Assembly: GCF_028771845.1 (NCBI RefSeq)
Contig: NZ_CP118270.1
Span: 3,906,001 to 3,970,000, forward strand
From: Paenibacillus marchantiae
GTDB taxonomy: Bacteria > Bacillota > Bacilli > Paenibacillales > Paenibacillaceae
Reading direction: 5' to 3'
Length of the DNA stretch: 64,000 bases
Below, piece by piece: positions 1 to 64,000 of this stretch; position 1 is the stretch's first letter, and every line of letters begins with the position of its first letter. Under the pieces are notes generated by a model. The model was not told the DNA's origin, ran no database searches, and saw only the letters and a program-made list of their open reading frames with translations. The position numbers and the translations under genes are program-made.

Positions 1-185
1 TGATCATGCCAAAAGTGAAGATCGGTCAAAATGTACGCATTCACAAAGCTATTATTGCCGAAGGATTGGTGATCCCGGATGGAGTACATCTGTCACCCGC
101 CCCTGAGGATGAGAGTGATATATTACTGGTCGATCAGGAAGAGCTGGAACGTCAGCTTCTCGAGGGAATGACAAGTAAAGCCTAA
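1..185 (+). CDS. glgC: Glucose-1-phosphate adenylyltransferase, C-terminal end (partial)
   Basis: This is an open frame from the window edge that ends in TAA at 183-185 and gives about 60 residues. The segment with VKIGQNVRIHKAIIAEG followed by VIPDGVHL has the alternating hydrophobic/glycine pattern of the left-handed beta-helix that closes ADP-glucose pyrophosphorylases. The enzyme makes ADP-glucose from glucose-1-phosphate and ATP for glycogen synthesis. The assignment rests mainly on context: the next gene, 27 bases downstream on the same strand, is glgD, its usual partner subunit, and glgP follows. The tail after the helix is acidic. The catalytic part lies outside the window. Confidence 0.82.
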   Translation, partial: IMPKVKIGQNVRIHKAIIAEGLVIPDGVHLSPAPEDESDILLVDQEELERQLLEGMTSKA

Positions 186-212
186 TCTAAACCCCAAAGG
201 ACGGTGCATGCG

Positions 213-1316
213 ATGAAACCATTGATCGGAGTTATTAACCTTGACCATGAGCTTGAGGAATTGAAGGAATTGACGTACTTTCGCTGCGGAGCCGCGGTGC
301 CTTATGCCGGGCGTTACCGTCTGATTGATTTTGTATTATCCAATATGATGAATGCTGGCATTGAGAGTATCGGTGTATTTGTGCGTCGCAAGTACCGTTC
401 ACTCATGGATCATCTGGGAGACGGTAAGCCGTGGGATTTGGATCGCAAGCATGGCGGCATGTTTATTTTGCCACCGGACTGGAACGATCCGACCGATACG
501 TCACAAGGGGATTTGCAGCATTTTCACAATAATCTCGATTTTTTCCGCCGGGGTTCAGGGCAATATGTTGTCCATGCAGGTAGTCGGCACGTAACCAAAG
601 CAGATCTGCAGGATGTGTACAGGTACCATATGAGCAAGGGCGCGGATGTAACGCTGGTCTGCAAAAAAGTGGATAAACTGCTGCCTGAACATGACGCCTG
701 TGTCAAAGTTGAAGATGACGGGAACGGTAATGTGGTGGACATTCACCAAAGCGCCGATCACCCGAATATATATACAGAAATTTTCATTATGGAAAAAGAA
801 CTGTTCCTGCGCCAGGTGCAGCGCTGCATCGCTCATGGCGAAAGCCATTTCTTCCGTGATGTGATTCAGAAAAATCCGGATGGCTTGAACATTGCTGCAT
901 ATGCCTATGATGGCTATCACGCCGTGATCAATTCGATTGATAGCTATTACCGCAACAGTCTGGAATTGTTGAATAGCGGATTGTATGAGCAGCTGTTCAA
1001 GGAACAGCCTGTTCAAACCAAGATTAAATATGAGGCACCTGCCAAATACCTGGACTCTGCTGAGGTTAAACATTCCTTGCTCGCGAACGGCTGTATTGTG
1101 GGTGGGGAAGTGGAGGACAGCATCCTGTTCCGTGGGGTACATGTGGCGAAAGGTGCCAAAATTAAAGGCTCCATTATTATGCAAAAATGCTACATCGGAG
1201 AAGGTGCCGTTCTGGAGAACGTCATTCTCGACAAAGATGTGAAGCTAAGCGGCGGCCAGACGCTGATCGGCGATCCGTCGAACCCTTATATTCTGGCGAA
1301 GAGTACTATTATCTAA
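213..1316 (+). CDS. glgD: Glycogen biosynthesis protein GlgD (ADP-glucose pyrophosphorylase regulatory-type subunit)
   Basis: The protein has 367 residues. It has a nucleotidyltransferase-like N-terminal domain (YAGRYRLIDFVLSNMMNAGI at about 30-50) and a C-terminal beta-helix (GCIVGGEVEDSILFRGV and onward). The glycine-rich pyrophosphorylase loop expected near the N-terminus of a catalytic GlgC is replaced by INLDHELEELKELTYFRCGA. This fits the view that GlgD is a GlgC paralog that modulates GlgC rather than an efficient enzyme itself. I chose ATG 213 because AAAGGA at 196-201 sits 11 bases upstream. An in-frame GTG at 204 is too close to that site. It lies in an operon with glgC just upstream, and glgP follows after a 329-base structured spacer. 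Confidence 0.92.
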   Translation: MKPLIGVINLDHELEELKELTYFRCGAAVPYAGRYRLIDFVLSNMMNAGIESIGVFVRRKYRSLMDHLGDGKPWDLDRKHGGMFILPPDWNDPTDTSQGDLQHFHNNLDFFRRGSGQYVVHAGSRHVTKADLQDVYRYHMSKGADVTLVCKKVDKLLPEHDACVKVEDDGNGNVVDIHQSADHPNIYTEIFIMEKELFLRQVQRCIAHGESHFFRDVIQKNPDGLNIAAYAYDGYHAVINSIDSYYRNSLELLNSGLYEQLFKEQPVQTKIKYEAPAKYLDSAEVKHSLLANGCIVGGEVEDSILFRGVHVAKGAKIKGSIIMQKCYIGEGAVLENVILDKDVKLSGGQTLIGDPSNPYILAKSTII

Positions 1317-1360
1317 TATCAACACTTAACCGATATCATCTATAAATATATATAAAATAA

Positions 1361-1626
1361 AAATCCTGTAGGATGGATTTAAGGTTCATGAGCGAAAGTT
1401 GAAATGCAACTTCGATTGTGCTTGCCAACGTGCAAACGTAGTAGAGGGAACGAAATCGATTCTGGAGAAGCGTAGCGTTCGCCTTTGTCTCCAAATTTCA
1501 ACCATGTATAAGGTTCATCAAGAAATTGAGAGACAACAGCGATCGGAAGAACGATTCGTAACCGGAACGGCCACTTTGCAGAACGTTGAGCACTTGGTGT
1601 ATGAACCGCCACATCCTACAGGATTT
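1361..1626. repeat. Inverted-repeat-bounded structured element between glgD and glgP (MITE-like or RNA-forming)
   Basis: The 15-base sequence AAATCCTGTAGGATG at 1361-1375 is repeated as its exact reverse complement at 1612-1626. Just inside the arms, GGTTCAT (1383-1389) pairs with ATGAACC (1601-1607). The interior has a further foldback in which GGAGA and GCG pair with CGC and TCTCC across 1464-1491, so the transcript could fold into a long branched stem. Short open frames inside it have no convincing ribosome binding site or protein-like composition, so I treat it as non-coding. It ends 5 bases before the glgP Shine-Dalgarno site. Either a miniature mobile element or a structured leader fits. 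I could not search for other copies. Confidence 0.6.
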
Positions 1627-1645
1627 CACCGGGAGGAACCTTCTT

Positions 1646-4078
1646 TTGTTTGACAACAAGGAAACGTTCAAGAGTATTTTTAGACGCAATCTGGTCAGCA
1701 AATTGGGCAAACCACTAGCAGAAGCAACGCAGGAAGATGTCTATCACGTACTTGGAAGCATGATCCGCGAATATGCGGGTCAAGATTGGGCGGCGTCGAA
1801 TCAGGGGTTTAAGCAGCGCCAGGATAAACAGGTCTATTACTTCTCGCTGGAATTCCTGATTGGACGTCTGCTCGGCAACAACCTGTTAAATGTGAATGAA
1901 TTGGAACTCGTTCGTGACAGTCTGGCTGAATTGGGTTTCTCTTTGGAAGAAGTGGAAGAACAGGAAGCGGACGCAGGGCTCGGCAACGGAGGTCTGGGAA
2001 GACTCGCGGCCTGTTTTCTGGATTCACTGGCTTCCCTTGGCTATGCAGGACATGGATGCGGAATCCGATATAAATATGGCTTGTTTGAGCAAAAAATTAT
2101 TAACGGCAATCAGGTGGAATTACCCGATAATTGGCTTGAGAAGGGCAATGAATGGGAAGTGCGTCGTCCGGACAAAAAGGTGGAAGTGCAGTTCTGGGGC
2201 CGTGTGGAGGCTTATGAACAGGATGGGCATTATCAATTTGTCACGAAGGATGCCGAATCAGTGGTAGCTGTACCATATGATGTGCCTGTGATTGGTTATG
2301 GCCAGCCCCATGTAAACACCTTGCGATTGTGGAGTGCGGAGCCCAAGCGGGAGACTTCACTCGATACCCCTTCGAACTATTACGGATATCTGGATTACAG
2401 TCGTTCGGTAGAATCGATCTCGGAGTTCTTGTACCCGGATGATTCCCAATACGAGGGCAAGCTGCTCCGTCTGAAACAGCAATATTTCATGTGCTCGGCA
2501 GGCGTACAGAGTGCTTTGCGTACATTTAATAAGCTGGAGCTTTCGTATGATCGATTGCCGGATAAAGTGGCGTTCCATATCAACGATACGCATCCAACAC
2601 TCGTGATTCCCGAACTGATGCGCATTCTGATCGATGTCAAAGGCTACGGATGGGATGAAGCATGGGATATTACGACCCGCACCGTATCATATACCAACCA
2701 TACAACGCTAAGTGAGGCGCTTGAAAAGTGGCCTGTAGCCATGATCAGCAAGCTGCTGCCGCGCATTTACATGATTATTGAAGAGATAAACAAACGCTTC
2801 TGTGGCATGCTGCTCGAACGTTTTCCCGGAGACCAGGATCGTATCCAGCATTTGGCGATTGTTGCGAATGATCAGGTGCGAATGGCTCATCTGGCGATTG
2901 TGGGCAGTCATAGCGTCAACGGTGTCGCGGCATTGCATACCGAAATATTGAAGGAACGGGAGATGGCTCCGTTCTATGCTCTATATCCCGAGCGCTTCAA
3001 TAACAAAACCAATGGCATTACCCATCGCCGCTGGCTGATGCATGCCAATCCGAAGCTGTCGAATCTGATCACAGATACGATTGGAAGTGAGTGGATTAGG
3101 GAGCCGGGCAGACTGAATGAGCTGGTAGGCGTTGCGGACGATGCTTCATTCCAGCAGCAGTTCCATTCCATTAAACGTAATAATAAGGAGCGACTGGCCA
3201 CGTACATCCTGGATCATACCGGAAAGGCGGTCAATCCGGATTCCATCTTTGACGTACAGGTGAAAAGGCTGCATGGATACAAACGGCAGCTGCTGAACAT
3301 TCTGCATGTTATGCATTTGTATAACCGTCTCAAGAGCGATGCTTCGTTTGATATCGTGCCACGTACATTTATTTTTGGAGCAAAGGCAGCGCCGAGTTAT
3401 TATTTTGCCAAAAAAATTATCAAATTGATTAACACGGTGGCAGATACGGTTAATCGCGATGCGGCCGTGAAAGATCGTCTACAGGTATTTTTCCTGGAAA
3501 ACTACTCGGTTTCTCTTGCCGAGAAAATCATTCCAGCCGCGGACGTCAGCGAACAGATTTCAACCGCAGGTAAGGAAGCCTCCGGTACGGGGAACATGAA
3601 GTTTATGATGAACGGTGCGTTAACTATTGGTACCATGGACGGCGCGAATGTCGAGATGGCAGAGCAGGTTGGTCAAGACAATATGTTTATCTTTGGTCTG
3701 AGTGCAGACGAGGTGCTTGAATATTACCGATCCGGCAGTTATCGGCCGAATGAGATTGTACAGCAGGATGAACGAATTCGTGAGGTCGTGGAGCAGCTGG
3801 TACACCCAGGAGTGTTCTGTGAGCGTGATGGTGAATTCTGGGATATCTATGATTCCTTGCTGGCTCATGGTGACGAGTACTTTGTGTTACGTGACTTTGC
3901 TGCCTATGCCGATGCGCATGCTGCCATTGATTCGGCGTACCGCGATGTATCGGGCTGGACACGCAAGGCAGTGCTGAATACGGCTCATTCCGGCATTTTC
4001 TCCAGTGATCGTACCATCAGTGAGTATGCGACTGATATCTGGGGCATCCATCCGGTGTCCGGACACTGGAAAGCTTAA
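1646..4078 (+). CDS. glgP: Glycogen/starch/maltodextrin phosphorylase
   Basis: The protein has 810 residues, the normal length for the GT35 family. It releases glucose-1-phosphate from alpha-1,4-glucan using pyridoxal phosphate. The hallmark segment EASGTGNMKFMMNGALTIGT (about residue 640), followed by MDGANVEM, contains the lysine that binds the cofactor. Other conserved blocks are GNGGLGRLAACFLDSLASLG, HINDTHPTL and KTNGITHRRW. The start is TTG 1646, 8 bases after GGGAGGA (1631-1637), giving MFDNKETFK. The frame is open upstream to a TTG at 1586, but that extension runs through the inverted-repeat element and lacks a ribosome binding site. B. subtilis has glgA between glgD and glgP; here no synthase gene lies between them. 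Confidence 0.95.
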   Translation: MFDNKETFKSIFRRNLVSKLGKPLAEATQEDVYHVLGSMIREYAGQDWAASNQGFKQRQDKQVYYFSLEFLIGRLLGNNLLNVNELELVRDSLAELGFSLEEVEEQEADAGLGNGGLGRLAACFLDSLASLGYAGHGCGIRYKYGLFEQKIINGNQVELPDNWLEKGNEWEVRRPDKKVEVQFWGRVEAYEQDGHYQFVTKDAESVVAVPYDVPVIGYGQPHVNTLRLWSAEPKRETSLDTPSNYYGYLDYSRSVESISEFLYPDDSQYEGKLLRLKQQYFMCSAGVQSALRTFNKLELSYDRLPDKVAFHINDTHPTLVIPELMRILIDVKGYGWDEAWDITTRTVSYTNHTTLSEALEKWPVAMISKLLPRIYMIIEEINKRFCGMLLERFPGDQDRIQHLAIVANDQVRMAHLAIVGSHSVNGVAALHTEILKEREMAPFYALYPERFNNKTNGITHRRWLMHANPKLSNLITDTIGSEWIREPGRLNELVGVADDASFQQQFHSIKRNNKERLATYILDHTGKAVNPDSIFDVQVKRLHGYKRQLLNILHVMHLYNRLKSDASFDIVPRTFIFGAKAAPSYYFAKKIIKLINTVADTVNRDAAVKDRLQVFFLENYSVSLAEKIIPAADVSEQISTAGKEASGTGNMKFMMNGALTIGTMDGANVEMAEQVGQDNMFIFGLSADEVLEYYRSGSYRPNEIVQQDERIREVVEQLVHPGVFCERDGEFWDIYDSLLAHGDEYFVLRDFAAYADAHAAIDSAYRDVSGWTRKAVLNTAHSGIFSSDRTISEYATDIWGIHPVSGHWKA

Positions 4079-4098
4079 ATAAGTAGTATTTAACAATG

Positions 4099-4183
4099 AA
4101 ATCCCCTTGTACATTAGGTTGATCTCTGTTGAGTTCATATACCTTCATCAGAGATCACTCCTTATTGCACAAGGGGATTTTTG
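4099..4183. terminator. Branched bidirectional terminator between glgP and the CPBP gene
   Basis: An outer 12-base perfect stem (AAATCCCCTTGT at 4099-4110, ACAAGGGGATTT at 4169-4180) has A-rich and T-rich flanks. It encloses a second perfect stem (TGATCTCTG at 4120-4128, CAGAGATCA at 4149-4157). It lies between convergent genes, so it can serve both. The nested second stem is more elaborate than a simple terminator. Confidence 0.75.
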
Positions 4184-4189
4184 TATGAA

Positions 4190-4999
4190 TCAGCCGACTG
4201 GTCGTGACACACTTTGTGCGTTATCGCGCCGCTTTTCACGACGAAGGATGATCGGAACCATGATCACTGCAGCGATCACCAACAACGGAGCTAGTAAACC
4301 AGCGATGGGTAACGCCGATGCGCCATTCGCTGAGAAGACGCTCAAGTCCCAGAACCCGTGCAGGAATATGGAGGCCACGAGTGATCCGGTAGACCGCCGA
4401 GCAAGATAGAAGATCGAACCAAGGCCAAAAGCGATCACTACCTGGAACAGGGCACCCGCTCCGATACCCCAGAACATGTTCGGCAGGTGGAAGACTGCGA
4501 ACATCGCTGTTGAGAGCAGCCAGACCCCGGTTTCGCCGAATCGGCTGCGCAGAGCAACAATTAACTGACCTCGGTTGATCATCTCCTCATTGAAGCCAAC
4601 CATGATACTGCCGAAAATGAGATACAGCCACATGAGGGGGGTGACCCGGCTGAAATCGCCGGTCAGCATATTCACGATCGCGATGACCATCATGATGATC
4701 GGCAGAGTCATTGTCCATCGAGAAAGACGCCGCCTTTCAACTAGGCTAGGACGCCACCATCCGTAGATCGTGACCATTGTGATGGTCAGCACTGCACCGC
4801 CGGACAGCGGTGCTATATACCAGAGAAGAAGGGTCTGCTCACTCTCACCCACTCGCGTGTAGTCGATGCCGTTGAGCAAGAAGATCGCGTAGAAAACTGC
4901 GCTGTAGAGGAAATATGTGAGAACTGCCCATCCTACGCGGGGACGAACCCGAAGGGCAGGGTCCAAAGTTTCTTGCAGCTTGTCCCTATTAATTGACAT
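4190..4999 (-). CDS. CPBP family intramembrane glutamic endopeptidase
   Basis: The protein has 269 residues and about seven hydrophobic segments. It carries the three motifs of the CAAX protease/bacteriocin-processing (Abi/CPBP) family: NEEMINR (EExxxR), FAVFH (FxxxH) and HGFWD (HxxxD). Members are membrane proteases; some take part in bacteriocin immunity or signalling, and nothing here identifies the substrate. I chose ATG 4999 because GGGAG lies about 9 bases upstream. A GTG at 5014 overlaps that site. It is a single gene convergent with glgP. By eye the coding sequence looks richer in G and C than the VanZ-like gene that follows, which may mean acquisition. Confidence 0.85.
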   Translation of the reverse strand: MSINRDKLQETLDPALRVRPRVGWAVLTYFLYSAVFYAIFLLNGIDYTRVGESEQTLLLWYIAPLSGGAVLTITMVTIYGWWRPSLVERRRLSRWTMTLPIIMMVIAIVNMLTGDFSRVTPLMWLYLIFGSIMVGFNEEMINRGQLIVALRSRFGETGVWLLSTAMFAVFHLPNMFWGIGAGALFQVVIAFGLGSIFYLARRSTGSLVASIFLHGFWDLSVFSANGASALPIAGLLAPLLVIAAVIMVPIILRREKRRDNAQSVSRPVG

Positions 5000-5309
5000 G
5001 ATAAACACTCCCACTATACATTAATATTTTTTTCATTTGCTCTTGTTTTCTTATGATTTTAACTTCGATTAAGTCAAGATATAGTCCCGCTAAGTCTTTG
5101 GAAACAGTGCCGACAGCTGCCTCATTTACAATTCTAGTTGCCCAAGTTAAATAGAAGCTAACGAAATGGATAAAAACCAGCTAAATTTTCACTGCTGTAG
5201 TTTAGGTTCTGTTTAGGTAACGATGGGGTAGGATGAGGCAGACAGTTGAAGGGCTTGCTCTAGTAAAAAAAACATATTATATTTCCTCTCTTGATGAACA
5301 GCATGGAAA
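5000..5309. other. Intergenic stretch with no gene recognised
   Basis: This AT-rich region lies upstream of the CPBP gene (minus strand) and of a broken regulator fragment. I found no open frame with a ribosome binding site and no strong hairpin. It presumably holds the CPBP promoter, but no clear -35/-10 pair stood out. Confidence 0.4.
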
Positions 5310-5444
5310 ATGACAAAAAAAGTACTGAAGCCTAGCTATTTTCCCATTGAAATTCCTGGCGGTTTATATGCCGGGTTCACGGTGGATGTATGGAACTCCA
5401 CGCCTGAGCAGCTGGACATGAAGATCTATATCCCTTTAAAATAG
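5310..5444 (+). pseudogene. Remnant of a GyrI-like/AraC effector-binding domain
   Basis: A 44-codon frame ends in TAG (5442-5444). Its text YFPIEIPGGLYAGFTVDVWN, then a short spacer and MKIYIPLK at the end, resembles the last strands of the GyrI-like small-molecule-binding domain, which closes many AraC-family and BmrR-type regulators. Stops lie just upstream in the same frame, and no DNA-binding domain or remaining domain body is present. I take it as the 3' stub of a deleted or degraded regulator. The recognition is from sequence memory and should be checked by profile search. Confidence 0.5.
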
Positions 5445-5487
5445 ACCTTACCGCTCCGCGGGAAAAAAGGTCGGAGGAATTCAGACA

Positions 5488-5946
5488 ATGAACGAACGTT
5501 CGTGGCTCCACTCCAGGTGGATGCTCACAATCGTCGCATGTATGGCATTGTTATATGTGTTGATTATGGGTAACTTGCTCTTTGTCAGCGGGAGAACGCC
5601 TGGCGTGAATTATCAATATAATCTGGTACCATTAGAGACAATCAAGCCTCTTCTTTTTCAGAAGAACAGATACCATACGGAAGCCTGGGTGAAGAATCTG
5701 TTCGGGAACATTGTTTTGTTCATCCCGCTTGGGATATGGATTCCCTGGTTATTCCGCAGGTGCCGAAAGTTTTTACCATTTACAGGTATTGTCGTCTTAC
5801 TTTTGTTAGCTGTTGAGATTATGCAATTGATTACCCGTGTTGGTTCGTTTGATGTCGATGACATTATTTTGAATACAGTGGGTGCCTGGATTGGATACAT
5901 AGGGTTTGCCTTATTCATCTTCTCACAGAGAAGGACTCGAAAATGA
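5488..5946 (+). CDS. VanZ-like membrane protein
   Basis: The protein has 152 residues and four predicted transmembrane segments (about 10-32, 68-88, 95-113, 122-145). The pattern YQYNLVPLETIKPLL, NLFGNIVLFIPLGIWIPWLF and a late DVDDIILNTVGAWIGY is typical of the VanZ family. VanZ itself gives low-level teicoplanin resistance, but most chromosomal members have no assigned role. GGAGGA at 5472-5477 is well placed for ATG 5488. It stands between the regulator remnant and a GH13 gene and shows no operon partner. Confidence 0.8.
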   Translation: MNERSWLHSRWMLTIVACMALLYVLIMGNLLFVSGRTPGVNYQYNLVPLETIKPLLFQKNRYHTEAWVKNLFGNIVLFIPLGIWIPWLFRRCRKFLPFTGIVVLLLLAVEIMQLITRVGSFDVDDIILNTVGAWIGYIGFALFIFSQRRTRK

Positions 5947-6066
5947 ACTGCGAATAGCAGTTAATGATCGGGTCTTTTTGTGTTCATGGATCTTTTCTGT
6001 TTATAAGAGGGACATTTCGGATAAAACATACTAACGGGTTATATAGTAAAGAGTGATGAAAGCGAG

Positions 6067-7758
6067 GTGGTCTATATCGTTTGGTGGAAAGAGAGTGTGG
6101 TGTACCAGATCTATCCCAACAGCTTCAAAGATTCGGATGGGGACGGTCAGGGTGACTTGCAGGGGATATATGACAAGCTCGATTATTTGACTGATCTGGG
6201 CGTGGATGTAATTTGGATTTGTCCAATCTACGATTCACCTGGTCATGATAACGGATACGATATCCGTGATTATTACTCCATTTTACGTAAGTATGGCACG
6301 ATGGAGGATTTTGACCGTTTGCTGGCTGAGGCGCACAAGCGCGGTCTCAAGATCATGATGGATCTGGTGCTGAATCATACGTCGGATGAACATGCGTGGT
6401 TTGCCGAGTCACGTTCATCGAAAGTGAACCCGAAACGGGACTATTATATTTGGCGTTCAGGCAAAAATGGTCAGGTTCCAAACAACTGGGAGTCCTACTT
6501 TGGGGGATCTGTGTGGAAGCTTGATCCGGAGACGAATGAATATTATTTGCATCTCTATACAGAACACCAGCCTGACCTGAATTGGAACAATCCACAGATG
6601 GCAGAAGAGATGTATGAGATGGTGCATTGGTGGTTGCAAAAGGGTGTGGATGGTTTCCGTTTCGATGCGGTGGCGCATATCGGCAAGGCGGAGGGGTTAC
6701 CCAGCGCACATAATCCGGATAATCTGCCGGTCGTTCCTGCGTACCAGCTTTTTTCCAACCTCGAGCAGGTGCATTCGATTCTGAATAAACTTAACGACAT
6801 GATCCTGAAGCCGTATGGTCCAATGACTGTTGGAGAGACTTCCGGGCTTGGACCGGAACAGGCGCTGGCTTATGTTGGGACAGATCGGAATGAGCTCAAT
6901 ATGGTGTTCCAGTTTGAGCATATGTTTGTGGACGCTCAATCATCTGGAATCGGCAAATGGAACTATCGAGAGTGGAAGCTGCCCGAGCTGAAAGAAATTA
7001 TGAGCCGCTGGCAAACCGTGCTGCATGACAGAGGCTGGAATGCCAATTATATGGGCAATCATGACCAGCCGCGTCCGGTATCCCGTTTCGGTGATGATGG
7101 AAAGTACAGGGTGCGCTCTGCCCAGATGCTGGCTACTTGGATGCTCACCCTTGAGGGTACGCCTTACATTTATCAAGGGGAAGAAATCGGCATGACCAAT
7201 GTTGCTTTCCCTAATATTGAGGATTATCGGGATATTGAAACGATGAATTATTATCGGCAGCATATTGGACAAGGGCGAGCGAAACATGAAGTCATGCAAG
7301 CGATCTGGCGCAAGAGTCGTGATAATGCCCGTACACCGATGCAGTGGGATGATACGAAACATGCCGGATTTACCGATGGTGAGCCATGGATTCAGGTGAA
7401 TGCGAATTATCCTGAGATTAATGTGGAGGATGCCGAACGTGATCCCCAGTCCATTTTGCATTATTACCGTAAACTAATCGCTCTTCGCAAACAACATAAA
7501 GTACTTATCTATGGGGAATACGAGCTGCTTTTGCCCAATGATCCCGATATTTATGCCTATACCCGGACGCTGGATGATGAGCAGATGCTTGTTATTCTGA
7601 ATTTCCGTGAACATGAGCCTGAGATGCAATGGCCTGAGGGTTGGAACGATGAAAATGCCAAGACGGTCATTAGCAATGTCAGCAGACGATATTCCACCGA
7701 TAAGGGTGCGATACTTCTTCAGCCATATGAAGCAAGGGTTTATCGAATGCAGAGATGA
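6067..7758 (+). CDS. Alpha-glucosidase / oligo-1,6-glucosidase (GH13)
   Basis: The protein has 563 residues and a complete GH13 (subfamily 31-like) layout: WWKESVVYQIYPNSF at the N-terminus, GVDGFRFDAVAHI with the nucleophile Asp, MTVGETSG with the acid/base Glu, and MGNHDQPRP with the transition-state Asp. A short beta domain closes the protein. It is cytoplasmic (no signal peptide) and probably splits short alpha-linked glucosides taken up by the cell. The start is uncertain. GTG 6067 gives MVYIVWWKES, but the best Shine-Dalgarno-like text (GAGGTGG) overlaps it, and no other in-frame start is present before WWKES. It is a close relative of, but distinct from, the trehalose-6-phosphate hydrolase at 10447. 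Confidence 0.9.
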   Translation: MVYIVWWKESVVYQIYPNSFKDSDGDGQGDLQGIYDKLDYLTDLGVDVIWICPIYDSPGHDNGYDIRDYYSILRKYGTMEDFDRLLAEAHKRGLKIMMDLVLNHTSDEHAWFAESRSSKVNPKRDYYIWRSGKNGQVPNNWESYFGGSVWKLDPETNEYYLHLYTEHQPDLNWNNPQMAEEMYEMVHWWLQKGVDGFRFDAVAHIGKAEGLPSAHNPDNLPVVPAYQLFSNLEQVHSILNKLNDMILKPYGPMTVGETSGLGPEQALAYVGTDRNELNMVFQFEHMFVDAQSSGIGKWNYREWKLPELKEIMSRWQTVLHDRGWNANYMGNHDQPRPVSRFGDDGKYRVRSAQMLATWMLTLEGTPYIYQGEEIGMTNVAFPNIEDYRDIETMNYYRQHIGQGRAKHEVMQAIWRKSRDNARTPMQWDDTKHAGFTDGEPWIQVNANYPEINVEDAERDPQSILHYYRKLIALRKQHKVLIYGEYELLLPNDPDIYAYTRTLDDEQMLVILNFREHEPEMQWPEGWNDENAKTVISNVSRRYSTDKGAILLQPYEARVYRMQR

Positions 7759-7847
7759 GACATCATTTTGCTTTGGCGAAGAGTTTTGAATTATAATATG
7801 GGTTGAAAATCAAACCAAACGAACGCATATGTCAGGAGGATACCAAG

Positions 7848-8540
7848 TTGTTGAATATTACTTACCACGGACACTCCAGTGTACAACTGGGCACAGAAGA
7901 GAAGTCGTTGATCATTGATCCTTTCCTGCGTGGCAATGAACTTGCTGTCACCAAACCGGAAGACATCAAGACCGATGCCGTTTTACTGACACATGCACAT
8001 ATGGATCACATTTTGGATGCTGAACCCATCGCCAAGGCTAACAATGCTAAGGTGGTTGCGATTGTGGAACTGGCTACATATATGTCATGGAAAGGCCTGG
8101 ACACCCTTGGCATGAACATGGGTGGAACGGTGGATCTTGGCTTTGCGCAAGCCAAAATGATTCAGGCTTTCCATACGTCCGGTATCGTACTGGAAGAGGA
8201 ACAACGGATCATGTACGCAGGATTGCCTGCAGGATATATTATTAACATTGGTGGCAAAACCGTTTTGCATGCCGGAGATACTAGCCTGTTCGGTGATATG
8301 AAAATGATTGGTGACCGCCATGATATCGACGTAGCACTATTGCCTATTGGTGGACATTTCACCATGGGACCGGAGGATGCACTGCAGGCTGCTGAATGGT
8401 TCAATGCCAAGCTGACGATTCCGGTGCATTATGATACGTTCCCGGTTATTCGTCAAGATGCCGAGAAGTTTGTGGAGCAGCTTGCTTCCAAAGGTCTGGA
8501 AGGCCGTGTGCTGGCACCGGGACAATCCCTTACCCTGTAA
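7848..8540 (+). CDS. UPF0173 metal-dependent hydrolase (metallo-beta-lactamase fold)
   Basis: The protein has 230 residues. It starts MLNITYHGHSSVQL and carries the metal-binding motif HAHMDH (about residue 51), further histidines in FHTSG and HAGDTSLF, and HYDTFP near the end. This is the pattern of the YtkL-type UPF0173 family, whose substrate is unknown. AGGAGGA at 7834-7840 selects the TTG at 7848, with another TTG directly after it. The frame extends upstream to 7803 without a ribosome binding site. It is a single gene followed by a very strong terminator. Confidence 0.88.
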   Translation: MLNITYHGHSSVQLGTEEKSLIIDPFLRGNELAVTKPEDIKTDAVLLTHAHMDHILDAEPIAKANNAKVVAIVELATYMSWKGLDTLGMNMGGTVDLGFAQAKMIQAFHTSGIVLEEEQRIMYAGLPAGYIINIGGKTVLHAGDTSLFGDMKMIGDRHDIDVALLPIGGHFTMGPEDALQAAEWFNAKLTIPVHYDTFPVIRQDAEKFVEQLASKGLEGRVLAPGQSLTL

Positions 8541-8583
8541 TGCTCTATTAATCACTGTTCAATCATAAAAGGTATACAAAGCT

Positions 8584-8632
8584 AAAGACGAATATCACGT
8601 CAAGATAACTGACGTGATATTCGTCTTTTTTT
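8584..8632 (+). terminator. Intrinsic terminator after the UPF0173 gene
   Basis: A 19-base perfect stem (8584-8602 with 8610-8628) and a 7-base loop are followed by a run of T. The outer bases AAAGACG and CGTCTTT let it act in both directions. Confidence 0.88.
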
Positions 8633-8781
8633 CGGTTTCAAGTTCAATTTAGTACTCCATAGTTGGTCTGAATAACAAAAACCGTGAAATCCCATTGTTG
8701 AAGTTCATGCTCAAATGTTATAAAAAATTACACGGAAACCAAATGGAAATCCGAATTGACCTAAAAACAGGGGGAGCGTTC

Positions 8782-10134
8782 ATGTCATTCGTGAAATCAT
8801 TGTTTTTTCAAATTATTGTAGCGGTTATCATCGGGATTGGTGTAGGCATTTTGTGGCCTGATCTGGGTAGTCTGCTGCAGCCGCTCGGAACAGGTTTTAT
8901 CAAGTTGATCAAAATGATCATTGCTCCATTAATCTTTATGGTTATCGTGACAGGCATTGCCAAAATCGGTGATCTGAAATCGGTTGGACGCATTGGATTC
9001 AAAGCCATTCTGTGGTTTGAAATCGCAACGACGGTTGCCCTCGTCCTTGGACTTGGCACAGCCAATCTGCTTCGTCCGGGTGCAAGCATGAATGTGGACC
9101 CCTCGACCCTTGATGCAAGTGGCATCGAAGCCAAAACCAATGGCTCTGAACTGCCACATGTGGTCGACTTTATTATGAATATTATTCCAACAAGTGTTGT
9201 AGATGCTTTTGCACAAAATGCATTGTTGCAAGTGCTGCTCGTTGCCTGTTTGTTTGGGGTAGCCTTGGCAGCAACGGAAAGTAAGGCGAAGGAGAATGTA
9301 CTGACGTTGATTGAAAATGTATTGGGAATCTTGTTCCGCATTATTGGGTACATTATGAAACTGGCACCAATCGGAGCATTCGGCGCCATGGCGTACACGG
9401 TTGGAGCGTATGGGGCATCCACACTCTCCTCCTTCGGTTTGCTGATTATTGCCTGTTACGGAGCAGCGTTACTGTTTCTGGTGATGCTTGCACTGGCTGC
9501 CTGGTGGATCACAGGGCTGAACTTTCTGCAATTTGTAAAATATACACGTTCCGAAGTGATGCTTGCGATTGGTACAGGTTCCTCGGAAGTCGTTATGCCC
9601 CGCATGATGGACAAGTTGACCAAGGCAGGATGTGACCGTGCTGTCGTCGGTCTCGTTGTCCCGACAGGGTACTCGTTCAATCTGGACGGAGCCTCGATCT
9701 ACCTATCGCTAGCGACGGTTTTTCTGGCTCAGGCGGTTGGCATTGATCTGACACTGGGACAAGAGATTACGATTTTACTGGTGTTAATGCTTAGCTCCAA
9801 AGGTATGGCGGGTGTACCTGGCTCCGCATTCCTTGCTCTGTCTGCTACAGCTGCAGCCCTGAATGCATTCCCAGTAGCGGCTGTTGCCTTACTGCTAGGT
9901 GCAGACCGCTTCATGGATACCATGAGAGTATTCACGAATTTGATGGGCAACTGTGTTGCGGCATTTGTCGTGGCGAAATGGGAAGGGCTGTTGGACCAAA
10001 AACGTATGCGGGCGGTGCTTTCCGGGGAGATTAGTGCAGAAGAGCTGGAGAGAGAAGAACAAGCATCCTTGTCCTCGGTGAAGTTGAACAAAAGGGAACA
10101 GGGAAAAGGAATGGTTTCAACGGACATACTGTAA
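8782..10134 (+). CDS. Dicarboxylate/amino acid:cation symporter (DAACS family)
   Basis: The protein has 450 residues and 8 hydrophobic helices plus re-entrant loops. Family signatures are PLIFMVIVTGIAKIGD, the serine-rich loop GTGSSEVVMPRMM (about residue 265), PTGYSFNLDG and MAGVPGSAFLALSATAAALN. It imports C4-dicarboxylates or glutamate/aspartate with protons or sodium; the sequence alone does not decide between GltT/GltP-like and DctA-like specificity. I chose ATG 8782 because GGGGGAG lies just upstream (8770-8776). The upstream in-frame extension to 8695 lacks a ribosome binding site. It is followed by its own terminator, so it is monocistronic. Confidence 0.92.
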   Translation: MSFVKSLFFQIIVAVIIGIGVGILWPDLGSLLQPLGTGFIKLIKMIIAPLIFMVIVTGIAKIGDLKSVGRIGFKAILWFEIATTVALVLGLGTANLLRPGASMNVDPSTLDASGIEAKTNGSELPHVVDFIMNIIPTSVVDAFAQNALLQVLLVACLFGVALAATESKAKENVLTLIENVLGILFRIIGYIMKLAPIGAFGAMAYTVGAYGASTLSSFGLLIIACYGAALLFLVMLALAAWWITGLNFLQFVKYTRSEVMLAIGTGSSEVVMPRMMDKLTKAGCDRAVVGLVVPTGYSFNLDGASIYLSLATVFLAQAVGIDLTLGQEITILLVLMLSSKGMAGVPGSAFLALSATAAALNAFPVAAVALLLGADRFMDTMRVFTNLMGNCVAAFVVAKWEGLLDQKRMRAVLSGEISAEELEREEQASLSSVKLNKREQGKGMVSTDIL

Positions 10135-10192
10135 GAAACAGGAATTAAACGAGATCCGTATGAATTTTTAACACATCATATCTTTGAATATG

Positions 10193-10241
10193 AACCGTCT
10201 GTTTACCCGCATGAAATCATGGGATAACAGACGGTTTTTTC
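10193..10241 (+). terminator. Intrinsic terminator after the symporter gene
   Basis: AACCGTCTGTT (10193-10203) pairs with AACAGACGGTT (10226-10236), with inner pairing of CCC to GGG and a short ATGA/TCAT tip, followed by a T run. A short open frame drawn across it is an artefact of the hairpin. Confidence 0.85.
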
Positions 10242-10356
10242 GTTTAAGATACAGATATCATGGAGTTCTCGAACGCAAACAGCAAAATAATTGTTACAGA
10301 GGAATCATTAATGGGGAATGTGTAGAAGAGGAAAAAGATAGCATATTGAAGTTTCA

Positions 10357-10387
10357 ACTTGTATATACATGTTTAGTTATGTAATAT
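10357..10387 (+). promoter_or_regulatory. TreR-type operator overlapping the treA promoter
   Basis: ACTTGTATATACATGT at 10357-10372 is a near-perfect palindrome with one mismatched pair. It resembles the TTGTATATACAA core of Bacillus TreR operators (GntR family, trehalose-6-phosphate responsive). A plausible sigma-A promoter overlaps it: TTGTAT (10359-10364), 17 bases, TAATAT (10382-10387), placing the operator over the -35 box. The treA start codon is 60 bases downstream. Confidence 0.65.
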
Positions 10388-10446
10388 ATAAATGGAGTTA
10401 GGCCAAGAGAACCACATAAGCAATACAATTTATTGGAGGCGTTAAC

Positions 10447-12168
10447 ATGAGTTCAACCAACACAACTTCATCATCGTGGTGGAAGACTTCCACGGTGTAT
10501 CAGGTATATCCCAAGAGTTTCAACGATACAACTGGATCGGGTACCGGAGACATTCGGGGATTGACCGAAAAGCTGGATTACTTGCAACATCTCGGTATTG
10601 ATATCGTGTGGCTGCAGCCCGTATATGTTTCTCCACAGCATGATAACGGTTATGACGTAGCGGACTATTATCGGATTAATCCTGATTTTGGTACGATGGA
10701 AGATTTTGACGAACTGCTTAAAGGTCTGAAGGCACGTGACATGAAGCTGATGATTGATATCGTGGTGAATCACTCTTCTACGGATCATGAGTGGTTCCAG
10801 CAATCACGTTCTTCCAAGGATAACCCATATCGTGATTATTATATTTGGAAGGACCCTGCTCCGGACGGCGGTGTGCCGAATAACTGGCAATCCAAGTTCG
10901 GCGGACCTGCATGGCAGTATGATGAGCAGACAGGACAATATTTCCTGACGTTGTTTGACAAAACACAGGCTGATTTGAATTGGGAGAATGAGCAAGTACG
11001 CAAGGCAGTACGGGACATGATCAAGTTCTGGGCGGAGAAGGGTGTAGATGGTTTCCGTATGGACGTCATCAATCTGATCTCCAAGGACCAGCGTTTCCCC
11101 GACGATGATGGTAGCGTTTCCCCAGGCGACGGACGTAAGTTCTACACCGATGGACCACGTGTGCATGAGTACATTACAGAGATGTATGAAGAGGTGTTTG
11201 GACCACACAATATGGTAACGGTTGGGGAGATGTCCTCCACTACGCTGGAGCATTGCATCAAATATTCAAACCCTGCTTCCCGGGAATTCTCCATGACGTT
11301 TAACTTCCACCATCTGAAAGTGGATTATCCGAATGGACAGAAGTGGGAACTGATGCCTTACGATTTTGAAGCGATGAAACAGTTATTTAGTGAGTGGCAG
11401 ACAGGAATGCAGGCAGGTGGGGGATGGAATGCGTTGTTCTTGAACAACCATGATCAACCGCGGGCGTTGTCTCGTTTCGCAGATGATGGCGATTACCGTG
11501 CTGAGAGTGCCAAAATGCTCGCTACGACCATTCATGGCATGCAGGGAACACCTTACGTATACCAAGGCGAAGAGATCGGGATGCCGAATCCAGTCTGGAA
11601 TGACGTTAGCGAGTTCCGTGATATTGAATCGACCAATATGTACCGACTGCTTCAGGAAGAACGGGGCAAATCCGCTGAGGAGGCATTCCAAATTGTGAAA
11701 GAGCGTTCCCGGGACAATTCCCGGACACCGATGCAATGGGATGGAAGCGAAAATGCCGGATTTACAACGGGTACACCGTGGATCAAAGTGGACGAACGAT
11801 ATCCGTCGATTCATGTGGCCCAGCAGATGGCAGACCCGAATTCGATCTATTATCATTATCGCAAGCTGATTGCTCTGCGCAAACAGGTTGGTGTGCTGAC
11901 CGACGGTCTGTATGAACGTTTGGACGATGCACACCCAGACGTATTCGCATATGCGCGGACCAATGGAAGCGAGACGCTGCTTGTGGTATCCAACTTCAGC
12001 AAGCGGGACGTAAAATTTGCTTTCTCTGAAGCCGTCTGGAATGACCACATTGCGGGTAAATCCGCAGAGCTGCTGATTGGCAATACGGAAGTATCGCCTG
12101 CACTTGAGCAAGAAATCTCCCTGAGCCCGTATTCATCCTATATGTGGCTTGTACCGCAACAGGACTAA
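10447..12168 (+). CDS. treA: Trehalose-6-phosphate hydrolase (phospho-alpha-(1,1)-glucosidase, GH13)
   Basis: The protein has 573 residues. It has a GH13 barrel with WWKTSTVYQVYPKSF, GVDGFRMDVINLI (nucleophile Asp), MVTVGEMSST (acid/base Glu) and LNNHDQPRALSRF. It splits cytoplasmic trehalose-6-phosphate into glucose and glucose-6-phosphate. The specific call over a general alpha-glucosidase rests on its overall text and on the trehalose-type PTS gene directly behind it, 29 bases away. TTGGAGGCG just upstream of ATG 10447 is a good ribosome binding site. It is expected to be induced by trehalose through the TreR-like operator at 10357. The order is treA-treP, opposite to B. subtilis, and no treR follows. 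Confidence 0.92.
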   Translation: MSSTNTTSSSWWKTSTVYQVYPKSFNDTTGSGTGDIRGLTEKLDYLQHLGIDIVWLQPVYVSPQHDNGYDVADYYRINPDFGTMEDFDELLKGLKARDMKLMIDIVVNHSSTDHEWFQQSRSSKDNPYRDYYIWKDPAPDGGVPNNWQSKFGGPAWQYDEQTGQYFLTLFDKTQADLNWENEQVRKAVRDMIKFWAEKGVDGFRMDVINLISKDQRFPDDDGSVSPGDGRKFYTDGPRVHEYITEMYEEVFGPHNMVTVGEMSSTTLEHCIKYSNPASREFSMTFNFHHLKVDYPNGQKWELMPYDFEAMKQLFSEWQTGMQAGGGWNALFLNNHDQPRALSRFADDGDYRAESAKMLATTIHGMQGTPYVYQGEEIGMPNPVWNDVSEFRDIESTNMYRLLQEERGKSAEEAFQIVKERSRDNSRTPMQWDGSENAGFTTGTPWIKVDERYPSIHVAQQMADPNSIYYHYRKLIALRKQVGVLTDGLYERLDDAHPDVFAYARTNGSETLLVVSNFSKRDVKFAFSEAVWNDHIAGKSAELLIGNTEVSPALEQEISLSPYSSYMWLVPQQD

Positions 12169-12197
12169 TTCACATTATATAAATGGGAAGTGACAAT

Positions 12198-14210
12198 ATG
12201 GCAATTGATAAAAAACAGGTTGAGGAGATCGTTCGCGCGGTCGGCGGCAAAGATAATATTGAAGCTGCAACGCATTGTGTCACACGCCTCCGGTTCGCCC
12301 TATACGACGAAAGTAAAGTAGATACGGAAAGTCTGGAACAGAACGATCTGGTCAAAGGCCAGTTCTCCTCACAAGGACAATTCCAGGTGGTCATCGGACC
12401 TGGGCTTGTGGATAAAGTGTATGATGAAATGATTCAGATTACCGGGGGCGAACGTGCTTCCAAGGATGACGTGAAGGCTGTTGCGGGTAAAAAGCAAAAC
12501 CCGATTCAGCGTGCGATCAAAACGCTATCGGACATTTTCATCCCGATCCTGCCAGCCATCATCACGGCCGGTCTCTTGCTCGGTATTAATAACATTCTGA
12601 CAGGACCAGGCATATTCTTTGATGGAAAATCACTGGTGGATGTATATCCGGCATGGAAGGATCTCGCATCTATTATTAATACCATTGCGAGCACAGCCTT
12701 TACCTTCCTGCCTGCGTTAATTGGTTGGTCCGCTGTAACAAGGTTCGGCGGCAGTCCGTTGCTCGGGATTGTACTTGGTCTGATCCTGGTTCATCCCGAT
12801 CTGCTGAGTGCTTATGGCTACGCCAATGCAGTCAACGAAGGCACCGTGCCTACGTGGAATCTGTTCGGCTGGCATATTGAGAAGATCGGTTATCAGGGGC
12901 AGGTTCTGCCGGTATTGGTATCCGCATATCTGCTTGCTAAGCTGGAGATTTTCCTGAACAAAAGGGTGCATGATTCGATCAAACTGCTTGTAGTTGCACC
13001 TGTCACTTTATTGATTACCGGATTCCTAGCATTTACAATCATTGGTCCAGTTACATTTGCCATTGCGAATGGAATTACATCCGGCTTGATCTATATTTAC
13101 GATTCATATGCGGCTCTGGGCGGTCTGATCTACGGTGGACTGTACGCATTGCTCGTTATTACAGGAATGCACCATACGTTCCTAGCGGTAGACGTACAGC
13201 TGATTGGTAGCCAAGGCGGAACGTTCCTGTGGCCGATGCTGGCACTGTCCAATATCGCGCAAGGTTCTGCCGCACTTGCTATGATGCTCGTGCTTCGTGA
13301 GAAGAAAATGAGAGGACTTGCGGCAACTTCATCCGTTTCAGCCTTCCTCGGGGTAACCGAGCCGGCGATCTTCGGGGTGAATATCCGTTATCGTTATCCG
13401 TTTATCTTCGGTATGGTCGGTTCTGCGATCGGCGGTGTACTGCTTACGATGAATAATGTTCAGGCAACCTCTATCGGTGTAGGTGGCGTACCTGGATTCT
13501 TGTCCATTTTCCCGAACAAATGGGGAGTATTCTTCATCGGTATGGCGATTGTACTGGTTGTTCCGTTCGTATTGACTGTTATTTTCGGAAGAGCGAAGTT
13601 GAGAAAAGAAGACCGCAACGCAGATCAAGCTACTGTAGCTGGTGGTCAAACACCTACAGCGAAATCAGCTTCTAGCACAACTACAACAAATGCAGTTGCA
13701 GAGCCACGCACACGCAGTATTGCTCAGGTGGCGGATGAGCCTGTGAATACACTGGAAATCATGGCACCATTAACTGGTATAGCTGTTCCGCTTGAACAAG
13801 TACCTGATCCGGCGTTTGCGGAAAAACAAATGGGTGAAGGGGTTGCCATTGAACCTTCTGGCAATCAGGTTGTTGCCCCGTTTGATGCTCAGGTTGCCCA
13901 TGTCATCAAGAGCAAACATGCTGTCATTCTTGAGCACGCGAGTGGCTTGCAGATTCTGATTCATGTCGGAATTAATACGGTATCGCTCAAAGGCGAAGGT
14001 TTTAACATGCATGTTGAAACTGGAGAGAAGGTAAGAGCCGGGCAAACGTTGCTTGAATTCGACCGTAAAGTGATTGAAGCTGCGGGATATCCGCTCATTA
14101 CGCCAATCATTATTCCGGACGGTCAGGACATGGTTGATCGGGTGGAGGTCACTACAGGTGATGTTACATCCAATCAGAACGGTGTGCTTAAGGTACATCT
14201 GAAAGGTTAA
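12198..14210 (+). CDS. treP: Trehalose PTS transporter, fused EIIB-EIIC-EIIA
   Basis: The protein has 670 residues with three PTS modules in order. EIIB is at about 1-85, with the phosphorylated Cys27 in THCVTRLRF. EIIC is at about 110-450, with roughly ten membrane helices. A Ser/Thr/Ala-rich linker leads to a Crr-like EIIA at about 515-665, with LQILIHVGINTVSLKGEGF holding the active His. It takes up trehalose as trehalose-6-phosphate for the upstream hydrolase. B. subtilis TreP lacks its own EIIA and borrows another, so the fused EIIA is a difference. I chose ATG 12198 because GGGAAGTG lies just upstream; the ATG at 12183 lies before that site. Confidence 0.9.
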   Translation: MAIDKKQVEEIVRAVGGKDNIEAATHCVTRLRFALYDESKVDTESLEQNDLVKGQFSSQGQFQVVIGPGLVDKVYDEMIQITGGERASKDDVKAVAGKKQNPIQRAIKTLSDIFIPILPAIITAGLLLGINNILTGPGIFFDGKSLVDVYPAWKDLASIINTIASTAFTFLPALIGWSAVTRFGGSPLLGIVLGLILVHPDLLSAYGYANAVNEGTVPTWNLFGWHIEKIGYQGQVLPVLVSAYLLAKLEIFLNKRVHDSIKLLVVAPVTLLITGFLAFTIIGPVTFAIANGITSGLIYIYDSYAALGGLIYGGLYALLVITGMHHTFLAVDVQLIGSQGGTFLWPMLALSNIAQGSAALAMMLVLREKKMRGLAATSSVSAFLGVTEPAIFGVNIRYRYPFIFGMVGSAIGGVLLTMNNVQATSIGVGGVPGFLSIFPNKWGVFFIGMAIVLVVPFVLTVIFGRAKLRKEDRNADQATVAGGQTPTAKSASSTTTTNAVAEPRTRSIAQVADEPVNTLEIMAPLTGIAVPLEQVPDPAFAEKQMGEGVAIEPSGNQVVAPFDAQVAHVIKSKHAVILEHASGLQILIHVGINTVSLKGEGFNMHVETGEKVRAGQTLLEFDRKVIEAAGYPLITPIIIPDGQDMVDRVEVTTGDVTSNQNGVLKVHLKG

Positions 14211-14228
14211 GTACACGAACAAATGGGG

Positions 14229-14256
14229 AGCTGCGATATTCGCAGCTTCTTTTTTC
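14229..14256 (+). terminator. Intrinsic terminator of the tre operon
   Basis: AGCTGCGA (14229-14236) and TCGCAGCT (14240-14247) form a tight hairpin followed by TCTTTTTT. Confidence 0.78.
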
Positions 14257-14484
14257 ATCTCGATACCGAGACCAAGCTGATCACATACCAATTTGTATGG
14301 GTTTACTCTTTATGGATTTCGTTTTTTTTATTGGTTACGTGGTAAACTGTATCTAGGATACATGTGGCAAAATCTCATGTTTGCAACGATCGGAAAGCTT
14401 GTTCATTAGGACTATGCATGTTCAGGTTGAGAAGTTCATATGGTTCAAAGAGAGTGGCTAGTCAATGGACGGAGGAGGAGAGCC

Positions 14485-15339
14485 ATGACTCGTGTTGCGG
14501 TAATGGTCATTCATGGTCTGGGTATGCAAAAGGAAAATTATGCGGATACACTGATTTCGCGATTGCATAAGGAATTGGATCAGGTTATGGTGTTGCCGGG
14601 AGCAGCCAAACAGATGCTGGATATTGAGCCCGTATTTTGGGCTGACGTATTTGAGGATCGGGAAGAGGCGCTGTTTCAGCAGCTTGTCAGCTCTCAGGGA
14701 TTGAACTATCAAGTGTTGCGTCGATTTGTTATACATTATCTGGCTGATGCCGTCGCGTATCAACCTGTGGAAAATCAAGGGCATAACTATGATGCGGTAC
14801 ATTATACGCTGAATCGGGCGATGCACGCACTTGCACAACGAAATGGGCCAGAAGCTCCACTCTGTATCATTGCACATAGTTTGGGAGCTGTGATTGCAAG
14901 TAATTTCTTCTATGATCTGCAATATCCGTCTAGTCGCACGCCCTCCATCGTGGATGTTACTTCCGCATTGGAACGGGGAGATACCTTAACGAGCTTTTAT
15001 TCCTTTGGAACGACATTGCCATTATGGAGCTTACGGTATCATGATTTTAGCCGGCCGATTCAGGTACCTTCACCGTTGGCAGGGCAGTACTTTCCTGGGC
15101 TTGAAGGGGAATGGATTAACTTTTATGATCGGGATGATATTCTGGGTTACCCGCTGCGACCTATTGATCCGGCCTATGAGGCAGCGGTCAACGAAGACGT
15201 GGAAATTAACTCTGGCGGTGTAATTGGGAGCTGGAATCCGTTGAGTCATGGTGGATATTTCTCGAATGGAACCATGAATCGGAGAATTGCACAGGGTTTG
15301 GCTCGAACGTGGACGTGGGTGAATCGTGGATCAAGTTAA
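14485..15339 (+). CDS. Alpha/beta-hydrolase, lipase-like
   Basis: The protein has 284 residues. The N-terminal strand [20 protein letters not shown] gives the oxyanion-hole HG motif, and [16 protein letters not shown] (about residue 132) holds the nucleophile serine in an AHSLG elbow. A late NPLSHGGYF may supply the histidine. There is no signal peptide, so it is probably an intracellular esterase; the substrate is unknown. GGAGGAGGAG immediately before ATG 14485 fixes the start, and the frame is open upstream to 14440. A YkgJ-type gene follows 29 bases later and probably shares the transcript. Confidence 0.78.
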
Positions 15340-15368
15340 ATGTCAGATATGAAGGGAGGACAATAATT

Positions 15369-15632
15369 ATGGAATGCAGGACAGGCTGTGCCGCATGCTG
15401 TATCGCGATTTCCATCTCATCGCCGATACCCGGGATGGCTAATGGCAAGCCCGCAGGTGTGCGCTGTGTACAGCTGACGGAGGACAATCGTTGCGGAATC
15501 TTTGGTCAGAAAGAGCGCCCCGATGTATGCAGCGGGTTGCAGGCTTCGGAAGAGATGTGTGGCAGCACGGACCAGGAGGCGTTTGAGCGATTGAGCTGGC
15601 TGGAGCAGGAAACTGCCCCGAGTTCAGCGTGA
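15369..15632 (+). CDS. YkgJ-family cysteine cluster protein
   Basis: This small protein of 87 residues begins [20 protein letters not shown] and later has [14 protein letters not shown] and PDVCSGLQ. This is the spaced-cysteine pattern of the YkgJ/UPF0153 family, which probably binds zinc or an iron-sulfur cluster; its function is not known. AAGGGAGGA just upstream of ATG 15369 defines the start, and the longer frame from 15309 overlaps the previous gene. It is likely co-transcribed with the hydrolase before it. Confidence 0.8.
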
Positions 15633-15708
15633 CAGAGTTGTTTTGATGGAAAAGGATAATTATACTTAATATGGAAGTGGTTTGAGAAAAGAAAGGGGTA
15701 TGGGATGA

Positions 15709-15911
15709 ATGGGACTTGCCAAACGGTTTATAATGGTCGTTGTGAATATGATTGGAGAACTGTGGATGGGATTCTACAGGCGAAACTCAGACTTCTATGA
15801 CAAGCAGACTTCAGAGTCAAAAAGCAAACTTGCTATTATGCATTTATTATTGGGGCGGCCGCTGTAACTGTGGGCATTGTGAGTTGGATGTATAGTCGGG
15901 TTTATTCATAA
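15709..15911 (+). pseudogene. Small membrane protein with an internal frameshift
   Basis: ATG 15709 opens a frame beginning MGLAKRFIMVVVNMIGELWM that runs to a lysine-rich stretch and LLLGRPL, stopping at 15865-15867. Reading on in a neighbouring frame from the G run near 15852 gives AAAVTVGIVSWMYSRVYS, a good transmembrane end that stops at 15909-15911. One missing base near TTGGGGCGGCCG would join the two into a protein of about 67 residues with a C-terminal membrane helix. A GAAAGGGG site lies about 10 bases upstream. Either this is a decayed gene or the read carries a one-base error. I do not recognise the family. Confidence 0.4.
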
Positions 15912-15927
15912 AATGAGCAAACAAATA

Positions 15928-15971
15928 AAAGAGAGTATCCGCAGTCTGGAAATCAGTCGGATACTCTCTTT
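15928..15971. terminator. Bidirectional terminator
   Basis: AAAGAGAGTATCCG (15928-15941) pairs perfectly with CGGATACTCTCTTT (15958-15971) around a 16-base loop. It sits between a plus-strand remnant and minus-strand genes. Confidence 0.85.
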
Positions 15972-15985
15972 GGTGTGTCCACTTC

Positions 15986-16321
15986 CTATTTACTTGACCG
16001 AAGAATGGTGCTCGCCCCTTTTTTCCTCAACATATGCATGAGAATCATCTTAAGGAGCGAAGAGACGATAAAGAATATAAATAAGATGCGAAACAACTGA
16101 TATCCGGACACCACCGATAGGTTGGCATTGACTTCATGGGCCATGATGCTCATCTGATCCATTCCGCCAGGTGCCATGCTCAACAATGATGTAGCGGCCG
16201 AGAGAGAGAACATCCTCATTAATATATAGCTCAAGCCAAGCGAACCTGCAATGAGGAGAACACTGCTTGATCCTTGGACGGGGATTGGCTCTTTACGAAG
16301 CAGGACAGGGAGCTGATTCAT
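15986..16321 (-). pseudogene. C-terminal remnant of an AbrB-family (duplicated-membrane-domain) transporter
   Basis: About 111 residues contain three hydrophobic stretches and the segment LSMAPGGMDQMSIMAHEVNA followed by VVSGYQLFRILFIFF. This matches the last part of the AbrB family of membrane proteins (once called putative ammonia monooxygenases, usually around 350 residues). The N-terminal two thirds are missing: upstream in this frame the sequence overlaps the end of the MFS gene and reads as unrelated text. I therefore call it the 3' stub of a deleted gene. ATG 16321 has only weak Shine-Dalgarno text. Confidence 0.6.
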
Positions 16322-16347
16322 CCACTGTCCTGTTGAATGGTTATCAT

Positions 16348-17679
16348 TTATCTGTTCGCGGCAAGAACACGGGCAGATGTCTTCGGTTCTTTGAACATCA
16401 TATAGTACATCAGCGATGAAATTACGTATAAACTGCCTGTAATGCTGAACGTGATCGCGTAACCCCAATACGTGCCATAAGTCGTCACGAGGTAGGATTG
16501 CACGGGTCCCATGGTGGCCCATCCAATCATAAAGGCGGTCTGCATCAGTGAATTGGCGATTCCACGGCGTTTGTCTGATACTCTGTCTACCAGAATGGCG
16601 GATTGAATCGGATTGGCTGCATTCATCAGCGCTTGTCTGAATAAGAAACTCACTGAAGCGATGAGCAGTAGATTCGTAAATCCAGTCAGCAGCAGGAAGG
16701 GCAGTGACATAACCTGGAAGATGACGACAGCTCGAACACTTCCCACCTTGGCCGCAAGTGTAGGTCCAATCAGCATCGATACAATGGTCATGATCTGACC
16801 CAATGAAATGAGCAGACTCATAGCACTTAAGGATACCGAAAAACGGTTGGTGAAATACAGATTCAAATAAGGCACAACCAGTCCAGAACCAAACCCGATT
16901 AATAATTGGGTTATGACAAATTGACCGATCAAACGGGAATCTTTCTTTTGGCTAAGAGTAACGTTCTTGCTGCCTTGTACTGCGGAATGAACGACATCCT
17001 GTTTGCCATCCGTTGCAGATGTTGCAGATTCAATGACAGGTTGCGCCGGAGTATCCGCTTGTGGTGCCTTCTTATCCTCGGATACAAACAACATCGGAAT
17101 AAACGCAACCAGTGTAGCTGCCCCACCTACGAACAATACCGTTTGCAAACCAGTGACTTTGGCAAGGCCAGCCGTATGAAGCAGGTCTGCAAATATGCCA
17201 CCACCCAAGCTGCCGAGTACCTGAGAAGCGAGTACGAGGCAGGAGTAATAGCTGAACATCTTCAGTCGTTGACTTTTTTTCACATTCTCAGCGAGGAAGG
17301 GAATGGCCAGTACCTGAAATACGCCAGCGAAAAGTCCTGAAAATACAGCAAACCAGATCAGTCCGCTGGCAGAATAATCGAAGGAACGGCTAATCAGAAA
17401 TATTCCGCTGAACAAGGCGCCGGTAATCAGCAGCCGCTTACGGCTGAAGAAATCGCCGCATAGTCCGATGGGAACAAACATAATCGCTGTCGCAAGTGAT
17501 TGAATACTTACAATCTGGCCGTTCATTGTATCATTGTAGCCGAGACCCTGAATGTACAGATTGTACAAGACAGAGAACATGCCATTTCCGATCTGATACA
17601 AGATGCTTGCCAGAAAAAACAATTGAATATTGCGGGACCAGCCCCGAATTTCAGCATGAATCTGTTGTAGAAGTCTCAA
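16348..17679 (-). CDS. Major facilitator superfamily transporter
   Basis: The protein has 443 residues and 12 predicted membrane helices in two halves, joined by a hydrophilic loop (about 200-245) rich in Ala, Gln, Thr and Lys. The loop between helices 2 and 3 (GLCGDFFSRKRLLITGALFS) is the MFS motif A. It is probably a drug or metabolite exporter; the substrate cannot be read from the sequence. The start is TTG 17679, preceded by GGGGGAAA on the minus strand. Downstream lies only the AbrB remnant. Confidence 0.85.
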   Translation of the reverse strand: MRLLQQIHAEIRGWSRNIQLFFLASILYQIGNGMFSVLYNLYIQGLGYNDTMNGQIVSIQSLATAIMFVPIGLCGDFFSRKRLLITGALFSGIFLISRSFDYSASGLIWFAVFSGLFAGVFQVLAIPFLAENVKKSQRLKMFSYYSCLVLASQVLGSLGGGIFADLLHTAGLAKVTGLQTVLFVGGAATLVAFIPMLFVSEDKKAPQADTPAQPVIESATSATDGKQDVVHSAVQGSKNVTLSQKKDSRLIGQFVITQLLIGFGSGLVVPYLNLYFTNRFSVSLSAMSLLISLGQIMTIVSMLIGPTLAAKVGSVRAVVIFQVMSLPFLLLTGFTNLLLIASVSFLFRQALMNAANPIQSAILVDRVSDKRRGIANSLMQTAFMIGWATMGPVQSYLVTTYGTYWGYAITFSITGSLYVISSLMYYMMFKEPKTSARVLAANR

Positions 17680-17756
17680 GTGGTTTCCCCCAGTCTGCCT
17701 GTGCAGTGATTTTAGTTTAACAGGAATGGGAGATTTGCGGAAGAATTGACCACTGT

Positions 17757-18461
17757 TTATTTTGCAGTAGGGGATTTCAGCACTCGGGCAATCACGAATC
17801 CATCGTAGCCTTTAGTGCCTACAGTCTGCAGTGCTGTAGCTTCAAGACGCGGGTTATCTGCAATTAATTTCAGGAAAGACTGAACGCCCTGAACTCTGTT
17901 GTCCGTACTGTCTGCATTGATAACTTCACCGTCCCTGACGATGTTGTCACCAATAATCAGACTTCCCGGACGAGCCAGACGCAGCGCCCATCGCAAATAG
18001 TCTGGATTACTCGGTTTGTCAGCATCGATGAAGATGAAATCAAAGGGTTCTCTGTACTCTTCCTGAACGTCGGGAAGAGTAGTCAGGGCAGGACCTACTC
18101 GAAGATCAACCTTGTGCATAAGTCCTGCACGCGTGATGTTGGTTCGTGCCATCTCTGCATGGCGTGGATCTGTTTCCAGTGTGACGATACGTCCGTTTTC
18201 GGGAAGGGCTCTAGCCATCCAGATCGTACTGTATCCGCCAAGCGTCCCGATTTCCAGCACACGAGTTGCGCCTTGTATTTGAAGCAGGAGTTGAAGCAAT
18301 TTCCCTTGATTAGGTGCTACATCATGAGCGGGCAAGCCGGCTTCCGCATTGGTAAGTAGTGCCTGCTCCAGCAGGGGATCCGAGGGGATTAATAAGGTGT
18401 TCAAATAGTCGTCGACTTGTCTCCAGGTTTGCTGTTGAGTAGAACCATTCACATTGTTCAT
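17757..18461 (-). CDS. SAM-dependent O-methyltransferase (CCoAMT-like)
   Basis: The protein has 234 residues and a class I methyltransferase fold. The SAM-binding motif VLEIGTLGGYSTIWMARALP is at about 70-90, IVTLETDP gives the acidic end of strand 2, and FDFIFIDADKPSNPDYLRWA carries the metal-site Asp residues of the caffeoyl-CoA/catechol O-methyltransferase family. The substrate is unknown. An AAAGGAAC site precedes ATG 18461. It is divergent from a LysR-type gene 138 bases away, a common layout for a regulator and its target. Confidence 0.88.
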   Translation of the reverse strand: MNNVNGSTQQQTWRQVDDYLNTLLIPSDPLLEQALLTNAEAGLPAHDVAPNQGKLLQLLLQIQGATRVLEIGTLGGYSTIWMARALPENGRIVTLETDPRHAEMARTNITRAGLMHKVDLRVGPALTTLPDVQEEYREPFDFIFIDADKPSNPDYLRWALRLARPGSLIIGDNIVRDGEVINADSTDNRVQGVQSFLKLIADNPRLEATALQTVGTKGYDGFVIARVLKSPTAK

Positions 18462-18599
18462 CGTTACATGTTCCTTTCCGATTGCATGTATTGGATTTCA
18501 TACTTCAACTATAAAGGGAACAAATACATAAATAAAATATATATTATGTATGTTAATATAACTTTAGATTATATACTTCAAGTGAAGAAGGTGTTGCGG

Positions 18600-19496
18600 T
18601 TGAATTTGCACGGATTACGATTGTTTCATGCCATCGTGAGATATGGAGGAGTCACGCGTGCGGCGGAAGAACTCAACATTAGCCAGCCAGCGGTATCCTC
18701 TCAGGTGAAGAAGTTTGAGCGGGAATTGGGCATTCAACTATTTGCTTCGGAGGGGAGAAGACTGGTTCTTACCGATGCTGGAATGCAATTAACAGGCTAC
18801 GCGGAACGTCTGTTCATGCTGGAGCAGGATGTCGAGAACTTTGTGCAGGATTTTCGTGCAGGCAAGAAAGGGATGATTCGTCTTACCGCAACCTATTTGC
18901 CCTCGAATTTTCTGCTTCCGGGCTGGATTGCCCGTTTCAAGCAAATGCACGAGGATGTGGAGCTGGTTGTGAGCACAACCAATACTCGGATGGCTTTTGA
19001 CCAACTGCTGCGTTATGAGGCCGAGATTGCGGTTTATGGTGGAAGTGGCATTACACATTCAGGTGTTCATTGGGACGAATTGTTTGAAGATGAAATGTGG
19101 TTTGTGGTACATCCCGATCATCCCTATGCGGAAAAGGAAATTGAGCTTCGGGAGATGGTGGCAGAGCCTTTCATTATGCGTGAAGAAGGCAGCGCTACAC
19201 GGGAGCGTCTGGTCTCTCTTTGCACAACAAATAACCTGGCCGCTCCCCGCATTGCGCTTCAGTTCAATGGGTTGAACGAAACGATTAGTGCGGTGAAGGC
19301 AGGTTATGGAGCCAACTTTATTTCTTCTCTGGTCGTAAAGGAAGATGTACAACAGGGCAGGTTGGCACGTGTATTCGTTCGAGGTGTACAGTTGAAAAAC
19401 ACCGTAGCCGTCTGTACACGAGCAGGGGAAGTGTTATCTCCTGCTGCACAGCATCTGGTTGAACTCATCAGACAGGAAGCATCATTAATGAAATGA
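18600..19496 (+). CDS. LysR-family transcriptional regulator
   Basis: The protein has 298 residues. The N-terminal winged helix-turn-helix reads LHGLRLFHAIVRYGGVTRAA then LNISQPAVSSQVKKFERELG, and a periplasmic-binding-protein-like effector domain starts at about residue 90. I chose TTG 18600 because GAAGGTG lies just upstream and the protein then starts MNLHGLRLF. The frame is open as far as 18417, but that would overlap the divergent gene. It is likely to control the divergent O-methyltransferase gene; the AT-rich 138-base space would hold both promoters. Confidence 0.88.
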   Translation: MNLHGLRLFHAIVRYGGVTRAAEELNISQPAVSSQVKKFERELGIQLFASEGRRLVLTDAGMQLTGYAERLFMLEQDVENFVQDFRAGKKGMIRLTATYLPSNFLLPGWIARFKQMHEDVELVVSTTNTRMAFDQLLRYEAEIAVYGGSGITHSGVHWDELFEDEMWFVVHPDHPYAEKEIELREMVAEPFIMREEGSATRERLVSLCTTNNLAAPRIALQFNGLNETISAVKAGYGANFISSLVVKEDVQQGRLARVFVRGVQLKNTVAVCTRAGEVLSPAAQHLVELIRQEASLMK

Positions 19497-19525
19497 ATCG
19501 TTCAATAATGGCATGAGAGCTAACG

Positions 19526-20251
19526 TTAAATGTCATCCGTCGACGTTGCTTTGGTCGTTCCTCTGGAGTATAACCGTGCGTACAGGGTGACTCCTCCAAC
19601 GATCAGAACAGGTATCCAGACTGCCATCATGGGTACGTGGTGGAACAACATCGCAGCTAGAATAACGCCGCCCAAATAGATCACAACGGCACCTGCGCGA
19701 AGGTATGCATCTGCTGATAGCGCTTTGACCAGCGAGCGGATATTGGCGTGTCGCAGTCGCTGAAGGATGCTTACCGCATCCTCAACCACGGCGGCCAGAT
19801 TATTGGTAAGCACGGTCGTTGAGATACCGGCAATCCCAATGCGGCGTGCCGCAGTCGTTTGCATCCCCATGGCGGTGGCCAGCATAGCAATCAGCAAATA
19901 GGATACTTGTTCCGAATAAGGACTGATCATAGCGATGGCAAAGAGCAGAAGCAATATACTTTCTACAGTGAACACAGATGTGACCCGGGAAGACCAGCCA
20001 TTTTTCGTCTGCACATGTCCGATCATGTATGCCGCAATGGCATTACCGGCAATAAAACCAATGAGGGCAAGGAGTGCACGCAGCACAACCAATTCCTGAG
20101 CACGGGCAATCGCGATCCCCAGTAGCACAATATTACCCGTCATATTGGCTGTAAGCACATGCCCTAGTCCCAGGTATCCGATCACATCAACCATTCCGGC
20201 AGACATGCATAACAGCAGCATTGCGTACTTTTGGAGGGTATTTTGATTCAT
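19526..20251 (-). CDS. YoaK/DUF1275-family membrane protein
   Basis: The protein has 241 residues and six predicted membrane helices. The text LLLCMSAGMVDVIGYLGLGH followed by VLTANMTGNIVLLGIA is the signature of DUF1275 (YoaK) proteins, and GISTTVLTNNLAAVVED occurs in the second half. Function is unknown. AAAGGA on the minus strand lies 9 bases before ATG 20251; an ATG two codons earlier is too close. The gene converges closely with the LysR gene, with 29 bases between the stops. Confidence 0.85.
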   Translation of the reverse strand: MNQNTLQKYAMLLLCMSAGMVDVIGYLGLGHVLTANMTGNIVLLGIAIARAQELVVLRALLALIGFIAGNAIAAYMIGHVQTKNGWSSRVTSVFTVESILLLLFAIAMISPYSEQVSYLLIAMLATAMGMQTTAARRIGIAGISTTVLTNNLAAVVEDAVSILQRLRHANIRSLVKALSADAYLRAGAVVIYLGGVILAAMLFHHVPMMAVWIPVLIVGGVTLYARLYSRGTTKATSTDDI

Positions 20252-20384
20252 AATCATCCGTCCTTTCCAAAAACGTAACCCCTCCAGTATACATCCACAA
20301 CGCATGATCCTTCAAAATGAAGTTTATGATTCAAGCCCAATTTCCCATAGCAGCAAACTTGTTTAAATCATGCCTACTCTGCAG

Positions 20385-21254
20385 CTAAGGTGCTGCAAGC
20401 CAGTCAAACATATTGTTCACTGCCGCCTCATGCATCCTCTCCTGAAAACGATGATCCTGTCCCCCATAAGCATGAAATGTAACGTTGGCACCTCTACGTT
20501 TCAGCCAATGATACATCCGGGTTCCATGACTGTAATTCACCTGCGTATCAGACGTGCCATGCATGATCAGCACAGGACAATGGAGTTTGTGTGCCTTCGA
20601 CAAGGGAGAACGGGCGAGATAAGCTTCCGGAACTGAACGTGGCGAACCGCCAAGCACCCTTTTCAAAGTACGTCTCAAGTCGGTTCGTTCATGATAGGTA
20701 CGTTCCACATCGGCGACACCGCTCCAAAGCACCAGTTTATGTACCTGCTGAGGTCCTTCATTGTAGGTTGTTGCTGTATGTACGGCATTAATGGCTCCAC
20801 GCGAAAATCCCATCATTGAAATTCGCTTCGTATCGGCAAAGGGCCACTCTTGCACAAGTCGGTAAGCGGCGTGTACATCTTCGACATCTCGTCCGCCATA
20901 CTCGTCACGTCCTTCGCCACCTTCGTTACCACGATATGATGGAGCGAACACGATATAACCTTTATGGACAAATTGCTCCAGCCAAGCGGTATTTACCCCA
21001 CCATAGTTGCCCAACCCACCGCGGCAATAGATCAGAACCGGCCAACGTGCATCAATACCGTCCATGGTGTGTTGTTCTACAGGAGGGTAGCGGCTTGCGA
21101 GCTGTTGCATCTGCATGGATTCTTGCGATACGGTGAAGCCTTGGAAGGCAGAGCTACTATCGGTGTTTTCTAACGGCGAGAAGGCGGGTAAGAAGCAGCC
21201 GTCAGGCAGGCATAAATAGCCTTTTACCCGAAGCGCATCGGACGAATACGTCAC
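20385..21254 (-). CDS. Alpha/beta-hydrolase, prolyl-oligopeptidase-like (S9 superfamily)
   Basis: The protein has 289 residues. The core reads WPVLIYCRGGLGNYGGVN, then VFAPSYRGNEGG, MMGFSRGAINAVHTA (nucleophile Ser in GFSRG), MHGTSDTQV (Asp) and GGQDHRFQE (His), a complete catalytic triad. It has no N-terminal propeller domain and no signal peptide, so it is better called a carboxylesterase or dienelactone-hydrolase-like enzyme than a true peptidase. The start is GTG 21254; the ribosome binding site is weak, but an in-frame stop lies about 40 bases upstream. It forms a minus-strand pair with the DUF1275 gene, about 130 bases apart. Confidence 0.8.
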   Translation of the reverse strand: MTYSSDALRVKGYLCLPDGCFLPAFSPLENTDSSSAFQGFTVSQESMQMQQLASRYPPVEQHTMDGIDARWPVLIYCRGGLGNYGGVNTAWLEQFVHKGYIVFAPSYRGNEGGEGRDEYGGRDVEDVHAAYRLVQEWPFADTKRISMMGFSRGAINAVHTATTYNEGPQQVHKLVLWSGVADVERTYHERTDLRRTLKRVLGGSPRSVPEAYLARSPLSKAHKLHCPVLIMHGTSDTQVNYSHGTRMYHWLKRRGANVTFHAYGGQDHRFQERMHEAAVNNMFDWLAAP

Positions 21255-21494
21255 ATGATAGAGCAGGGGGATCGACCTCTTTCATCGGAAATGGCGTGCC
21301 AATTGACCATGATTCTTCTTTAGGATGCGCCTAAACGAGGTTCCCATACCTTTCCTCCAGCAACAGCCGTTCGGTGTGAGAAATTCGTTTATTGGCTCCA
21401 TATGATTTATAATGGTTCAGGAGACATGTGAATTGACCTCTGTCCTCGTATTTATAAAACTAACTTTAGTGTGCACGAAGAAAGGAAGAAAACC

Positions 21495-22244
21495 ATGATG
21501 AACGCTCCACATCCGATTGATCAATTCAAGAAATTTAAATATGAAATTACGAGATTTATGATGATTTATAAATTTGCTTTGGATCAAATGGAGACCAAAA
21601 TCGAGGTGCTGAAGGAAGAATTTCAGTCCCTGCATGATTACAGCCCGATCGAACATACGAAATCCAGATTAAAGTCACCTGAGAGCATTATGAACAAGAT
21701 GTTCCGCAAAAATCACGAGTTAACCTTTGAAAGCATCAAGGAAAATATTAAGGATATCGCGGGTGTGCGAATTACCTGCTCCTTTATCTCCGATATCTAC
21801 CGGATCAAGGATATGCTGTGCAATCAAAGTGACCTGCGTGTGCTGGAAGTGAAAGATTATATCCAGAATCCGAAGCCAAACGGTTACCAGAGCCTTCATC
21901 TTCTGGTTGAAGTACCTGTTTACATGTCTAATGGACAGGAGCGGGCGTGTGTGGAAATCCAGATTCGTACGATTGCGATGGATTTCTGGGCGAGCCTGGA
22001 GCATAAAATCTTTTATAAATACAATAAGGATGTTCCCGAGCGTTTAACGAAAGAACTCAAAAGTGCAGCGGACTCTGCAAACGCACTGGATCAACAAATG
22101 GAGAGACTGCACCGGGAGATTCAGGAGATCAAGGACGCCGAGAATGAGCGGGATGAAGAAGAACTACGCCGTATTATCATTAACAATCAACAGTTCACGC
22201 TACCTTCCAACCTGCTCAAGCTGTTAGGAAACGGGGAACAATAA
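21495..22244 (+). CDS. relP: Small alarmone synthetase (RelP/SasA, YwaC-type GTP pyrophosphokinase)
   Basis: The protein has 249 residues. It is a stand-alone RelA/SpoT synthetase domain with no hydrolase or ACT domain. Key text: IEHTKSRLKSPESIMNKM, IKDIAGVRITCSFISDIYRI (catalytic Asp) and DYIQNPKPNGYQSLHLLVEV, then EIQIRTIAMDFWASLEHKI. The last two blocks match B. subtilis YwaC rather than YjbM. The enzyme makes (p)ppGpp; ywaC in B. subtilis responds to cell envelope stress. A coiled, charged tail follows (about 190-235). AAAGGA 8 bases before ATG 21495 fixes the start. Confidence 0.9.
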   Translation: MMNAPHPIDQFKKFKYEITRFMMIYKFALDQMETKIEVLKEEFQSLHDYSPIEHTKSRLKSPESIMNKMFRKNHELTFESIKENIKDIAGVRITCSFISDIYRIKDMLCNQSDLRVLEVKDYIQNPKPNGYQSLHLLVEVPVYMSNGQERACVEIQIRTIAMDFWASLEHKIFYKYNKDVPERLTKELKSAADSANALDQQMERLHREIQEIKDAENERDEEELRRIIINNQQFTLPSNLLKLLGNGEQ

Positions 22245-22285
22245 GGAAACGTGAACTACCGCAGGGAAAGGAATATGTTATTCAT

Positions 22286-23521
22286 ATGAAAAGTACACCA
22301 GCTTCATTAAGCACCAATTCTACATCCCGTATACGTATGGCATTGATTCTGGGGACACTGTCGGCCTTTGGGCCGCTGTCCCTGGATATGTATTTGCCAG
22401 CACTGCCTACACTGGCCGATGAATTCCAGTCATCCACTTCTTATGCCCAGCTCAGTCTAACGGCATGTATGGTCGGACTGGCCGCAGGGCAGCTGCTGGC
22501 TGGACCTCTAAGTGATGTACGTGGTCGTCGTGCGCCGCTTATTGCAGGTCTTATTCTCTATACGATCGCCTCCATACTCTGTCTGGTCAGCCCAACGATG
22601 GGCTCTTTTGTTGTGCTGCGTTTCATTCAGGGTGCAGCGGGAGCTGCGGGAATTGTCATCTCGCGTGCAGTGGTGAGGGATGTGTATTCCGGGCCGGAGC
22701 TAACACGTTTCTTCTCACTCTTAATGCTGATTAATGGGGTCGCACCCATTGCTGCACCAATTATCGGCGGGCAATTGCTTGCGTATACGTCGTGGCGTGG
22801 CGTATTTATTTTGCTGAGTATCATCGGGATTTTGACTTTAGTTGCTGTCGTGGTTGGTCTTGGAGAGACACTGCCTGCAGAGCGACGATCTAGCGGAGGA
22901 CTGAAGCAGACGCTGATTACATTCCGCAAAATTGCAGGGGATCGCCTGTTCATGGGATATGCTTTAACCCAAGGGTTTGTATCTGCTGGTATGTTTGCCT
23001 ACATATCGGGTTCGCCGTTCGTGCTTCAAAAAATATATGGCATTTCCCCGCAAATGTTCAGTATCTGCTTCGCCATTAACGGTCTGGGCATCATATTGGC
23101 AAGTCAGATTGCCGGAAGACTTGCAGGTAAAGTATCAGAAACTCGTCTGTTGATCGCAGGACTGATAACTGCTGCTCTGGGAGGAACATCGCTGCTCATC
23201 GCCATTCTAGCAGGAGGTAATCTGATTTCGGTCCTGATCCCGTTATTTCTCGTGGTATCCAGTGTGGGGCTGGTTAATACGGCTTCCTTCTCACTGGCGA
23301 TGGCTAATCAAGAGAAATCAGCAGGCAGTGCATCAGCACTTATTGGGGTTATGACGTTCCTATTTGGTGGTATTGTCGCTCCGCTTGTAGGTCTTGGAGG
23401 AGAAGGCACAGCTGTGCCAATGGGCATTGTAATCGCTTGTGCGGATCTTGGTGCATTGCTGATTTACGTTGTTATGGTAGGCAAGAACGGTAAACGTCAG
23501 GGTGAAAAACGCCTGGCGTGA
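22286..23521 (+). CDS. Bcr/CflA-family multidrug efflux MFS transporter
   Basis: The protein has 411 residues and 12 helices. LSAFGPLSLDMYLPALPTLA in helix 1 is diagnostic of the Bcr/CflA group, and GPLSDVRGRRAPLIAGLILY is MFS motif A. Members export drugs such as bicyclomycin or chloramphenicol and metabolites such as cysteine. The ribosome binding site GGGAAAGGA (22264-22272) is 13 bases from ATG 22286, longer than usual. In the gap a four-codon frame (ATG at 22275) ends with TGA overlapping this ATG. It lies 41 bases after relP and probably shares its transcript. Confidence 0.9.
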   Translation: MKSTPASLSTNSTSRIRMALILGTLSAFGPLSLDMYLPALPTLADEFQSSTSYAQLSLTACMVGLAAGQLLAGPLSDVRGRRAPLIAGLILYTIASILCLVSPTMGSFVVLRFIQGAAGAAGIVISRAVVRDVYSGPELTRFFSLLMLINGVAPIAAPIIGGQLLAYTSWRGVFILLSIIGILTLVAVVVGLGETLPAERRSSGGLKQTLITFRKIAGDRLFMGYALTQGFVSAGMFAYISGSPFVLQKIYGISPQMFSICFAINGLGIILASQIAGRLAGKVSETRLLIAGLITAALGGTSLLIAILAGGNLISVLIPLFLVVSSVGLVNTASFSLAMANQEKSAGSASALIGVMTFLFGGIVAPLVGLGGEGTAVPMGIVIACADLGALLIYVVMVGKNGKRQGEKRLA

Positions 23522-23589
23522 AATGTATTGCATTGTTGCTGTGATTAGATAAATGCTTGCTGATAATACGAAATAATGTAGCCATAAAA

Positions 23590-23636
23590 AAGCGCTCCAA
23601 TTGGAAGGTTCTGTCCTCCAACTGGGGCGCTTGTTC
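23590..23636. terminator. Terminator between convergent genes
   Basis: The arms 23590-23605 and 23617-23632 form a 16-base stem with two mismatches; the ends AAGCGC and GCGCTT pair perfectly. It serves the MFS gene and possibly the minus-strand Pro/Gly-rich gene. Confidence 0.7.
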
Positions 23637-23652
23637 TATGTGTGAACGTGAT

Positions 23653-24246
23653 CTAGCAGAGAGCAAACAAAATCTGTGTATTGAGCAGGATACCTGGAGT
23701 CAGGAACGGATAGAAGTAACCAATGACAAAACCGAACAGATTGGTGGATGGCCACATTAAGTAAACGTCATTGTATGTGAATACGAGAGACCAGCGGTTA
23801 TAACAGAAATTTTGCAGTACACGTTGCTCAGGATCACGAGGTGTTGCTACTCCTGATTGAGCAAATTGCACAGCCTGGGTCAGATTCTGTGGTTGTTGCT
23901 GGATAAATAGCGGTAGAAGACCAGGGCTGCTTTTGATCAGGTTATACAGAAAAACCATCTCAGCCGGGGGCTGACCTACCGGGCGTGGATAAGCGCTTAG
24001 AAGGGTAGGCAGATTGCCTTGTGATAGCTGAGCGGGCACACCCGGTGCCGTACCGGGTACGCCTCCAGGAAAGTAAGGAGGTTGACCGCCACTACCTCCA
24101 CCGGGAATGAATGGGGGATAGGAACCTGGTGATCCCGGAAAACCTGGCACAGGCTGACCTCCTGGAGCGCCTCCTGGGAATAGTGGGGGCAATTGAAACG
24201 AACGATCCTCATCATATCCTGAATAGGTGTTATAAACGTAATCCAT
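23653..24246 (-). CDS. Pro/Gly-rich hypothetical protein
   Basis: The protein has 197 residues and I do not recognise the family. The N-terminal third (about 20-75) is a low-complexity run of Pro, Gly, Phe and Tyr with collagen-like or elastin-like spacing (FPGGAPGGQPVPGFPGSPG). The rest is a compact domain with LPTLLSAYPRPVGQPPAEMV, an IQQQPQNLTQAVQFAQSG helix, and an aromatic C-terminus holding one or two possible membrane segments (LFGFVIGYFYPFL). There is no signal peptide. GGAAGGA 10 bases before ATG 24246 supports expression. Its make-up recalls small spore-coat or surface proteins, but that is only a guess. Confidence 0.6.
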   Translation of the reverse strand: MDYVYNTYSGYDEDRSFQLPPLFPGGAPGGQPVPGFPGSPGSYPPFIPGGGSGGQPPYFPGGVPGTAPGVPAQLSQGNLPTLLSAYPRPVGQPPAEMVFLYNLIKSSPGLLPLFIQQQPQNLTQAVQFAQSGVATPRDPEQRVLQNFCYNRWSLVFTYNDVYLMWPSTNLFGFVIGYFYPFLTPGILLNTQILFALC

Positions 24247-24356
24247 GTACGAACATCCTTCCTGTCATCGTATTCTTGAATTAGCTTATGGCGGCATCAG
24301 CCTAAATGTGAATTGTTCGAATGAAGGGCTTTCGATCTTAAAAGGCAAAAGCTGCA

Positions 24357-24385
24357 TTGACAACTTCGTTGATAACAATTATCAT
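24357..24385 (+). promoter_or_regulatory. Sigma-A promoter overlapped by a Fur box
   Basis: TTGACA (24357-24362), a 17-base spacer and TATCAT (24380-24385) make a near-consensus promoter. Inside it, TGATAACAATTATCA at 24370-24384 differs at one position from the 7-1-7 Fur core of Bacillus (TGATAAT, one base, ATTATCA). Bound Fur would block the -10 region, giving iron repression of the downstream siderophore-binding gene. Confidence 0.82.
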
Positions 24386-24505
24386 TGTCAATGGAATTGG
24401 ACAAAAGTACATACCAGTATTATATGCATGAATAATGTATAAACGTCTAAGTCTGTCATAACAACTCATTCCATTGAGGTGTTCATATTGAAAGGGGATA
24501 GTCAC

Positions 24506-25501
24506 TTGTTTAAGAAAAATAAAAAAATGGTCATGCTTCTGATCACTGTAATGGTCATGTCCATCTGGCTGGCAGCTTGCGGATCGAAGCCAGCAGACAA
24601 CGGTACAGCAGCAGGAGAGAACAATACAGCAACGGAGACAGAGACACAGACAGAAGCTCCGACAGAACGTACATTGACAGATGCAATGGGTCACGAAGTG
24701 AAAATCCCTGCAAATCCGGAGCGTATCATCGCTTCGTATCTGGAAGATAATCTGGTTACACTTGGCGTTAAGCCAGTTGCCCAATGGTCCGTAGCCAACG
24801 GAATCCAGGAGTATCTGCAAAAAGATCTGGACGGCATTCCAACGATTGCCTTCGATCTTCCTTTCGAAGCGGTAACAAGCTTCAACCCGGATCTGATTAT
24901 CATCGGTTCCGAAAGTGTGGTTGAAGGCGAGAAATACGCACAATACAGCAAGATCGCGCCTACTTATGTACTTGGCGACGAGGTCAACAGCGACTGGCGC
25001 AAAGCGCTGCTGAAAATCGGCGAAATTCTGAATAAAGGCGATGAAGCACAAAAAGCGCTGGATGATTACGAAGTGAAAGCCACAGAAATCAAGGAAAAAA
25101 TCAATACCGTTACAGGTGGAACGAAATCGGCAGCGGCCATTTGGTTGGTTAGCGGCAAATTCTTCATCGTAAGTGACAATGTATCCAGTGGTGAAGTGAT
25201 GTACAAGGAACTGGGTCTTGCTGAGCCTGAAGTTGTGAAAGAAATCTCTGCTAATGCGACAGGTAACTGGTCTTCCATCTCGCTGGAAAAATTGGCAGAA
25301 ATGGATGTAGACTATTTGTTCTTTGTGAATAGTGATGAAGGTACTGGTTCAGAAGCACTGAAAGATCCGGTATGGCAAAGCATCCCAGCAGTGAAAAATG
25401 GTAACTTATTCGAATTTACCCGTTCGAGCAGCTGGTTGTATAGTGGAGTCCAAGCGAACCTTCAAATTATGGAAGACATTCAGAACAGTATTGTAAAATA
25501 A
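24506..25501 (+). CDS. Iron-siderophore ABC transporter substrate-binding lipoprotein
   Basis: The protein has 331 residues. A lipoprotein signal (about 1-26) ends in the lipobox LAAC, followed by a Thr/Glu-rich linker. The class III periplasmic-binding fold follows: VKIPANPERIIASYLEDNLV, FNPDLIIIGSE, and the long connecting helix near residues 165-200. It captures ferric siderophore outside the membrane for an ABC importer. No permease or ATPase gene is nearby, so its partners are elsewhere. I chose TTG 24506 because AAAGGGGA lies upstream; the frame opens earlier at 24479. The Fur-controlled promoter at 24357 supports an iron role. Confidence 0.9.
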   Translation: MFKKNKKMVMLLITVMVMSIWLAACGSKPADNGTAAGENNTATETETQTEAPTERTLTDAMGHEVKIPANPERIIASYLEDNLVTLGVKPVAQWSVANGIQEYLQKDLDGIPTIAFDLPFEAVTSFNPDLIIIGSESVVEGEKYAQYSKIAPTYVLGDEVNSDWRKALLKIGEILNKGDEAQKALDDYEVKATEIKEKINTVTGGTKSAAAIWLVSGKFFIVSDNVSSGEVMYKELGLAEPEVVKEISANATGNWSSISLEKLAEMDVDYLFFVNSDEGTGSEALKDPVWQSIPAVKNGNLFEFTRSSSWLYSGVQANLQIMEDIQNSIVK

Positions 25502-25531
25502 TAGATATCAAATACGAATCCGAATGTGTAT

Positions 25532-25567
25532 ACTCCTTGGTGCGATGAGCACCAGGGAGTTTTTTGT
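25532..25567 (+). terminator. Intrinsic terminator after the siderophore-binding gene
   Basis: ACTCCTTGGTGC (25532-25543) and GCACCAGGGAGT (25549-25560) form a stem with one mismatch, followed by TTTTTTG. Confidence 0.85.
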
Positions 25568-25649
25568 GATTTCAACATTTTACGATATATAATAACTAAT
25601 GAAGTGAAGCTCGTGAGTATCGTTTTACAATTACGGAAGGGGATAGTTA

Positions 25650-26273
25650 ATGATGCATACTTTGGATCCGCGAGAATTGTCGGGGAGAGATAACTATAAA
25701 CTGATGAGTGGTTCGGTAGTACCGCGCCCAATCGCATTTGTGACAACACTTTCTCATGATGGCAGCGTCATTAATGCAGCGCCCTTTAGTTTTTTTAATA
25801 TAGTCAGCTCTGACCCGCCGATATTATCCATATCCATCGGTCGCAAGGATGGCGTTATGAAAGATACGGCTCGCAATGTGCTTTCCTTGCAAGAACTGGT
25901 AGTACATATCTGTGATGAATCGATTGCTCTTGACATGAACGAGACTGCTGCCATGCTGGAGCCCCACGAAAGTGAGCTGGAACGGACAAATCTAACGACT
26001 GTACCAAGTACGGTGGTCTCCGTACCAGCAATACAGGAAGCACTCATTCGGATGGAGTGTAAGTTGTATCAGCATATAATGATATCGAACGATGAGGGAA
26101 AACCTGTGAGTGATTTGCTTCTGGTTCGCATTGTACAATACCATTTCAGTGAGAACGTGTATGATCCTGCCACCAAATATATATTGATGGATCAGCTGAA
26201 ACCGATTAGCAGACTGGCTGGAAATGACTATGCGAAACTTGGCGATAGATTTACGGTGGTAAGGCCGGAGTAG
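25650..26273 (+). CDS. Flavin reductase family protein (FMN-binding split barrel)
   Basis: The protein has 207 residues. SGSVVPRPIAFVTTLSHDGS, INAAPFSFFNIVSSDPPIL and VVHICDE follow the flavin-reductase-like FMN-binding domain. Such proteins reduce or bind FMN and often supply monooxygenases; the partner is not evident. GGAAGGGGATAG precedes the paired ATG codons at 25650. It is a single gene with its own strong terminator. Confidence 0.85.
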   Translation: MMHTLDPRELSGRDNYKLMSGSVVPRPIAFVTTLSHDGSVINAAPFSFFNIVSSDPPILSISIGRKDGVMKDTARNVLSLQELVVHICDESIALDMNETAAMLEPHESELERTNLTTVPSTVVSVPAIQEALIRMECKLYQHIMISNDEGKPVSDLLLVRIVQYHFSENVYDPATKYILMDQLKPISRLAGNDYAKLGDRFTVVRPE

Positions 26274-26341
26274 CAGCGGAGCAGGCTGAACGATCTATTG
26301 AAGAATGGGTCCGGATAAGATAATAATAATCGTCGTTTAAT

Positions 26342-26386
26342 AAGGCGGACAACATGTGCGGAATTCGCATATGTTGTCCGCCTTTG
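26342..26386. terminator. Intrinsic terminator after the flavin reductase gene
   Basis: AAGGCGGACAACATGTGCG (26342-26360) pairs with 26366-26384 with one mismatch around a GAATT loop. The following T run is short, so efficiency is uncertain. Confidence 0.75.
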
Positions 26387-26485
26387 CTTGTTTCGTGAAC
26401 ATAAAGGGGGCAAGCCCTGAATAGACTTGTACTATATCCTGCACATGTGACAAGAACCCATTTATATATAAGGAGGTTGGAGCCG

Positions 26486-27640
26486 ATGAACCAACTTGAT
26501 GGAACCGTAGCCGCAAGTATCATAGGAATTGGAACGGCATTGCCTATTCACCGCATTGAGCAAAAGGATGTGTCTGCTCGGCTCGCACAAGCGCTGGAGC
26601 ATGAACCGGATTCCAGACGATGGGCCAAGCGAATATTCAACCAGTGCGGTGTCGAGACGCGTTATTCATGTGAGCCGAACCTGCTGGAGCCAGTAGAGTC
26701 TTGCCGTTATCTGCCCTTTACCCAGGCGGAGAACGTTCCGACCACAGCCGAACGTATGGCCAAATATAAGGAAGCAGCCGTTCCGCTTGGAATCCAGGCA
26801 GCGCGTCAGGCACTCGAGGATGCCATCGTTTCGACTTCAGAGATTACACATCTCATTACCGTCAGTTGCACAGGGCAATTCCTGCCCGGTCTCGATGTTC
26901 GGCTGATTCAGCAGCTTGAACTATCGCCGCGTATTAACCGGATTCCGCTTGTGTTCCAGGGATGCGCCGCTGGTCTGAAAGCTGTACAGTTGGCAAATTC
27001 AATTGTGACGAGTGAGAAAGACGCTACAGTTCTTATCGTATGTGTGGAGCTGTGCACCCTTCATTTTCAGCCTTCCGCTAAGCGGGATGACCTGTTCGCA
27101 GCGTCCTTCTTCGGTGATGGCGCATCTGCCTGTGTTGTGGGCCTGTCCGGAACAGGACGCAAAGAACTGTTCAGATTGGGTAGCGGGCATTCCGTGTTGC
27201 TGCCAGACTGTTCGGAAGAGATGATCTGGGAAGTGGGCAATACCGGCTTCGATCTGTATCTCTCGCCACAGATTCCGAAGCTGCTGGGTTTACATCTTGG
27301 TCCAGAGGTTGAACGATTACTGAACGGCAGCGATCTACCAGAAATCTGGGCGATCCACCCCGGAGGCAGAGGTATTGTGGATGCGGTGCAGAAGCTGTAC
27401 CAGCTGTCAGATGAACAGGTCGCTTACAGCCGAAACATTTTACGGGATTATGGAAATCTATCCTCTGTGACGATTTTGTTTGTTTTACAAGCCATCCGGG
27501 ATGATTATCGTAAAAATGAAGAAGCTTCCAGCGGAATAGCACTTGCATTTGGACCGGGTTTAACAGCCGAATTGCTTCCTTTTACTTATGTTCCTGCATC
27601 CGTTGAAGAAAGAGAAACAGTGAATCAAGGCGCAATTTAA
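26486..27640 (+). CDS. Type III polyketide synthase (chalcone/stilbene synthase-like)
   Basis: The protein has 384 residues in a thiolase fold. The catalytic triad is visible: Cys160 in FQGCAAG, His291 in AIHPGGRGIVDA and Asn324 in DYGNLSSVT. Type III PKS enzymes condense acyl-CoA starters with malonyl-CoA, and bacterial ones such as B. subtilis BpsA make alkylpyrones and related lipids. AAGGAGG upstream selects ATG 26486. The next gene, 41 bases downstream, is an MMPL-type exporter, suggesting that the lipid-like product is exported. The methyltransferase that accompanies bpsA in B. subtilis is absent here. Confidence 0.9.
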   Translation: MNQLDGTVAASIIGIGTALPIHRIEQKDVSARLAQALEHEPDSRRWAKRIFNQCGVETRYSCEPNLLEPVESCRYLPFTQAENVPTTAERMAKYKEAAVPLGIQAARQALEDAIVSTSEITHLITVSCTGQFLPGLDVRLIQQLELSPRINRIPLVFQGCAAGLKAVQLANSIVTSEKDATVLIVCVELCTLHFQPSAKRDDLFAASFFGDGASACVVGLSGTGRKELFRLGSGHSVLLPDCSEEMIWEVGNTGFDLYLSPQIPKLLGLHLGPEVERLLNGSDLPEIWAIHPGGRGIVDAVQKLYQLSDEQVAYSRNILRDYGNLSSVTILFVLQAIRDDYRKNEEASSGIALAFGPGLTAELLPFTYVPASVEERETVNQGAI

Positions 27641-27681
27641 AAGAATCGGAATTACCAATCTGATAGCAGAGGAGCTTGGGT

Positions 27682-29943
27682 ATGGGTTATCGCAGCCTTG
27701 CTGTCCTCATTAGCCGATATCCGCGGTTCATCATTCTCTGCTGGGTGTTTGTCATCGGGATGTCAGCCATCTGGGCATGGAAATTGCCTGGCATTGTTCA
27801 GGATCATGGATTGAACTTGAACCAGGGAGATGCTCATGCTGTAGAGCTTATTCTGGAGAAAGAGTTCCATGTTCCTGCTGATCCGGTTATTCTTCTATTT
27901 GAAAAAAAGACAGGCACTACCCCCGTCGAATTCCGGGGCTGGATTAAAGATCGTCTGCAACAGGTGAGTACACTGTCAAGTGTAACGTCCATAATCTCTC
28001 CGCTTGAATCACGTGGAAGGCGGATGCTGCGGGGGGATGTGGCCTATGCTTTGCTGGCGTTTAATGTACCGCTTCACAAGATGGGTCCGCCGCTTGAACA
28101 GCTGCGTTCCGTGCTTACAACAGACGGTACGGGAACGATCCAAATAACAGGGAAATCCGTTGTACAGCAGGATGTAAATCGGCTCAGTTTTCGCGATTTG
28201 GAACGGGCAGAGATTGTGGGATTGCCGCTTGCCTTCGTCATTTTGTGTTTTGCATTCAGAGGTCTTTATGCAGCGCTAATTGCAGTCATTATGGGAGTGT
28301 CCGGCGTCATAACGGCAATGGGAGTTACATCCCTAATGGGTTACCATCTGGCGCTCTCCAACTTTGTGATCAATGTTATTCCGATGGTGGGAATGGCGCT
28401 CAGCATAGACTTTGCTCTGATAATTCTCAGCAGATACCGTGAGGAACTCCAGCGAGGTCAGAATAGCGAAGAAACAGGTTCGAGGGCCGAGGAAGTTCTC
28501 CAGAGAATGCTGCGAACAGCAGGCAGAGCCGTATTCTTTTCTGCTGCTTGTGTGCTGTTAGGGCTGCTCGGTCTGCTCTGGATTAGACTGCCGATGTTTC
28601 TGAGTGTATCCCTGGGAGCCATTGTCGTGCTCGTCATATCGGTCCTGCTGAATATAACACTGCTGCCAGCCATTCTATCCCTTTATTCTGTGCGAATCTT
28701 TAGACAACATTCCGGGCATTCCATCTCTTCAAAGCAGGGCCAGCATCAACAATCATTGCCTTCACGTTCGATCTGGTCATTCTGGTCAGGCATCATTATG
28801 AAACGGCCGGTTCGGATGGCCTTGCTTGGAACGGGTGCGCTGCTTCTCTTTGTTCTACCGGTTGCCCGGTTAGAGATCGCCATTCCGGATGCTTCTTCCT
28901 TGCCTGGCAGAATGGAGTCTCGTCAAGCGACTGAGCAGATCCAGAGTATTTTTGGACAAAAGAATGTATCTGCTGTAGAGATTGTAATTGGTGGAACGGG
29001 AGAGCCGTTGACCACATTTCATTGGCGAATGGCGTTGAGTAAAATGCAAGAGCTTCAGCAGGATTCGAATGTGGTGGCTGTTGAGTCCGCGTGGGGGATC
29101 ATGCTGCCGGACAAGCTCTCAGGCCAATCTCAATCTTATATTCAATCTCAAATGAACATTTTATCATCATCTTTGCGTGAGGCACTGAAAGAAACCACAT
29201 CTCAGCCGCCTGCATGGCTGCGTTCATATGTGTCCGACTACTCTATTCGTATTGTGGCTACCATTCACGGAGCACCGGGTTCCGATGAGGCTGCATCCTG
29301 GCTCGAACAGATGAGGGCCAAGGACAGCGCTAACTCCATTCCCTTCATACCTCTGCGTTATGGGGGAGAAGCAGTCATGCAACATGAAATCATGCAAGAA
29401 GTTTCAGGTCAACTGCCCAAAGTGCTGGTGTTTGTTGTGGTATCGAATTATCTCGTATTACTCGCAGCATTCCGGTCACTGCTCATTCCAATCAAAGCCA
29501 TTCTGATGAATCTGCTCAGCTTGGCTGCTTCATTCGGCGTGCTCGTACTGGTCTTTAATCAGGGCCATTTTGGCATGGAGCCATCTGCCATTGCCATTAT
29601 GATTCCCGTGTTCATTGCTGGGCTTGTCTTTGGTATTTCGATGGACTATGGCGTATTTATGCTGACCCGCATCCAGGAGGTATACAGACGAACAGGGGAT
29701 AGTGATCTGGCCGTACAGCAAGGACTGGCTTCAACCGGACGTCTGATTACATCGGCGGCGGCGATTCTACTGGCAGTGACTGTGCCTTTTGCGTTTGCTG
29801 ACGTGGCGGGTGTCAAACAGCTGGGAATCGGAATTACAGCGGCGGTGTTCATTGATGTAACCATTATCCGCCTGGTGCTGGTACCTGCACTTATGAAACT
29901 GATGGGCAGATGGAACTGGTGGCTACCAGGGCACAGGGAATAA
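27682..29943 (+). CDS. MMPL-family (RND superfamily) lipid exporter
   Basis: The protein has 753 residues with the classical two-fold RND layout: one helix, a large extracytoplasmic loop, five helices, then the same again. In each half the proton-relay Asp is visible, in GMALSIDFALIILSRYREEL (about residue 240) and FGISMDYGVFMLTRIQEVY (about 660). MMPL proteins move lipids or lipid-like metabolites across the membrane. AGAGGAG lies 7 bases before ATG 27682; a TTG two codons earlier is less likely. Tight spacing to the type III PKS implies one operon and a shared product. Confidence 0.9.
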   Translation: MGYRSLAVLISRYPRFIILCWVFVIGMSAIWAWKLPGIVQDHGLNLNQGDAHAVELILEKEFHVPADPVILLFEKKTGTTPVEFRGWIKDRLQQVSTLSSVTSIISPLESRGRRMLRGDVAYALLAFNVPLHKMGPPLEQLRSVLTTDGTGTIQITGKSVVQQDVNRLSFRDLERAEIVGLPLAFVILCFAFRGLYAALIAVIMGVSGVITAMGVTSLMGYHLALSNFVINVIPMVGMALSIDFALIILSRYREELQRGQNSEETGSRAEEVLQRMLRTAGRAVFFSAACVLLGLLGLLWIRLPMFLSVSLGAIVVLVISVLLNITLLPAILSLYSVRIFRQHSGHSISSKQGQHQQSLPSRSIWSFWSGIIMKRPVRMALLGTGALLLFVLPVARLEIAIPDASSLPGRMESRQATEQIQSIFGQKNVSAVEIVIGGTGEPLTTFHWRMALSKMQELQQDSNVVAVESAWGIMLPDKLSGQSQSYIQSQMNILSSSLREALKETTSQPPAWLRSYVSDYSIRIVATIHGAPGSDEAASWLEQMRAKDSANSIPFIPLRYGGEAVMQHEIMQEVSGQLPKVLVFVVVSNYLVLLAAFRSLLIPIKAILMNLLSLAASFGVLVLVFNQGHFGMEPSAIAIMIPVFIAGLVFGISMDYGVFMLTRIQEVYRRTGDSDLAVQQGLASTGRLITSAAAILLAVTVPFAFADVAGVKQLGIGITAAVFIDVTIIRLVLVPALMKLMGRWNWWLPGHRE

Positions 29944-29957
29944 AAGGCCGGATTAAG

Positions 29958-30010
29958 AAGGATGTTCTCGGAGCCTGAAGATCAGGTATGCGAGGATATC
30001 CTTTTTTTCA
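29958..30010 (+). terminator. Terminator after the PKS-MMPL pair
   Basis: AAGGAT and CTCG pair with CGAG and ATCCTT across 29958-30003, with an inner CCTGA/TCAGG stem, followed by TTTTTTT. Confidence 0.78.
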
Positions 30011-30153
30011 TCAAAATAGTGTGAATTCAGCCCAAAACAGGCAATAATGTTCAATTCACCGACTGTACCGTGATTTATAATAGACTGGACAAGTCCAACA
30101 TATATTTTCTTACATACGTCTATCATTTGAATCCACAGGAGGGATGAACGGTA

Positions 30154-31173
30154 ATGTCGGATATTGAATCTTATCTGCAAAAACAAACACGCCCGCGTGG
30201 ACGCTCTGCGTACCAGACGGGTCAATCTCTTGAGCAATGGCGCAGCCAGTTGCGAGCACGGATTATAGATCGGCTGGGCGGCTTCCCATCCGTGGTGTCG
30301 GAGCTGAATCCCGTATTGCTCGAACGCACCTCATGTGATGGCTACATTCGTGAGCGGGTTGAGATTACGACCTACGCAGGATTGCGCATGCCTATCTATA
30401 TGCTGATACCGAATTTAGTAAGCGTTACCAAAGAATCACGCCCAGCCATTATAGCCTGCCATGGACACGGGTATGGTAGCCGGGAGATCTCCGGCTTGGA
30501 ACCCGACGGTTCACCGCGTAGAGGAGTGCCTGGCTTGCATAAAGACTTCGCCGTCGCCCTTGTACAGCGTGGATATGTGGTTGCCGCTCCTGAATTGCTT
30601 GGATTTGGTGACCGAAGGCTGGAGGAGGATCGGGATGCACCACCCGGCGCTAGCTCTTGTACCAAAATTGCCGCCCATCTGCTCATGACTGGGCAGACCC
30701 TGGCCGGGCACCGAATCTATGAAACGATGCGTGTGATGGATTACGTAACCACCCGCCCTGAAGCTGATCCAGTGCGGATCGGCAGCATGGGCATCTCGGG
30801 TGGTGGACTCGTGACAGCATTCACTGCTGCGTTGGATGAACGGTGCCGTGCGGCTGTGGTGAGCGGTTACGCTAGTACTTTCCAGGGCAGCATATTGGAC
30901 AGAAATCATTGCCTCGACAATTATATTCCAGGAATTCTGCGGGAAGCAGAGCTGCCGGATATCATAGGTCTGATCGCACCCAGGCCGCTATTTATTGAAG
31001 CTGGAAGTGAAGATCAGGTATTTCCGCTGCCAACAGCAAAAGAAGCCTATGCACGTTTGACAGAGATCTATGAACAGGCGGGAGCACAGAAATGGCTCGA
31101 TGCAGACTTTTTTACAGGAGGCCATGAGATCAGCGGAGCGAAAGCCTATGACTGGCTTGATAACGTTCTGTAA
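30154..31173 (+). CDS. Alpha/beta-hydrolase (acetyl xylan esterase/dienelactone hydrolase-like)
   Basis: The protein has 339 residues. The fold shows AIIACHGHGYGSREISG (oxyanion region), VAAPELLGFGDRR, GSMGISGGGLVTAFTAALD (nucleophile Ser in GISGGG), EAGSEDQVFP (Asp) and FTGGHEISG (His). There is no signal peptide, so it acts in the cytoplasm, probably removing acyl groups from a small ester or an imported oligosaccharide. The ribosome binding site AGGAGGG is about 12 bases from ATG 30154. It lies 40 bases before a secreted rhamnogalacturonan acetylesterase; the two may form a small pectin de-acetylation unit. Confidence 0.82.
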   Translation: MSDIESYLQKQTRPRGRSAYQTGQSLEQWRSQLRARIIDRLGGFPSVVSELNPVLLERTSCDGYIRERVEITTYAGLRMPIYMLIPNLVSVTKESRPAIIACHGHGYGSREISGLEPDGSPRRGVPGLHKDFAVALVQRGYVVAAPELLGFGDRRLEEDRDAPPGASSCTKIAAHLLMTGQTLAGHRIYETMRVMDYVTTRPEADPVRIGSMGISGGGLVTAFTAALDERCRAAVVSGYASTFQGSILDRNHCLDNYIPGILREAELPDIIGLIAPRPLFIEAGSEDQVFPLPTAKEAYARLTEIYEQAGAQKWLDADFFTGGHEISGAKAYDWLDNVL

Positions 31174-31213
31174 GGCAATCATACAAATGAACCCTTGAGA
31201 GGAGAGTTTAGTT

Positions 31214-32386
31214 ATGAAATGGTCAAAATCCGTGCGGTATTTGCTCTGTCTTACCCTGTTTACTAGTCTGATTGGAGGTGCTCTGGCAGCTAATGGCGGA
31301 CAGATCGCCCAAGCTGCGGCGAATGAGTACAAATTTGATTTTGGTGCTGGTGCAGTTGAGAATGGTTACACTGGTGTATCAGCAACGGAGGCCTACAATT
31401 CAGCAAAAGGTTATGGATTCAATACACCTGCTAATATGCGTAATGTATCTGCATCTGGAACGGGCGTTGCAAGTGATGCCGTTCAGTTTGTCACCTTTGG
31501 CACGAAGAGTACGAATACGTTTAATGTGGATCTGTCCAATGGTCTCTATGAGGTCAAAGTGGTCCTGGGTAATACTGCAAGATCGAGTGTGGCGGCAGAA
31601 GGTGTATACCAGATCATTAATATGACGGGGAATGGGGCGACCGATCAATTTCAAATTCCGGTGACGGATGGACAGTTAAATCTACTGGTAACAGAAGGGA
31701 AGGAAGGCACGGCATTTACACTCAGCGCACTTGAAATCCGGAAAATATCGAATCAGACGGTGACGAACCGTACGATCTATATTGGTGGCGATTCGACGGT
31801 CTGCAATTACTATCCACTCAGCAGCAGTGTACAGGGTGGCTGGGGGCAGCTTTTTCCTTCCTACGTGAATACCAGTACATTTCAAGTTCGCAATATGGCC
31901 TCTAGTGGTCAATTTGCAAGAGGTTTCCGCGATGATGGACAGATGGAAGCAATTTTGAAGTATATTAAGCCAGGAGACTACTTTATTTTGCAATTAGGGA
32001 TTAACGATACCAATGCCAAGAACAATACAACCGAAGCAGAGTTCAAGGAGATCATGCGTGACATGGTCCGTCAGGTCAAAAATAAAGGAGCCACCGTCAT
32101 TCTATCGACACCTCAGGGTCGGGCAACTGATTTCAATTCAGCCAATGTGCATACTGCGGAGAATCGCTGGTACAATGTATCTACACGTGCACTGGCTCAG
32201 GAAGAGGGCGTGACGCTTGTAGAACTGAACAAACTCAGTTCGGCTTATTTCACTTCCATTGGACCGGCTGCAACACTGGCCTTGTATATGACAGGAGACA
32301 CGCTGCATCCGAATCGTGATGGTGCTGCTCAGCTTGCACGAATCGTTGCTGCTGATCTGAGAAGACAGGGACTGAATGGATTTTGA
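31214..32386 (+). CDS. Secreted rhamnogalacturonan acetylesterase (CE12, SGNH/GDSL hydrolase)
   Basis: The protein has 390 residues. It has a signal peptide (about 1-36, ending near AQAAA), an N-terminal beta-rich, galactose-binding-like domain (about 37-178) and an SGNH catalytic domain. The nucleophile is Ser194 in YIGGDSTVCNY, with a LGINDTNAKN block and the pair Asp362/His365 in GDTLHPN. This matches the YesT/RhgT group that removes acetyl groups from pectic rhamnogalacturonan. GAGGAGAG precedes ATG 31214. It probably acts in the wall or medium, with the cytoplasmic esterase upstream handling products. Confidence 0.88.
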   Translation: MKWSKSVRYLLCLTLFTSLIGGALAANGGQIAQAAANEYKFDFGAGAVENGYTGVSATEAYNSAKGYGFNTPANMRNVSASGTGVASDAVQFVTFGTKSTNTFNVDLSNGLYEVKVVLGNTARSSVAAEGVYQIINMTGNGATDQFQIPVTDGQLNLLVTEGKEGTAFTLSALEIRKISNQTVTNRTIYIGGDSTVCNYYPLSSSVQGGWGQLFPSYVNTSTFQVRNMASSGQFARGFRDDGQMEAILKYIKPGDYFILQLGINDTNAKNNTTEAEFKEIMRDMVRQVKNKGATVILSTPQGRATDFNSANVHTAENRWYNVSTRALAQEEGVTLVELNKLSSAYFTSIGPAATLALYMTGDTLHPNRDGAAQLARIVAADLRRQGLNGF

Positions 32387-32460
32387 TCCGGTTAAAATAT
32401 AGCTTCGTCCCGCTACTCCACGAACATAGATTGGACTAAGCTGAATCGTATAGCCAAAAA

Positions 32461-32506
32461 TACCCCCGGGACGGCCACGTAATGTGAGGCATGTCCCGGG
32501 GGTAAT
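32461..32506. terminator. Bidirectional GC-rich terminator
   Basis: TACCCCCGGGAC (32461-32472) and GTCCCGGGGGTA (32493-32504) form a perfect 12-base stem between the convergent esterase gene and mrp operon. Confidence 0.8.
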
Positions 32507-32524
32507 TGCTTGTTAACCAAGTGA

Positions 32525-32917
32525 CTATTCCATCATATCCTTGGCCTCGTGGTTGACCTTTTTACCTTTCAAAAGTGGCTCAAGTTCATCCTGTACACTC
32601 TGTTCCCATAGAGGTACGTCTGTGCGATAGGCAGCCCGTCCGTTCAGATGTCCGGCTACCGGTGCTGTGATAAATACAAACACAATGCCAAGCAATACCC
32701 GAGCACTGATATAGTTATCGAAATACCAGAAGAAGAGAAACGTTCCGCTCAGTACACAAAGTACACCGAGTGTAGTACTTTTGGTGGCGGCATGTGCCCG
32801 TAAATAGACATCTGGCAGTCGGATCAGTCCGAATGCACTAAATGCGCTCAGTAATGCTCCCAGCAAGACAATGAGCCCAATGACAATTCCGGCGGTTCCA
32901 TCAACGATCTCCTTCAT
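32525..32917 (-). CDS. mrpG: Na+/H+ antiporter subunit G
   Basis: The protein has 130 residues and three membrane helices. The text GIVIGLIVLLGALLSAFSAF, GLIRLPDVYLRAHAATKSTT and LGVLCVLSG is standard MrpG. It is the last gene of the mrp operon. I chose ATG 32917 (MKEIVDGTAG) because GGGGGCGG lies 9 bases upstream on the minus strand; it overlaps mrpF by 17 bases. The longer frame from 32959 lies deeper inside mrpF. The subunit belongs to the membrane-bound Mrp complex, which exchanges cytoplasmic sodium for protons. Confidence 0.92.
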   Translation of the reverse strand: MKEIVDGTAGIVIGLIVLLGALLSAFSAFGLIRLPDVYLRAHAATKSTTLGVLCVLSGTFLFFWYFDNYISARVLLGIVFVFITAPVAGHLNGRAAYRTDVPLWEQSVQDELEPLLKGKKVNHEAKDMME

Positions 32918-33185
32918 TTTTGAATACCGCCCCCCGTTCAATGTATCGTGCAAATGCAACTGTGCTTAGAAAAGCGAGAATGCCAATCAGCAGAATAATA
33001 TCCAGATAAGCTTGGGTATGAAGCATCATGGATAGAACTGCAACGATGGCAATGACGTTAATACCGATCGTATCCAGTGCCGTAATCCGGTCGGCCATCG
33101 AGGGTCCTCGCAGTACCCGGTACAGACAACCCAGGATCGCTAGGGAGAGAATAAGCAAGGAAATGAATAACAGTGAGGATAACAT
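32901..33185 (-). CDS. mrpF: Na+/H+ antiporter subunit F
   Basis: The protein has 94 residues and three helices. LRGPSMADRITALDTIGINV is the MrpF signature. Its ATG overlaps the mrpE stop by one base (TAATG), indicating coupled translation. Confidence 0.93.
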   Translation of the reverse strand: MLSSLLFISLLILSLAILGCLYRVLRGPSMADRITALDTIGINVIAIVAVLSMMLHTQAYLDIILLIGILAFLSTVAFARYIERGAVFKNEGDR

Positions 33186-33661
33186 TATCGTGTCACCTCC
33201 ATAATGGCTTTTTCAAACGTATTTTTGATATCATCACTCATTTTCTTTTCGTCTTTGATATCCAATGCATGAATAAATAATTTGCGTTGATTCCCCGAAA
33301 TTTCAAGTGGAAGAGAACCTGGCGTCAGTGAGATGAGCAGGCACAGGAGTGTAACTTCCCAGTCGGAGGACAGCTGTGTCTGATAGGTAAATATGCCGGG
33401 CCGAATATCAAGCTTCGGCTTTACAATCTGGCGAATAACTTCAATACTGGCCCGTACCAGTTCCTTGAACAGCAAAGCAATCAGCTTGATGATTGCCCAG
33501 ACACGAACGATATAGAAGCGTTGTGGAAAGAATCGCCGCATGCTCCCAATCAATAGCAGACCCAGCAGATAACCCGTGAGAAAGCCAACCCCATTCCACT
33601 CATTATTCAGAAACATCCATACAAAGGCAATGATCAGATTTAGTACAATCTGAAAGGCCAT
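33185..33661 (-). CDS. mrpE: Na+/H+ antiporter subunit E
   Basis: The protein has 158 residues. Two N-terminal helices carry the text NLIIAFVWMFLNNEWNGVGF, followed by a cytoplasmic domain with LTPGSLPLEISGNQRKLFIHALD. An ATG directly after the mrpD stop (33667) is only 3 bases from AAGGAG, so the second ATG at 33661, 9 bases away, is the better start. Confidence 0.92.
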   Translation of the reverse strand: MAFQIVLNLIIAFVWMFLNNEWNGVGFLTGYLLGLLLIGSMRRFFPQRFYIVRVWAIIKLIALLFKELVRASIEVIRQIVKPKLDIRPGIFTYQTQLSSDWEVTLLCLLISLTPGSLPLEISGNQRKLFIHALDIKDEKKMSDDIKNTFEKAIMEVTR

Positions 33662-33667
33662 ACGCAT

Positions 33668-35146
33668 CTACTCCTTCAACACTGCATCAATATATACATT
33701 GGGATGCAGCAGAATGTCGCCTGCGCGGGAGGTCAGTTGGAACATACCCTCAGCCCCCACACCCATCGCGATGATGAACACAAACAGAATTCCGGCAGGG
33801 ATGAGCAGGCCGTTCACGGCGTAAGGTCTTCTCACTGCGCCTGCCGGCGGTTCACCCCAGAACGCCTGGATGAAGATGCGAAGAACCGAATACAACATCA
33901 GCAGGCTGGAAAGGACGGCAATGCCTGTCAGTCCGTACAGACCTGCCTGCAACCCGCCTTCGAACAGCAACAATTTCCCAGGAAATCCACTGAACGGCGG
34001 AATGCCTGCCAGCGCAAGTGCACTGATGAAGAACATCCAGCCAAGCAGTGGGTAGCGGTGGATCAGCCCGCCCATATTGTCGAGTTTGGAGGTGCCTGCG
34101 ACCGCGATCAGAGCGCCTCCGAGCAGGAATAGCAGTGTTTTGATGAGCATATCATGCAGCATGTAGAAGAGTAGACCTTCCAGTGCAGGACGGCTGGCAG
34201 CAGCCATCCCGAAGGCTACAAATCCCACCCCTGCGATCACGTTGTAGATCAGTATTTTATTGACGTCACGATAGGAAATCGCCCCGATTACTCCGAGTAC
34301 CATGGTCGCTCCAGCCATCCAGCCGATAAGGGCATGGAAGAAATCCGGATCATGATAGAAAATCAGTGTGAATGTTCGCACAATGGCGTACAGGCCAACT
34401 TTGGTCAGCAAACCGGCGAATAGGGCGGTGACCACTGCCGGAGGGGCTGCGTAAGAGCCGGATAACCAGAAGAACAGGAACAGTCCAGCCTTGATACTGA
34501 ATACGATCAGGAACAGGACAGCGATCAGGGTGATGACTCCACTCTGTCCAACTTCGGCGATCCGATTGGACAAGTCGGCCATGTTTAATGTGCCTGTAAT
34601 AGAGTAGAGAAAACCAATAGAGGCAACAAATAGTGCAGAAGAGACAATGTTAATCAAGACATACTTGATCGTTTCTCGTAGTTGTCTTTCCGTACCTCCC
34701 AATACGATTAGTGCATAAGAAGAGATGAGCATCAGTTCAAAGCAGACAAACAGGTTAAACAGGTCTCCGGTAAGAAAGGAACCGTTCACGCCTGCAATCA
34801 GGAAATGAAAGAACGGGTAAAAATGATGTTCTTCCCGTTCCTTATTCACACTGCGGAAGGCATAGAGCAGACACGCCAGTGCAATAATCGAAGCGGCCAC
34901 GACAAGCAAGGCCGATACCATATCTGCAACAAGTACAATACCGTAGGGTGGTTCCCAGCCTCCCATATTGAGCGTCTGTATGCCGGACTGTGTCACTTGG
35001 GTAATCAGGACAGTTGAAGCAGCTGCGGTCAGCAAAAGGCCAATAACACTCACAACCCGCTGGATGTTTACCCGCCGGAAGAATAGAAGGGCTATAACCC
35101 CTGTAATCAGTGGCAGTAGAATGGGCAGAACAACGAGATTATTCAT
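33668..35146 (-). CDS. mrpD: Na+/H+ antiporter subunit D
   Basis: The protein has 492 residues and about 14 helices, homologous to the proton-pumping NuoN/NuoM subunits of complex I. Signatures include CFELMLISSYALIVLGGTER with the key membrane Glu, and LIHRYPLLGWMFFISALALA followed by GIPPFSGFPGKLLL. It overlaps the mrpC end by 8 bases; AAGGGGG lies inside mrpC just before ATG 35146. Confidence 0.94.
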   Translation of the reverse strand: MNNLVVLPILLPLITGVIALLFFRRVNIQRVVSVIGLLLTAAASTVLITQVTQSGIQTLNMGGWEPPYGIVLVADMVSALLVVAASIIALACLLYAFRSVNKEREEHHFYPFFHFLIAGVNGSFLTGDLFNLFVCFELMLISSYALIVLGGTERQLRETIKYVLINIVSSALFVASIGFLYSITGTLNMADLSNRIAEVGQSGVITLIAVLFLIVFSIKAGLFLFFWLSGSYAAPPAVVTALFAGLLTKVGLYAIVRTFTLIFYHDPDFFHALIGWMAGATMVLGVIGAISYRDVNKILIYNVIAGVGFVAFGMAAASRPALEGLLFYMLHDMLIKTLLFLLGGALIAVAGTSKLDNMGGLIHRYPLLGWMFFISALALAGIPPFSGFPGKLLLFEGGLQAGLYGLTGIAVLSSLLMLYSVLRIFIQAFWGEPPAGAVRRPYAVNGLLIPAGILFVFIIAMGVGAEGMFQLTSRAGDILLHPNVYIDAVLKE

Positions 35147-35477
35147 AAGGACGCCCCCTTACTTCTTCCATATCGTCTGTTTTCAGCTTCAGATAGGAAC
35201 GATAGGAAAGTACAAAGAAAAAGGCGGTAAGTCCGAAATTAATAACAATGGATGTCAATATCAGCGCCTGGGGAAGTGGATCAACGTAGCGTTCAGCCTG
35301 CTCCCCAAGCAGCGGTGGTGCTCCAGTTTTGAGACGGGACATCGTAATCAGCAGCAGATGCACCCCGTGAGTGAGTATGGACATGCCAAGCACGATCCGG
35401 AGCAGGCTCCGCGATAAGATTAAAAAGACGGCGACTGCAAACAAAATGCCAACGGCCACACACATCAATATTTCCAT
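35139..35477 (-). CDS. mrpC: Na+/H+ antiporter subunit C
   Basis: The protein has 112 residues and three helices, homologous to NuoK. GMSILTHGVHLLLITMSRL and DPLPQALILTSIVINFGLTA are diagnostic. It starts one base after the mrpA stop and overlaps mrpD by 8 bases. Confidence 0.94.
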   Translation of the reverse strand: MEILMCVAVGILFAVAVFLILSRSLLRIVLGMSILTHGVHLLLITMSRLKTGAPPLLGEQAERYVDPLPQALILTSIVINFGLTAFFFVLSYRSYLKLKTDDMEEVRGRPYE

Positions 35478-35478
35478 A

Positions 35479-38436
35479 TCAGCGATCCTCCCCGATCTGT
35501 AGAATGATATTCATGGTGACTCCCAGGACGGCGAGATATACGCCGAGGTCAAACAGCATCGCGGTTGCAAGTTCTGTTTCTCCGAGTATCGGAAGATCGA
35601 AATAACCAAAGGTCTGACTCAGGAAGGGTACGCCGAACAAAAACGAGCCTGCTCCAGTCAATAAGGCAATGCCCAGCCCGATGGCTGTCAAGGTGCGAAA
35701 ATCGATAGGTAACGCTTTACGTACAGTATCTGTACTGAACGCCAGCGCAATTAACACGAGACCAGCGGCGGTCACCAGACCGCCAATGAACCCGCCACCC
35801 GGGTTATGATGTCCTGCGAAGAACAGATGCAGCGCGAAGGTCAGAATGATAAAGACAACAACCTTGGTCGTTGTTTGCAACAACACATCGTTGCTTTGCA
35901 GTGGTACGGTATCCCAGGTTGATGAGCTACGTTCACGGTTGCCATACTTTTTCGTATTGTCCGCTTTGTCATCCGTATCTTCATCCGTTTCTTCAGTCTG
36001 TTCTTTCTTGCGGAATTTCAGTCTTGCGCCAAGGTCCCTCGCTTCAAGATTCAGATTAATCATGGAGTAGATGGACAACGAAGCTACCCCAAGTACCATA
36101 ATCTCCAGTAAGGTATCAAAACCACGGAAGTCCACCAGCAACACGTTGACGACATTTTTGCCGCCAGCCAGATTGTAACTTTCCTGAATGAAAAAGTCCG
36201 AAATGCTCTCGAGTGACGCGGTTCCGCTCGCAGCTAATGCAACAAAGGTCATGACCACGCCTACGGCAATGGCAACAATCATATTTACACTAAGATAGCT
36301 GCGGCTTGATTTGCCTCGTTGCAGTTCAGGCAGATGATAGAAGCAAAGCAGGAACAGTGCAACGGATACCGTTTCGACAATCATCTGGGTCAATGCCAGA
36401 TCCGGCGCTCGGAACAGCACGAACAGTAATGTGACGAGGTAACCCACTGCGCCTGTCATAATGACTGCGGATAGTCTGTTCTTGGCAAAAGGGATCGAAA
36501 CCGCTGATGCAATCAGTGCGAGGAGCAGTACTGCTTCATAGAAAGAAAAAGGGGCGTTGCCCTTGAAATTCCAGGTGATATTTTCCCCCGAGCGGAAAAA
36601 AGCATAAACCAGCAATGCAACGGTGAACGAGAAAATGTATACCAGGTAGTTACGAACCGAGCCATTCATATAGGCTTCCGTCCATTTGCGTGCATAATGC
36701 TGAAGGTTATCGAGTACGACATGGTACATATTGTTTATCGTTAACCCTTGTGGGTAATGCTCATAAATCGTTCTCCAGCGCGGCAGCAGTTTGTACAATG
36801 TAATACCGAGGGCGATTACACCAATGGTCATGATTAATTCTGGTGTGATGCCATGCCATAGAGAGAAGTGAACATCAAAGTGTTCATTTCCGTTCAACAG
36901 TGATGGAAGTACAGCAGCCATCGCCGGTTCAATTAATGATCCAGCCAGCAGATTCGGGAATAGACCGAATATGATCACGAGTATCCCGAGAATAACCGGA
37001 GGAATTAACATGCCAACGGGAGCTTCATGCAGCTTCTCGGCAGGGATCTCGCTGCGGGTGCGACCAAGGAACGTTTTGAACACAATAATAAGCGCATAGA
37101 TCAGAGTGAACACACTTGCGAGCCAGGCGAACACAGGCAAGAGTATGCTCCATGATCCGAGTCCAAAGATGCGGAGGTGTGTTACTTCCACCATAGCCTG
37201 GAAGAACAGCTCCTTGCTCAGAAATCCGTTAAACGGCGGAATTCCGGCCATGGCGAGTGCTCCGACGAGCGCTACCGTAAAGGTCACAGGCATAAATGAA
37301 GCAAGTCCGCCGAGTTTCCTTATATCCCGCGTGCCTGTCTCATGATCCACAATGCCTACGACCATGAACAGTGCCGCTTTGAAGGTAGCGTGATTGAACA
37401 GATGAAGCAGTGCTGCCGTAATGGCAACCGTGTACATCGCGGAGGATTCGCCATATCCGAAATAGATGGCCGCCGAGCCAACGCCGAGCAGGGACATGAT
37501 TAAACCAAGCTGTGAGATGGTAGAGTAGGCCAGGATCGCCTTAAGGTCATTTTTTTTCACGGCAAGGAATGATCCATAACACAGGGTGAGCAGTCCAACC
37601 CCGGTGACAAGCCAGAACCATAATCCCTGTCCACCAAAGATGGGTGTAAACCGGGCGACGACATACAGTCCCGCCTTGACCATGGTTGCCGAATGCAGAT
37701 AGGCGCTAACCGGTGTTGGAGCTTCCATGGCGTCAGGCAGCCATATGTGGAACGGGAACTGCGCCGATTTCGTAAAAGCACCGATCAGAATCAGCACAAG
37801 AGCGGGCAAGAATAGTGCACTATCCTGAATCTGTCCCCATTCCGTAATGGTTGCACGGATGCTGAACGTGCCTGTCATGAGATACATCAGCATGAATCCG
37901 GCAAGCATGGCGAATCCGCCAAATACGGTAATGAGGAACGATTTCTGTGCACCTGAGGTGGATTCTTTACGTTTGTAGTGAAAAGCGATCAGGAGAAAGG
38001 ACGTAATACTGGTCAACTCCCAGAATCCATACAACACAATCATATTGTCTGACAGCACCACGCCAAGCATGGCTCCCATAAACATCAGTAGATACAAATA
38101 AAAGCGGTTTAAGGCTTCTTTGGTATCCATGTAGAAAATGGAGTAGAGCACCACCAGTGTTCCTACACCGGTGATTAACAATGTCAGCAGCAAACTTAGA
38201 CCATCAAGATATAGATTAAATCCAATGTCCAGTGACGGAATCCAGGGGATATACCCAGATACCGTATTGCGCTGAGACACGGCGGGTACGAGGCTCGCAA
38301 AATAAACAAATAATAGGGCCGGGACAAGTAAAACCAGCCATCCCATATGTATTTTACGGAAGAAACGATGCAGCATGGCAAGTACAATACCAGCGGCAAA
38401 AGGCAGAATCACAGCAACATGAAGCAGGCTCAACAT
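35479..38436 (-). CDS. mrpA: Na+/H+ antiporter subunit A with fused subunit B
   Basis: The protein has 985 residues. Residues 1 to about 810 are MrpA, the NuoL-like subunit: FWELTSITSFLLIAFHYKRK with the membrane Glu, HSATMVKAGLYVVARFTP, and GIPPFNGFLSKELFFQA. An acidic cytoplasmic linker (about 812-848, with TEETDEDTDDKAD) leads to a C-terminal domain that matches MrpB: FFAGHHNPGGGFIGGLVTAA, then helices to the end. In Bacillus mrpB is a separate gene, and no separate mrpB exists here, so the operon is mrp(AB)CDEFG. It encodes the Mrp sodium/proton antiporter used in salt and alkali tolerance and pH control. Confidence 0.94.
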   Translation of the reverse strand: MLSLLHVAVILPFAAGIVLAMLHRFFRKIHMGWLVLLVPALLFVYFASLVPAVSQRNTVSGYIPWIPSLDIGFNLYLDGLSLLLTLLITGVGTLVVLYSIFYMDTKEALNRFYLYLLMFMGAMLGVVLSDNMIVLYGFWELTSITSFLLIAFHYKRKESTSGAQKSFLITVFGGFAMLAGFMLMYLMTGTFSIRATITEWGQIQDSALFLPALVLILIGAFTKSAQFPFHIWLPDAMEAPTPVSAYLHSATMVKAGLYVVARFTPIFGGQGLWFWLVTGVGLLTLCYGSFLAVKKNDLKAILAYSTISQLGLIMSLLGVGSAAIYFGYGESSAMYTVAITAALLHLFNHATFKAALFMVVGIVDHETGTRDIRKLGGLASFMPVTFTVALVGALAMAGIPPFNGFLSKELFFQAMVEVTHLRIFGLGSWSILLPVFAWLASVFTLIYALIIVFKTFLGRTRSEIPAEKLHEAPVGMLIPPVILGILVIIFGLFPNLLAGSLIEPAMAAVLPSLLNGNEHFDVHFSLWHGITPELIMTIGVIALGITLYKLLPRWRTIYEHYPQGLTINNMYHVVLDNLQHYARKWTEAYMNGSVRNYLVYIFSFTVALLVYAFFRSGENITWNFKGNAPFSFYEAVLLLALIASAVSIPFAKNRLSAVIMTGAVGYLVTLLFVLFRAPDLALTQMIVETVSVALFLLCFYHLPELQRGKSSRSYLSVNMIVAIAVGVVMTFVALAASGTASLESISDFFIQESYNLAGGKNVVNVLLVDFRGFDTLLEIMVLGVASLSIYSMINLNLEARDLGARLKFRKKEQTEETDEDTDDKADNTKKYGNRERSSSTWDTVPLQSNDVLLQTTTKVVVFIILTFALHLFFAGHHNPGGGFIGGLVTAAGLVLIALAFSTDTVRKALPIDFRTLTAIGLGIALLTGAGSFLFGVPFLSQTFGYFDLPILGETELATAMLFDLGVYLAVLGVTMNIILQIGEDR

Positions 38437-38735
38437 TACACCCCCAATGACTGAATTTCTAAAGCTCTTTGTTGTGGCAAACCGTGCTCATATGGCTCTG
38501 TGAGCATGCTTGCTCTCTATATTCATAACCCAAGTATGTATATACAGAATCGTGACTATTCTTTGAATGGAAGAAACAAGGTGCGAATAGCGTTCCCATA
38601 TTGTATGGAAATGTATAATGAAAAAAGACATTATTTCCGATAAAGATGAAAACGAATAGGTGACATCCCGTAGTTCTTAACAGCATGAATGATGTTGAAA
38701 AAAGCAAGCTGGTTTCACCGTTATTGGAGGAAGTT
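38437..38735. other. Divergent promoter region of mrp and a diguanylate cyclase gene
   Basis: A 299-base AT-rich spacer between the mrp operon (minus) and the GGDEF gene (plus). TGCTCA at 38487-38492 pairs with TGAGCA at 38501-38506, a short hairpin. I found no confident -35/-10 pair on either strand. Confidence 0.4.
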
Positions 38736-40382
38736 ATGTCATTCAAGCTTAAAACTGTTCTCACCATGACCTTCGCTGTGTTATCCCTGTTGGTTACACT
38801 CACGATTGGTTATATTCTAAGTCAAAAATCATCCATAGCTGTCGAAACGGAGATTGGTCATGCCCTCATCAGCACGGCTTCTCAGACTTCAGACAAGCTG
38901 GATCGCTTCATGTGGTCGCGTTCAGGAGAATTGGATCTTCTGGGCCGAATGATTGCTCTAGAGGACCGCTTCGAGCCTGCCGAAATGCAGATGCTGCTGA
39001 ATCAGCTTCAAGATAGCTTTCCCACATTCTCATGGGTTGGATTCATGAATCCCGAAGGAAAAGTGCTGGCTTCCACAGAAGGCATATTGCGTGGTGAAAA
39101 TTTATCGGAACGACCTGTGTATCAGGAGGGAATCAAGGGTAAATTTATCGGAGATGTCCATGATGCAGTCCTTCTGGCGAAGCTGCTTCCGAACCCAACC
39201 GGCGAACCACTGCAATTTGTTGATATCAGCTTTCCGGTGAAATACAAGAACGGAGAGATTGCTGGCGTGCTTGCCGCACATTTGAGCTGGGCCTGGGCGA
39301 AGGAAATGGAGGAAAGTGTCCTGGAGCCGCTGAAACATGAGGAAAAGGACATCGAGATGTTTATTGTCAGTCAAAAGGAAAATACGGTGCTGCTTGGTCC
39401 AAAAGAATGGATTGGTCGTCCTTTAAAGCTATCGGGCATTGAATGGGCAAGACTGAACAAAAGCAGCTGGTCCATAGAAGAATGGCCGGATGGAAAAGAA
39501 TATGTAACAGGATTTGCTACTAGCCAAGGGCATTTGGACTATCCGGGTCTGGGGTGGACGGTGGTTATTCGTCAGCTCAAGTCAGCAGCGTTTGCTTCCG
39601 TGACCGACATGCTTTGGTTCAATGTGTGGGCAGGGCTCTCGGTTACGGTGCTATTTGCACTGATTGGCTGGCTGATCTCCCGCCAGATCTCGGCCCCGAT
39701 TGCACGGCTAACTCAAGTGGCGAATCGGCTTGGTGCTGGAGAGCAAGTACAGATTCCAGAAAATCGAGGCTTTAGGGAAATCGAAGTACTGTCACGTTCA
39801 CTGGGAGATATGTTGACTTCGCTAACGAATAAAGATTCGGAACTGGTTGTTATGCAGAATCTGGCCCATTACGACCAATTGACCGGACTACCGAACCGAA
39901 CAGCGCTCGAGCTCTATCTGGAAGAATCCTTGGAGATGGAAAGTGAAAATCACACATTAACATTCCTTTACCTTGATCTGGATGGATTCAAAAGTGTGAA
40001 TGATACGCTTGGGCATCAGACCGGAGATGTTCTGCTGAAGAAAGTGGCTCAGCGTTTGACCAGTCTCAGTCATGATATGGGCATCACGGTAAGGCTTGGT
40101 GGAGATGAGTTCCTCATTGTGCTTCGCTCTGTGGGAAGCAATCCAAGAGAAGAAGCTCGTACCTATGCAGAAGATATCATCCAGAGCCTGAATAAGCCGT
40201 TTATTATTGAATATGAGCGAATTCATATCGGCTGCAGCATTGGAGGAGCTGAGTATCCTACGAACAGTGGCAATCCGAGTGAAATTATCCGCATGGCAGA
40301 TGAGGCGTTGTATGAATCGAAACGTGCGGGCAAAAATAGAATGACATTCTATCCAGAATTGAAGAACACAGTTAGAGAATAA
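38736..40382 (+). CDS. Membrane diguanylate cyclase (Cache-HAMP-GGDEF)
   Basis: The protein has 548 residues. Helix 1 (about 9-28) is followed by an extracytoplasmic Cache-type sensor (about 30-285) and helix 2 (about 297-315). A HAMP segment (SRQISAPIARLTQVANRLGA) and a GGDEF domain (about 380-540) follow, with LAHYDQLTGLPNRTALELYL and an intact LGGDEFLIVL. It should make cyclic di-GMP in response to an external signal. No RxxD inhibitory site is evident ahead of GGDEF. TTGGAGGAAG fixes ATG 38736; the frame opens earlier at 38685. No EAL domain is present. Confidence 0.9.
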   Translation: MSFKLKTVLTMTFAVLSLLVTLTIGYILSQKSSIAVETEIGHALISTASQTSDKLDRFMWSRSGELDLLGRMIALEDRFEPAEMQMLLNQLQDSFPTFSWVGFMNPEGKVLASTEGILRGENLSERPVYQEGIKGKFIGDVHDAVLLAKLLPNPTGEPLQFVDISFPVKYKNGEIAGVLAAHLSWAWAKEMEESVLEPLKHEEKDIEMFIVSQKENTVLLGPKEWIGRPLKLSGIEWARLNKSSWSIEEWPDGKEYVTGFATSQGHLDYPGLGWTVVIRQLKSAAFASVTDMLWFNVWAGLSVTVLFALIGWLISRQISAPIARLTQVANRLGAGEQVQIPENRGFREIEVLSRSLGDMLTSLTNKDSELVVMQNLAHYDQLTGLPNRTALELYLEESLEMESENHTLTFLYLDLDGFKSVNDTLGHQTGDVLLKKVAQRLTSLSHDMGITVRLGGDEFLIVLRSVGSNPREEARTYAEDIIQSLNKPFIIEYERIHIGCSIGGAEYPTNSGNPSEIIRMADEALYESKRAGKNRMTFYPELKNTVRE

Positions 40383-40434
40383 TATAATATAAAGTAAGAG
40401 TTAACTGATCCGCATACAGGCAAGGAGCGATGAG

Positions 40435-40956
40435 ATGTCTGGAAAATATACCAATGTACCCTATGGTTATGAACCGCCCCCGGCTACCCGGAAAGGCACG
40501 CTGATTTTCTATGATTCATTTGAACACGTAACGGATCAACAGCTTGAACGCGCCGCTGCTATTGCGGACAAACGTTCTTTTGTGCAACTTGTGCTCTATC
40601 CGCTGCATGAGAATACAGTGAAGCGGATGAGCAAGGATGGTGTGCAGCCTTTTTACAAAAGGGAAGATCGTCTTCATGACTGGAGAAGGGAGTATGCATC
40701 CTCCCGCATACGGGTGGAAGGCTGGGAAGGCAAGAGAAAGAAGTATACGCCGATCGAAGCAGCCCTGCGTCATATGGCAGAAGAATATCCAGCTCCCCAT
40801 TTCCTATACCTCACGGTAGAGATGGCAAATCAGTTCGCATCATTTGATTCGTTCAAAGATTGGATTAAGGAAGTACGTCTGATTATTGATGGAGATGCCG
40901 TTAAGCTCCACCCGAAGCTGGAGCAAAATGCACATCGCTGGGAATGGGCAGAGTGA
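40435..40956 (+). CDS. Conserved-looking hypothetical protein
   Basis: The protein has 173 soluble residues and I recognise no family. It starts MSGKYTNVPYGYEPPPATRK, then has an alternating strand/helix pattern (TLIFYDSFEHV, FVQLVLYPLHENTVKRM, HFLYLTVEMANQFASF) suggestive of an alpha/beta fold, with a basic middle (DWRREYASSRIRVEGWEGKR). AAGGAGCG precedes ATG 40435. It lies 52 bases after the Cache-GGDEF gene on the same strand and is followed by a terminator, so the two probably share a transcript. Confidence 0.7.
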   Translation: MSGKYTNVPYGYEPPPATRKGTLIFYDSFEHVTDQQLERAAAIADKRSFVQLVLYPLHENTVKRMSKDGVQPFYKREDRLHDWRREYASSRIRVEGWEGKRKKYTPIEAALRHMAEEYPAPHFLYLTVEMANQFASFDSFKDWIKEVRLIIDGDAVKLHPKLEQNAHRWEWAE

Positions 40957-40987
40957 ACCAATATATTCGGAGTGACGATTAGCGTTA

Positions 40988-41038
40988 AAAAAAGTAGTGC
41001 TGTACAGCCGGATTCCCGGTGAACAGCACTACTTTTTT
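40988..41038. terminator. Bidirectional terminator between convergent genes
   Basis: AAAAAAGTAGTGCTGT (40988-41003) pairs perfectly with ACAGCACTACTTTTTT (41023-41038), with CCGG/CCGG pairing in the loop. Confidence 0.88.
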
Positions 41039-41054
41039 GCGTTTTTTTGGAGGA

Positions 41055-42173
41055 TTAAACCAAATCAAGGGACGTCATCGTTTTATTTTTCCCCGTTCGT
41101 TTGGCGGCATAGAGACATGCATCCACTTCCTCAAACAGCTTGTCCTTGGACAGATGAGCGCTGTAGCTTTTAAGTCCGACACTTACCGTAATATATTGCC
41201 CTTCAAGCTCCAGATGAACGAGACGAGCAATCTTCTTGCGGATCTGCTCCACCAAGGCATAAGCCTGCTCGAAGGGTTGCTCAAACATTAACAGTGCAAA
41301 TTCTTCTCCACCATAACGCGCCGCGATATCGCTTGATGTGATGTTCTCCTGAATGATCAGAGAGACTCTCTCCAGAATGGTGTCTCCCACCCGATGCCCA
41401 TATGTATCATTAATTGACTTGAAGTTGTCAATATCAATCAGAGCTAAATGTAGACTCATGCCATTATTGGCATACTCAAACGCTTTTTCATAGTAGTCCT
41501 TAAAGGAGCTTTGATTATACAGATTGGTTAACCCGTCTGTCTTGGACTGCTTGCTCATAATTGCGTTTCGCACAATCAGATCCTGCTTGGCAAGCATACT
41601 GGCCTGAAGATCATCCAGTACCTCGACGCCGCTCGTAACAATCAATTGTGCAACATATGTACCTACAATGAGAAAAGCCGGAATGGAAACCATATCAAAC
41701 GAAGATAAGTACAGCCGATAGGCTGGGTCGCAGAGTACGATGACATAGCCAATCATCTGCATGAGGCATACCGTCCATACCCGTTTCTTGTTGAAAAACA
41801 GTACCGAAGCAAAGATCGGCAACAGACATATGGCCAGTATAATGCGAATGTCGTAATTGACACGTATGATGGTCCAGGCAATCACTGTGCTGGCCACGGA
41901 CATGGAATAGAAGGAGAACGAACTGAAACGGCGTTCCACCCAACTGGCGATCAGAATGGCGAAAGCGCTGGCTAATGTAGGCAAAAATAATACATGAATC
42001 ATGAAATCTTCTGGAGTGCGATCATAATCGAGAAACAGAAAGCAGCCTATTTGAATGACAACATGCGTTAATACGACGACCCAGTAAGCACGAAGCATTT
42101 TTTTGATCCATTTGGAATGCTTGAATTCGTACTCGGTTGGGATATGGTTGCTATGTAAGTTGGGACTCTTCAA
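41055..42173 (-). CDS. Membrane diguanylate cyclase (multi-helix sensor, GGEEF)
   Basis: The protein has 372 residues. Six predicted helices (about 27-190) form a membrane sensor without a large outer loop. A coiled linker (about 195-215) leads to a GGDEF domain with DGLTNLYNQSSFKDYYEKAF, LALIDIDNFKSINDTYGHRV and the active motif YGGEEFALL. It should synthesise cyclic di-GMP. The start is TTG 42173 with weak Shine-Dalgarno text; an internal ATG at residue 26 (MLRAYWVV) is an alternative. It is divergent from the DUF11 locus, about 226 bases away. Confidence 0.87.
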   Translation of the reverse strand: MKSPNLHSNHIPTEYEFKHSKWIKKMLRAYWVVVLTHVVIQIGCFLFLDYDRTPEDFMIHVLFLPTLASAFAILIASWVERRFSSFSFYSMSVASTVIAWTIIRVNYDIRIILAICLLPIFASVLFFNKKRVWTVCLMQMIGYVIVLCDPAYRLYLSSFDMVSIPAFLIVGTYVAQLIVTSGVEVLDDLQASMLAKQDLIVRNAIMSKQSKTDGLTNLYNQSSFKDYYEKAFEYANNGMSLHLALIDIDNFKSINDTYGHRVGDTILERVSLIIQENITSSDIAARYGGEEFALLMFEQPFEQAYALVEQIRKKIARLVHLELEGQYITVSVGLKSYSAHLSKDKLFEEVDACLYAAKRTGKNKTMTSLDLV

Positions 42174-42399
42174 TATATCACCGCTGACTGCATCATAATA
42201 ATACGACAGGCATTGCTCTCGTATGTTTTAATTATAAAACACATTGCACGAAACGCAAATCATTTAATTTTAATATGAAAACAAAGCTTACATAAAAGCG
42301 CATAAAGTTCTTATAGAGGACAAACAAAAATCTGAAATAGGCTCATAGACTGTGTAAGAAGGCTCCAATTCATATGATTCCAATTAAGATGAAGGGGAG

Positions 42400-45300
42400 G
42401 TGAGATCAATTCCTCTTGTCGTTCGTTCAACCGTTAATGCTACGGGAGCAATTACATTTACAGGTAACACGCTTGGACTGAGTCGTTCGGACACAGCCGG
42501 AGTACCCGGAACACAGGACAGTATTGGAGCTTTTACGACAACCAACGCTTCCGTCCAGTACGGAACCTATCCGCTAGGAACCACGAGCCTGTATCAGAGC
42601 AACAGTTCAGCGGCAATACTCGTTCTTCCTGCTGGCAGCACTGTCTTGTATGCAGAATTGATCTGGGGTGGAAGTTACATCAATGGGACAGTCAATCTGA
42701 GTGCTGCAATCAATAATCCGGTTACGTTTACTACACCAGCAGGTACATCCAGTGTTACTCCTGATCCAGCTACTTATAATCAATTTGATCTGGGGAACGG
42801 CGCTGCCGGCTATGTGCGTTCAGCCAATGTTACTTCGCTTGTACAAAATGGGGGAGCGGGTACATATACCACCGGAGCAGTTGTAGGAACGATTGTCATC
42901 ACTAATGATGCTACAGCCAATCATGCAGGCTGGACACTTGGAGTCATTTATCAGAACCCCAGCCTGCCCTTTCGCAACATGTCCTTACGTGCAGGTGGAG
43001 TACTCGTCCAGTCTACATCGGCGCCAGTTGTTACCACACTGACTGGATTTGCTACTCCGCTTTCGGGTGCATTGGGAGGCAGAGCCCTGTTCAGTGCACA
43101 GGAAGGGGACGCGAACCGGACCGGGGATCAGGCATTATTCGGGCCAACCTCGGCAACTTCGGTTGCCTTGTCCGGACCAAACAATCTGGCTGCAAACTTT
43201 TTTGCTTCTCAAATCAACGGCGATACAGGAACCCTTAATACAACAGGGACTTTCGGAACGCGGAACCAGACGAACGGGGCTCCGGGCACCAATATTATCG
43301 GCGGACGTCAAGGCTGGGATATTACTAATGTGGATGTGTCATCGAGACTAATCAATAACCAGTCTTCTGCGGTGTTGACGTTAACGACCTCCGGGGATGC
43401 ATACATTGTCAATGCCAATGCGATTCAGGTTGATATCAATGCACCCAAAATTACAGTGGCCAAAGCATCCGTTGCCTCTGGTGCGGTAGCGGGGGATAGC
43501 ATTCTTTATACCGTTACTGTCAGCAATGCAGGTACAGCCAGTGCGGCCAGCGTTGTTCTATCCGATTCATTGCCTGTAGGGCTCACCTTCATTCCAGGGA
43601 GTGTAACGGTCGCTGGTGTGTCCCGCCCAACACTCGATGTGACCGCCGGCATTCCACTTGGTTCATTAAATCTATCCAACAGTATCGTTGTAACCTATCG
43701 TGCGCTCATTGGCCAGGATGCAAGCATACTGCAATTGGTGAATTCAGCGAATGCCGCCTTTACGTTCCAAAGTGTGGCAGGGGGCTCAGTGATTACGGGA
43801 GTCATTCCGTCCAATAACTCTACACTTCCTGTCTATTCACCAAACCTGTCCATTGTGAAGTCGGCGAGCACAACCAACGCCACAGTAGGTGACCAGGTCA
43901 CGTATACGCTTCAGGTGAACAATGGGGGGAATGTTTCTGCCAACGTTACATTAACGGATAACATCCCGAGCGGCAGCTCGTACGTAGCGGGCAGCTTCCG
44001 ACTAAATGGAAATGTGATTGCTGGTGCTAATCCCGCGACTGGCGTTAATCTGGGGAGCCTCGCGGCAGGAAGTACAAATACCGTAACCTTCCAGGTACTC
44101 GTAACAAGCTTGCCTACGCCTCCGACCCTTGTGGATCAAGCCACGGCCACCTATTCCTTTAACTCTCCTGATGGTCGGACTATTAACGGCACAGTAGCTT
44201 CGAACACCTTGACGATTCCCGTCACATTGCCCAATGTAACCACGGTAAAATCGGCATCGGTCACGGATGTTGCAGTTGGGGAGACGTTTACGTACACCAT
44301 CGTTACTACCAACAGTGGTATCCAAGTGATTAACAATGTGGTGCTCACGGATGCTATCCCTGTTGGAACCACATTTGTAGCGGGCAGTGTGATCGTCAGA
44401 GGAACTGTCGTACCATCAGCCAATCCGAGCAGTGGAATTTCGCTAGGAACGTTGGCAGCAGGAAGTTCCGCGTCGGTGACGTTTCAGGTTAATGTGCAGT
44501 CCCTGCCTGCTTCAAGTTCGTTAGTTAACCGTGCCGTAGTGTCTTATAGCTCGGGTTCGTTCACGGGGATTTCCAACTCCAATTCCATTACAACCCCTGT
44601 ATACCAGGCGGCAATCGGCATTAACAAGTTGGCGAGCGAAACCAATGCGACACTAGGGGATCAGATTTCATACACACTTGTGGTAACGAACAACGGAACC
44701 ATAGCGACTCAAGTAAATATAACCGATACGATACCATCAGGCCTGACATTTAACCCGGATTCGGTAACCGTGAATGGTACTGCGCGTCCTGGGACCAATC
44801 CATTAACCGGAATAACGTTGGGGGGTCTGCTGCCAGGAGCAACATCAACGATTGTGTTCCGAACTTCACTCACTACACTCCCATCACCGCCAACACTAGA
44901 GAATCAGGGGGCCGCTAGTTACACGTACCAGCTTCCGAGTGGACGAAATCTTTCAGGAAGCAGTTTGTCCAATGTCGTTCGTATACCTGCATCAAGCCCC
45001 AATATATTGATTAGCAAAACAGTAAGTACGCCGGACGCTACCGTAGGGGATGTACTTACCTATACGGTTGTTGCAACAAATGCTGGGAGCAGTGCGGTAC
45101 AAAATCTGGTGATCTCGGATACGCCAACCGGTTCGGAATTCGTCTCCGGCAGTGTCACTATTAATGGAGCTGCTGCAAGGAATGCAAGTCCGCTTTCGGG
45201 CATTGCTGTCGGTGCATTGAACAGTTCAAGCAGCGTTACGGTGACCTATCAAACAAGAGTGACATCCGTTCCGTCCACAGGTTCAGTCAGCAACCGGGCA

Positions 45301-48300
45301 AGTGCAGCATTTACGTCAGGCAGTTTTAATGGCGTTTCTTCGTCTGTTACGGTGAATACACCCATATATCAACCAGTCATCCAAGTAGCTAAAACAGCTA
45401 GCACCTCGAATTTGACAGTAGGGGATTCCTTTAATTACTCCATTCAGGTCAACAATTCAGGCAATATTGCCGCAACGGTTACCTTGACGGATCCGATTCC
45501 TGCGGGAGCTGTATTCAGTACGAATAGTGTCATTATTAATGGCGTACCAACACCAGGTGTTAGCCCGGTAACAGGAATTAATTTGGGGCCGATCGCTGCA
45601 GGCTCGAACGTAACGGTCACTTTTGTTGCCATGGTCACAAGTTTGCCTGATTCAAGGCAGTTGACTAACCAAGCAGTTGCATCATTTGCCTACACTCTTC
45701 CAAGTGGGAGAACGGTTGCCGGTTCTTCGTTATCGAACACCATTAACATTCCCGTATCCTTGCCCAATGTAACGATAGTAAACAGTGACAATGTAGAGTA
45801 TGGCGTGGTCGGGGATATCATTCGATACACATCTGTTATTCGTAACAACGGAACAGTAGCCGTTAACAATGTGGTATATGTCAACCCTCTTCCTCCGAAT
45901 ACCCCATTTGTACCCGGAAGCGTCATTGTGAACGGGACTTCATTCCCGCTCTCCAATCCGACCGCCGGCATTCCAATCGGTACGTTGGCTCCAGGAGCCG
46001 AGGTTACCGTAACTTTTGAGGTGACGATTACTATGCCGATCCCTTCACAGATTAACAATCAGTCGACGGTCAGCTTCACATCCGGTTCATTTTCGGGGTC
46101 ATCATCATCCAATACAACACAGACTCCGGTCATACAACCGCAAATTTCACTCATCAAAACAGCAAATACAGTTAATGCGACCGTAGGCGACACGGTTATA
46201 TATACAGTAACTGTCAGTAACACAGGCAATCTGGAGGCAAACGTTACAGTGACAGATACGATTCCTACTGTCACAACTTTTGTACCCAATAGTCTCGTGG
46301 TATCTGGTGTACCACAGCCTGGAGCAACACCAGGAACGGGTATTCCTGTAGGCATTGTGGCAGCGGGAGCGACAGCTGTTGTTACATTTGCCGTTGTTGT
46401 GGATTCACTTCCATCTCCGCAGCAACTTAGCAATTTTGCGACGTCATCTTTTACTTTCACACCTCCTGACGGGCGAACGTTAACAGGGACAGCCACCTCA
46501 AATACACTGACGTTTCCAGTCTCGTCGCCAAACGTTGCCGTAGTTAAAAGTACAGTTTCTACTGCGGCTGCCGTAGGGGATACTGTTACTTACTCCATTT
46601 TGGTAACGAACAGCGGAATAGCACCGGTAAATAATATTCAGTTTTCGGATCCAATTCCTACGGGGGCCTCTTTTGTTGCAGGAAGTGTCACTATAAATGG
46701 GGTAGTGCAGACCGCTTCCAATCCGGCAGGGGGGATATCACTAGGTACGCTCGCTCCCGGAACGTCTGCAACTGTGACTTTCAGTATCAATGTCAATGCG
46801 ATCCCACCAAGTGGACAATTAAGCAATCGATCCACAGTGAGTTTTACCTCGGGGACATTCTCAAGCACAACGTTCTCCAATACTGTGGTTACACCGGTAT
46901 TTCAGCCCATTCTATCAGCACAAAAAACGGCGAGTACACGAAATGCTACCGTTGGGGATACCGTCAGTTACACGATTACCGTCAACAATCAGGGTAACTA
47001 TGGTGCCCAGATTAACCTAACGGACAATATTCCTACAGGAACCATACTTGTTCCGAACAGTGTGATTGTAAATGGTCAGCCATTACCTGCAGCCAATCCT
47101 GCAACAGGCATTCCGGCAGGCACTGTTGCTGCTGGGGCAACAACAACGGTTACCTTTTCCGTAGTTATTGATACTTTGCCGACCCCGCAACAGCTGGTGA
47201 ATCAGGCTTCGGTTGCTCTTTCCTTTACGCTGCCTGACGGACGCAACATCACGGGTTCTGTTTTGTCTAATATACTTACCATTTCAGTGTCGGCTCCCGA
47301 TGTCGATGTGGTGAAATCTACGACATCTACGTCTGTATCTGTTGGTGATGTCGTGACGTACAGCATTGCAGTAACTAATAACGGAATAGCGACTGTCAGC
47401 AATGTGGTCTTTACGGATGCATTGCCGGCAAGTACTGTTCTTACAGCAAACAGCGTGTTTATTGATGGAGTTCCTCGACCGGGTGTCAATCCTTCAACCG
47501 GAATAACGCTTGGTTCCATCGCGCCTGGAGTTACCGTGACCGTTGTGTTTAGTGTGCAGGTTACAGCACTCCCATCCAGTGCAGTATTAAACAATCAGTC
47601 TACAGTGAGCTTTACATCAGGTGTTTTTTCAGCTACCACATTTTCTAATACGGTCACTACCCCGGTATACCAACCGATTCTGTCGGCAGTCAAAACGGGA
47701 GACCAGGCTATAGCAACGGTAGGGGATACGGTCGTTTACAGCATCGCGATTACCAATGCAGGGAACTTTGGGGCATCTGTCACGTTAACGGATACCATTC
47801 CGGCAGGAACAGAACTTGTGCCAAATAGCGTCATTATTAATGGAGCTTCAGCACCAGGAGCCGATCCGGCTTCAGGGATACCACTGGGTGTAGTCTCCAC
47901 AACAACTGTAATCATGTTCTCGGTCGTGATCATCACCCTACCTTTAAGCCAGGCCATAACCAATCAGGCCTCAGCAACCTATTCCTACACGCTGCCGGAT
48001 GGAAGAACACTGGGAGGAAGCCTTTCGTCCAATTCTCTCAATATTCAGGTGTCTGCTCCGAATGTCAGTGTCGTCAAGACGACACCAGTAATTGATGTTG
48101 TAGTGGGTGATACGATTGTATATGAGATGGTCGTAACCAATAATGGGATTGATCCTGTCAACAATGTCGTGTTAACCGATCCAATCAGTTCGGCTGTTAC
48201 TTTTGTCACAGGCAGTGTCCTGGTTGACGGCGTTCCACGTCTCACGGCTAACCCGACACTGGGGATAGCGCTTGGTTCTTTGGCACCTGGAGCATCTGTA

Positions 48301-49110
48301 TCCGTTTCGTATGCGGTTCGGGTCAACACGCTGCCTGCACCACCGCAAGTGAGTAGTCAGTCATCGGTAAGTTTCACATCGGGTGTATTCTCGGGAGCGG
48401 CCTATTCAAATACCGTGGTAACACCAATTTATCAGCCGATTATTGCTGTAACCAAAACAGCGAGTACGTCCAATGCCACCATCGGAGACATCATTACCTA
48501 TTCTTTTACCATTTCCAACAGTGGGAATTTAGCAGCCAATTTGACACTTACGGATAACATTCCGAATGGAGCAGTACTGCTTCCCAACAGCGTCCTGATT
48601 GATGGTGTTCCACAGCCAGGTGCAAATCCGGAATCAGGGATTGTTGTTGGGACGATACCTCCAGGAGGGTCCGTTAATGTAACGGTCACTCTGGAAGTTA
48701 CCGTGGATTCATTGCCGCAGAATCAGCAGCTGGTCAATCAGGCGGTAGCCAATTATACATTTAGTCCGCCGGATGGACGTCAGTTGACGGGTACAGTATC
48801 CTCCAACGTTCTGGTGATTCCTGTATCTGCACCAAATGTCGTTGTGATCAAAAGCACAAGTGCAGTTGATGCTGTTGTCGGCGATGTGATCACCTATACA
48901 GTTGTGGTAACCAATAGTGGCATCGAGGTAGTCAATAGCGTGGTTATGGTAGACCCTGTACCAACAGGCACCGTATTTGTAGCGGGAAGTGTTACGGTGG
49001 ATGGCGTGGCAAGGCCTACGGGGAATCCGAATACAGGGATAACACTCGGTTCAATTGTCGCCGGTGCTTCAGTTACCGTTACATTCAGAGTGGAGGTTGT
49101 AGTGATATGA
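42400..49110 (+). CDS. Giant DUF11-repeat protein (15 repeats)
   Basis: The protein has 2236 residues. A unique N-terminal domain (about 1-345, beginning with NATGAITFTGNTLGLSRSDT) is followed by 15 DUF11-type beta-sandwich repeats of about 125-130 residues. Each has a K-S/T-A-S, VGD, Y-T/S, V-x-N-x-G core and a PNSV or GSV turn. From repeat 2 on they alternate between class A (ending DGR, then SNTLTIPV) and class B (ending FTSG-F, then SNTVVTPVYQP). Composition is rich in Ser, Thr, Asn and Val with almost no Cys. No signal peptide, membrane helix or LPxTG anchor is visible. GTG 42400 lies inside the GGGGAGGTGA ribosome binding site, so the true start is uncertain. It is probably a surface, spore or matrix filament protein. 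Confidence 0.85.
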   Translation: MRSIPLVVRSTVNATGAITFTGNTLGLSRSDTAGVPGTQDSIGAFTTTNASVQYGTYPLGTTSLYQSNSSAAILVLPAGSTVLYAELIWGGSYINGTVNLSAAINNPVTFTTPAGTSSVTPDPATYNQFDLGNGAAGYVRSANVTSLVQNGGAGTYTTGAVVGTIVITNDATANHAGWTLGVIYQNPSLPFRNMSLRAGGVLVQSTSAPVVTTLTGFATPLSGALGGRALFSAQEGDANRTGDQALFGPTSATSVALSGPNNLAANFFASQINGDTGTLNTTGTFGTRNQTNGAPGTNIIGGRQGWDITNVDVSSRLINNQSSAVLTLTTSGDAYIVNANAIQVDINAPKITVAKASVASGAVAGDSILYTVTVSNAGTASAASVVLSDSLPVGLTFIPGSVTVAGVSRPTLDVTAGIPLGSLNLSNSIVVTYRALIGQDASILQLVNSANAAFTFQSVAGGSVITGVIPSNNSTLPVYSPNLSIVKSASTTNATVGDQVTYTLQVNNGGNVSANVTLTDNIPSGSSYVAGSFRLNGNVIAGANPATGVNLGSLAAGSTNTVTFQVLVTSLPTPPTLVDQATATYSFNSPDGRTINGTVASNTLTIPVTLPNVTTVKSASVTDVAVGETFTYTIVTTNSGIQVINNVVLTDAIPVGTTFVAGSVIVRGTVVPSANPSSGISLGTLAAGSSASVTFQVNVQSLPASSSLVNRAVVSYSSGSFTGISNSNSITTPVYQAAIGINKLASETNATLGDQISYTLVVTNNGTIATQVNITDTIPSGLTFNPDSVTVNGTARPGTNPLTGITLGGLLPGATSTIVFRTSLTTLPSPPTLENQGAASYTYQLPSGRNLSGSSLSNVVRIPASSPNILISKTVSTPDATVGDVLTYTVVATNAGSSAVQNLVISDTPTGSEFVSGSVTINGAAARNASPLSGIAVGALNSSSSVTVTYQTRVTSVPSTGSVSNRASAAFTSGSFNGVSSSVTVNTPIYQPVIQVAKTASTSNLTVGDSFNYSIQVNNSGNIAATVTLTDPIPAGAVFSTNSVIINGVPTPGVSPVTGINLGPIAAGSNVTVTFVAMVTSLPDSRQLTNQAVASFAYTLPSGRTVAGSSLSNTINIPVSLPNVTIVNSDNVEYGVVGDIIRYTSVIRNNGTVAVNNVVYVNPLPPNTPFVPGSVIVNGTSFPLSNPTAGIPIGTLAPGAEVTVTFEVTITMPIPSQINNQSTVSFTSGSFSGSSSSNTTQTPVIQPQISLIKTANTVNATVGDTVIYTVTVSNTGNLEANVTVTDTIPTVTTFVPNSLVVSGVPQPGATPGTGIPVGIVAAGATAVVTFAVVVDSLPSPQQLSNFATSSFTFTPPDGRTLTGTATSNTLTFPVSSPNVAVVKSTVSTAAAVGDTVTYSILVTNSGIAPVNNIQFSDPIPTGASFVAGSVTINGVVQTASNPAGGISLGTLAPGTSATVTFSINVNAIPPSGQLSNRSTVSFTSGTFSSTTFSNTVVTPVFQPILSAQKTASTRNATVGDTVSYTITVNNQGNYGAQINLTDNIPTGTILVPNSVIVNGQPLPAANPATGIPAGTVAAGATTTVTFSVVIDTLPTPQQLVNQASVALSFTLPDGRNITGSVLSNILTISVSAPDVDVVKSTTSTSVSVGDVVTYSIAVTNNGIATVSNVVFTDALPASTVLTANSVFIDGVPRPGVNPSTGITLGSIAPGVTVTVVFSVQVTALPSSAVLNNQSTVSFTSGVFSATTFSNTVTTPVYQPILSAVKTGDQAIATVGDTVVYSIAITNAGNFGASVTLTDTIPAGTELVPNSVIINGASAPGADPASGIPLGVVSTTTVIMFSVVIITLPLSQAITNQASATYSYTLPDGRTLGGSLSSNSLNIQVSAPNVSVVKTTPVIDVVVGDTIVYEMVVTNNGIDPVNNVVLTDPISSAVTFVTGSVLVDGVPRLTANPTLGIALGSLAPGASVSVSYAVRVNTLPAPPQVSSQSSVSFTSGVFSGAAYSNTVVTPIYQPIIAVTKTASTSNATIGDIITYSFTISNSGNLAANLTLTDNIPNGAVLLPNSVLIDGVPQPGANPESGIVVGTIPPGGSVNVTVTLEVTVDSLPQNQQLVNQAVANYTFSPPDGRQLTGTVSSNVLVIPVSAPNVVVIKSTSAVDAVVGDVITYTVVVTNSGIEVVNSVVMVDPVPTGTVFVAGSVTVDGVARPTGNPNTGITLGSIVAGASVTVTFRVEVVVI

Positions 49111-50801
49111 GCCAATCTTCCGGTCCGTTGTCCCACACGCTACAGAATCAGTCACTGGTTCGATTCAGCTCGGGTACGACTGAACTGGAACAGGTGGCCT
49201 ATTCTAATACGGTAGTTACACCATGGATCGGCCCCAGGCTGGAGGTTTACAAGTTTTGCAACGTTGCTGAGGCTGCTCTGGGGCAGACACTGACCTATCT
49301 GATTGAAATTGTGAATTCGGGTAATTGTGCTGCCATGGTCCATGTATTGGATTCGCTCTCGTCGGAAACTTCACTTCTCCCCAATAGTGTACTCCTGGAT
49401 GGAACTCCGCTGCCAGGAGTATCACCGGAGAGAGGGATTCCTGCGCAGGAAATCGTACCTGGAGCGACGTTGCGTATTCATTTTCAGGTGATCATCGTCG
49501 GTCTTCCTCAGGACTTGAAACTGGTGAATCAAGCGAAGATACGTTATACATTTGTGACGCCGGAAGGACGAATGGTTGAGGGAGAAGAGCAATCCAACGT
49601 GGTAGAAGTAAATCTGGTCTCGTCAAGTCTGTCGTTGGTTTTGAATGCAGATCGTGTGCAAACCTTTGTCGGAGATATCGTCACTTACAACCTTTTGGTG
49701 AGTAACCCGGGTTTTATAATAGGAAACGATACCAGGGTAACGATCCCATTACCCAAAGGGATTGAATTTCTTCCGGGAAGTGTCATTGTGAATGAGATTT
49801 TTGTTCCCGAGACGACGCCTGACTCCGGGATTATGATAGGCGAGGTACTACCCGAAGAATCTGTTCCAATTCAATTTCGAGTACAGGTCACGGGAGGAAG
49901 CATAGCTGAGAATTTAACAATTCAGGCAGTACTAGAGTACGTTTCAGGTGACACATTGGAGAATGTATACTCGAACGTAGCAACTTTACAAATCATTCAA
50001 CCTCGGATTTCGATTGCGAAAAGTGTGAATCCACCCATCGCTACTCCTGGGGATACCGTTCAATACCAAATAACGGTACACAATGAAGGTTCTTTTGCAG
50101 TAGATGCTATCGTGACGGATTTTCTTCCGCCAGGTATGCGCTATGTTGAGGGGAGCCTGGGGTGGAACGGTGTGAAACGGCTTGGAACAAATCCAGTCAA
50201 AGGCATCAATCTGGGAACGTTGACTGCACGTTCCGTGGTTAATATCCAATTTGAAGTGCATCTCACAGAGCAGGAGCGGGGTGTACCTGCAGTCTTCGAA
50301 CTGATGAATCAGGCTCGCCTGATCTATACATTTCGCTTGCCAGATTCGCGTTCTGTGCAACGAATAATTTCCTCCAATACGGCTGTCATTCAGTTGAAGT
50401 TTCCTATCATCTCGGTTCATGTGGAAGTGAAGCCAGACTTGATCGAAAGGGGAGGAAATGTAACCTTTCATGTACATGTGACCAACAAAGGGGCCTGGCC
50501 CGCGCGGGTGCAGTTGGCTGATGTGCTCCCTCCAGGTGCCAAATGGATTGGGGAAGCAGAAGTACGGGATCGAGCGATCATTTCAGAGTATTCATCACCA
50601 AGATTTTTACATTTGGGTGAGATGGAACCTGGAGCGGAGAAATGGGTCACTTACATTGCACAAATATCCTCCGCTGAACAACTGGGAATCCAGCAGGGTA
50701 CCGTAACTGCAATGTATACCTACGAGTGGAACGGTCAGAGGCATTCAGGACAGTCCATTTCGAATGTATACACCATTATTGTTGAAGATGGCGATGAATG
50801 A
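43441..50801 (+). repeat. Higher-order A/B DUF11 repeat array, period about 765 bp
   Basis: Nineteen DUF11 repeats run across both genes. The conserved Lys codon (or its equivalent) of successive class A repeats falls at 43858, 44626, 45391, 46156, 46924, 47692 and 48454, so the spacing is 762-768 bases. In the second gene it falls at 49251 and 50019, 768 apart. Only the interval that spans the gene junction differs (797). Repeats 2, 4 and so on to 18 are class A; 3, 5 and so on to 19 are class B. Nucleotide identity between units is modest, so the duplication is old. Confidence 0.8.
49107..50801 (+). CDS. Second DUF11-repeat protein, beginning mid-repeat and overlapping the first by ATGA
   Basis: The protein has 564 residues. 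Its first 45 residues (LQNQSLVRFSSGTTELEQVA, then YSNTVVTPW) are the C-terminal half of the class B repeat that the first gene leaves unfinished. Four more DUF11 repeats follow in A, B, A, B order (starting near 49240, 49620, 50000, 50400), more diverged than those in the first gene. There is no signal peptide or anchor. GGAGGT at 49092-49097 lies 9 bases before ATG 49107, and ATG overlaps the upstream TGA, so translation is probably coupled. The gene looks like the split-off end of one ancestral reading frame. Confidence 0.82.
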   Translation: MSQSSGPLSHTLQNQSLVRFSSGTTELEQVAYSNTVVTPWIGPRLEVYKFCNVAEAALGQTLTYLIEIVNSGNCAAMVHVLDSLSSETSLLPNSVLLDGTPLPGVSPERGIPAQEIVPGATLRIHFQVIIVGLPQDLKLVNQAKIRYTFVTPEGRMVEGEEQSNVVEVNLVSSSLSLVLNADRVQTFVGDIVTYNLLVSNPGFIIGNDTRVTIPLPKGIEFLPGSVIVNEIFVPETTPDSGIMIGEVLPEESVPIQFRVQVTGGSIAENLTIQAVLEYVSGDTLENVYSNVATLQIIQPRISIAKSVNPPIATPGDTVQYQITVHNEGSFAVDAIVTDFLPPGMRYVEGSLGWNGVKRLGTNPVKGINLGTLTARSVVNIQFEVHLTEQERGVPAVFELMNQARLIYTFRLPDSRSVQRIISSNTAVIQLKFPIISVHVEVKPDLIERGGNVTFHVHVTNKGAWPARVQLADVLPPGAKWIGEAEVRDRAIISEYSSPRFLHLGEMEPGAEKWVTYIAQISSAEQLGIQQGTVTAMYTYEWNGQRHSGQSISNVYTIIVEDGDE

Positions 50802-50864
50802 AGGGGGATACTAGCTTTTTCCTGTAAATGTAAGGGATTTTTTGCTTCTTTATGGAGTCATGAC

Positions 50865-50893
50865 ATTACACGAAGGTGAATGAATGGTATACT
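50865..50893 (+). promoter_or_regulatory. Sigma-A-type promoter of the YolD-like gene
   Basis: ATTACA (50865-50870), 17 bases, TATACT (50888-50893). A small hairpin (ACCCG at 50919-50923, CGGGT at 50930-50934) lies between it and the ribosome binding site. Confidence 0.55.
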
Positions 50894-50963
50894 AATTAAA
50901 TATGACCTCGGCAAATAACCCGTGGATTCGGGTGTCGGATTAGCTATAGAGGAGGCCGCTACA

Positions 50964-51221
50964 TTGGCAAAAGCAAAAGTTGCAAAAAGACCTACCCGGG
51001 ATGAGTTTGAACTGGAAGAGCTGGGGAACCAACTAGTTGAGGCGTATCAAGAACGTTCGGAAGTGTTGCTGACCGTATGGGGCAAGGAAGATCAGGTTCA
51101 TGGGGTGATTGTGAAGTTGGACTCACGTACCCGGCTAGTGCATGTGGAGTATACAGAGGAAGAATTTACGGCCAAAGTGCCGTTCCTGGATATTATGCGC
51201 ATTGATTCCCCACGGTTTTGA
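50964..51221 (+). CDS. YolD-like small protein
   Basis: The protein has 85 residues. After a basic start (MAKAKVAKRPTRDEFELEEL) comes a strand-rich C-terminus (VLLTVWGKEDQVHGVIVKLD, then LVHVEYTEEEFTAKVPFLDI) resembling YolD-like proteins. Those often sit beside Y-family DNA polymerases, but none is near here. AGAGGAGG 8 bases before TTG 50964 defines the start; the frame is open to 50922 upstream. The YolD assignment is from pattern resemblance only. Confidence 0.6.
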   Translation: MAKAKVAKRPTRDEFELEELGNQLVEAYQERSEVLLTVWGKEDQVHGVIVKLDSRTRLVHVEYTEEEFTAKVPFLDIMRIDSPRF

Positions 51222-51320
51222 AAAAGATGATAAACAGGATCTGAATCAGGGCATCCGCCCTGTCAAATCCATTCTCCCTGCATAAGATAACCCATACCTG
51301 TTGCAGAGGAGGTACGGTCA

Positions 51321-51443
51321 ATGAGCGAAGTATTAGGTGGAGAAGCAAGAGGAGGCTACGGATACGGAGGTTTTACTTCTGTAGGTGCCATTCTGGTTTT
51401 GTTTATCCTGTTGGTTATCATCTCCAAAGCATTCCTGGTATAA
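51321..51443 (+). CDS. YjcZ-family small sporulation-type peptide
   Basis: The peptide has 40 residues: MSEVLGGEARGGYGYGGFTS followed by a single hydrophobic helix VGAILVLFILLVIISKAFLV. Short GYGYGG-plus-helix peptides are typical of the YjcZ family, which is associated with sporulation in Bacillus. GAGGAGG about 9 bases upstream of ATG 51321 and a terminator 24 bases after the stop make it a convincing complete gene. Confidence 0.8.
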   Translation: MSEVLGGEARGGYGYGGFTSVGAILVLFILLVIISKAFLV

Positions 51444-51466
51444 TTATTATTCCAGATGAATAAAGG

Positions 51467-51498
51467 AAGCTCTGCCATCGCGGCAGAGCTTTTTTTGT
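51467..51498. terminator. Terminator between YjcZ-type gene and APC permease
   Basis: AAGCTCTGCC (51467-51476) pairs with GGCAGAGCTT (51482-51491), followed by a T run. It can serve both converging genes. Confidence 0.85.
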
Positions 51499-52761
51499 TT
51501 ATATTTTGTGTTGTCGTTTGCGGCTGAGAAGTCCGTACAGAACGACGATCACCACAGGGTAGAGAACGGCCCACCCGGCAAAAGGGAACACAATGGCTGT
51601 CGCCACAAAGGAAATCCAACTGATGGTTACCCCAGTACGACTTCCCTTGAGTAAGCGTATTCCGGCTGCGCATCCACCAAGATAGGTGAGAATGAACGTT
51701 GCATTAGGCAACTGAATAAGTGTGGTGAGTGACACCAGACCTGATCCGTATATGCCTAACACGAGAGTGAAGCAGATGGCCAGGAAGCCGATTGCAGCAA
51801 TTGGTGTATGGTACCGACTGGATAAGCGGGACATCCATTGCGGGGCGGATCCTTGTCTTGCCAGTGCATAGGCGACACGGGATGCGGCACCAGCATACGC
51901 AATGACCGTAGCGGTGCAAATGAATATGCCAGTTAGCCCAGCAAGTAATCCACCCCAGGAACCGAGAGCCTGACTAATGATCCATACGAGAGAGACATCA
52001 GCTCCGCCATGAAGATAGCTTTGGGTTCCGACTGTCGCCAGTGCAGTCAGGAAATAGAGCACACCTACAATGATGGCAGCAATGGTTACGCCTTTGATAG
52101 CTGCCTTGCGTGGATCAGTAAATTCTTCAGACAGGTGAGATACAGCTTCCCAACCGATAAAACACCAGAACAGAATGGCCCCAGCCTGACCCACGCTGAC
52201 CCAACCACTTGGCATAAATGGTGTGAAATGTATGGATTGCATATTCGGAATAGCAAATACAAATGCCATGACTAGCACGATAATAATCGCTAGCACAACG
52301 CCAATCTGTACCTTTCCGGCAACCTGCATGCCTACAATGTTAATGATCAGTCCAGCCGCCAGCATGAGGGCGGCAATCGCTGTTCTATATCCTTCCCCGA
52401 GTCCCAGCGCAGCCGTCATGTAGCCTGCACCTGTAAGGGCAGCCACGGGAGCACCGATGGGAACGGACATTAGAAAGAACCATCCAACCACGGCTCCTGC
52501 CCGTTGTCCGAAAGCGAGGGTGACGAAATGGGATACACCGCCTGCGTCCGGGTATCGGGCTGAGAGTAATCCCATGGATAGGGCGAGTGGGAGAATCAGC
52601 AGCACCATGCCTCCCCAGGCGAGAAGTGAAGCTGGTCCTGCAAGTTCGGCAGCAAGTCCGGGTACAATCAGGACACCTGAACCGAGAACTGCACTTATAT
52701 AAAGCGCAACAGCTTGCGGCATACCTATCGTTTTTTTGAGCTGCGAAGAAGATGTGTTCAT
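51499..52761 (-). CDS. APC-family amino acid permease
   Basis: The protein has 420 residues and about 12 helices. The unwound helix 1 motif YISAVLGSGVLIVPGLAAEL and the helix 6 text FWCFIGWEAVSHLSEEFTDP are typical of the APC superfamily (YjeH-like group). The substrate is probably an amino acid, and import or export is unclear. It is a single gene on the minus strand. Confidence 0.87.
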   Translation of the reverse strand: MNTSSSQLKKTIGMPQAVALYISAVLGSGVLIVPGLAAELAGPASLLAWGGMVLLILPLALSMGLLSARYPDAGGVSHFVTLAFGQRAGAVVGWFFLMSVPIGAPVAALTGAGYMTAALGLGEGYRTAIAALMLAAGLIINIVGMQVAGKVQIGVVLAIIIVLVMAFVFAIPNMQSIHFTPFMPSGWVSVGQAGAILFWCFIGWEAVSHLSEEFTDPRKAAIKGVTIAAIIVGVLYFLTALATVGTQSYLHGGADVSLVWIISQALGSWGGLLAGLTGIFICTATVIAYAGAASRVAYALARQGSAPQWMSRLSSRYHTPIAAIGFLAICFTLVLGIYGSGLVSLTTLIQLPNATFILTYLGGCAAGIRLLKGSRTGVTISWISFVATAIVFPFAGWAVLYPVVIVVLYGLLSRKRQHKI

Positions 52762-52935
52762 GAAATAAAATGGCCTGCCTTCCAGAATAAAATGATTTTA
52801 GAGCGAGAACTATGTAATTATATAGGAAGAGAGGCAATCAGTCATTGGCGAATTTTGTAGAAATTTCGATATCGGTCGTGCGGACGTTATGATAAAATAA
52901 AACTATCCCTAGAGAAAGATTGAGGTGTATCCCTA

Positions 52936-53439
52936 ATGAGTAAAGAGTTGACAGAAGCTTTGAACGAACAGATGAACTTCGAATTTTATTCGGCTCACGT
53001 ATATCAGGCGATGGCCGCATACTGTTCCAGCGAAAGCTTGGACGGATTTGCCAACTTCTTCATCGTACAAGCAGAGGAAGAGCGGTTCCACGCCATGAAA
53101 ATATACAAATTCCTGAATGACCGCGGACAACGCGCTACTCTTGCTGCATTGCCAGAGCCGAAGAATGAATATTCTTCAATGCTGGATGTGTTTGAACACG
53201 GATATGCACACGAGCAGCAAAACACGAAGAAATTCTACAATCTGGCTGACATTGCCCTGAATGAGCGTGAACATGCCACGATGTATTTCCTGAAGTGGTT
53301 CATCGATGAGCAAGTCGAAGAGGAAGCTCTGTTTGATAATATCATCCAGAAGTTGCGCCGTATCGAAAAAGATAGCAATGCTTTCTACATGCTGGACGCC
53401 GAATTTGGTAAACGTTCATTCACAGCTCCTGCGGAGTAA
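52936..53439 (+). CDS. Ferritin (FtnA-type)
   Basis: The protein has 167 residues in a four-helix bundle. Ferroxidase-site residues are visible as Glu16 (NEQMNFEFYSAHVY), Glu49 and His52 (EEERFHAMK), and the NEREHATMYFLKWFIDEQVE helix. There is no heme-ligand Met pattern of bacterioferritin. It stores iron in the cytoplasm. ATTGAGGTG lies upstream of ATG 52936. I did not find a convincing Fur or PerR site before it. Confidence 0.92.
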   Translation: MSKELTEALNEQMNFEFYSAHVYQAMAAYCSSESLDGFANFFIVQAEEERFHAMKIYKFLNDRGQRATLAALPEPKNEYSSMLDVFEHGYAHEQQNTKKFYNLADIALNEREHATMYFLKWFIDEQVEEEALFDNIIQKLRRIEKDSNAFYMLDAEFGKRSFTAPAE

Positions 53440-53834
53440 GAGGGGACTAAGCAAAGCAACAGGATTGATCCGAACGACAAGTAAATCGATCTACATATGA
53501 AAAGTCTGCTCTCGGGCAGGCTTTTTTGTTATACCATTTTAAGCTTCTTTGCTCTCTTCATATAAATTCCAGAAATGAATCTATCAGAAACCACAATTTG
53601 GGTTAATAGAATATATGTCAACATTGATCTATCCCGACGGATGTTCTTTTTCGAGCAAATCTATCAAATTCGTTTTATTTTTTTGGGTAATCTGACAAAA
53701 GTGTAACTCGAACGTAGCATTTGAAGCGAGAATGGGACGCACTCTTTTTGATAGTATTAGGATTATCGCCAAGGGCTGCACTGAGAGAAACATAGACACC
53801 CGGGGAAATACAAGACATAAGGGAGACTTTTATT
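53440..53834. other. Non-coding spacer with a terminator
   Basis: This is 395 bases between ferritin and the deacetylase. AGTCTGC (53503-53509) pairs with GCAGGCT (53516-53522) followed by T residues, a terminator for ferritin. The rest is AT-rich with no gene. GGGACGC at 53734-53740 recalls a c-di-GMP riboswitch fragment, but the rest of that fold is missing. Confidence 0.55.
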
Positions 53835-54575
53835 ATGCTACATATTCGTAAAACATTCATCACCGCACTTGCTATTCTATTGATCATTCCATTGCTATTG
53901 CCGCAGTCGGCTTCAGCTACATCATCCGCATCCAAGAATGCTGGAAATAAAGCGAGCTCCAAAATCATATATCTAACTTTCGATGATGGGCCGACCGCCC
54001 ATACGGGACAATTACTGGATATTCTGGATCAGTACAATGCCAAGGCGACATTCTTCATGCTTGGACCTCAGATGGAGAAGTTTCAGAAGGCCACCAAGCG
54101 TATTGTTGCAGATGGACATGGACTGGGCTTGCATGGCGTAACGCATGTTCCCAGTAAATTTTATAAATCCGCATACAGCGGCTTGAAAGAAATGCAGCAG
54201 GCCAATGAAAGCTTGAATAAAGTGGCAGGTGTCAAAACCAGTCTCGTTCGTACTCCATACGGCAGCAAACCGTATCTCAAACCGGCATATCGCAATGTTC
54301 TACTAGGTCAGGGTGGATTCCATCTGTGGGATTGGAATGTCGACTCCGAAGATTGGAAATACAAGAAGGATCATCAGAAAGTTTACAACAGCGTGATGAA
54401 GCAGATCCATAATGTTCAAAAGAGCGGAACCACCCCTGTGGTCCTGATGCATGACCAGGAAGCGACATTGAAAGTACTTCCGCAAGTGTTAAAAACACTG
54501 AAAGCAGAAGGCTACCAGTTTGAAGTGCTGACCAAGAAAGTGCAGCCCGTGAATTTCTGGAATGACAAACGTTAA
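53835..54575 (+). CDS. Secreted polysaccharide deacetylase (NodB domain, CE4)
   Basis: The protein has 246 residues. It has a signal peptide (about 1-28, ending SASA) and then a NodB domain: IYLTFDDGPTAHTGQ (catalytic and metal Asp), LGLHGVTHVPS (metal His pair), RTPYGSKPY, LWDWNVDSEDW and VVLMHDQEA. It de-acetylates a cell-wall polymer such as peptidoglycan N-acetylglucosamine or N-acetylmuramic acid, outside the membrane. AAGGGAGA lies upstream of ATG 53835. Confidence 0.9.
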   Translation: MLHIRKTFITALAILLIIPLLLPQSASATSSASKNAGNKASSKIIYLTFDDGPTAHTGQLLDILDQYNAKATFFMLGPQMEKFQKATKRIVADGHGLGLHGVTHVPSKFYKSAYSGLKEMQQANESLNKVAGVKTSLVRTPYGSKPYLKPAYRNVLLGQGGFHLWDWNVDSEDWKYKKDHQKVYNSVMKQIHNVQKSGTTPVVLMHDQEATLKVLPQVLKTLKAEGYQFEVLTKKVQPVNFWNDKR

Positions 54576-54635
54576 AATTCAGGCGAGACAACAATGTAAG
54601 CTGATTCCAATAACGGCTTCAAGGAGGACAACAAC

Positions 54636-55550
54636 ATGAGCAAACCTAAATTATGGATGACGATTCCTGTGACAACAGCAGTGCTGCTTGCTCTTGCGGG
54701 GTGTGGTGGTCAGGATACCAAACCATCATCAGTGGACAACACGTCCCCCGCGGCTGGTGAACAGGCTCAGTCAGGCAGTGGAGGAGCCGATTTCTCCAAT
54801 GGAACGAAAGATAGCGGAACAGATACAACGGAAACAACGGGGACGGAAGGTTCTGCGGGAAGCGGGACATCAAATTCGGAAACGGGCAGTAACGATCAAA
54901 CCCAGAAAAGTGCGAACGATGTCATTAAGGACATTCGCAGTCAGCTGAAGATGAAGAACGCTTCGTTACCTACTTCATTTCCCTTGGAAAAGGGAAAACA
55001 TCTGACTGCGGCGATCACATCGAATACTTCAGATGCGTTCCACATTAACTTTTATTCCACTGACCAGTCTGTTGCGGTTAACGATGCTTCGTTGACGGCC
55101 TCTGGCAGCAAGGTACCTGTTCTGGCATCCTATGAAGTGAAGACGTATAAAGACCCGAACAGTACGGATATTTTCCCTGAGACAGATTTGAAAGACATTC
55201 CTGAGGACATGACTGTGGATCTGGGACATGACATCAAGGGTGTGGCTGAAGGCGCGGCGGGCAGTCAGTATCTGACATGGACAGAAGGTAGATGGACGCT
55301 TCAAATTCGATCCGTCTCCCAAGATAACATGAATAATCCGGGGATTGCGAAGAGAATGGTGGAATACTTGGAATCCCATACACTGCCTGCACCAAAGGAT
55401 AAAGGATTCGTGAACGTGCAGTACCCAAGCGGTGGTAAAAGCGTTAATGTAACGATCTCCTGGCAAGATGGCAAGCAGATTCATCAGCTCCAGACCGAGC
55501 AGGTGCCACTGGAAGCTTTGGGCATGGTTGTTTCTGTAAAAATAGTATAG
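54636..55550 (+). CDS. Lipoprotein of unknown function
   Basis: The protein has 304 residues. A lipoprotein signal with lipobox LAGC (Cys at about 23) is followed by a disordered Ser/Gly/Thr/Asp/Glu region (about 25-90) and a soluble domain with ISWQDGKQIHQLQTEQVPL near the end. I recognise no family. CAAGGAGGAC precedes ATG 54636. It follows the polysaccharide deacetylase by 60 bases, so the two may be co-transcribed and act at the envelope. Confidence 0.72.
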   Translation: MSKPKLWMTIPVTTAVLLALAGCGGQDTKPSSVDNTSPAAGEQAQSGSGGADFSNGTKDSGTDTTETTGTEGSAGSGTSNSETGSNDQTQKSANDVIKDIRSQLKMKNASLPTSFPLEKGKHLTAAITSNTSDAFHINFYSTDQSVAVNDASLTASGSKVPVLASYEVKTYKDPNSTDIFPETDLKDIPEDMTVDLGHDIKGVAEGAAGSQYLTWTEGRWTLQIRSVSQDNMNNPGIAKRMVEYLESHTLPAPKDKGFVNVQYPSGGKSVNVTISWQDGKQIHQLQTEQVPLEALGMVVSVKIV

Positions 55551-55579
55551 TATGGAACTAAAATAGGTTCCAAAAGGAA

Positions 55580-55663
55580 ATAGGCTGGACCGGAGTGAGT
55601 ACTCCAGGCCAGCCTATCCTTGTATAAGCAAGGTACACCGATGGGAAGGTGTGCCTTGCTTAT
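55580..55663. terminator. Two tandem hairpins between the lipoprotein gene and desR
   Basis: The first hairpin is ATAGGCTGG (55580-55588) with CCAGCCTAT (55609-55617), with GGAGT/ACTCC nested inside. The second is ATAAGCAAGGTACACC (55624-55639) with GGTGTGCCTTGCTTAT (55648-55663), one mismatch. They separate convergent genes. Confidence 0.75.
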
Positions 55664-55692
55664 TTATGTTTCATTGGGTTAAAGCGGTACTT

Positions 55693-56292
55693 TCATTTAA
55701 ACCACCCTTTTTCTTTGGAACGAGTGATGGCTTCAATGCGGTTACTTGCATTTAACTTGTTGAGGATAATAGAGATGTAATTTCGCACCGTACCGGTTGT
55801 AATAAATAAATGTCCGGCTATTTCCTTTGTATTTTTACCGTCTGCCATCAGGCCGAGAACGGCATTTTCACGTTCGGTCAGCGGGTTCTCCTGTACATAA
55901 GCCTCGTCTACCAGATCGGGTGCAAAAATACGTCTCCCATTCATGACCTGACGGATTGATTCGGCCAGTTCCTCGATCGGGCTATCCTTTAACAGATAAC
56001 CGCGTACACCGCCTTTCAAAGCACGTTCAAAATATCCGGTCCGGGCAAAGGTTGTCAAAATAATGACTTTACAGCTCATACCTTTCAGTTCCTCAGCGGC
56101 CTCCAGGCCACTTTTGACGGGCATTTCAATGTCCATCAGACAGATGTCTGGTGTAAGCTCCCTAACGAGAGAAAGAGCTTCCTGTCCATTGCTTGCACGA
56201 CCTACCACTTCCATATCCTCTTCCAGATTGAGTAGGGAAGACAAGGCCCCCAGCATCATACGCTGGTCTTCGGCGATTACGATCCTGATCAT
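55693..56292 (-). CDS. desR: Response regulator DesR (NarL/LuxR type)
   Basis: The protein has 199 residues. The receiver domain (about 1-120) has Asp9, phospho-acceptor Asp54 in CLMDIEMP and Lys in YLLKDSP. The LuxR-type helix-turn-helix (about 137-195) has LTERENAVLGLMADGKNTKE then TVRNYISIILNKL. In B. subtilis phosphorylated DesR, also at Asp54, activates the des desaturase gene when membranes stiffen in the cold. Its ATG overlaps the desK stop by four bases. Confidence 0.92.
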   Translation of the reverse strand: MIRIVIAEDQRMMLGALSSLLNLEEDMEVVGRASNGQEALSLVRELTPDICLMDIEMPVKSGLEAAEELKGMSCKVIILTTFARTGYFERALKGGVRGYLLKDSPIEELAESIRQVMNGRRIFAPDLVDEAYVQENPLTERENAVLGLMADGKNTKEIAGHLFITTGTVRNYISIILNKLNASNRIEAITRSKEKGWFK

Positions 56293-57425
56293 TGTTCAAC
56301 CTCCTTTATCGGTTTGCGGACCAGCTTGGGAACATGGATGACAATGCCTGTACCTTCCATGTTTGCTCCGGAACGAATATCCAGACAACCGTTCACAAAT
56401 TCAAGTCGTTCTTTCATTCCCAAGATTCCGGTACCGCGCCGTTCTTGCTTGCGGGTACGTTCGATTCCAACTCCGTTATCCTGAACCGTTACTATATTAT
56501 CGGACAGTGTTTCCTCGATTCGGATGGTGCATACCGTTGCCTGACTGTGTTTTACGACATTCGTAACGGCTTCTTTCAGACACATGCCGAGTACATTTTC
56601 ATTTAGTTGTGACGTATCCTGCAACTTCGGATTGCCTTCCAGTACAAATTCAATGGAAGCGGCCTTCAAAATCTGTTCGGCACGGAACAGTTCATCCACC
56701 AGCTGTGTGCCACGCATGGTCGTTACCATTTCCCGGACTTCCTTCAGGGCCGTACTTGCCGTCTGTCTCAGATCGTTCAGTTCAATCTCGGCTTGATCAG
56801 GATTCATGCGAAGCAGACGCTTCGCCAGATCGGTTTTCAGACCAATGAGAGAGAGCTTTTGTCCAAGTGTATCGTGCAGATCGCGTGCGATACGTTGCCG
56901 CTCTTCCATTTTCACCAGATCATCCAGCCGTTTGTTGGCATTCTCCAGCTGGCCTTCCAACTGTTCACGCTTATTTTTGTTATACGTACTGATCGGAAGC
57001 AGAATGGATGCCATGAGACTAATGAATACAAACGGAAACTGACTGAGCAGTAGGGTGCTCTGCTTGATGAAGCTATAATTAATAGTTAGAAAACTGGCTG
57101 CCAGGTTCACCGAATAGAGGGTGAAAAAGCCGGCTTTATTTTTAATATTCCCAATAAAAAAAGCAAGAAACAATGAGAAATAGGCATAATCATAAGCGAT
57201 GGTCATCGTAATTGATATGGCGATCAGCAGCCCAATCCACATATACACCTGCCAGCCCTTTGTGATGAAGGCAAGCAGATAGCAAACAAAGAAGAACAGA
57301 ATGATGAAGATTCCCGCAACCATGGGCCACAATTTGGAATATTGTGAAATATAATAGAAGGGCAGGATGAAAAAGACGAGCCATACATATGGATTTAAAC
57401 CTGTATTTTTATAAAAGAGCTGCAT
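56289..57425 (-). CDS. desK: Thermosensor histidine kinase DesK
   Basis: The protein has 378 residues. Four to five helices (about 12-145) form the membrane thickness/temperature sensor. A coiled linker (about 150-172), a HisKA_3 dimer domain with MEERQRIARDLHDTLGQKLS (phospho-His near 184) and a HATPase domain (ENVLGMCLKEAVTNVVKHSQ, DNGVGIERTRKQERRGTGIL) follow. It phosphorylates or dephosphorylates DesR according to membrane fluidity. It lies about 105 bases downstream of the desaturase gene on the same strand, as in B. subtilis. Confidence 0.93.
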   Translation of the reverse strand: MQLFYKNTGLNPYVWLVFFILPFYYISQYSKLWPMVAGIFIILFFFVCYLLAFITKGWQVYMWIGLLIAISITMTIAYDYAYFSLFLAFFIGNIKNKAGFFTLYSVNLAASFLTINYSFIKQSTLLLSQFPFVFISLMASILLPISTYNKNKREQLEGQLENANKRLDDLVKMEERQRIARDLHDTLGQKLSLIGLKTDLAKRLLRMNPDQAEIELNDLRQTASTALKEVREMVTTMRGTQLVDELFRAEQILKAASIEFVLEGNPKLQDTSQLNENVLGMCLKEAVTNVVKHSQATVCTIRIEETLSDNIVTVQDNGVGIERTRKQERRGTGILGMKERLEFVNGCLDIRSGANMEGTGIVIHVPKLVRKPIKEVEQ

Positions 57426-57530
57426 CCACTTTTGAATGAAAATTCTCCTCCTCGGACTTGCATTGTACTCAAACTTAGCCTGACTGTAGCATGACTTTAG
57501 CCTGAATACAAGAAAACGAATCCGACAGAG

Positions 57531-58589
57531 TTAAGGCTTCTCTGTCAGACCCGCTTGGTTGTTTACTCGAATAGGCGGTTGAACGTAAGGCTTGCGGGAT
57601 AACGTTTTGATCTCGCCGAAGCTAATAAAACGCTTGGATTCTTCGTCCCATAGACGGAAGCGCAGGGCAGCCAGACTGGAACGTAGCGTAATCGTTGTTG
57701 CATTCTGCAATGGTGGTGTTGCATTATGTGCTTCTTCCAAGTAATAGTTAGGTACACGTGGGCTCAAGTGATGCACATGGTGGAACCCGATATTGCCGCT
57801 GATCCACTGCAACAGTTTAGGCAATTTGTAATATGAACTACCTTCAACAGCAGCCTTCACATAACTCCATTCATCTTCATTCTCAAAGTACGTATCTTCA
57901 AATTGATGCTGTACGTAGAACAGCCAGATGCCGAAGAAGCCAGAGAAGAAAAAGACGGGTGCCTGCACCAGGACAAAAGCCTGCCAGCCGATTAACCAGC
58001 ACATGGAGGCATAAAGAGCTACGATCAACACTGTAGTCAGGTGAGTATTCATGCGTTCTTTGCGTCTTGCACCTTTACGGTTAAAACGGTAGGCGAACAG
58101 GAATACATAAATGGGTCCAATACCGAACATGACAAACGGATTACGATAAATACGGTAGAAGAGACGGCCCCAAGGGGAAGCGGCTTTATATTCCTCAACC
58201 GTCATCACCCAGATATCGCCAACTCCACGTTTATCCAGATTGCCGCTGGTGGCGTGATGAATGGAATGCTCATTTTTCCATTGCAGGTAAGGCGTCAGGG
58301 TTAATACACCTGTAATCGTACCGAGAATGTCGTTGGCACGTTTGCTTTTGAAGAATGAACCATGACAGCAGTCGTGGAAGATGATAAACGTTCTAAGTAC
58401 AAACCCCGAGGCTACGAGGGCAATCGGAAATGTCAGCCAGTAGGACACGGACAGGCTATAGTACGCTGCGGCCCATAATAATAATAGTGGTAGTATGGAA
58501 TTCACTAATTGTTGGATACTCAGGCGAAGATTATTTTTCTCATAAGGGGTCACTTCTTTTTTAAGGGCCATTTCTTTGGTTCTGCTCAT
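57531..58589 (-). CDS. des: Acyl-lipid fatty acid desaturase
   Basis: The protein has 352 residues. Three histidine boxes for the di-iron site are present: HDCCH, HSIHH and HHVHH, between pairs of membrane helices. It introduces double bases-saving unsaturation, that is C=C bonds, into membrane phospholipid acyl chains to restore fluidity. I chose ATG 58589 because AAGGAGG lies just upstream on the minus strand; the frame opens at 58616. Regulation by the downstream desK-desR pair is supported by the palindrome at 58752-58773. Confidence 0.93.
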   Translation of the reverse strand: MSRTKEMALKKEVTPYEKNNLRLSIQQLVNSILPLLLLWAAAYYSLSVSYWLTFPIALVASGFVLRTFIIFHDCCHGSFFKSKRANDILGTITGVLTLTPYLQWKNEHSIHHATSGNLDKRGVGDIWVMTVEEYKAASPWGRLFYRIYRNPFVMFGIGPIYVFLFAYRFNRKGARRKERMNTHLTTVLIVALYASMCWLIGWQAFVLVQAPVFFFSGFFGIWLFYVQHQFEDTYFENEDEWSYVKAAVEGSSYYKLPKLLQWISGNIGFHHVHHLSPRVPNYYLEEAHNATPPLQNATTITLRSSLAALRFRLWDEESKRFISFGEIKTLSRKPYVQPPIRVNNQAGLTEKP

Positions 58590-58751
58590 AGACTTACGTC
58601 CTCCTTCAATGGTCAATAACTGTAATCAGTTCTAACCTAACGCTTCCTGGGAAGATGTCTCCAAGTGAGGCGTTTTTATCATTGTATAAGAATGCGTCCA
58701 GTGCAGTAAGTCATAAACGTCAGTACACTGTAATGATGAATATCAATGATG

Positions 58752-58773
58752 ACCCATGACATTTGTCATGGGT
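58752..58773. promoter_or_regulatory. Candidate DesR binding site upstream of des
   Basis: ACCCATGACA (58752-58761) and TGTCATGGGT (58764-58773) are perfect inverted repeats separated by TT. The site lies 163 bases before the des start codon, where an activator for the downstream promoter would bind. Its link to DesR is by position and because DesR is known to bind inverted repeats upstream of des. Confidence 0.65.
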
Positions 58774-58844
58774 GGATGAAGAAAACCTGCTTTGTAGAGC
58801 CTGAAAAACAGTATTTTTAGATTCCTTTGTACAATTTGCGCAAC

Positions 58845-58867
58845 AATTTGTATTATGTATACAAATT
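58845..58867. promoter_or_regulatory. Palindrome upstream of the YitT-family gene
   Basis: AATTTGTA (58845-58852) and TACAAATT (58860-58867) flank a 7-base centre, about 98 bases before ATG 58965. It looks like an operator for an unknown dimeric regulator and is distinct from the des-side palindrome. Confidence 0.45.
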
Positions 58868-58964
58868 TTGTGCCGGGCATGGTAGAATCTATCATTGAGT
58901 GGTTATGACAACTTATGAAATTGGTTGATAGGTTGATTTTCTGATGGATTGGATGGAGTGCATG

Positions 58965-59804
58965 ATGAAGAAAAGAATAACGGATATTCTATTTATTATG
59001 GCGGGTGCATTTCTGTTTGCACTTGCAGTAAACCTGTTCGTCATCCCGAATGATCTGGCTGAAGGCGGCGTTACAGGGATTACAATTATTTTGTATTACC
59101 TCTTTGAATGGTCTCCTGGACTGATGAACTTGCTCCTGAATGGTATTTTGCTACTTGTGGGGTACAAATTTCTGGACAGAACGACAACGGTGTATACCAT
59201 TATTGCGGTGGTATTTAACTCGCTGTTCCTGCACCTAACCGAGAGCTGGACGATCGCATCGGACGAGCTCTGGATCAATACTATTTTTGGTGGATTATTT
59301 GCCGGTCTGGGTATCGGCATGATTGTTAGAGTAGGCGGCACAACGGCGGGCACCGTTATTCTGGCCCGGCTTGCCAATAAATATCTGGATTGGAACATCA
59401 GTTATGGACTGTTATTCTTCGATCTGATCGTGGCGTTCTCGTCTTTCTTCATTATAGGGCCGCAAGGTTTGATGTGTACGATTGTCATGTTGTTCGTCGG
59501 AACCAAAACGATGGAGTTTATTATTGAAGGGCTCAATCCGAAAAAAGCAGTTACGATTATATCTACCAAACAGGATGCCATTGCTCAACAGGTCATTGAG
59601 AAGATGGATCGGGGAGTTACCGTCTTGTCTGGTCATGGCTACTATACGAAAAACCCGAAAGAGATCTTATATATTGTCATTAGCAAACAAGAAGTTCCGA
59701 TGCTGAAGAAGATTGTGCGAGCGGAGGACGAAATTGCTTTCATAACGATCCATGATGTGCGTGACGTATTTGGTGAAGGATTCATTGAATTGTCCAAATC
59801 GTAA
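58965..59804 (+). CDS. YitT-family membrane protein (DUF161/DUF2179)
   Basis: The protein has 279 residues. Five or six N-terminal helices carry FALAVNLFVIPNDLAEGGVT and VRVGGTTAGTVILARLANKY, followed by a soluble C-terminal DUF2179 domain (about 190-275) with VLSGHGYYTKNPKEILYIVI. Function is unknown; members are widespread in Bacillus (YitT, YpjC, YvjA). GGAG just upstream favours ATG 58965 (MKKRITDIL) among several clustered in-frame ATGs from 58944. Confidence 0.87.
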   Translation: MKKRITDILFIMAGAFLFALAVNLFVIPNDLAEGGVTGITIILYYLFEWSPGLMNLLLNGILLLVGYKFLDRTTTVYTIIAVVFNSLFLHLTESWTIASDELWINTIFGGLFAGLGIGMIVRVGGTTAGTVILARLANKYLDWNISYGLLFFDLIVAFSSFFIIGPQGLMCTIVMLFVGTKTMEFIIEGLNPKKAVTIISTKQDAIAQQVIEKMDRGVTVLSGHGYYTKNPKEILYIVISKQEVPMLKKIVRAEDEIAFITIHDVRDVFGEGFIELSKS

Positions 59805-59989
59805 TGAAACGTATATATAAGGAAGTAAGGAGCTGCGGTGTTTATCACTGCGGCTTTTTTGATTTACATAATGTAAAGTCGAAATTGAATGATTACGATG
59901 AGATCAGGCCTTGATTTTGAAATCATATCATCCGATACAGACAAAAAGCTGTACACGTTTTAAAGCCGATGATATATTAAATTTAATTC

Positions 59990-60004
59990 GTTAAGAAACT
60001 TAAC
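59990..60004. promoter_or_regulatory. Candidate operator of the ROK regulator gene
   Basis: GTTAAG (59990-59995) and CTTAAC (59999-60004) flank AAA, only 23 bases before the ROK start codon. A regulator of this family commonly represses its own operon from such a site. Confidence 0.5.
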
Positions 60005-60027
60005 TAACTATAAAAGGAGGCGATAAA

Positions 60028-61224
60028 ATGGCTGGCACACCGCAGTATATCCGCAATCTGAACGAGAATTTGATTATGGATGCGCTGATCGCAACTGGTG
60101 CGATGTCCAGGGCAGATATCAGTCGTCAGACCGGACTCAGCAAACCTACGGTGTCGTCGGCGATTGAACATCTGATTGAACGAAATCTGGTGTTAGAAAC
60201 CGGTAGAGCCGACAATGCCCAGGGTCGCAAAGCAACACTCATTCGATTCAATGAAACAGCTTACTATGTCTGTGGTATTGATATTGGGGCAACCCGAATT
60301 CGGATCGCACTCTCTGATCTGAATGGTGAGATTGTGGATTACAGAACGTATCCAACATTATCGGTCCAAAGCGGTGATCGAGCAGGGACGGCAATCCTTG
60401 ATGTGCTTCGAAGCCATATGGATGAATTACTGACGGAAAATCAATTGAATTGGGATCAAATCCAATATATTGGTTTTGGCATTCCAGGTGTTGTACTGCC
60501 GGACTCTGGTGATATTGATCGAATCGTTGCCCCGTTAGAGGGATTGGAGAAGTTGCTCTCGCTTGAATCATTGTCGGGAGCCTTCCCGTGTGAAGTGATC
60601 CTGGAGAACGATGTGAACCTGGCTGCACTGGGGGAGTACAGGGGTGGAGCAGCAGCGGATTCCAATCTATTTGTGTTTTTCTCCATCGGTACTGGAACGG
60701 GTGCAGGCATCATGGTGAACGGGCAATTGCTACGAGGCATGGGCGGTTTGACAGGCGAGCTCGCGGAGATGTTGTTGGAAGAGGGGCGTCGATTGGAGGA
60801 TGTTTTGTCAGCGGAAGGTCTGATGGAACTGGCCAAGCGTCAGTTGGATGCCAGTCTTCTTGAGGGTCCTGATTCTGGTATAGAATACCTTCGTGAACAC
60901 CTGACTCCTGAGAAACTGTTTGAAGCTACCCGAGGTGGAGAATCGCAGGCTGTGAAGATTCTGAAACAATACAGCCAAATGATTGCTTCGGCTCTGCGGA
61001 ATATCTGTGTCGTGCTTGCTCCCCATCTCATTGTACTTGGCGGAGGTATCGGGGGAAATGGGGATGTGTTATTGCCGTTTCTCAGACAGATCGTATCTGA
61101 TCAATTCCCGGCGAAGCCTGAACTGATCTGTTCAGAGCTGGGCGAGCGGGCTGTAGTGACTGGAGCAGTGCAGGTAGCCTTGCAACAGACGATGCTGAAT
61201 CTTCAGCATGAGGCATTGGAATAA
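60028..61224 (+). CDS. ROK-family transcriptional regulator (XylR/NagC-like)
   Basis: The protein has 398 residues. A MarR-like winged helix (LIATGAMSRADISRQTGLSK then PTVSSAIEHLIERN) is followed by a ROK sugar-kinase-like domain (VCGIDIGATRIRIALSDLNG, FFSIGTGTGAGIMVNGQLL). The ROK zinc motif expected after the GTG block (a GH pair followed by a CxCGxxGC cluster) is missing: the text reads GGLTGELAEMLLEEGRRLED without cysteine or histidine. It probably senses a sugar and controls the isomerase gene behind it. AAAGGAGG lies just before ATG 60028. Confidence 0.88.
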   Translation: MAGTPQYIRNLNENLIMDALIATGAMSRADISRQTGLSKPTVSSAIEHLIERNLVLETGRADNAQGRKATLIRFNETAYYVCGIDIGATRIRIALSDLNGEIVDYRTYPTLSVQSGDRAGTAILDVLRSHMDELLTENQLNWDQIQYIGFGIPGVVLPDSGDIDRIVAPLEGLEKLLSLESLSGAFPCEVILENDVNLAALGEYRGGAAADSNLFVFFSIGTGTGAGIMVNGQLLRGMGGLTGELAEMLLEEGRRLEDVLSAEGLMELAKRQLDASLLEGPDSGIEYLREHLTPEKLFEATRGGESQAVKILKQYSQMIASALRNICVVLAPHLIVLGGGIGGNGDVLLPFLRQIVSDQFPAKPELICSELGERAVVTGAVQVALQQTMLNLQHEALE

Positions 61225-61400
61225 GGGCGTTACTTCAATAATGATAAAGGTAAGCTGGATGGGCGAGATCGAAATTGGCTTAACCGTTAACCGCGAACAA
61301 AATGAGATTTGAATTAAACAATCAGCTAGGCTGATTTAAAAATAGAGAAGATTCATCAGACATTGAACGGGTTGAACATCGCATATAGGAGGACAAAGCT

Positions 61401-62367
61401 ATGTTTACCGACAAAAAGGAATATTCATTTTCAACTTGCTGGAACATCAAACGTCACACTACGGGTCAGGGCATGATTGAGGAGATCAAATCCCTAGGCT
61501 TCAGACAGGTGGAGCTAAACTATAACGTGACGGACGAATTGCTGCAAACGATTGAACCGATGATTGAACGGGGAGAAATCGGCATATCCAGTGTGCACAA
61601 ATACGTTTCCGCATGTAGCTGATCCCGATTATGGAACCGATTCGGTTCTGCTCGGTTTCGACGATGAGCCTCGTCGTAAGCGGGCCATTGAACTGCTGCT
61701 CGGTTCAGCTGAATATGCACATCGGTATGGTGCGAAGGCAGTTGTCGTGCATCCAGGCGAGGTGCCGTTTGAATATAATATTGATGAAGCATTGAAAAAG
61801 ATATATCACGATCAAGGGCCGGACTCCACGGACTATCAATCGTTATGGCAAGAGATGATTGAGAAGCGCGAGGCGGGGAGTGCACATTACCTGAAGCGAA
61901 TTCAGGAGAGTCTGGAAGAAGTGTGCGAGTTGTCGGAACAGCGCGGGTATGGGGTGAATTTTGGCATTGAAACCCGATCTCGCTGTTACCAAATGCCGAC
62001 GCTGCAGGAGGCGGGCGCACTTATCCGCAGCATGAAAGGGGCACCACTCGGATTGTGGTACGATATTGGTCACGGTATGATGATGGATCGAATGGGGCTC
62101 TATGACAATGTACGTGAAGCAAATGAATTGATCGACCATGTCGTCGGGGTACATATTCATGAGACGGTAGGCTTGTCGGATCATTGGTGTCCTTATATCC
62201 ATAGTAAGGACATGGCATTTTTTGATTCATTTCTGGACATCATTGATCGTTCTCCGGTCAAAGTATATGAGTTGAAAGCAGCCTGCACACCGGAAGAGAT
62301 TGATGAGAGTCACCAGTTAATTACAGCTCGTATCGCCGGACGTCAAGCGGCACGGCAGCACGGATAA
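61401..62367 (+). pseudogene. Sugar phosphate isomerase/epimerase with a one-base frameshift
   Basis: Two overlapping frames make up one protein of about 321 residues. The first (61401-61622) ends shortly after ISSVHK. The second continues with NTFPHVADPDYGTDSVLLGF and carries VVHPGEVPF, a GIETRSRCYQMP strand, LWYDIGHGMMM and VVGVHIHETVGLSDHW, the metal- and substrate-binding blocks of the xylose-isomerase-like TIM barrel. Removing one A from the AAA at 61599-61601 restores a continuous frame through the junction (VHNTFPHVA). AGGAGG precedes ATG 61401. It follows the ROK regulator by 176 bases and is probably its target. The frameshift may be real or a sequencing error. Confidence 0.8.
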
Positions 62368-62399
62368 TCTGGCAAGAGAACAGCGGTGAAAATAAACAT

Positions 62400-62460
62400 A
62401 AAGAGAGCGGTCAGAATAATCTTACCTTTTGGGTTAAGTGGTATTCTGCCGCTCTCTTTC
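62400..62460. terminator. Terminator after the isomerase gene
   Basis: AAAGAGAGCGG (62400-62410) pairs with CCGCTCTCTTT (62449-62459); the inner sequence continues the stem (CAGAATA with TATTCTG). Confidence 0.82.
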
Positions 62461-62493
62461 CGATGTGATATTTTCTAATCTGTAATTATAAGA

Positions 62494-62580
62494 TATAATA
62501 TGCATTAATCAGGCTATGGTATCCCTTCCTTCTGAACTCTTACAATGGTATTAGGGGTGCCGCTTCCCTGATTTTTTTAG
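62494..62580 (+). ncRNA. Candidate small structured RNA with its own -10 box and terminator
   Basis: TATAAT at 62494-62499 (weak -35 TTTTCT at 62471-62476, 17-base spacer) would start a transcript near 62507. That transcript folds as AATCAGG (62507-62513) with CCTGATT (62567-62573). Inside it GGTATCCC (62518-62525) pairs with GGGGTGCC (62554-62561) around a 28-base loop, and TTTTTTT follows the outer stem. The compact size, promoter and terminator suggest a small RNA of about 75 bases. It could instead be a leader attenuator for the gene at 62677. I match it to no known RNA family. Confidence 0.45.
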
Positions 62581-62676
62581 TTTTTTGGACTGTGTTATAC
62601 ATATGAAGAACCGCCACGAGCTAGGCCAAGTATACCAATGCTGAATATATTATCGTCATGTGGGAGAGTACAAGTG

Positions 62677-64000
62677 ATGGACTTATTCTCAATCTATTTC
62701 AGCAGGAATTTGAAAGTGATCATTGCAGAGCGCAAGGGCAAGCTGCCTGTGCGTATATTGGCGACTGCACTGAGAAATTTGGAATCGCTGGGATATACGT
62801 TTTCGACGAAACTGATAGATGTGCTGAATACCTGGGAACGTGACAGATTCGTTTTCTGGTTTGAGCAATTGATAGATGAGCTTCGAAAGATGAAAGGAAT
62901 CAATTTAAAGGAAATCCTCGTGTATCCGAAATTTCCTAAGCGGAAAATGAATATTCAGGAAAGTAAATTTTATTTAAATGCTTTGATGCATTCCTGGAGA
63001 CAGCAGCTTCTTGAAAAGGAGCAAGAACAGGAGCAGCGCATATTACTGCTGAACAAGCTGCGACTGCGTGTGATTCATCTCGGCAGTGAAGCAGATTTTT
63101 ACCAAGTAGGAATGGACCTGCTTACAGCAAAATCTTCGTTAATGCCAGTTGCAAGAGAGCAGTTGACCTGGTTTGCAACAAAGTACGAAGGCTGGGCCAC
63201 ATTTGAACCAGAGGCAGGGCAAATACCTGTGAGGGAAAATGCAGCCGTTTATTGCGCGGCTTTATTAAAGGCGGGGCGTGCTTCGGTGAAGCAACTCCAG
63301 CGACATTTGCGCACGGCAACAGATATATTGCGGCTGGCTGTAGCGTGTTCCGATGGAGATGTCAGTCTGAAGGAGAACACCCGCTTCCGTTCATTTACTC
63401 GATCTGAACGTCGGGTAATACTTGCTTTATTGGAGGGTGCTTCGAACCCGCTGGAAGATTTGTTTCGATATAAAGGGCGCTGGCAGAGATTGGCCGAGCG
63501 ACTGCATCCAGGTGAATATCGTCACCGTTATCCAGGGGCAATAGTGGCGCTGGACCAGTTGCGACGTGGGGAACGACCGCTTACCTTTCATGGCCGAGTG
63601 GAGCGGGCATTTGAACAGAAGGATAACAAGCTTATTGTGGAGACGCTTGCGGAACGTCCGGGAGAGATGATGGGTCAGCTGGACCGAATGATACGTTCCG
63701 GTTTTCCGGTACAGCAAGTGATCAGCAAAATGGAAACTGTGGAAGAGAAGGTATCGACAAGGGCGCTGCTTCGAGTGTTGGCCCACTTCAGCACACGGAC
63801 GGAGTTTCAGGTCAGGAGGAGCTTTTTCCGCCAAGGCAACACGGCAAATCTGTATGTCTCCACTCAACCGCTACCGTCCCTCAACGTTGAGGATGTTCAT
63901 GCGGTGATATCGGCGGTAGAGCATACACTGTTGAAACGGTTTGCCGTGCTTCCACCACTCGGTAATGTCTACATTGATGAAAGACTTCAAGAGTTTTCAG
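62677..64000 (+). CDS. Large cytoplasmic protein of unknown function (N-terminal 441 codons; runs off the window)
   Basis: An open frame with no stop runs to the window end. ATG 62677 gives MDLFSIYFSRNLKVIIAERK; an in-frame GTG is one codon earlier, with GGGAGAG about 12 bases upstream. The visible part is helical, charged and rich in Leu, Arg and Glu, with no signal peptide or membrane helix. Blocks such as NPLEDLFRYKGRWQRLAERL, and RALLRVLAHFSTR followed by LPPLGNVYIDERLQEFS, recall from memory a large protein found next to TerD-type stress genes in Firmicutes. The defining C-terminal part is not in view, so I give no function. Confidence 0.65.
   Translation, partial: MDLFSIYFSRNLKVIIAERKGKLPVRILATALRNLESLGYTFSTKLIDVLNTWERDRFVFWFEQLIDELRKMKGINLKEILVYPKFPKRKMNIQESKFYLNALMHSWRQQLLEKEQEQEQRILLLNKLRLRVIHLGSEADFYQVGMDLLTAKSSLMPVAREQLTWFATKYEGWATFEPEAGQIPVRENAAVYCAALLKAGRASVKQLQRHLRTATDILRLAVACSDGDVSLKENTRFRSFTRSERRVILALLEGASNPLEDLFRYKGRWQRLAERLHPGEYRHRYPGAIVALDQLRRGERPLTFHGRVERAFEQKDNKLIVETLAERPGEMMGQLDRMIRSGFPVQQVISKMETVEEKVSTRALLRVLAHFSTRTEFQVRRSFFRQGNTANLYVSTQPLPSLNVEDVHAVISAVEHTLLKRFAVLPPLGNVYIDERLQEFS

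Follow-up and report, generated by a model that had tools for sequence, protein, structure and literature searches.

The gene pair and its junction

The window analysed here is a stretch of 64,000 nucleotides from the genome of Paenibacillus marchantiae (NZ_CP118270.1, positions 3,906,001 to 3,970,000); all features below lie on its forward strand and are numbered from its first base. Gene 1 (42409..49110) starts with an ATT codon and encodes a head domain, 14 complete DUF11/CLIPPER repeats and the N-terminal part of repeat 15. Gene 2 (49107..50801) encodes a protein of 564 amino acids that is composed of a leader, a half-repeat (the tag), four more DUF11-type domains and an acidic C-terminus. 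The two genes share an ATGA start/stop overlap (49107..49110), which was present in every junction read. An earlier note on this DNA had proposed that gene 1 ends in the middle of repeat 15, after TVTFRVEVVVI, that gene 2 opens with the missing half of that repeat, and that a GGAGGT site lies 9 bases ahead of the overlapping ATG. Our analysis bears this out: the stop codon is the TGA at 49108-49110, the missing half was recognized by the repeat profile, and the Shine-Dalgarno sequence (49092..49097) sits within the gene 1 codons for V-E-V, upstream of the ATG at 49107. This site reads AGAGGT or ACAGGT in many relatives, and the weaker ACAGGT form found in some lineages counts against the explanation favored below.

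Of the 130 positions of the repeat profile, 1-90 are matched by the final repeat of gene 1 and 93-128 by the start of the gene 2 product; the two pieces are therefore complementary and without overlap. The first part of repeat 15 (the catcher, 48829..49107) runs from the first strand through the strand ending in RVEV, and the second part (the tag, 49140..49223) comprises residues 12-39 of protein 2, with the penultimate and last strands. Ahead of the tag lies a variable leader (residues 2-11, 49110..49139), which stands in for a loop of the intact repeat. The A-to-A distance of 797 bases across the junction was reproduced (48433 to 49230, with 762-768 for neighboring pairs), and the 32 extra bases remarked on earlier are present, although they are better described as coding for a new start followed by about 10 variable leader residues in place of the usual loop.

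Upstream of gene 1, a candidate SigK-like promoter (ACA - 17 nt - CATAGACT, 42324..42351), whose resemblance to the SigK consensus was judged by eye, is kept in 12 of the 15 aligned upstream regions. SigK is the mother-cell sigma factor of late sporulation. This promoter match, together with the lack of an evident signal peptide, suggests that the products of gene 1 and gene 2 are probably located on the spore surface. An extended Shine-Dalgarno sequence (AAGGGGAGGTGA, 42392..42403) of the AAGGAGGTGA type is kept in 51 aligned starts. A GTG at 42400 was considered as the start codon of gene 1 and was replaced by the ATT at 42409, which is almost certainly the correct one. The conserved AUU start codon is an observation in its own right: among the aligned starts the codon is ATT in 49/51 loci and ATA in the other 2/51, and the single-ORF paralogues that were checked have ATG or GTG at this position.

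Fold of the repeats and position of the break

The Pfam model PF01345 scored over its curated cut-off in 15 stretches of protein 1 and three of protein 2, and the first part of repeat 15 alone (window 48838-49101, contig 3954838-3955101) reached 41.9 bits against a cut-off of 24.6. A single-repeat phmmer search against the PDB gave a spurious match only. When the profile of the aligned repeats was compared with solved structures, there was one match, 9IFR, with Lys, Asp and Asn all aligned. This structure shows a CLIPPER domain in which the bond between Lys715 and Asn806 is proven (PMC12617251). According to this alignment, the equivalent of Lys715 in repeat 15 is encoded at 48850..48852, the equivalent of the catalytic aspartate at 48952..48954 and the equivalent of Asn806, which is Asn14 of protein 2, at 49146..49148. 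AF2 modeled the intact sister repeat 11 with a pLDDT of 96; the best Foldseek match of this model was again 9ifr (E 5e-8), and VIA superposed the two with a Z of 13.5 and an rmsd of 2.1 over 113 residues. As modeled from repeat 11, the DUF11/CLIPPER repeat is thus a CnaA-like Ig fold with a predicted Lys-Asn isopeptide bond aided by Asp.

Placed on the repeat 11 model, the gene break lies in a loop, after strand 81-90 and ahead of strand 98-109, the penultimate one. The Lys (on the first strand) and the Asp consequently belong to protein 1, and the Asn-bearing penultimate strand and the last strand belong to protein 2. Repeat 15 therefore departs from the usual DUF11 form of one polypeptide by having a gene boundary inside the domain at every readable locus, and it has a layout like that of a tag/catcher pair, with the reactive partners on different chains and the cut in a loop. 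This parting of Lys and Asp from the Asn of an isopeptide-forming domain is likely to be the reason for the split, and it was overlooked in the earlier note.

Conservation and selection

The split of repeat 15 with the ATGA overlap was found in 15/15 loci, in 47 distinct junctions and in 60 distinct gene pairs, which is more often than chance would give, and an automatic reading of the loci in named genomes recovered both features in 42 of 48. The 60 gene pairs come from two genera of one family, with identities between the gene 2 products down to about 32%. Among 399 genomes of the class that lie outside these two genera, none had a relative of gene 2 at E < 1e-50. Aligning the locus in relatives, as had been suggested, gave the same split at every readable locus, and no single long ORF or fused relative was found at this locus. 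In one genome of the same species, gene 1 and gene 2 are missing jointly, as a unit. The single-ORF DUF11 proteins L036 and L038-L041 are paralogues with the same head and repeats as gene 1, and their repeats are uninterrupted; L037 has an interruption close to its end. When the genome was searched with PF01345, only the gene 1/gene 2 pair and one single-ORF paralogue came up.

Both half-domains are under strong selection, and few parts of the gene pair are as constrained, while the leader is free to vary. Compared with far species, the first part of repeat 15 (pN/pS 0.108) is the best conserved of the gene 1 repeats. The tag (pN/pS 0.103) is the best-conserved 28-residue window of gene 2, the remainder of which has values of 0.25-0.34. 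Mean identity is 0.27 in the leader of protein 2 and 0.62 in the tag. AF2 modeled the four domains of protein 2 mostly near a pLDDT of 90, the tag as orphan strands (pLDDT 41-63) and the leader with a pLDDT of about 41. The Lys, Asp and Asn of the split repeat are unchanged in 60/60 gene pairs, whereas the triad has been lost in intact repeats of the same protein (KDS in repeat 13, NNN in repeat 7 and KDD in repeat 2), which indicates that it is not required merely for folding.

Discussion

The maintenance of the split, the overlap and both half-domains across two genera supports the suggestion, already made in the earlier note, of a translationally coupled two-protein system, and we consider it likely that the two proteins are brought together again by an isopeptide domain that is split in nature, as a natural tag/catcher pair. 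With slightly less confidence, we favor the view that a C-terminal catcher and an N-terminal tag weld the two separately translated chains through an autocatalytic Lys-Asn bond, an arrangement kept over the divergence of the two genera; the covalent bond is predicted from the residues. According to this model, gene 1 and gene 2 would encode one very long multi-Ig fibre protein, probably of the spore surface, in two chains. Ribosomes would end protein 1 at the TGA and reinitiate at the overlapping ATG, so that the two chains would be made in a coupled manner and in roughly equal amounts. Protein 1 ends in an Ig domain that lacks its penultimate and last strands, and exactly these strands are carried by the first 39 residues of protein 2. 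Unfolded on their own, these residues would enter the open domain of protein 1 by strand complementation, and the completed CnaA-like CLIPPER domain would set the Lys and Asp of protein 1 beside Asn14 of protein 2, where the isopeptide bond should form by itself and weld the two proteins.

The most serious alternative is that the domain is rebuilt from the two chains by non-covalent strand complementation alone, with the triad kept for packing or by descent. All of the anatomy and the selection evidence fits such a joint without a bond, some DUF11 domains have no isopeptide bond (PMC12617251), and the fold and a non-covalent assembly could by themselves account for the conservation of the Asn or of the entire tag. 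However, a triad that is invariant in the split domains of all gene pairs and lost in several intact repeats, with a spacing and alignment that match the bonded 9IFR domain, argues against this reading, which we regard as possible but unlikely. It might also be supposed that a frame-breaking insertion long ago turned one protein into two independent ones, with the half-repeats as remnants without a joint function. The single-ORF paralogues do suggest that one chain was the ancestral state, but remnants would hardly be among the most constrained parts of the pair and always occur together, across two genera, and we think this improbable.

The earlier note had also considered a frameshift that joins the two frames. 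A programmed -1 frameshift producing one long protein, so that the split is only apparent, would be compatible with the -1 relation of the overlapping frames and with paralogues that have the same head and repeats in a single ORF. However, no conserved slippery heptamer was seen on reading the junctions, and the predicted RNA fold of 49060-49190, for the one sequence examined, is no better than that of shuffled sequences (z -0.19). Three lineages (L072, L104 and L107) carry a stop in the gene 2 frame one codon upstream of its ATG, and a perfect ATG with a Shine-Dalgarno sequence and a leader of unrelated sequence separates the two halves. With the gene 2 frame closed upstream in these lineages and the slippery site lacking, we rejected this explanation as very improbable. 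One gene could conceivably appear split through an error of sequencing or assembly, considering that errors are common where draft genomes have tandem repeats and that a few loci have draft breaks elsewhere, but dozens of independent genomes carry the same junction, with start, stop and overlap conserved, which reduces the probability of such an error to almost nothing; this possibility, also raised earlier, was therefore dismissed.

Split isopeptide domains are in laboratory use as tag/catcher glue, and to our knowledge all known tag/catcher splits of such domains are engineered; a search of open-access papers found no natural split isopeptide domain. The described DUF11/CLIPPER members (PF01345; 9IFR; PMC12617251) have the same sequence family, CnaA-like fold and order of the triad as repeat 15, with near-identical spacing. 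However, they are single chains with an intramolecular bond, whereas here two genes encode the domain and the bond would be inter-chain. SpyTag/SpyCatcher, SnoopTag and others follow the splitting principle of the engineered pairs (PMC5487036), in which, as here, an isopeptide domain is cut in a loop and the Lys and its Asn/Asp partner lie on different chains. Those pairs are man-made and mostly of the CnaB type, whereas the present one is natural and CnaA-like, and its tag differs from theirs in being two-stranded (hairpin-like) and at a protein N-terminus. In chaperone-usher pili, TasA and archaeal threads, an incomplete Ig-like domain is filled by the N-terminal segment of the next subunit, an arrangement that the anatomy of repeat 15 would fit, and inter-subunit isopeptide bonds have been proposed for the archaeal threads (PMC9715654). 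However, such donor-strand filaments polymerize from repeated subunits, whereas here a defined one-to-one joint would connect two giant proteins, with the predicted bond inside the completed domain and made through the Lys-Asp-Asn triad. Self-formed isopeptide bonds between different chains, as predicted here, are mentioned for the HK97 capsid and the Bt 'sporesilk' in PMC12617251; these involve other folds, a capsid protein and an alpha-helical hairpin, respectively, and not a split Ig domain.

In many Paenibacillus species, a giant fibre-like protein of the cell or spore surface appears to be made in two separate chains, with the cut lying inside a repeat. If true, a natural and conserved split would mean that evolution uses the same trick as the laboratory to assemble giant proteins from two chains, and it would offer a Lys-Asn pair of the CnaA type for biotechnology. 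The conserved AUU start codon would be an added point of translational control upstream of both chains. Two questions also become testable with this model: why a bacterium should divide a fibre of about 2,800 residues between two chains, and how these are joined without sortases or chaperones.

Junction and identity of the divided repeat

In the window (G000:C1:3906001-3970000 of the complete 7.0 Mb source genome), the stop codon of gene 1 is the TGA at 49108-49110, gene 2 runs from the ATG at 49107 to 50801, and 9 bases separate a GGAGGT site (49092-49097) from this ATG. Against a profile built from the intact repeats, gene 1 was found to encode 14 complete repeats and then positions 1-90 of a fifteenth; the N-terminus encoded by gene 2 covers positions 93-128 and is followed by four more domains. 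Since the stop, the start, the Shine-Dalgarno (SD) spacing, and the two profile halves all agree with it, the description in the earlier note of a split repeat with an ATGA overlap and a GGAGGT site is accurate.

The repeats match DUF11 (PF01345) and the NCBIfam isopeptide-forming fimbrial domain TIGR04226. DUF11 has been renamed CLIPPER following structure 9IFR, which has a CnaA-like fold and an Asp-assisted Lys715-Asn806 isopeptide bond (PMC12617251). 9IFR was the sole PDB match of the window-repeat profile (E 6.5e-6), and the Lys, Asp, and Asn of the two coincide in the alignment; in the window repeats, Lys and Asp are 33-34 residues apart and Asp and Asn are 58 apart. The catalytic Asp is numbered 748 in the publication, but counting on the 9IFR construct (708-828) gives 749, and 748 would be Asn. 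The AF2 model of intact repeat 11 (pLDDT 96) also had 9ifr as its best Foldseek match (VIA Z 13.5, rmsd 2.1 over 113 residues), and the isopeptide pilins BcpA, SpaD, RrgB, and EbpB were among its VIA matches. Because integrin and TRAP Ig domains scored equally, the modelled fold by itself proves no function for the repeats.

The repeat 11 model places Lys8 on the first strand (4-10), Asp42 at the end of strand 35-42, and Asn100 in the penultimate-strand region, on strand 98-101. Protein 1 ends two residues past the strand equivalent to 81-90 in this numbering, and protein 2 picks up just ahead of the Asn strand, with a variable leader (MSxxSxxLSHW) in place of the missing loop. The cut therefore leaves Lys and Asp on protein 1; protein 2 has the last strand together with Asn, its residue 14.

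Conservation of the split

The earlier note had proposed examining the locus in related genomes, and the same split with its ATGA was found across two genera. Among named relatives, the closest to gene 2 is from Paenibacillus taichungensis (98%), and gene 2 was matched in 29 of 40 near genomes, a count that includes all DUF11 matches. Its orthologues are 31-85% identical, and each follows a gene 1 that encodes about 2,240 aa. The overlap was present in 15/15 junctions; the junction pattern matched 49 of 75 genomes from the genus, only a few matches being at the 3-mismatch chance level, and one set of 31 junctions that were read included the divergent locus L072. Among the loci from named Paenibacillus genomes, 42 of 48 have the overlap, those read automatically; the other six, draft-broken or outside the filter, share the terminal half-domain. 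The same junction is found at seven loci (L104-L109 and L111) in a second genus of the family. Elsewhere in the class, nothing comparable to gene 2 was found at E < 1e-50. The split arrangement is thus real and conserved, and a sequencing or assembly error is ruled out by the same junction in relatives from two genera.

P. pini has both the ATGA and the tag, the part of repeat 15 in protein 2; in its draft (L160, 11072 onward), gene 2 opens normally with the tag and the frame is broken after about 100 codons. In L027 (G011; 1421-8152), the gene 1 frame is interrupted by a stop after its residue 940, either an error or the mark of a pseudogene. The pair in L161 is typical of Paenibacillus, and its record, labelled Neobacillus mesonae MER 107, is possibly a misnamed genome. 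In G050, a genome of the same species, the flanking genes adjoin (L094, about 1430-1560) and both genes are absent, leaving an empty site; the pair is therefore dispensable and gained or lost as a unit.

Selection and the proposed joining of the two chains

Lys, Asp, and Asn14 do not vary among 60 distinct gene pairs, and neither do the tag residues Gln15, Val18, Ser33, and Asn34. In the same set, the tag has a pN/pS of 0.103 and the half in protein 1 has 0.108; the values are 0.25-0.34 in the other domains of gene 2 and 0.54 in the leader. Conservation is 0.92/0.57 for the tag versus 0.61-0.72/0.24-0.36 for the remaining gene 2 domains, and repeat 15 is the most conserved of the repeats against far species (0.676). 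Among the intact repeats, the triad reads KDS in 12/15 genomes in repeat 13 (48055-48432), mostly NNN in repeat 7 (45763-46131), and often KDD in repeat 2 (43837-44223); these losses are common to nearly all close species. In the AF2 model of protein 2, residues 1-40 form four short orphan strands (pLDDT 41-63), and the four complete domains mostly have pLDDT near 90.

The locus thus consists of two overlapping genes that encode complementary half-domains with conserved reactive residues under selection. Of the coupled two-protein system suggested in the earlier note, the conserved overlapping pair with both halves selected is observed, and protein 2 would be produced by reinitiation at the ATGA. 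The tag would then insert into the open domain of protein 1, and an autocatalytic Lys-Asn bond would form with release of ammonia. Such chemistry across two chains is plausible, because CnaB isopeptide domains often tolerate being split by engineering (PMC5487036). The other suggestion, a frameshift joining both frames across the junction, is unlikely: no slippery heptamer was seen there, the local RNA, folded for one sequence, does not appear unusually structured, and the frame of gene 2 is blocked by a stop one codon ahead of its ATG in L072, L104, and L107.

Start codon, ancestry, and cellular setting

The start codon of gene 1 is almost certainly a conserved, non-canonical AUU (start and SD at 42392-42411). 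The codon is ATT in 49 of 51 loci and ATA in 2, is preceded by an extended SD, and is replaced by ATG or GTG in paralogues; a GTG within the SD is in frame only in some species. Ten Ile columns of the head are invariant; among these, the start column alone lacks ATC (36 ATT, 1 ATA), and the other nine have 10-33 ATC each. AUU and AUA starts with an extended SD are known in Staphylococcus and Bacillus for infC, cvfC1, and ccpN (PMC13009471).

Single-ORF paralogues (L036, L038-L041) share this type of head, with 10-28 repeats in an unbroken series and an acidic C-terminus; one of them, L041 (G000:C1:4221000-4233000), is a second giant DUF11 protein of the source genome, with a 1701-aa frame and complete repeats. 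Judged from these shared parts, the pair is a two-chain form of a fibre that is normally single-chain. No signal peptide is evident in either protein by reading. A conserved SigK-promoter-like motif (ACA-N17-CATAGAC) lies upstream, and the anchor of a clostridial spore appendage contains DUF11 domains (PMC11952670). These observations together suggest a candidate protein of the spore surface that would be produced in the mother cell.

The covalent joint between the two chains is predicted. We know of no description of a natural gene-level split of an isopeptide domain, and none was found in the open papers searched. The domain and its chemistry are already known; what is new is that nature has split it at the gene level.
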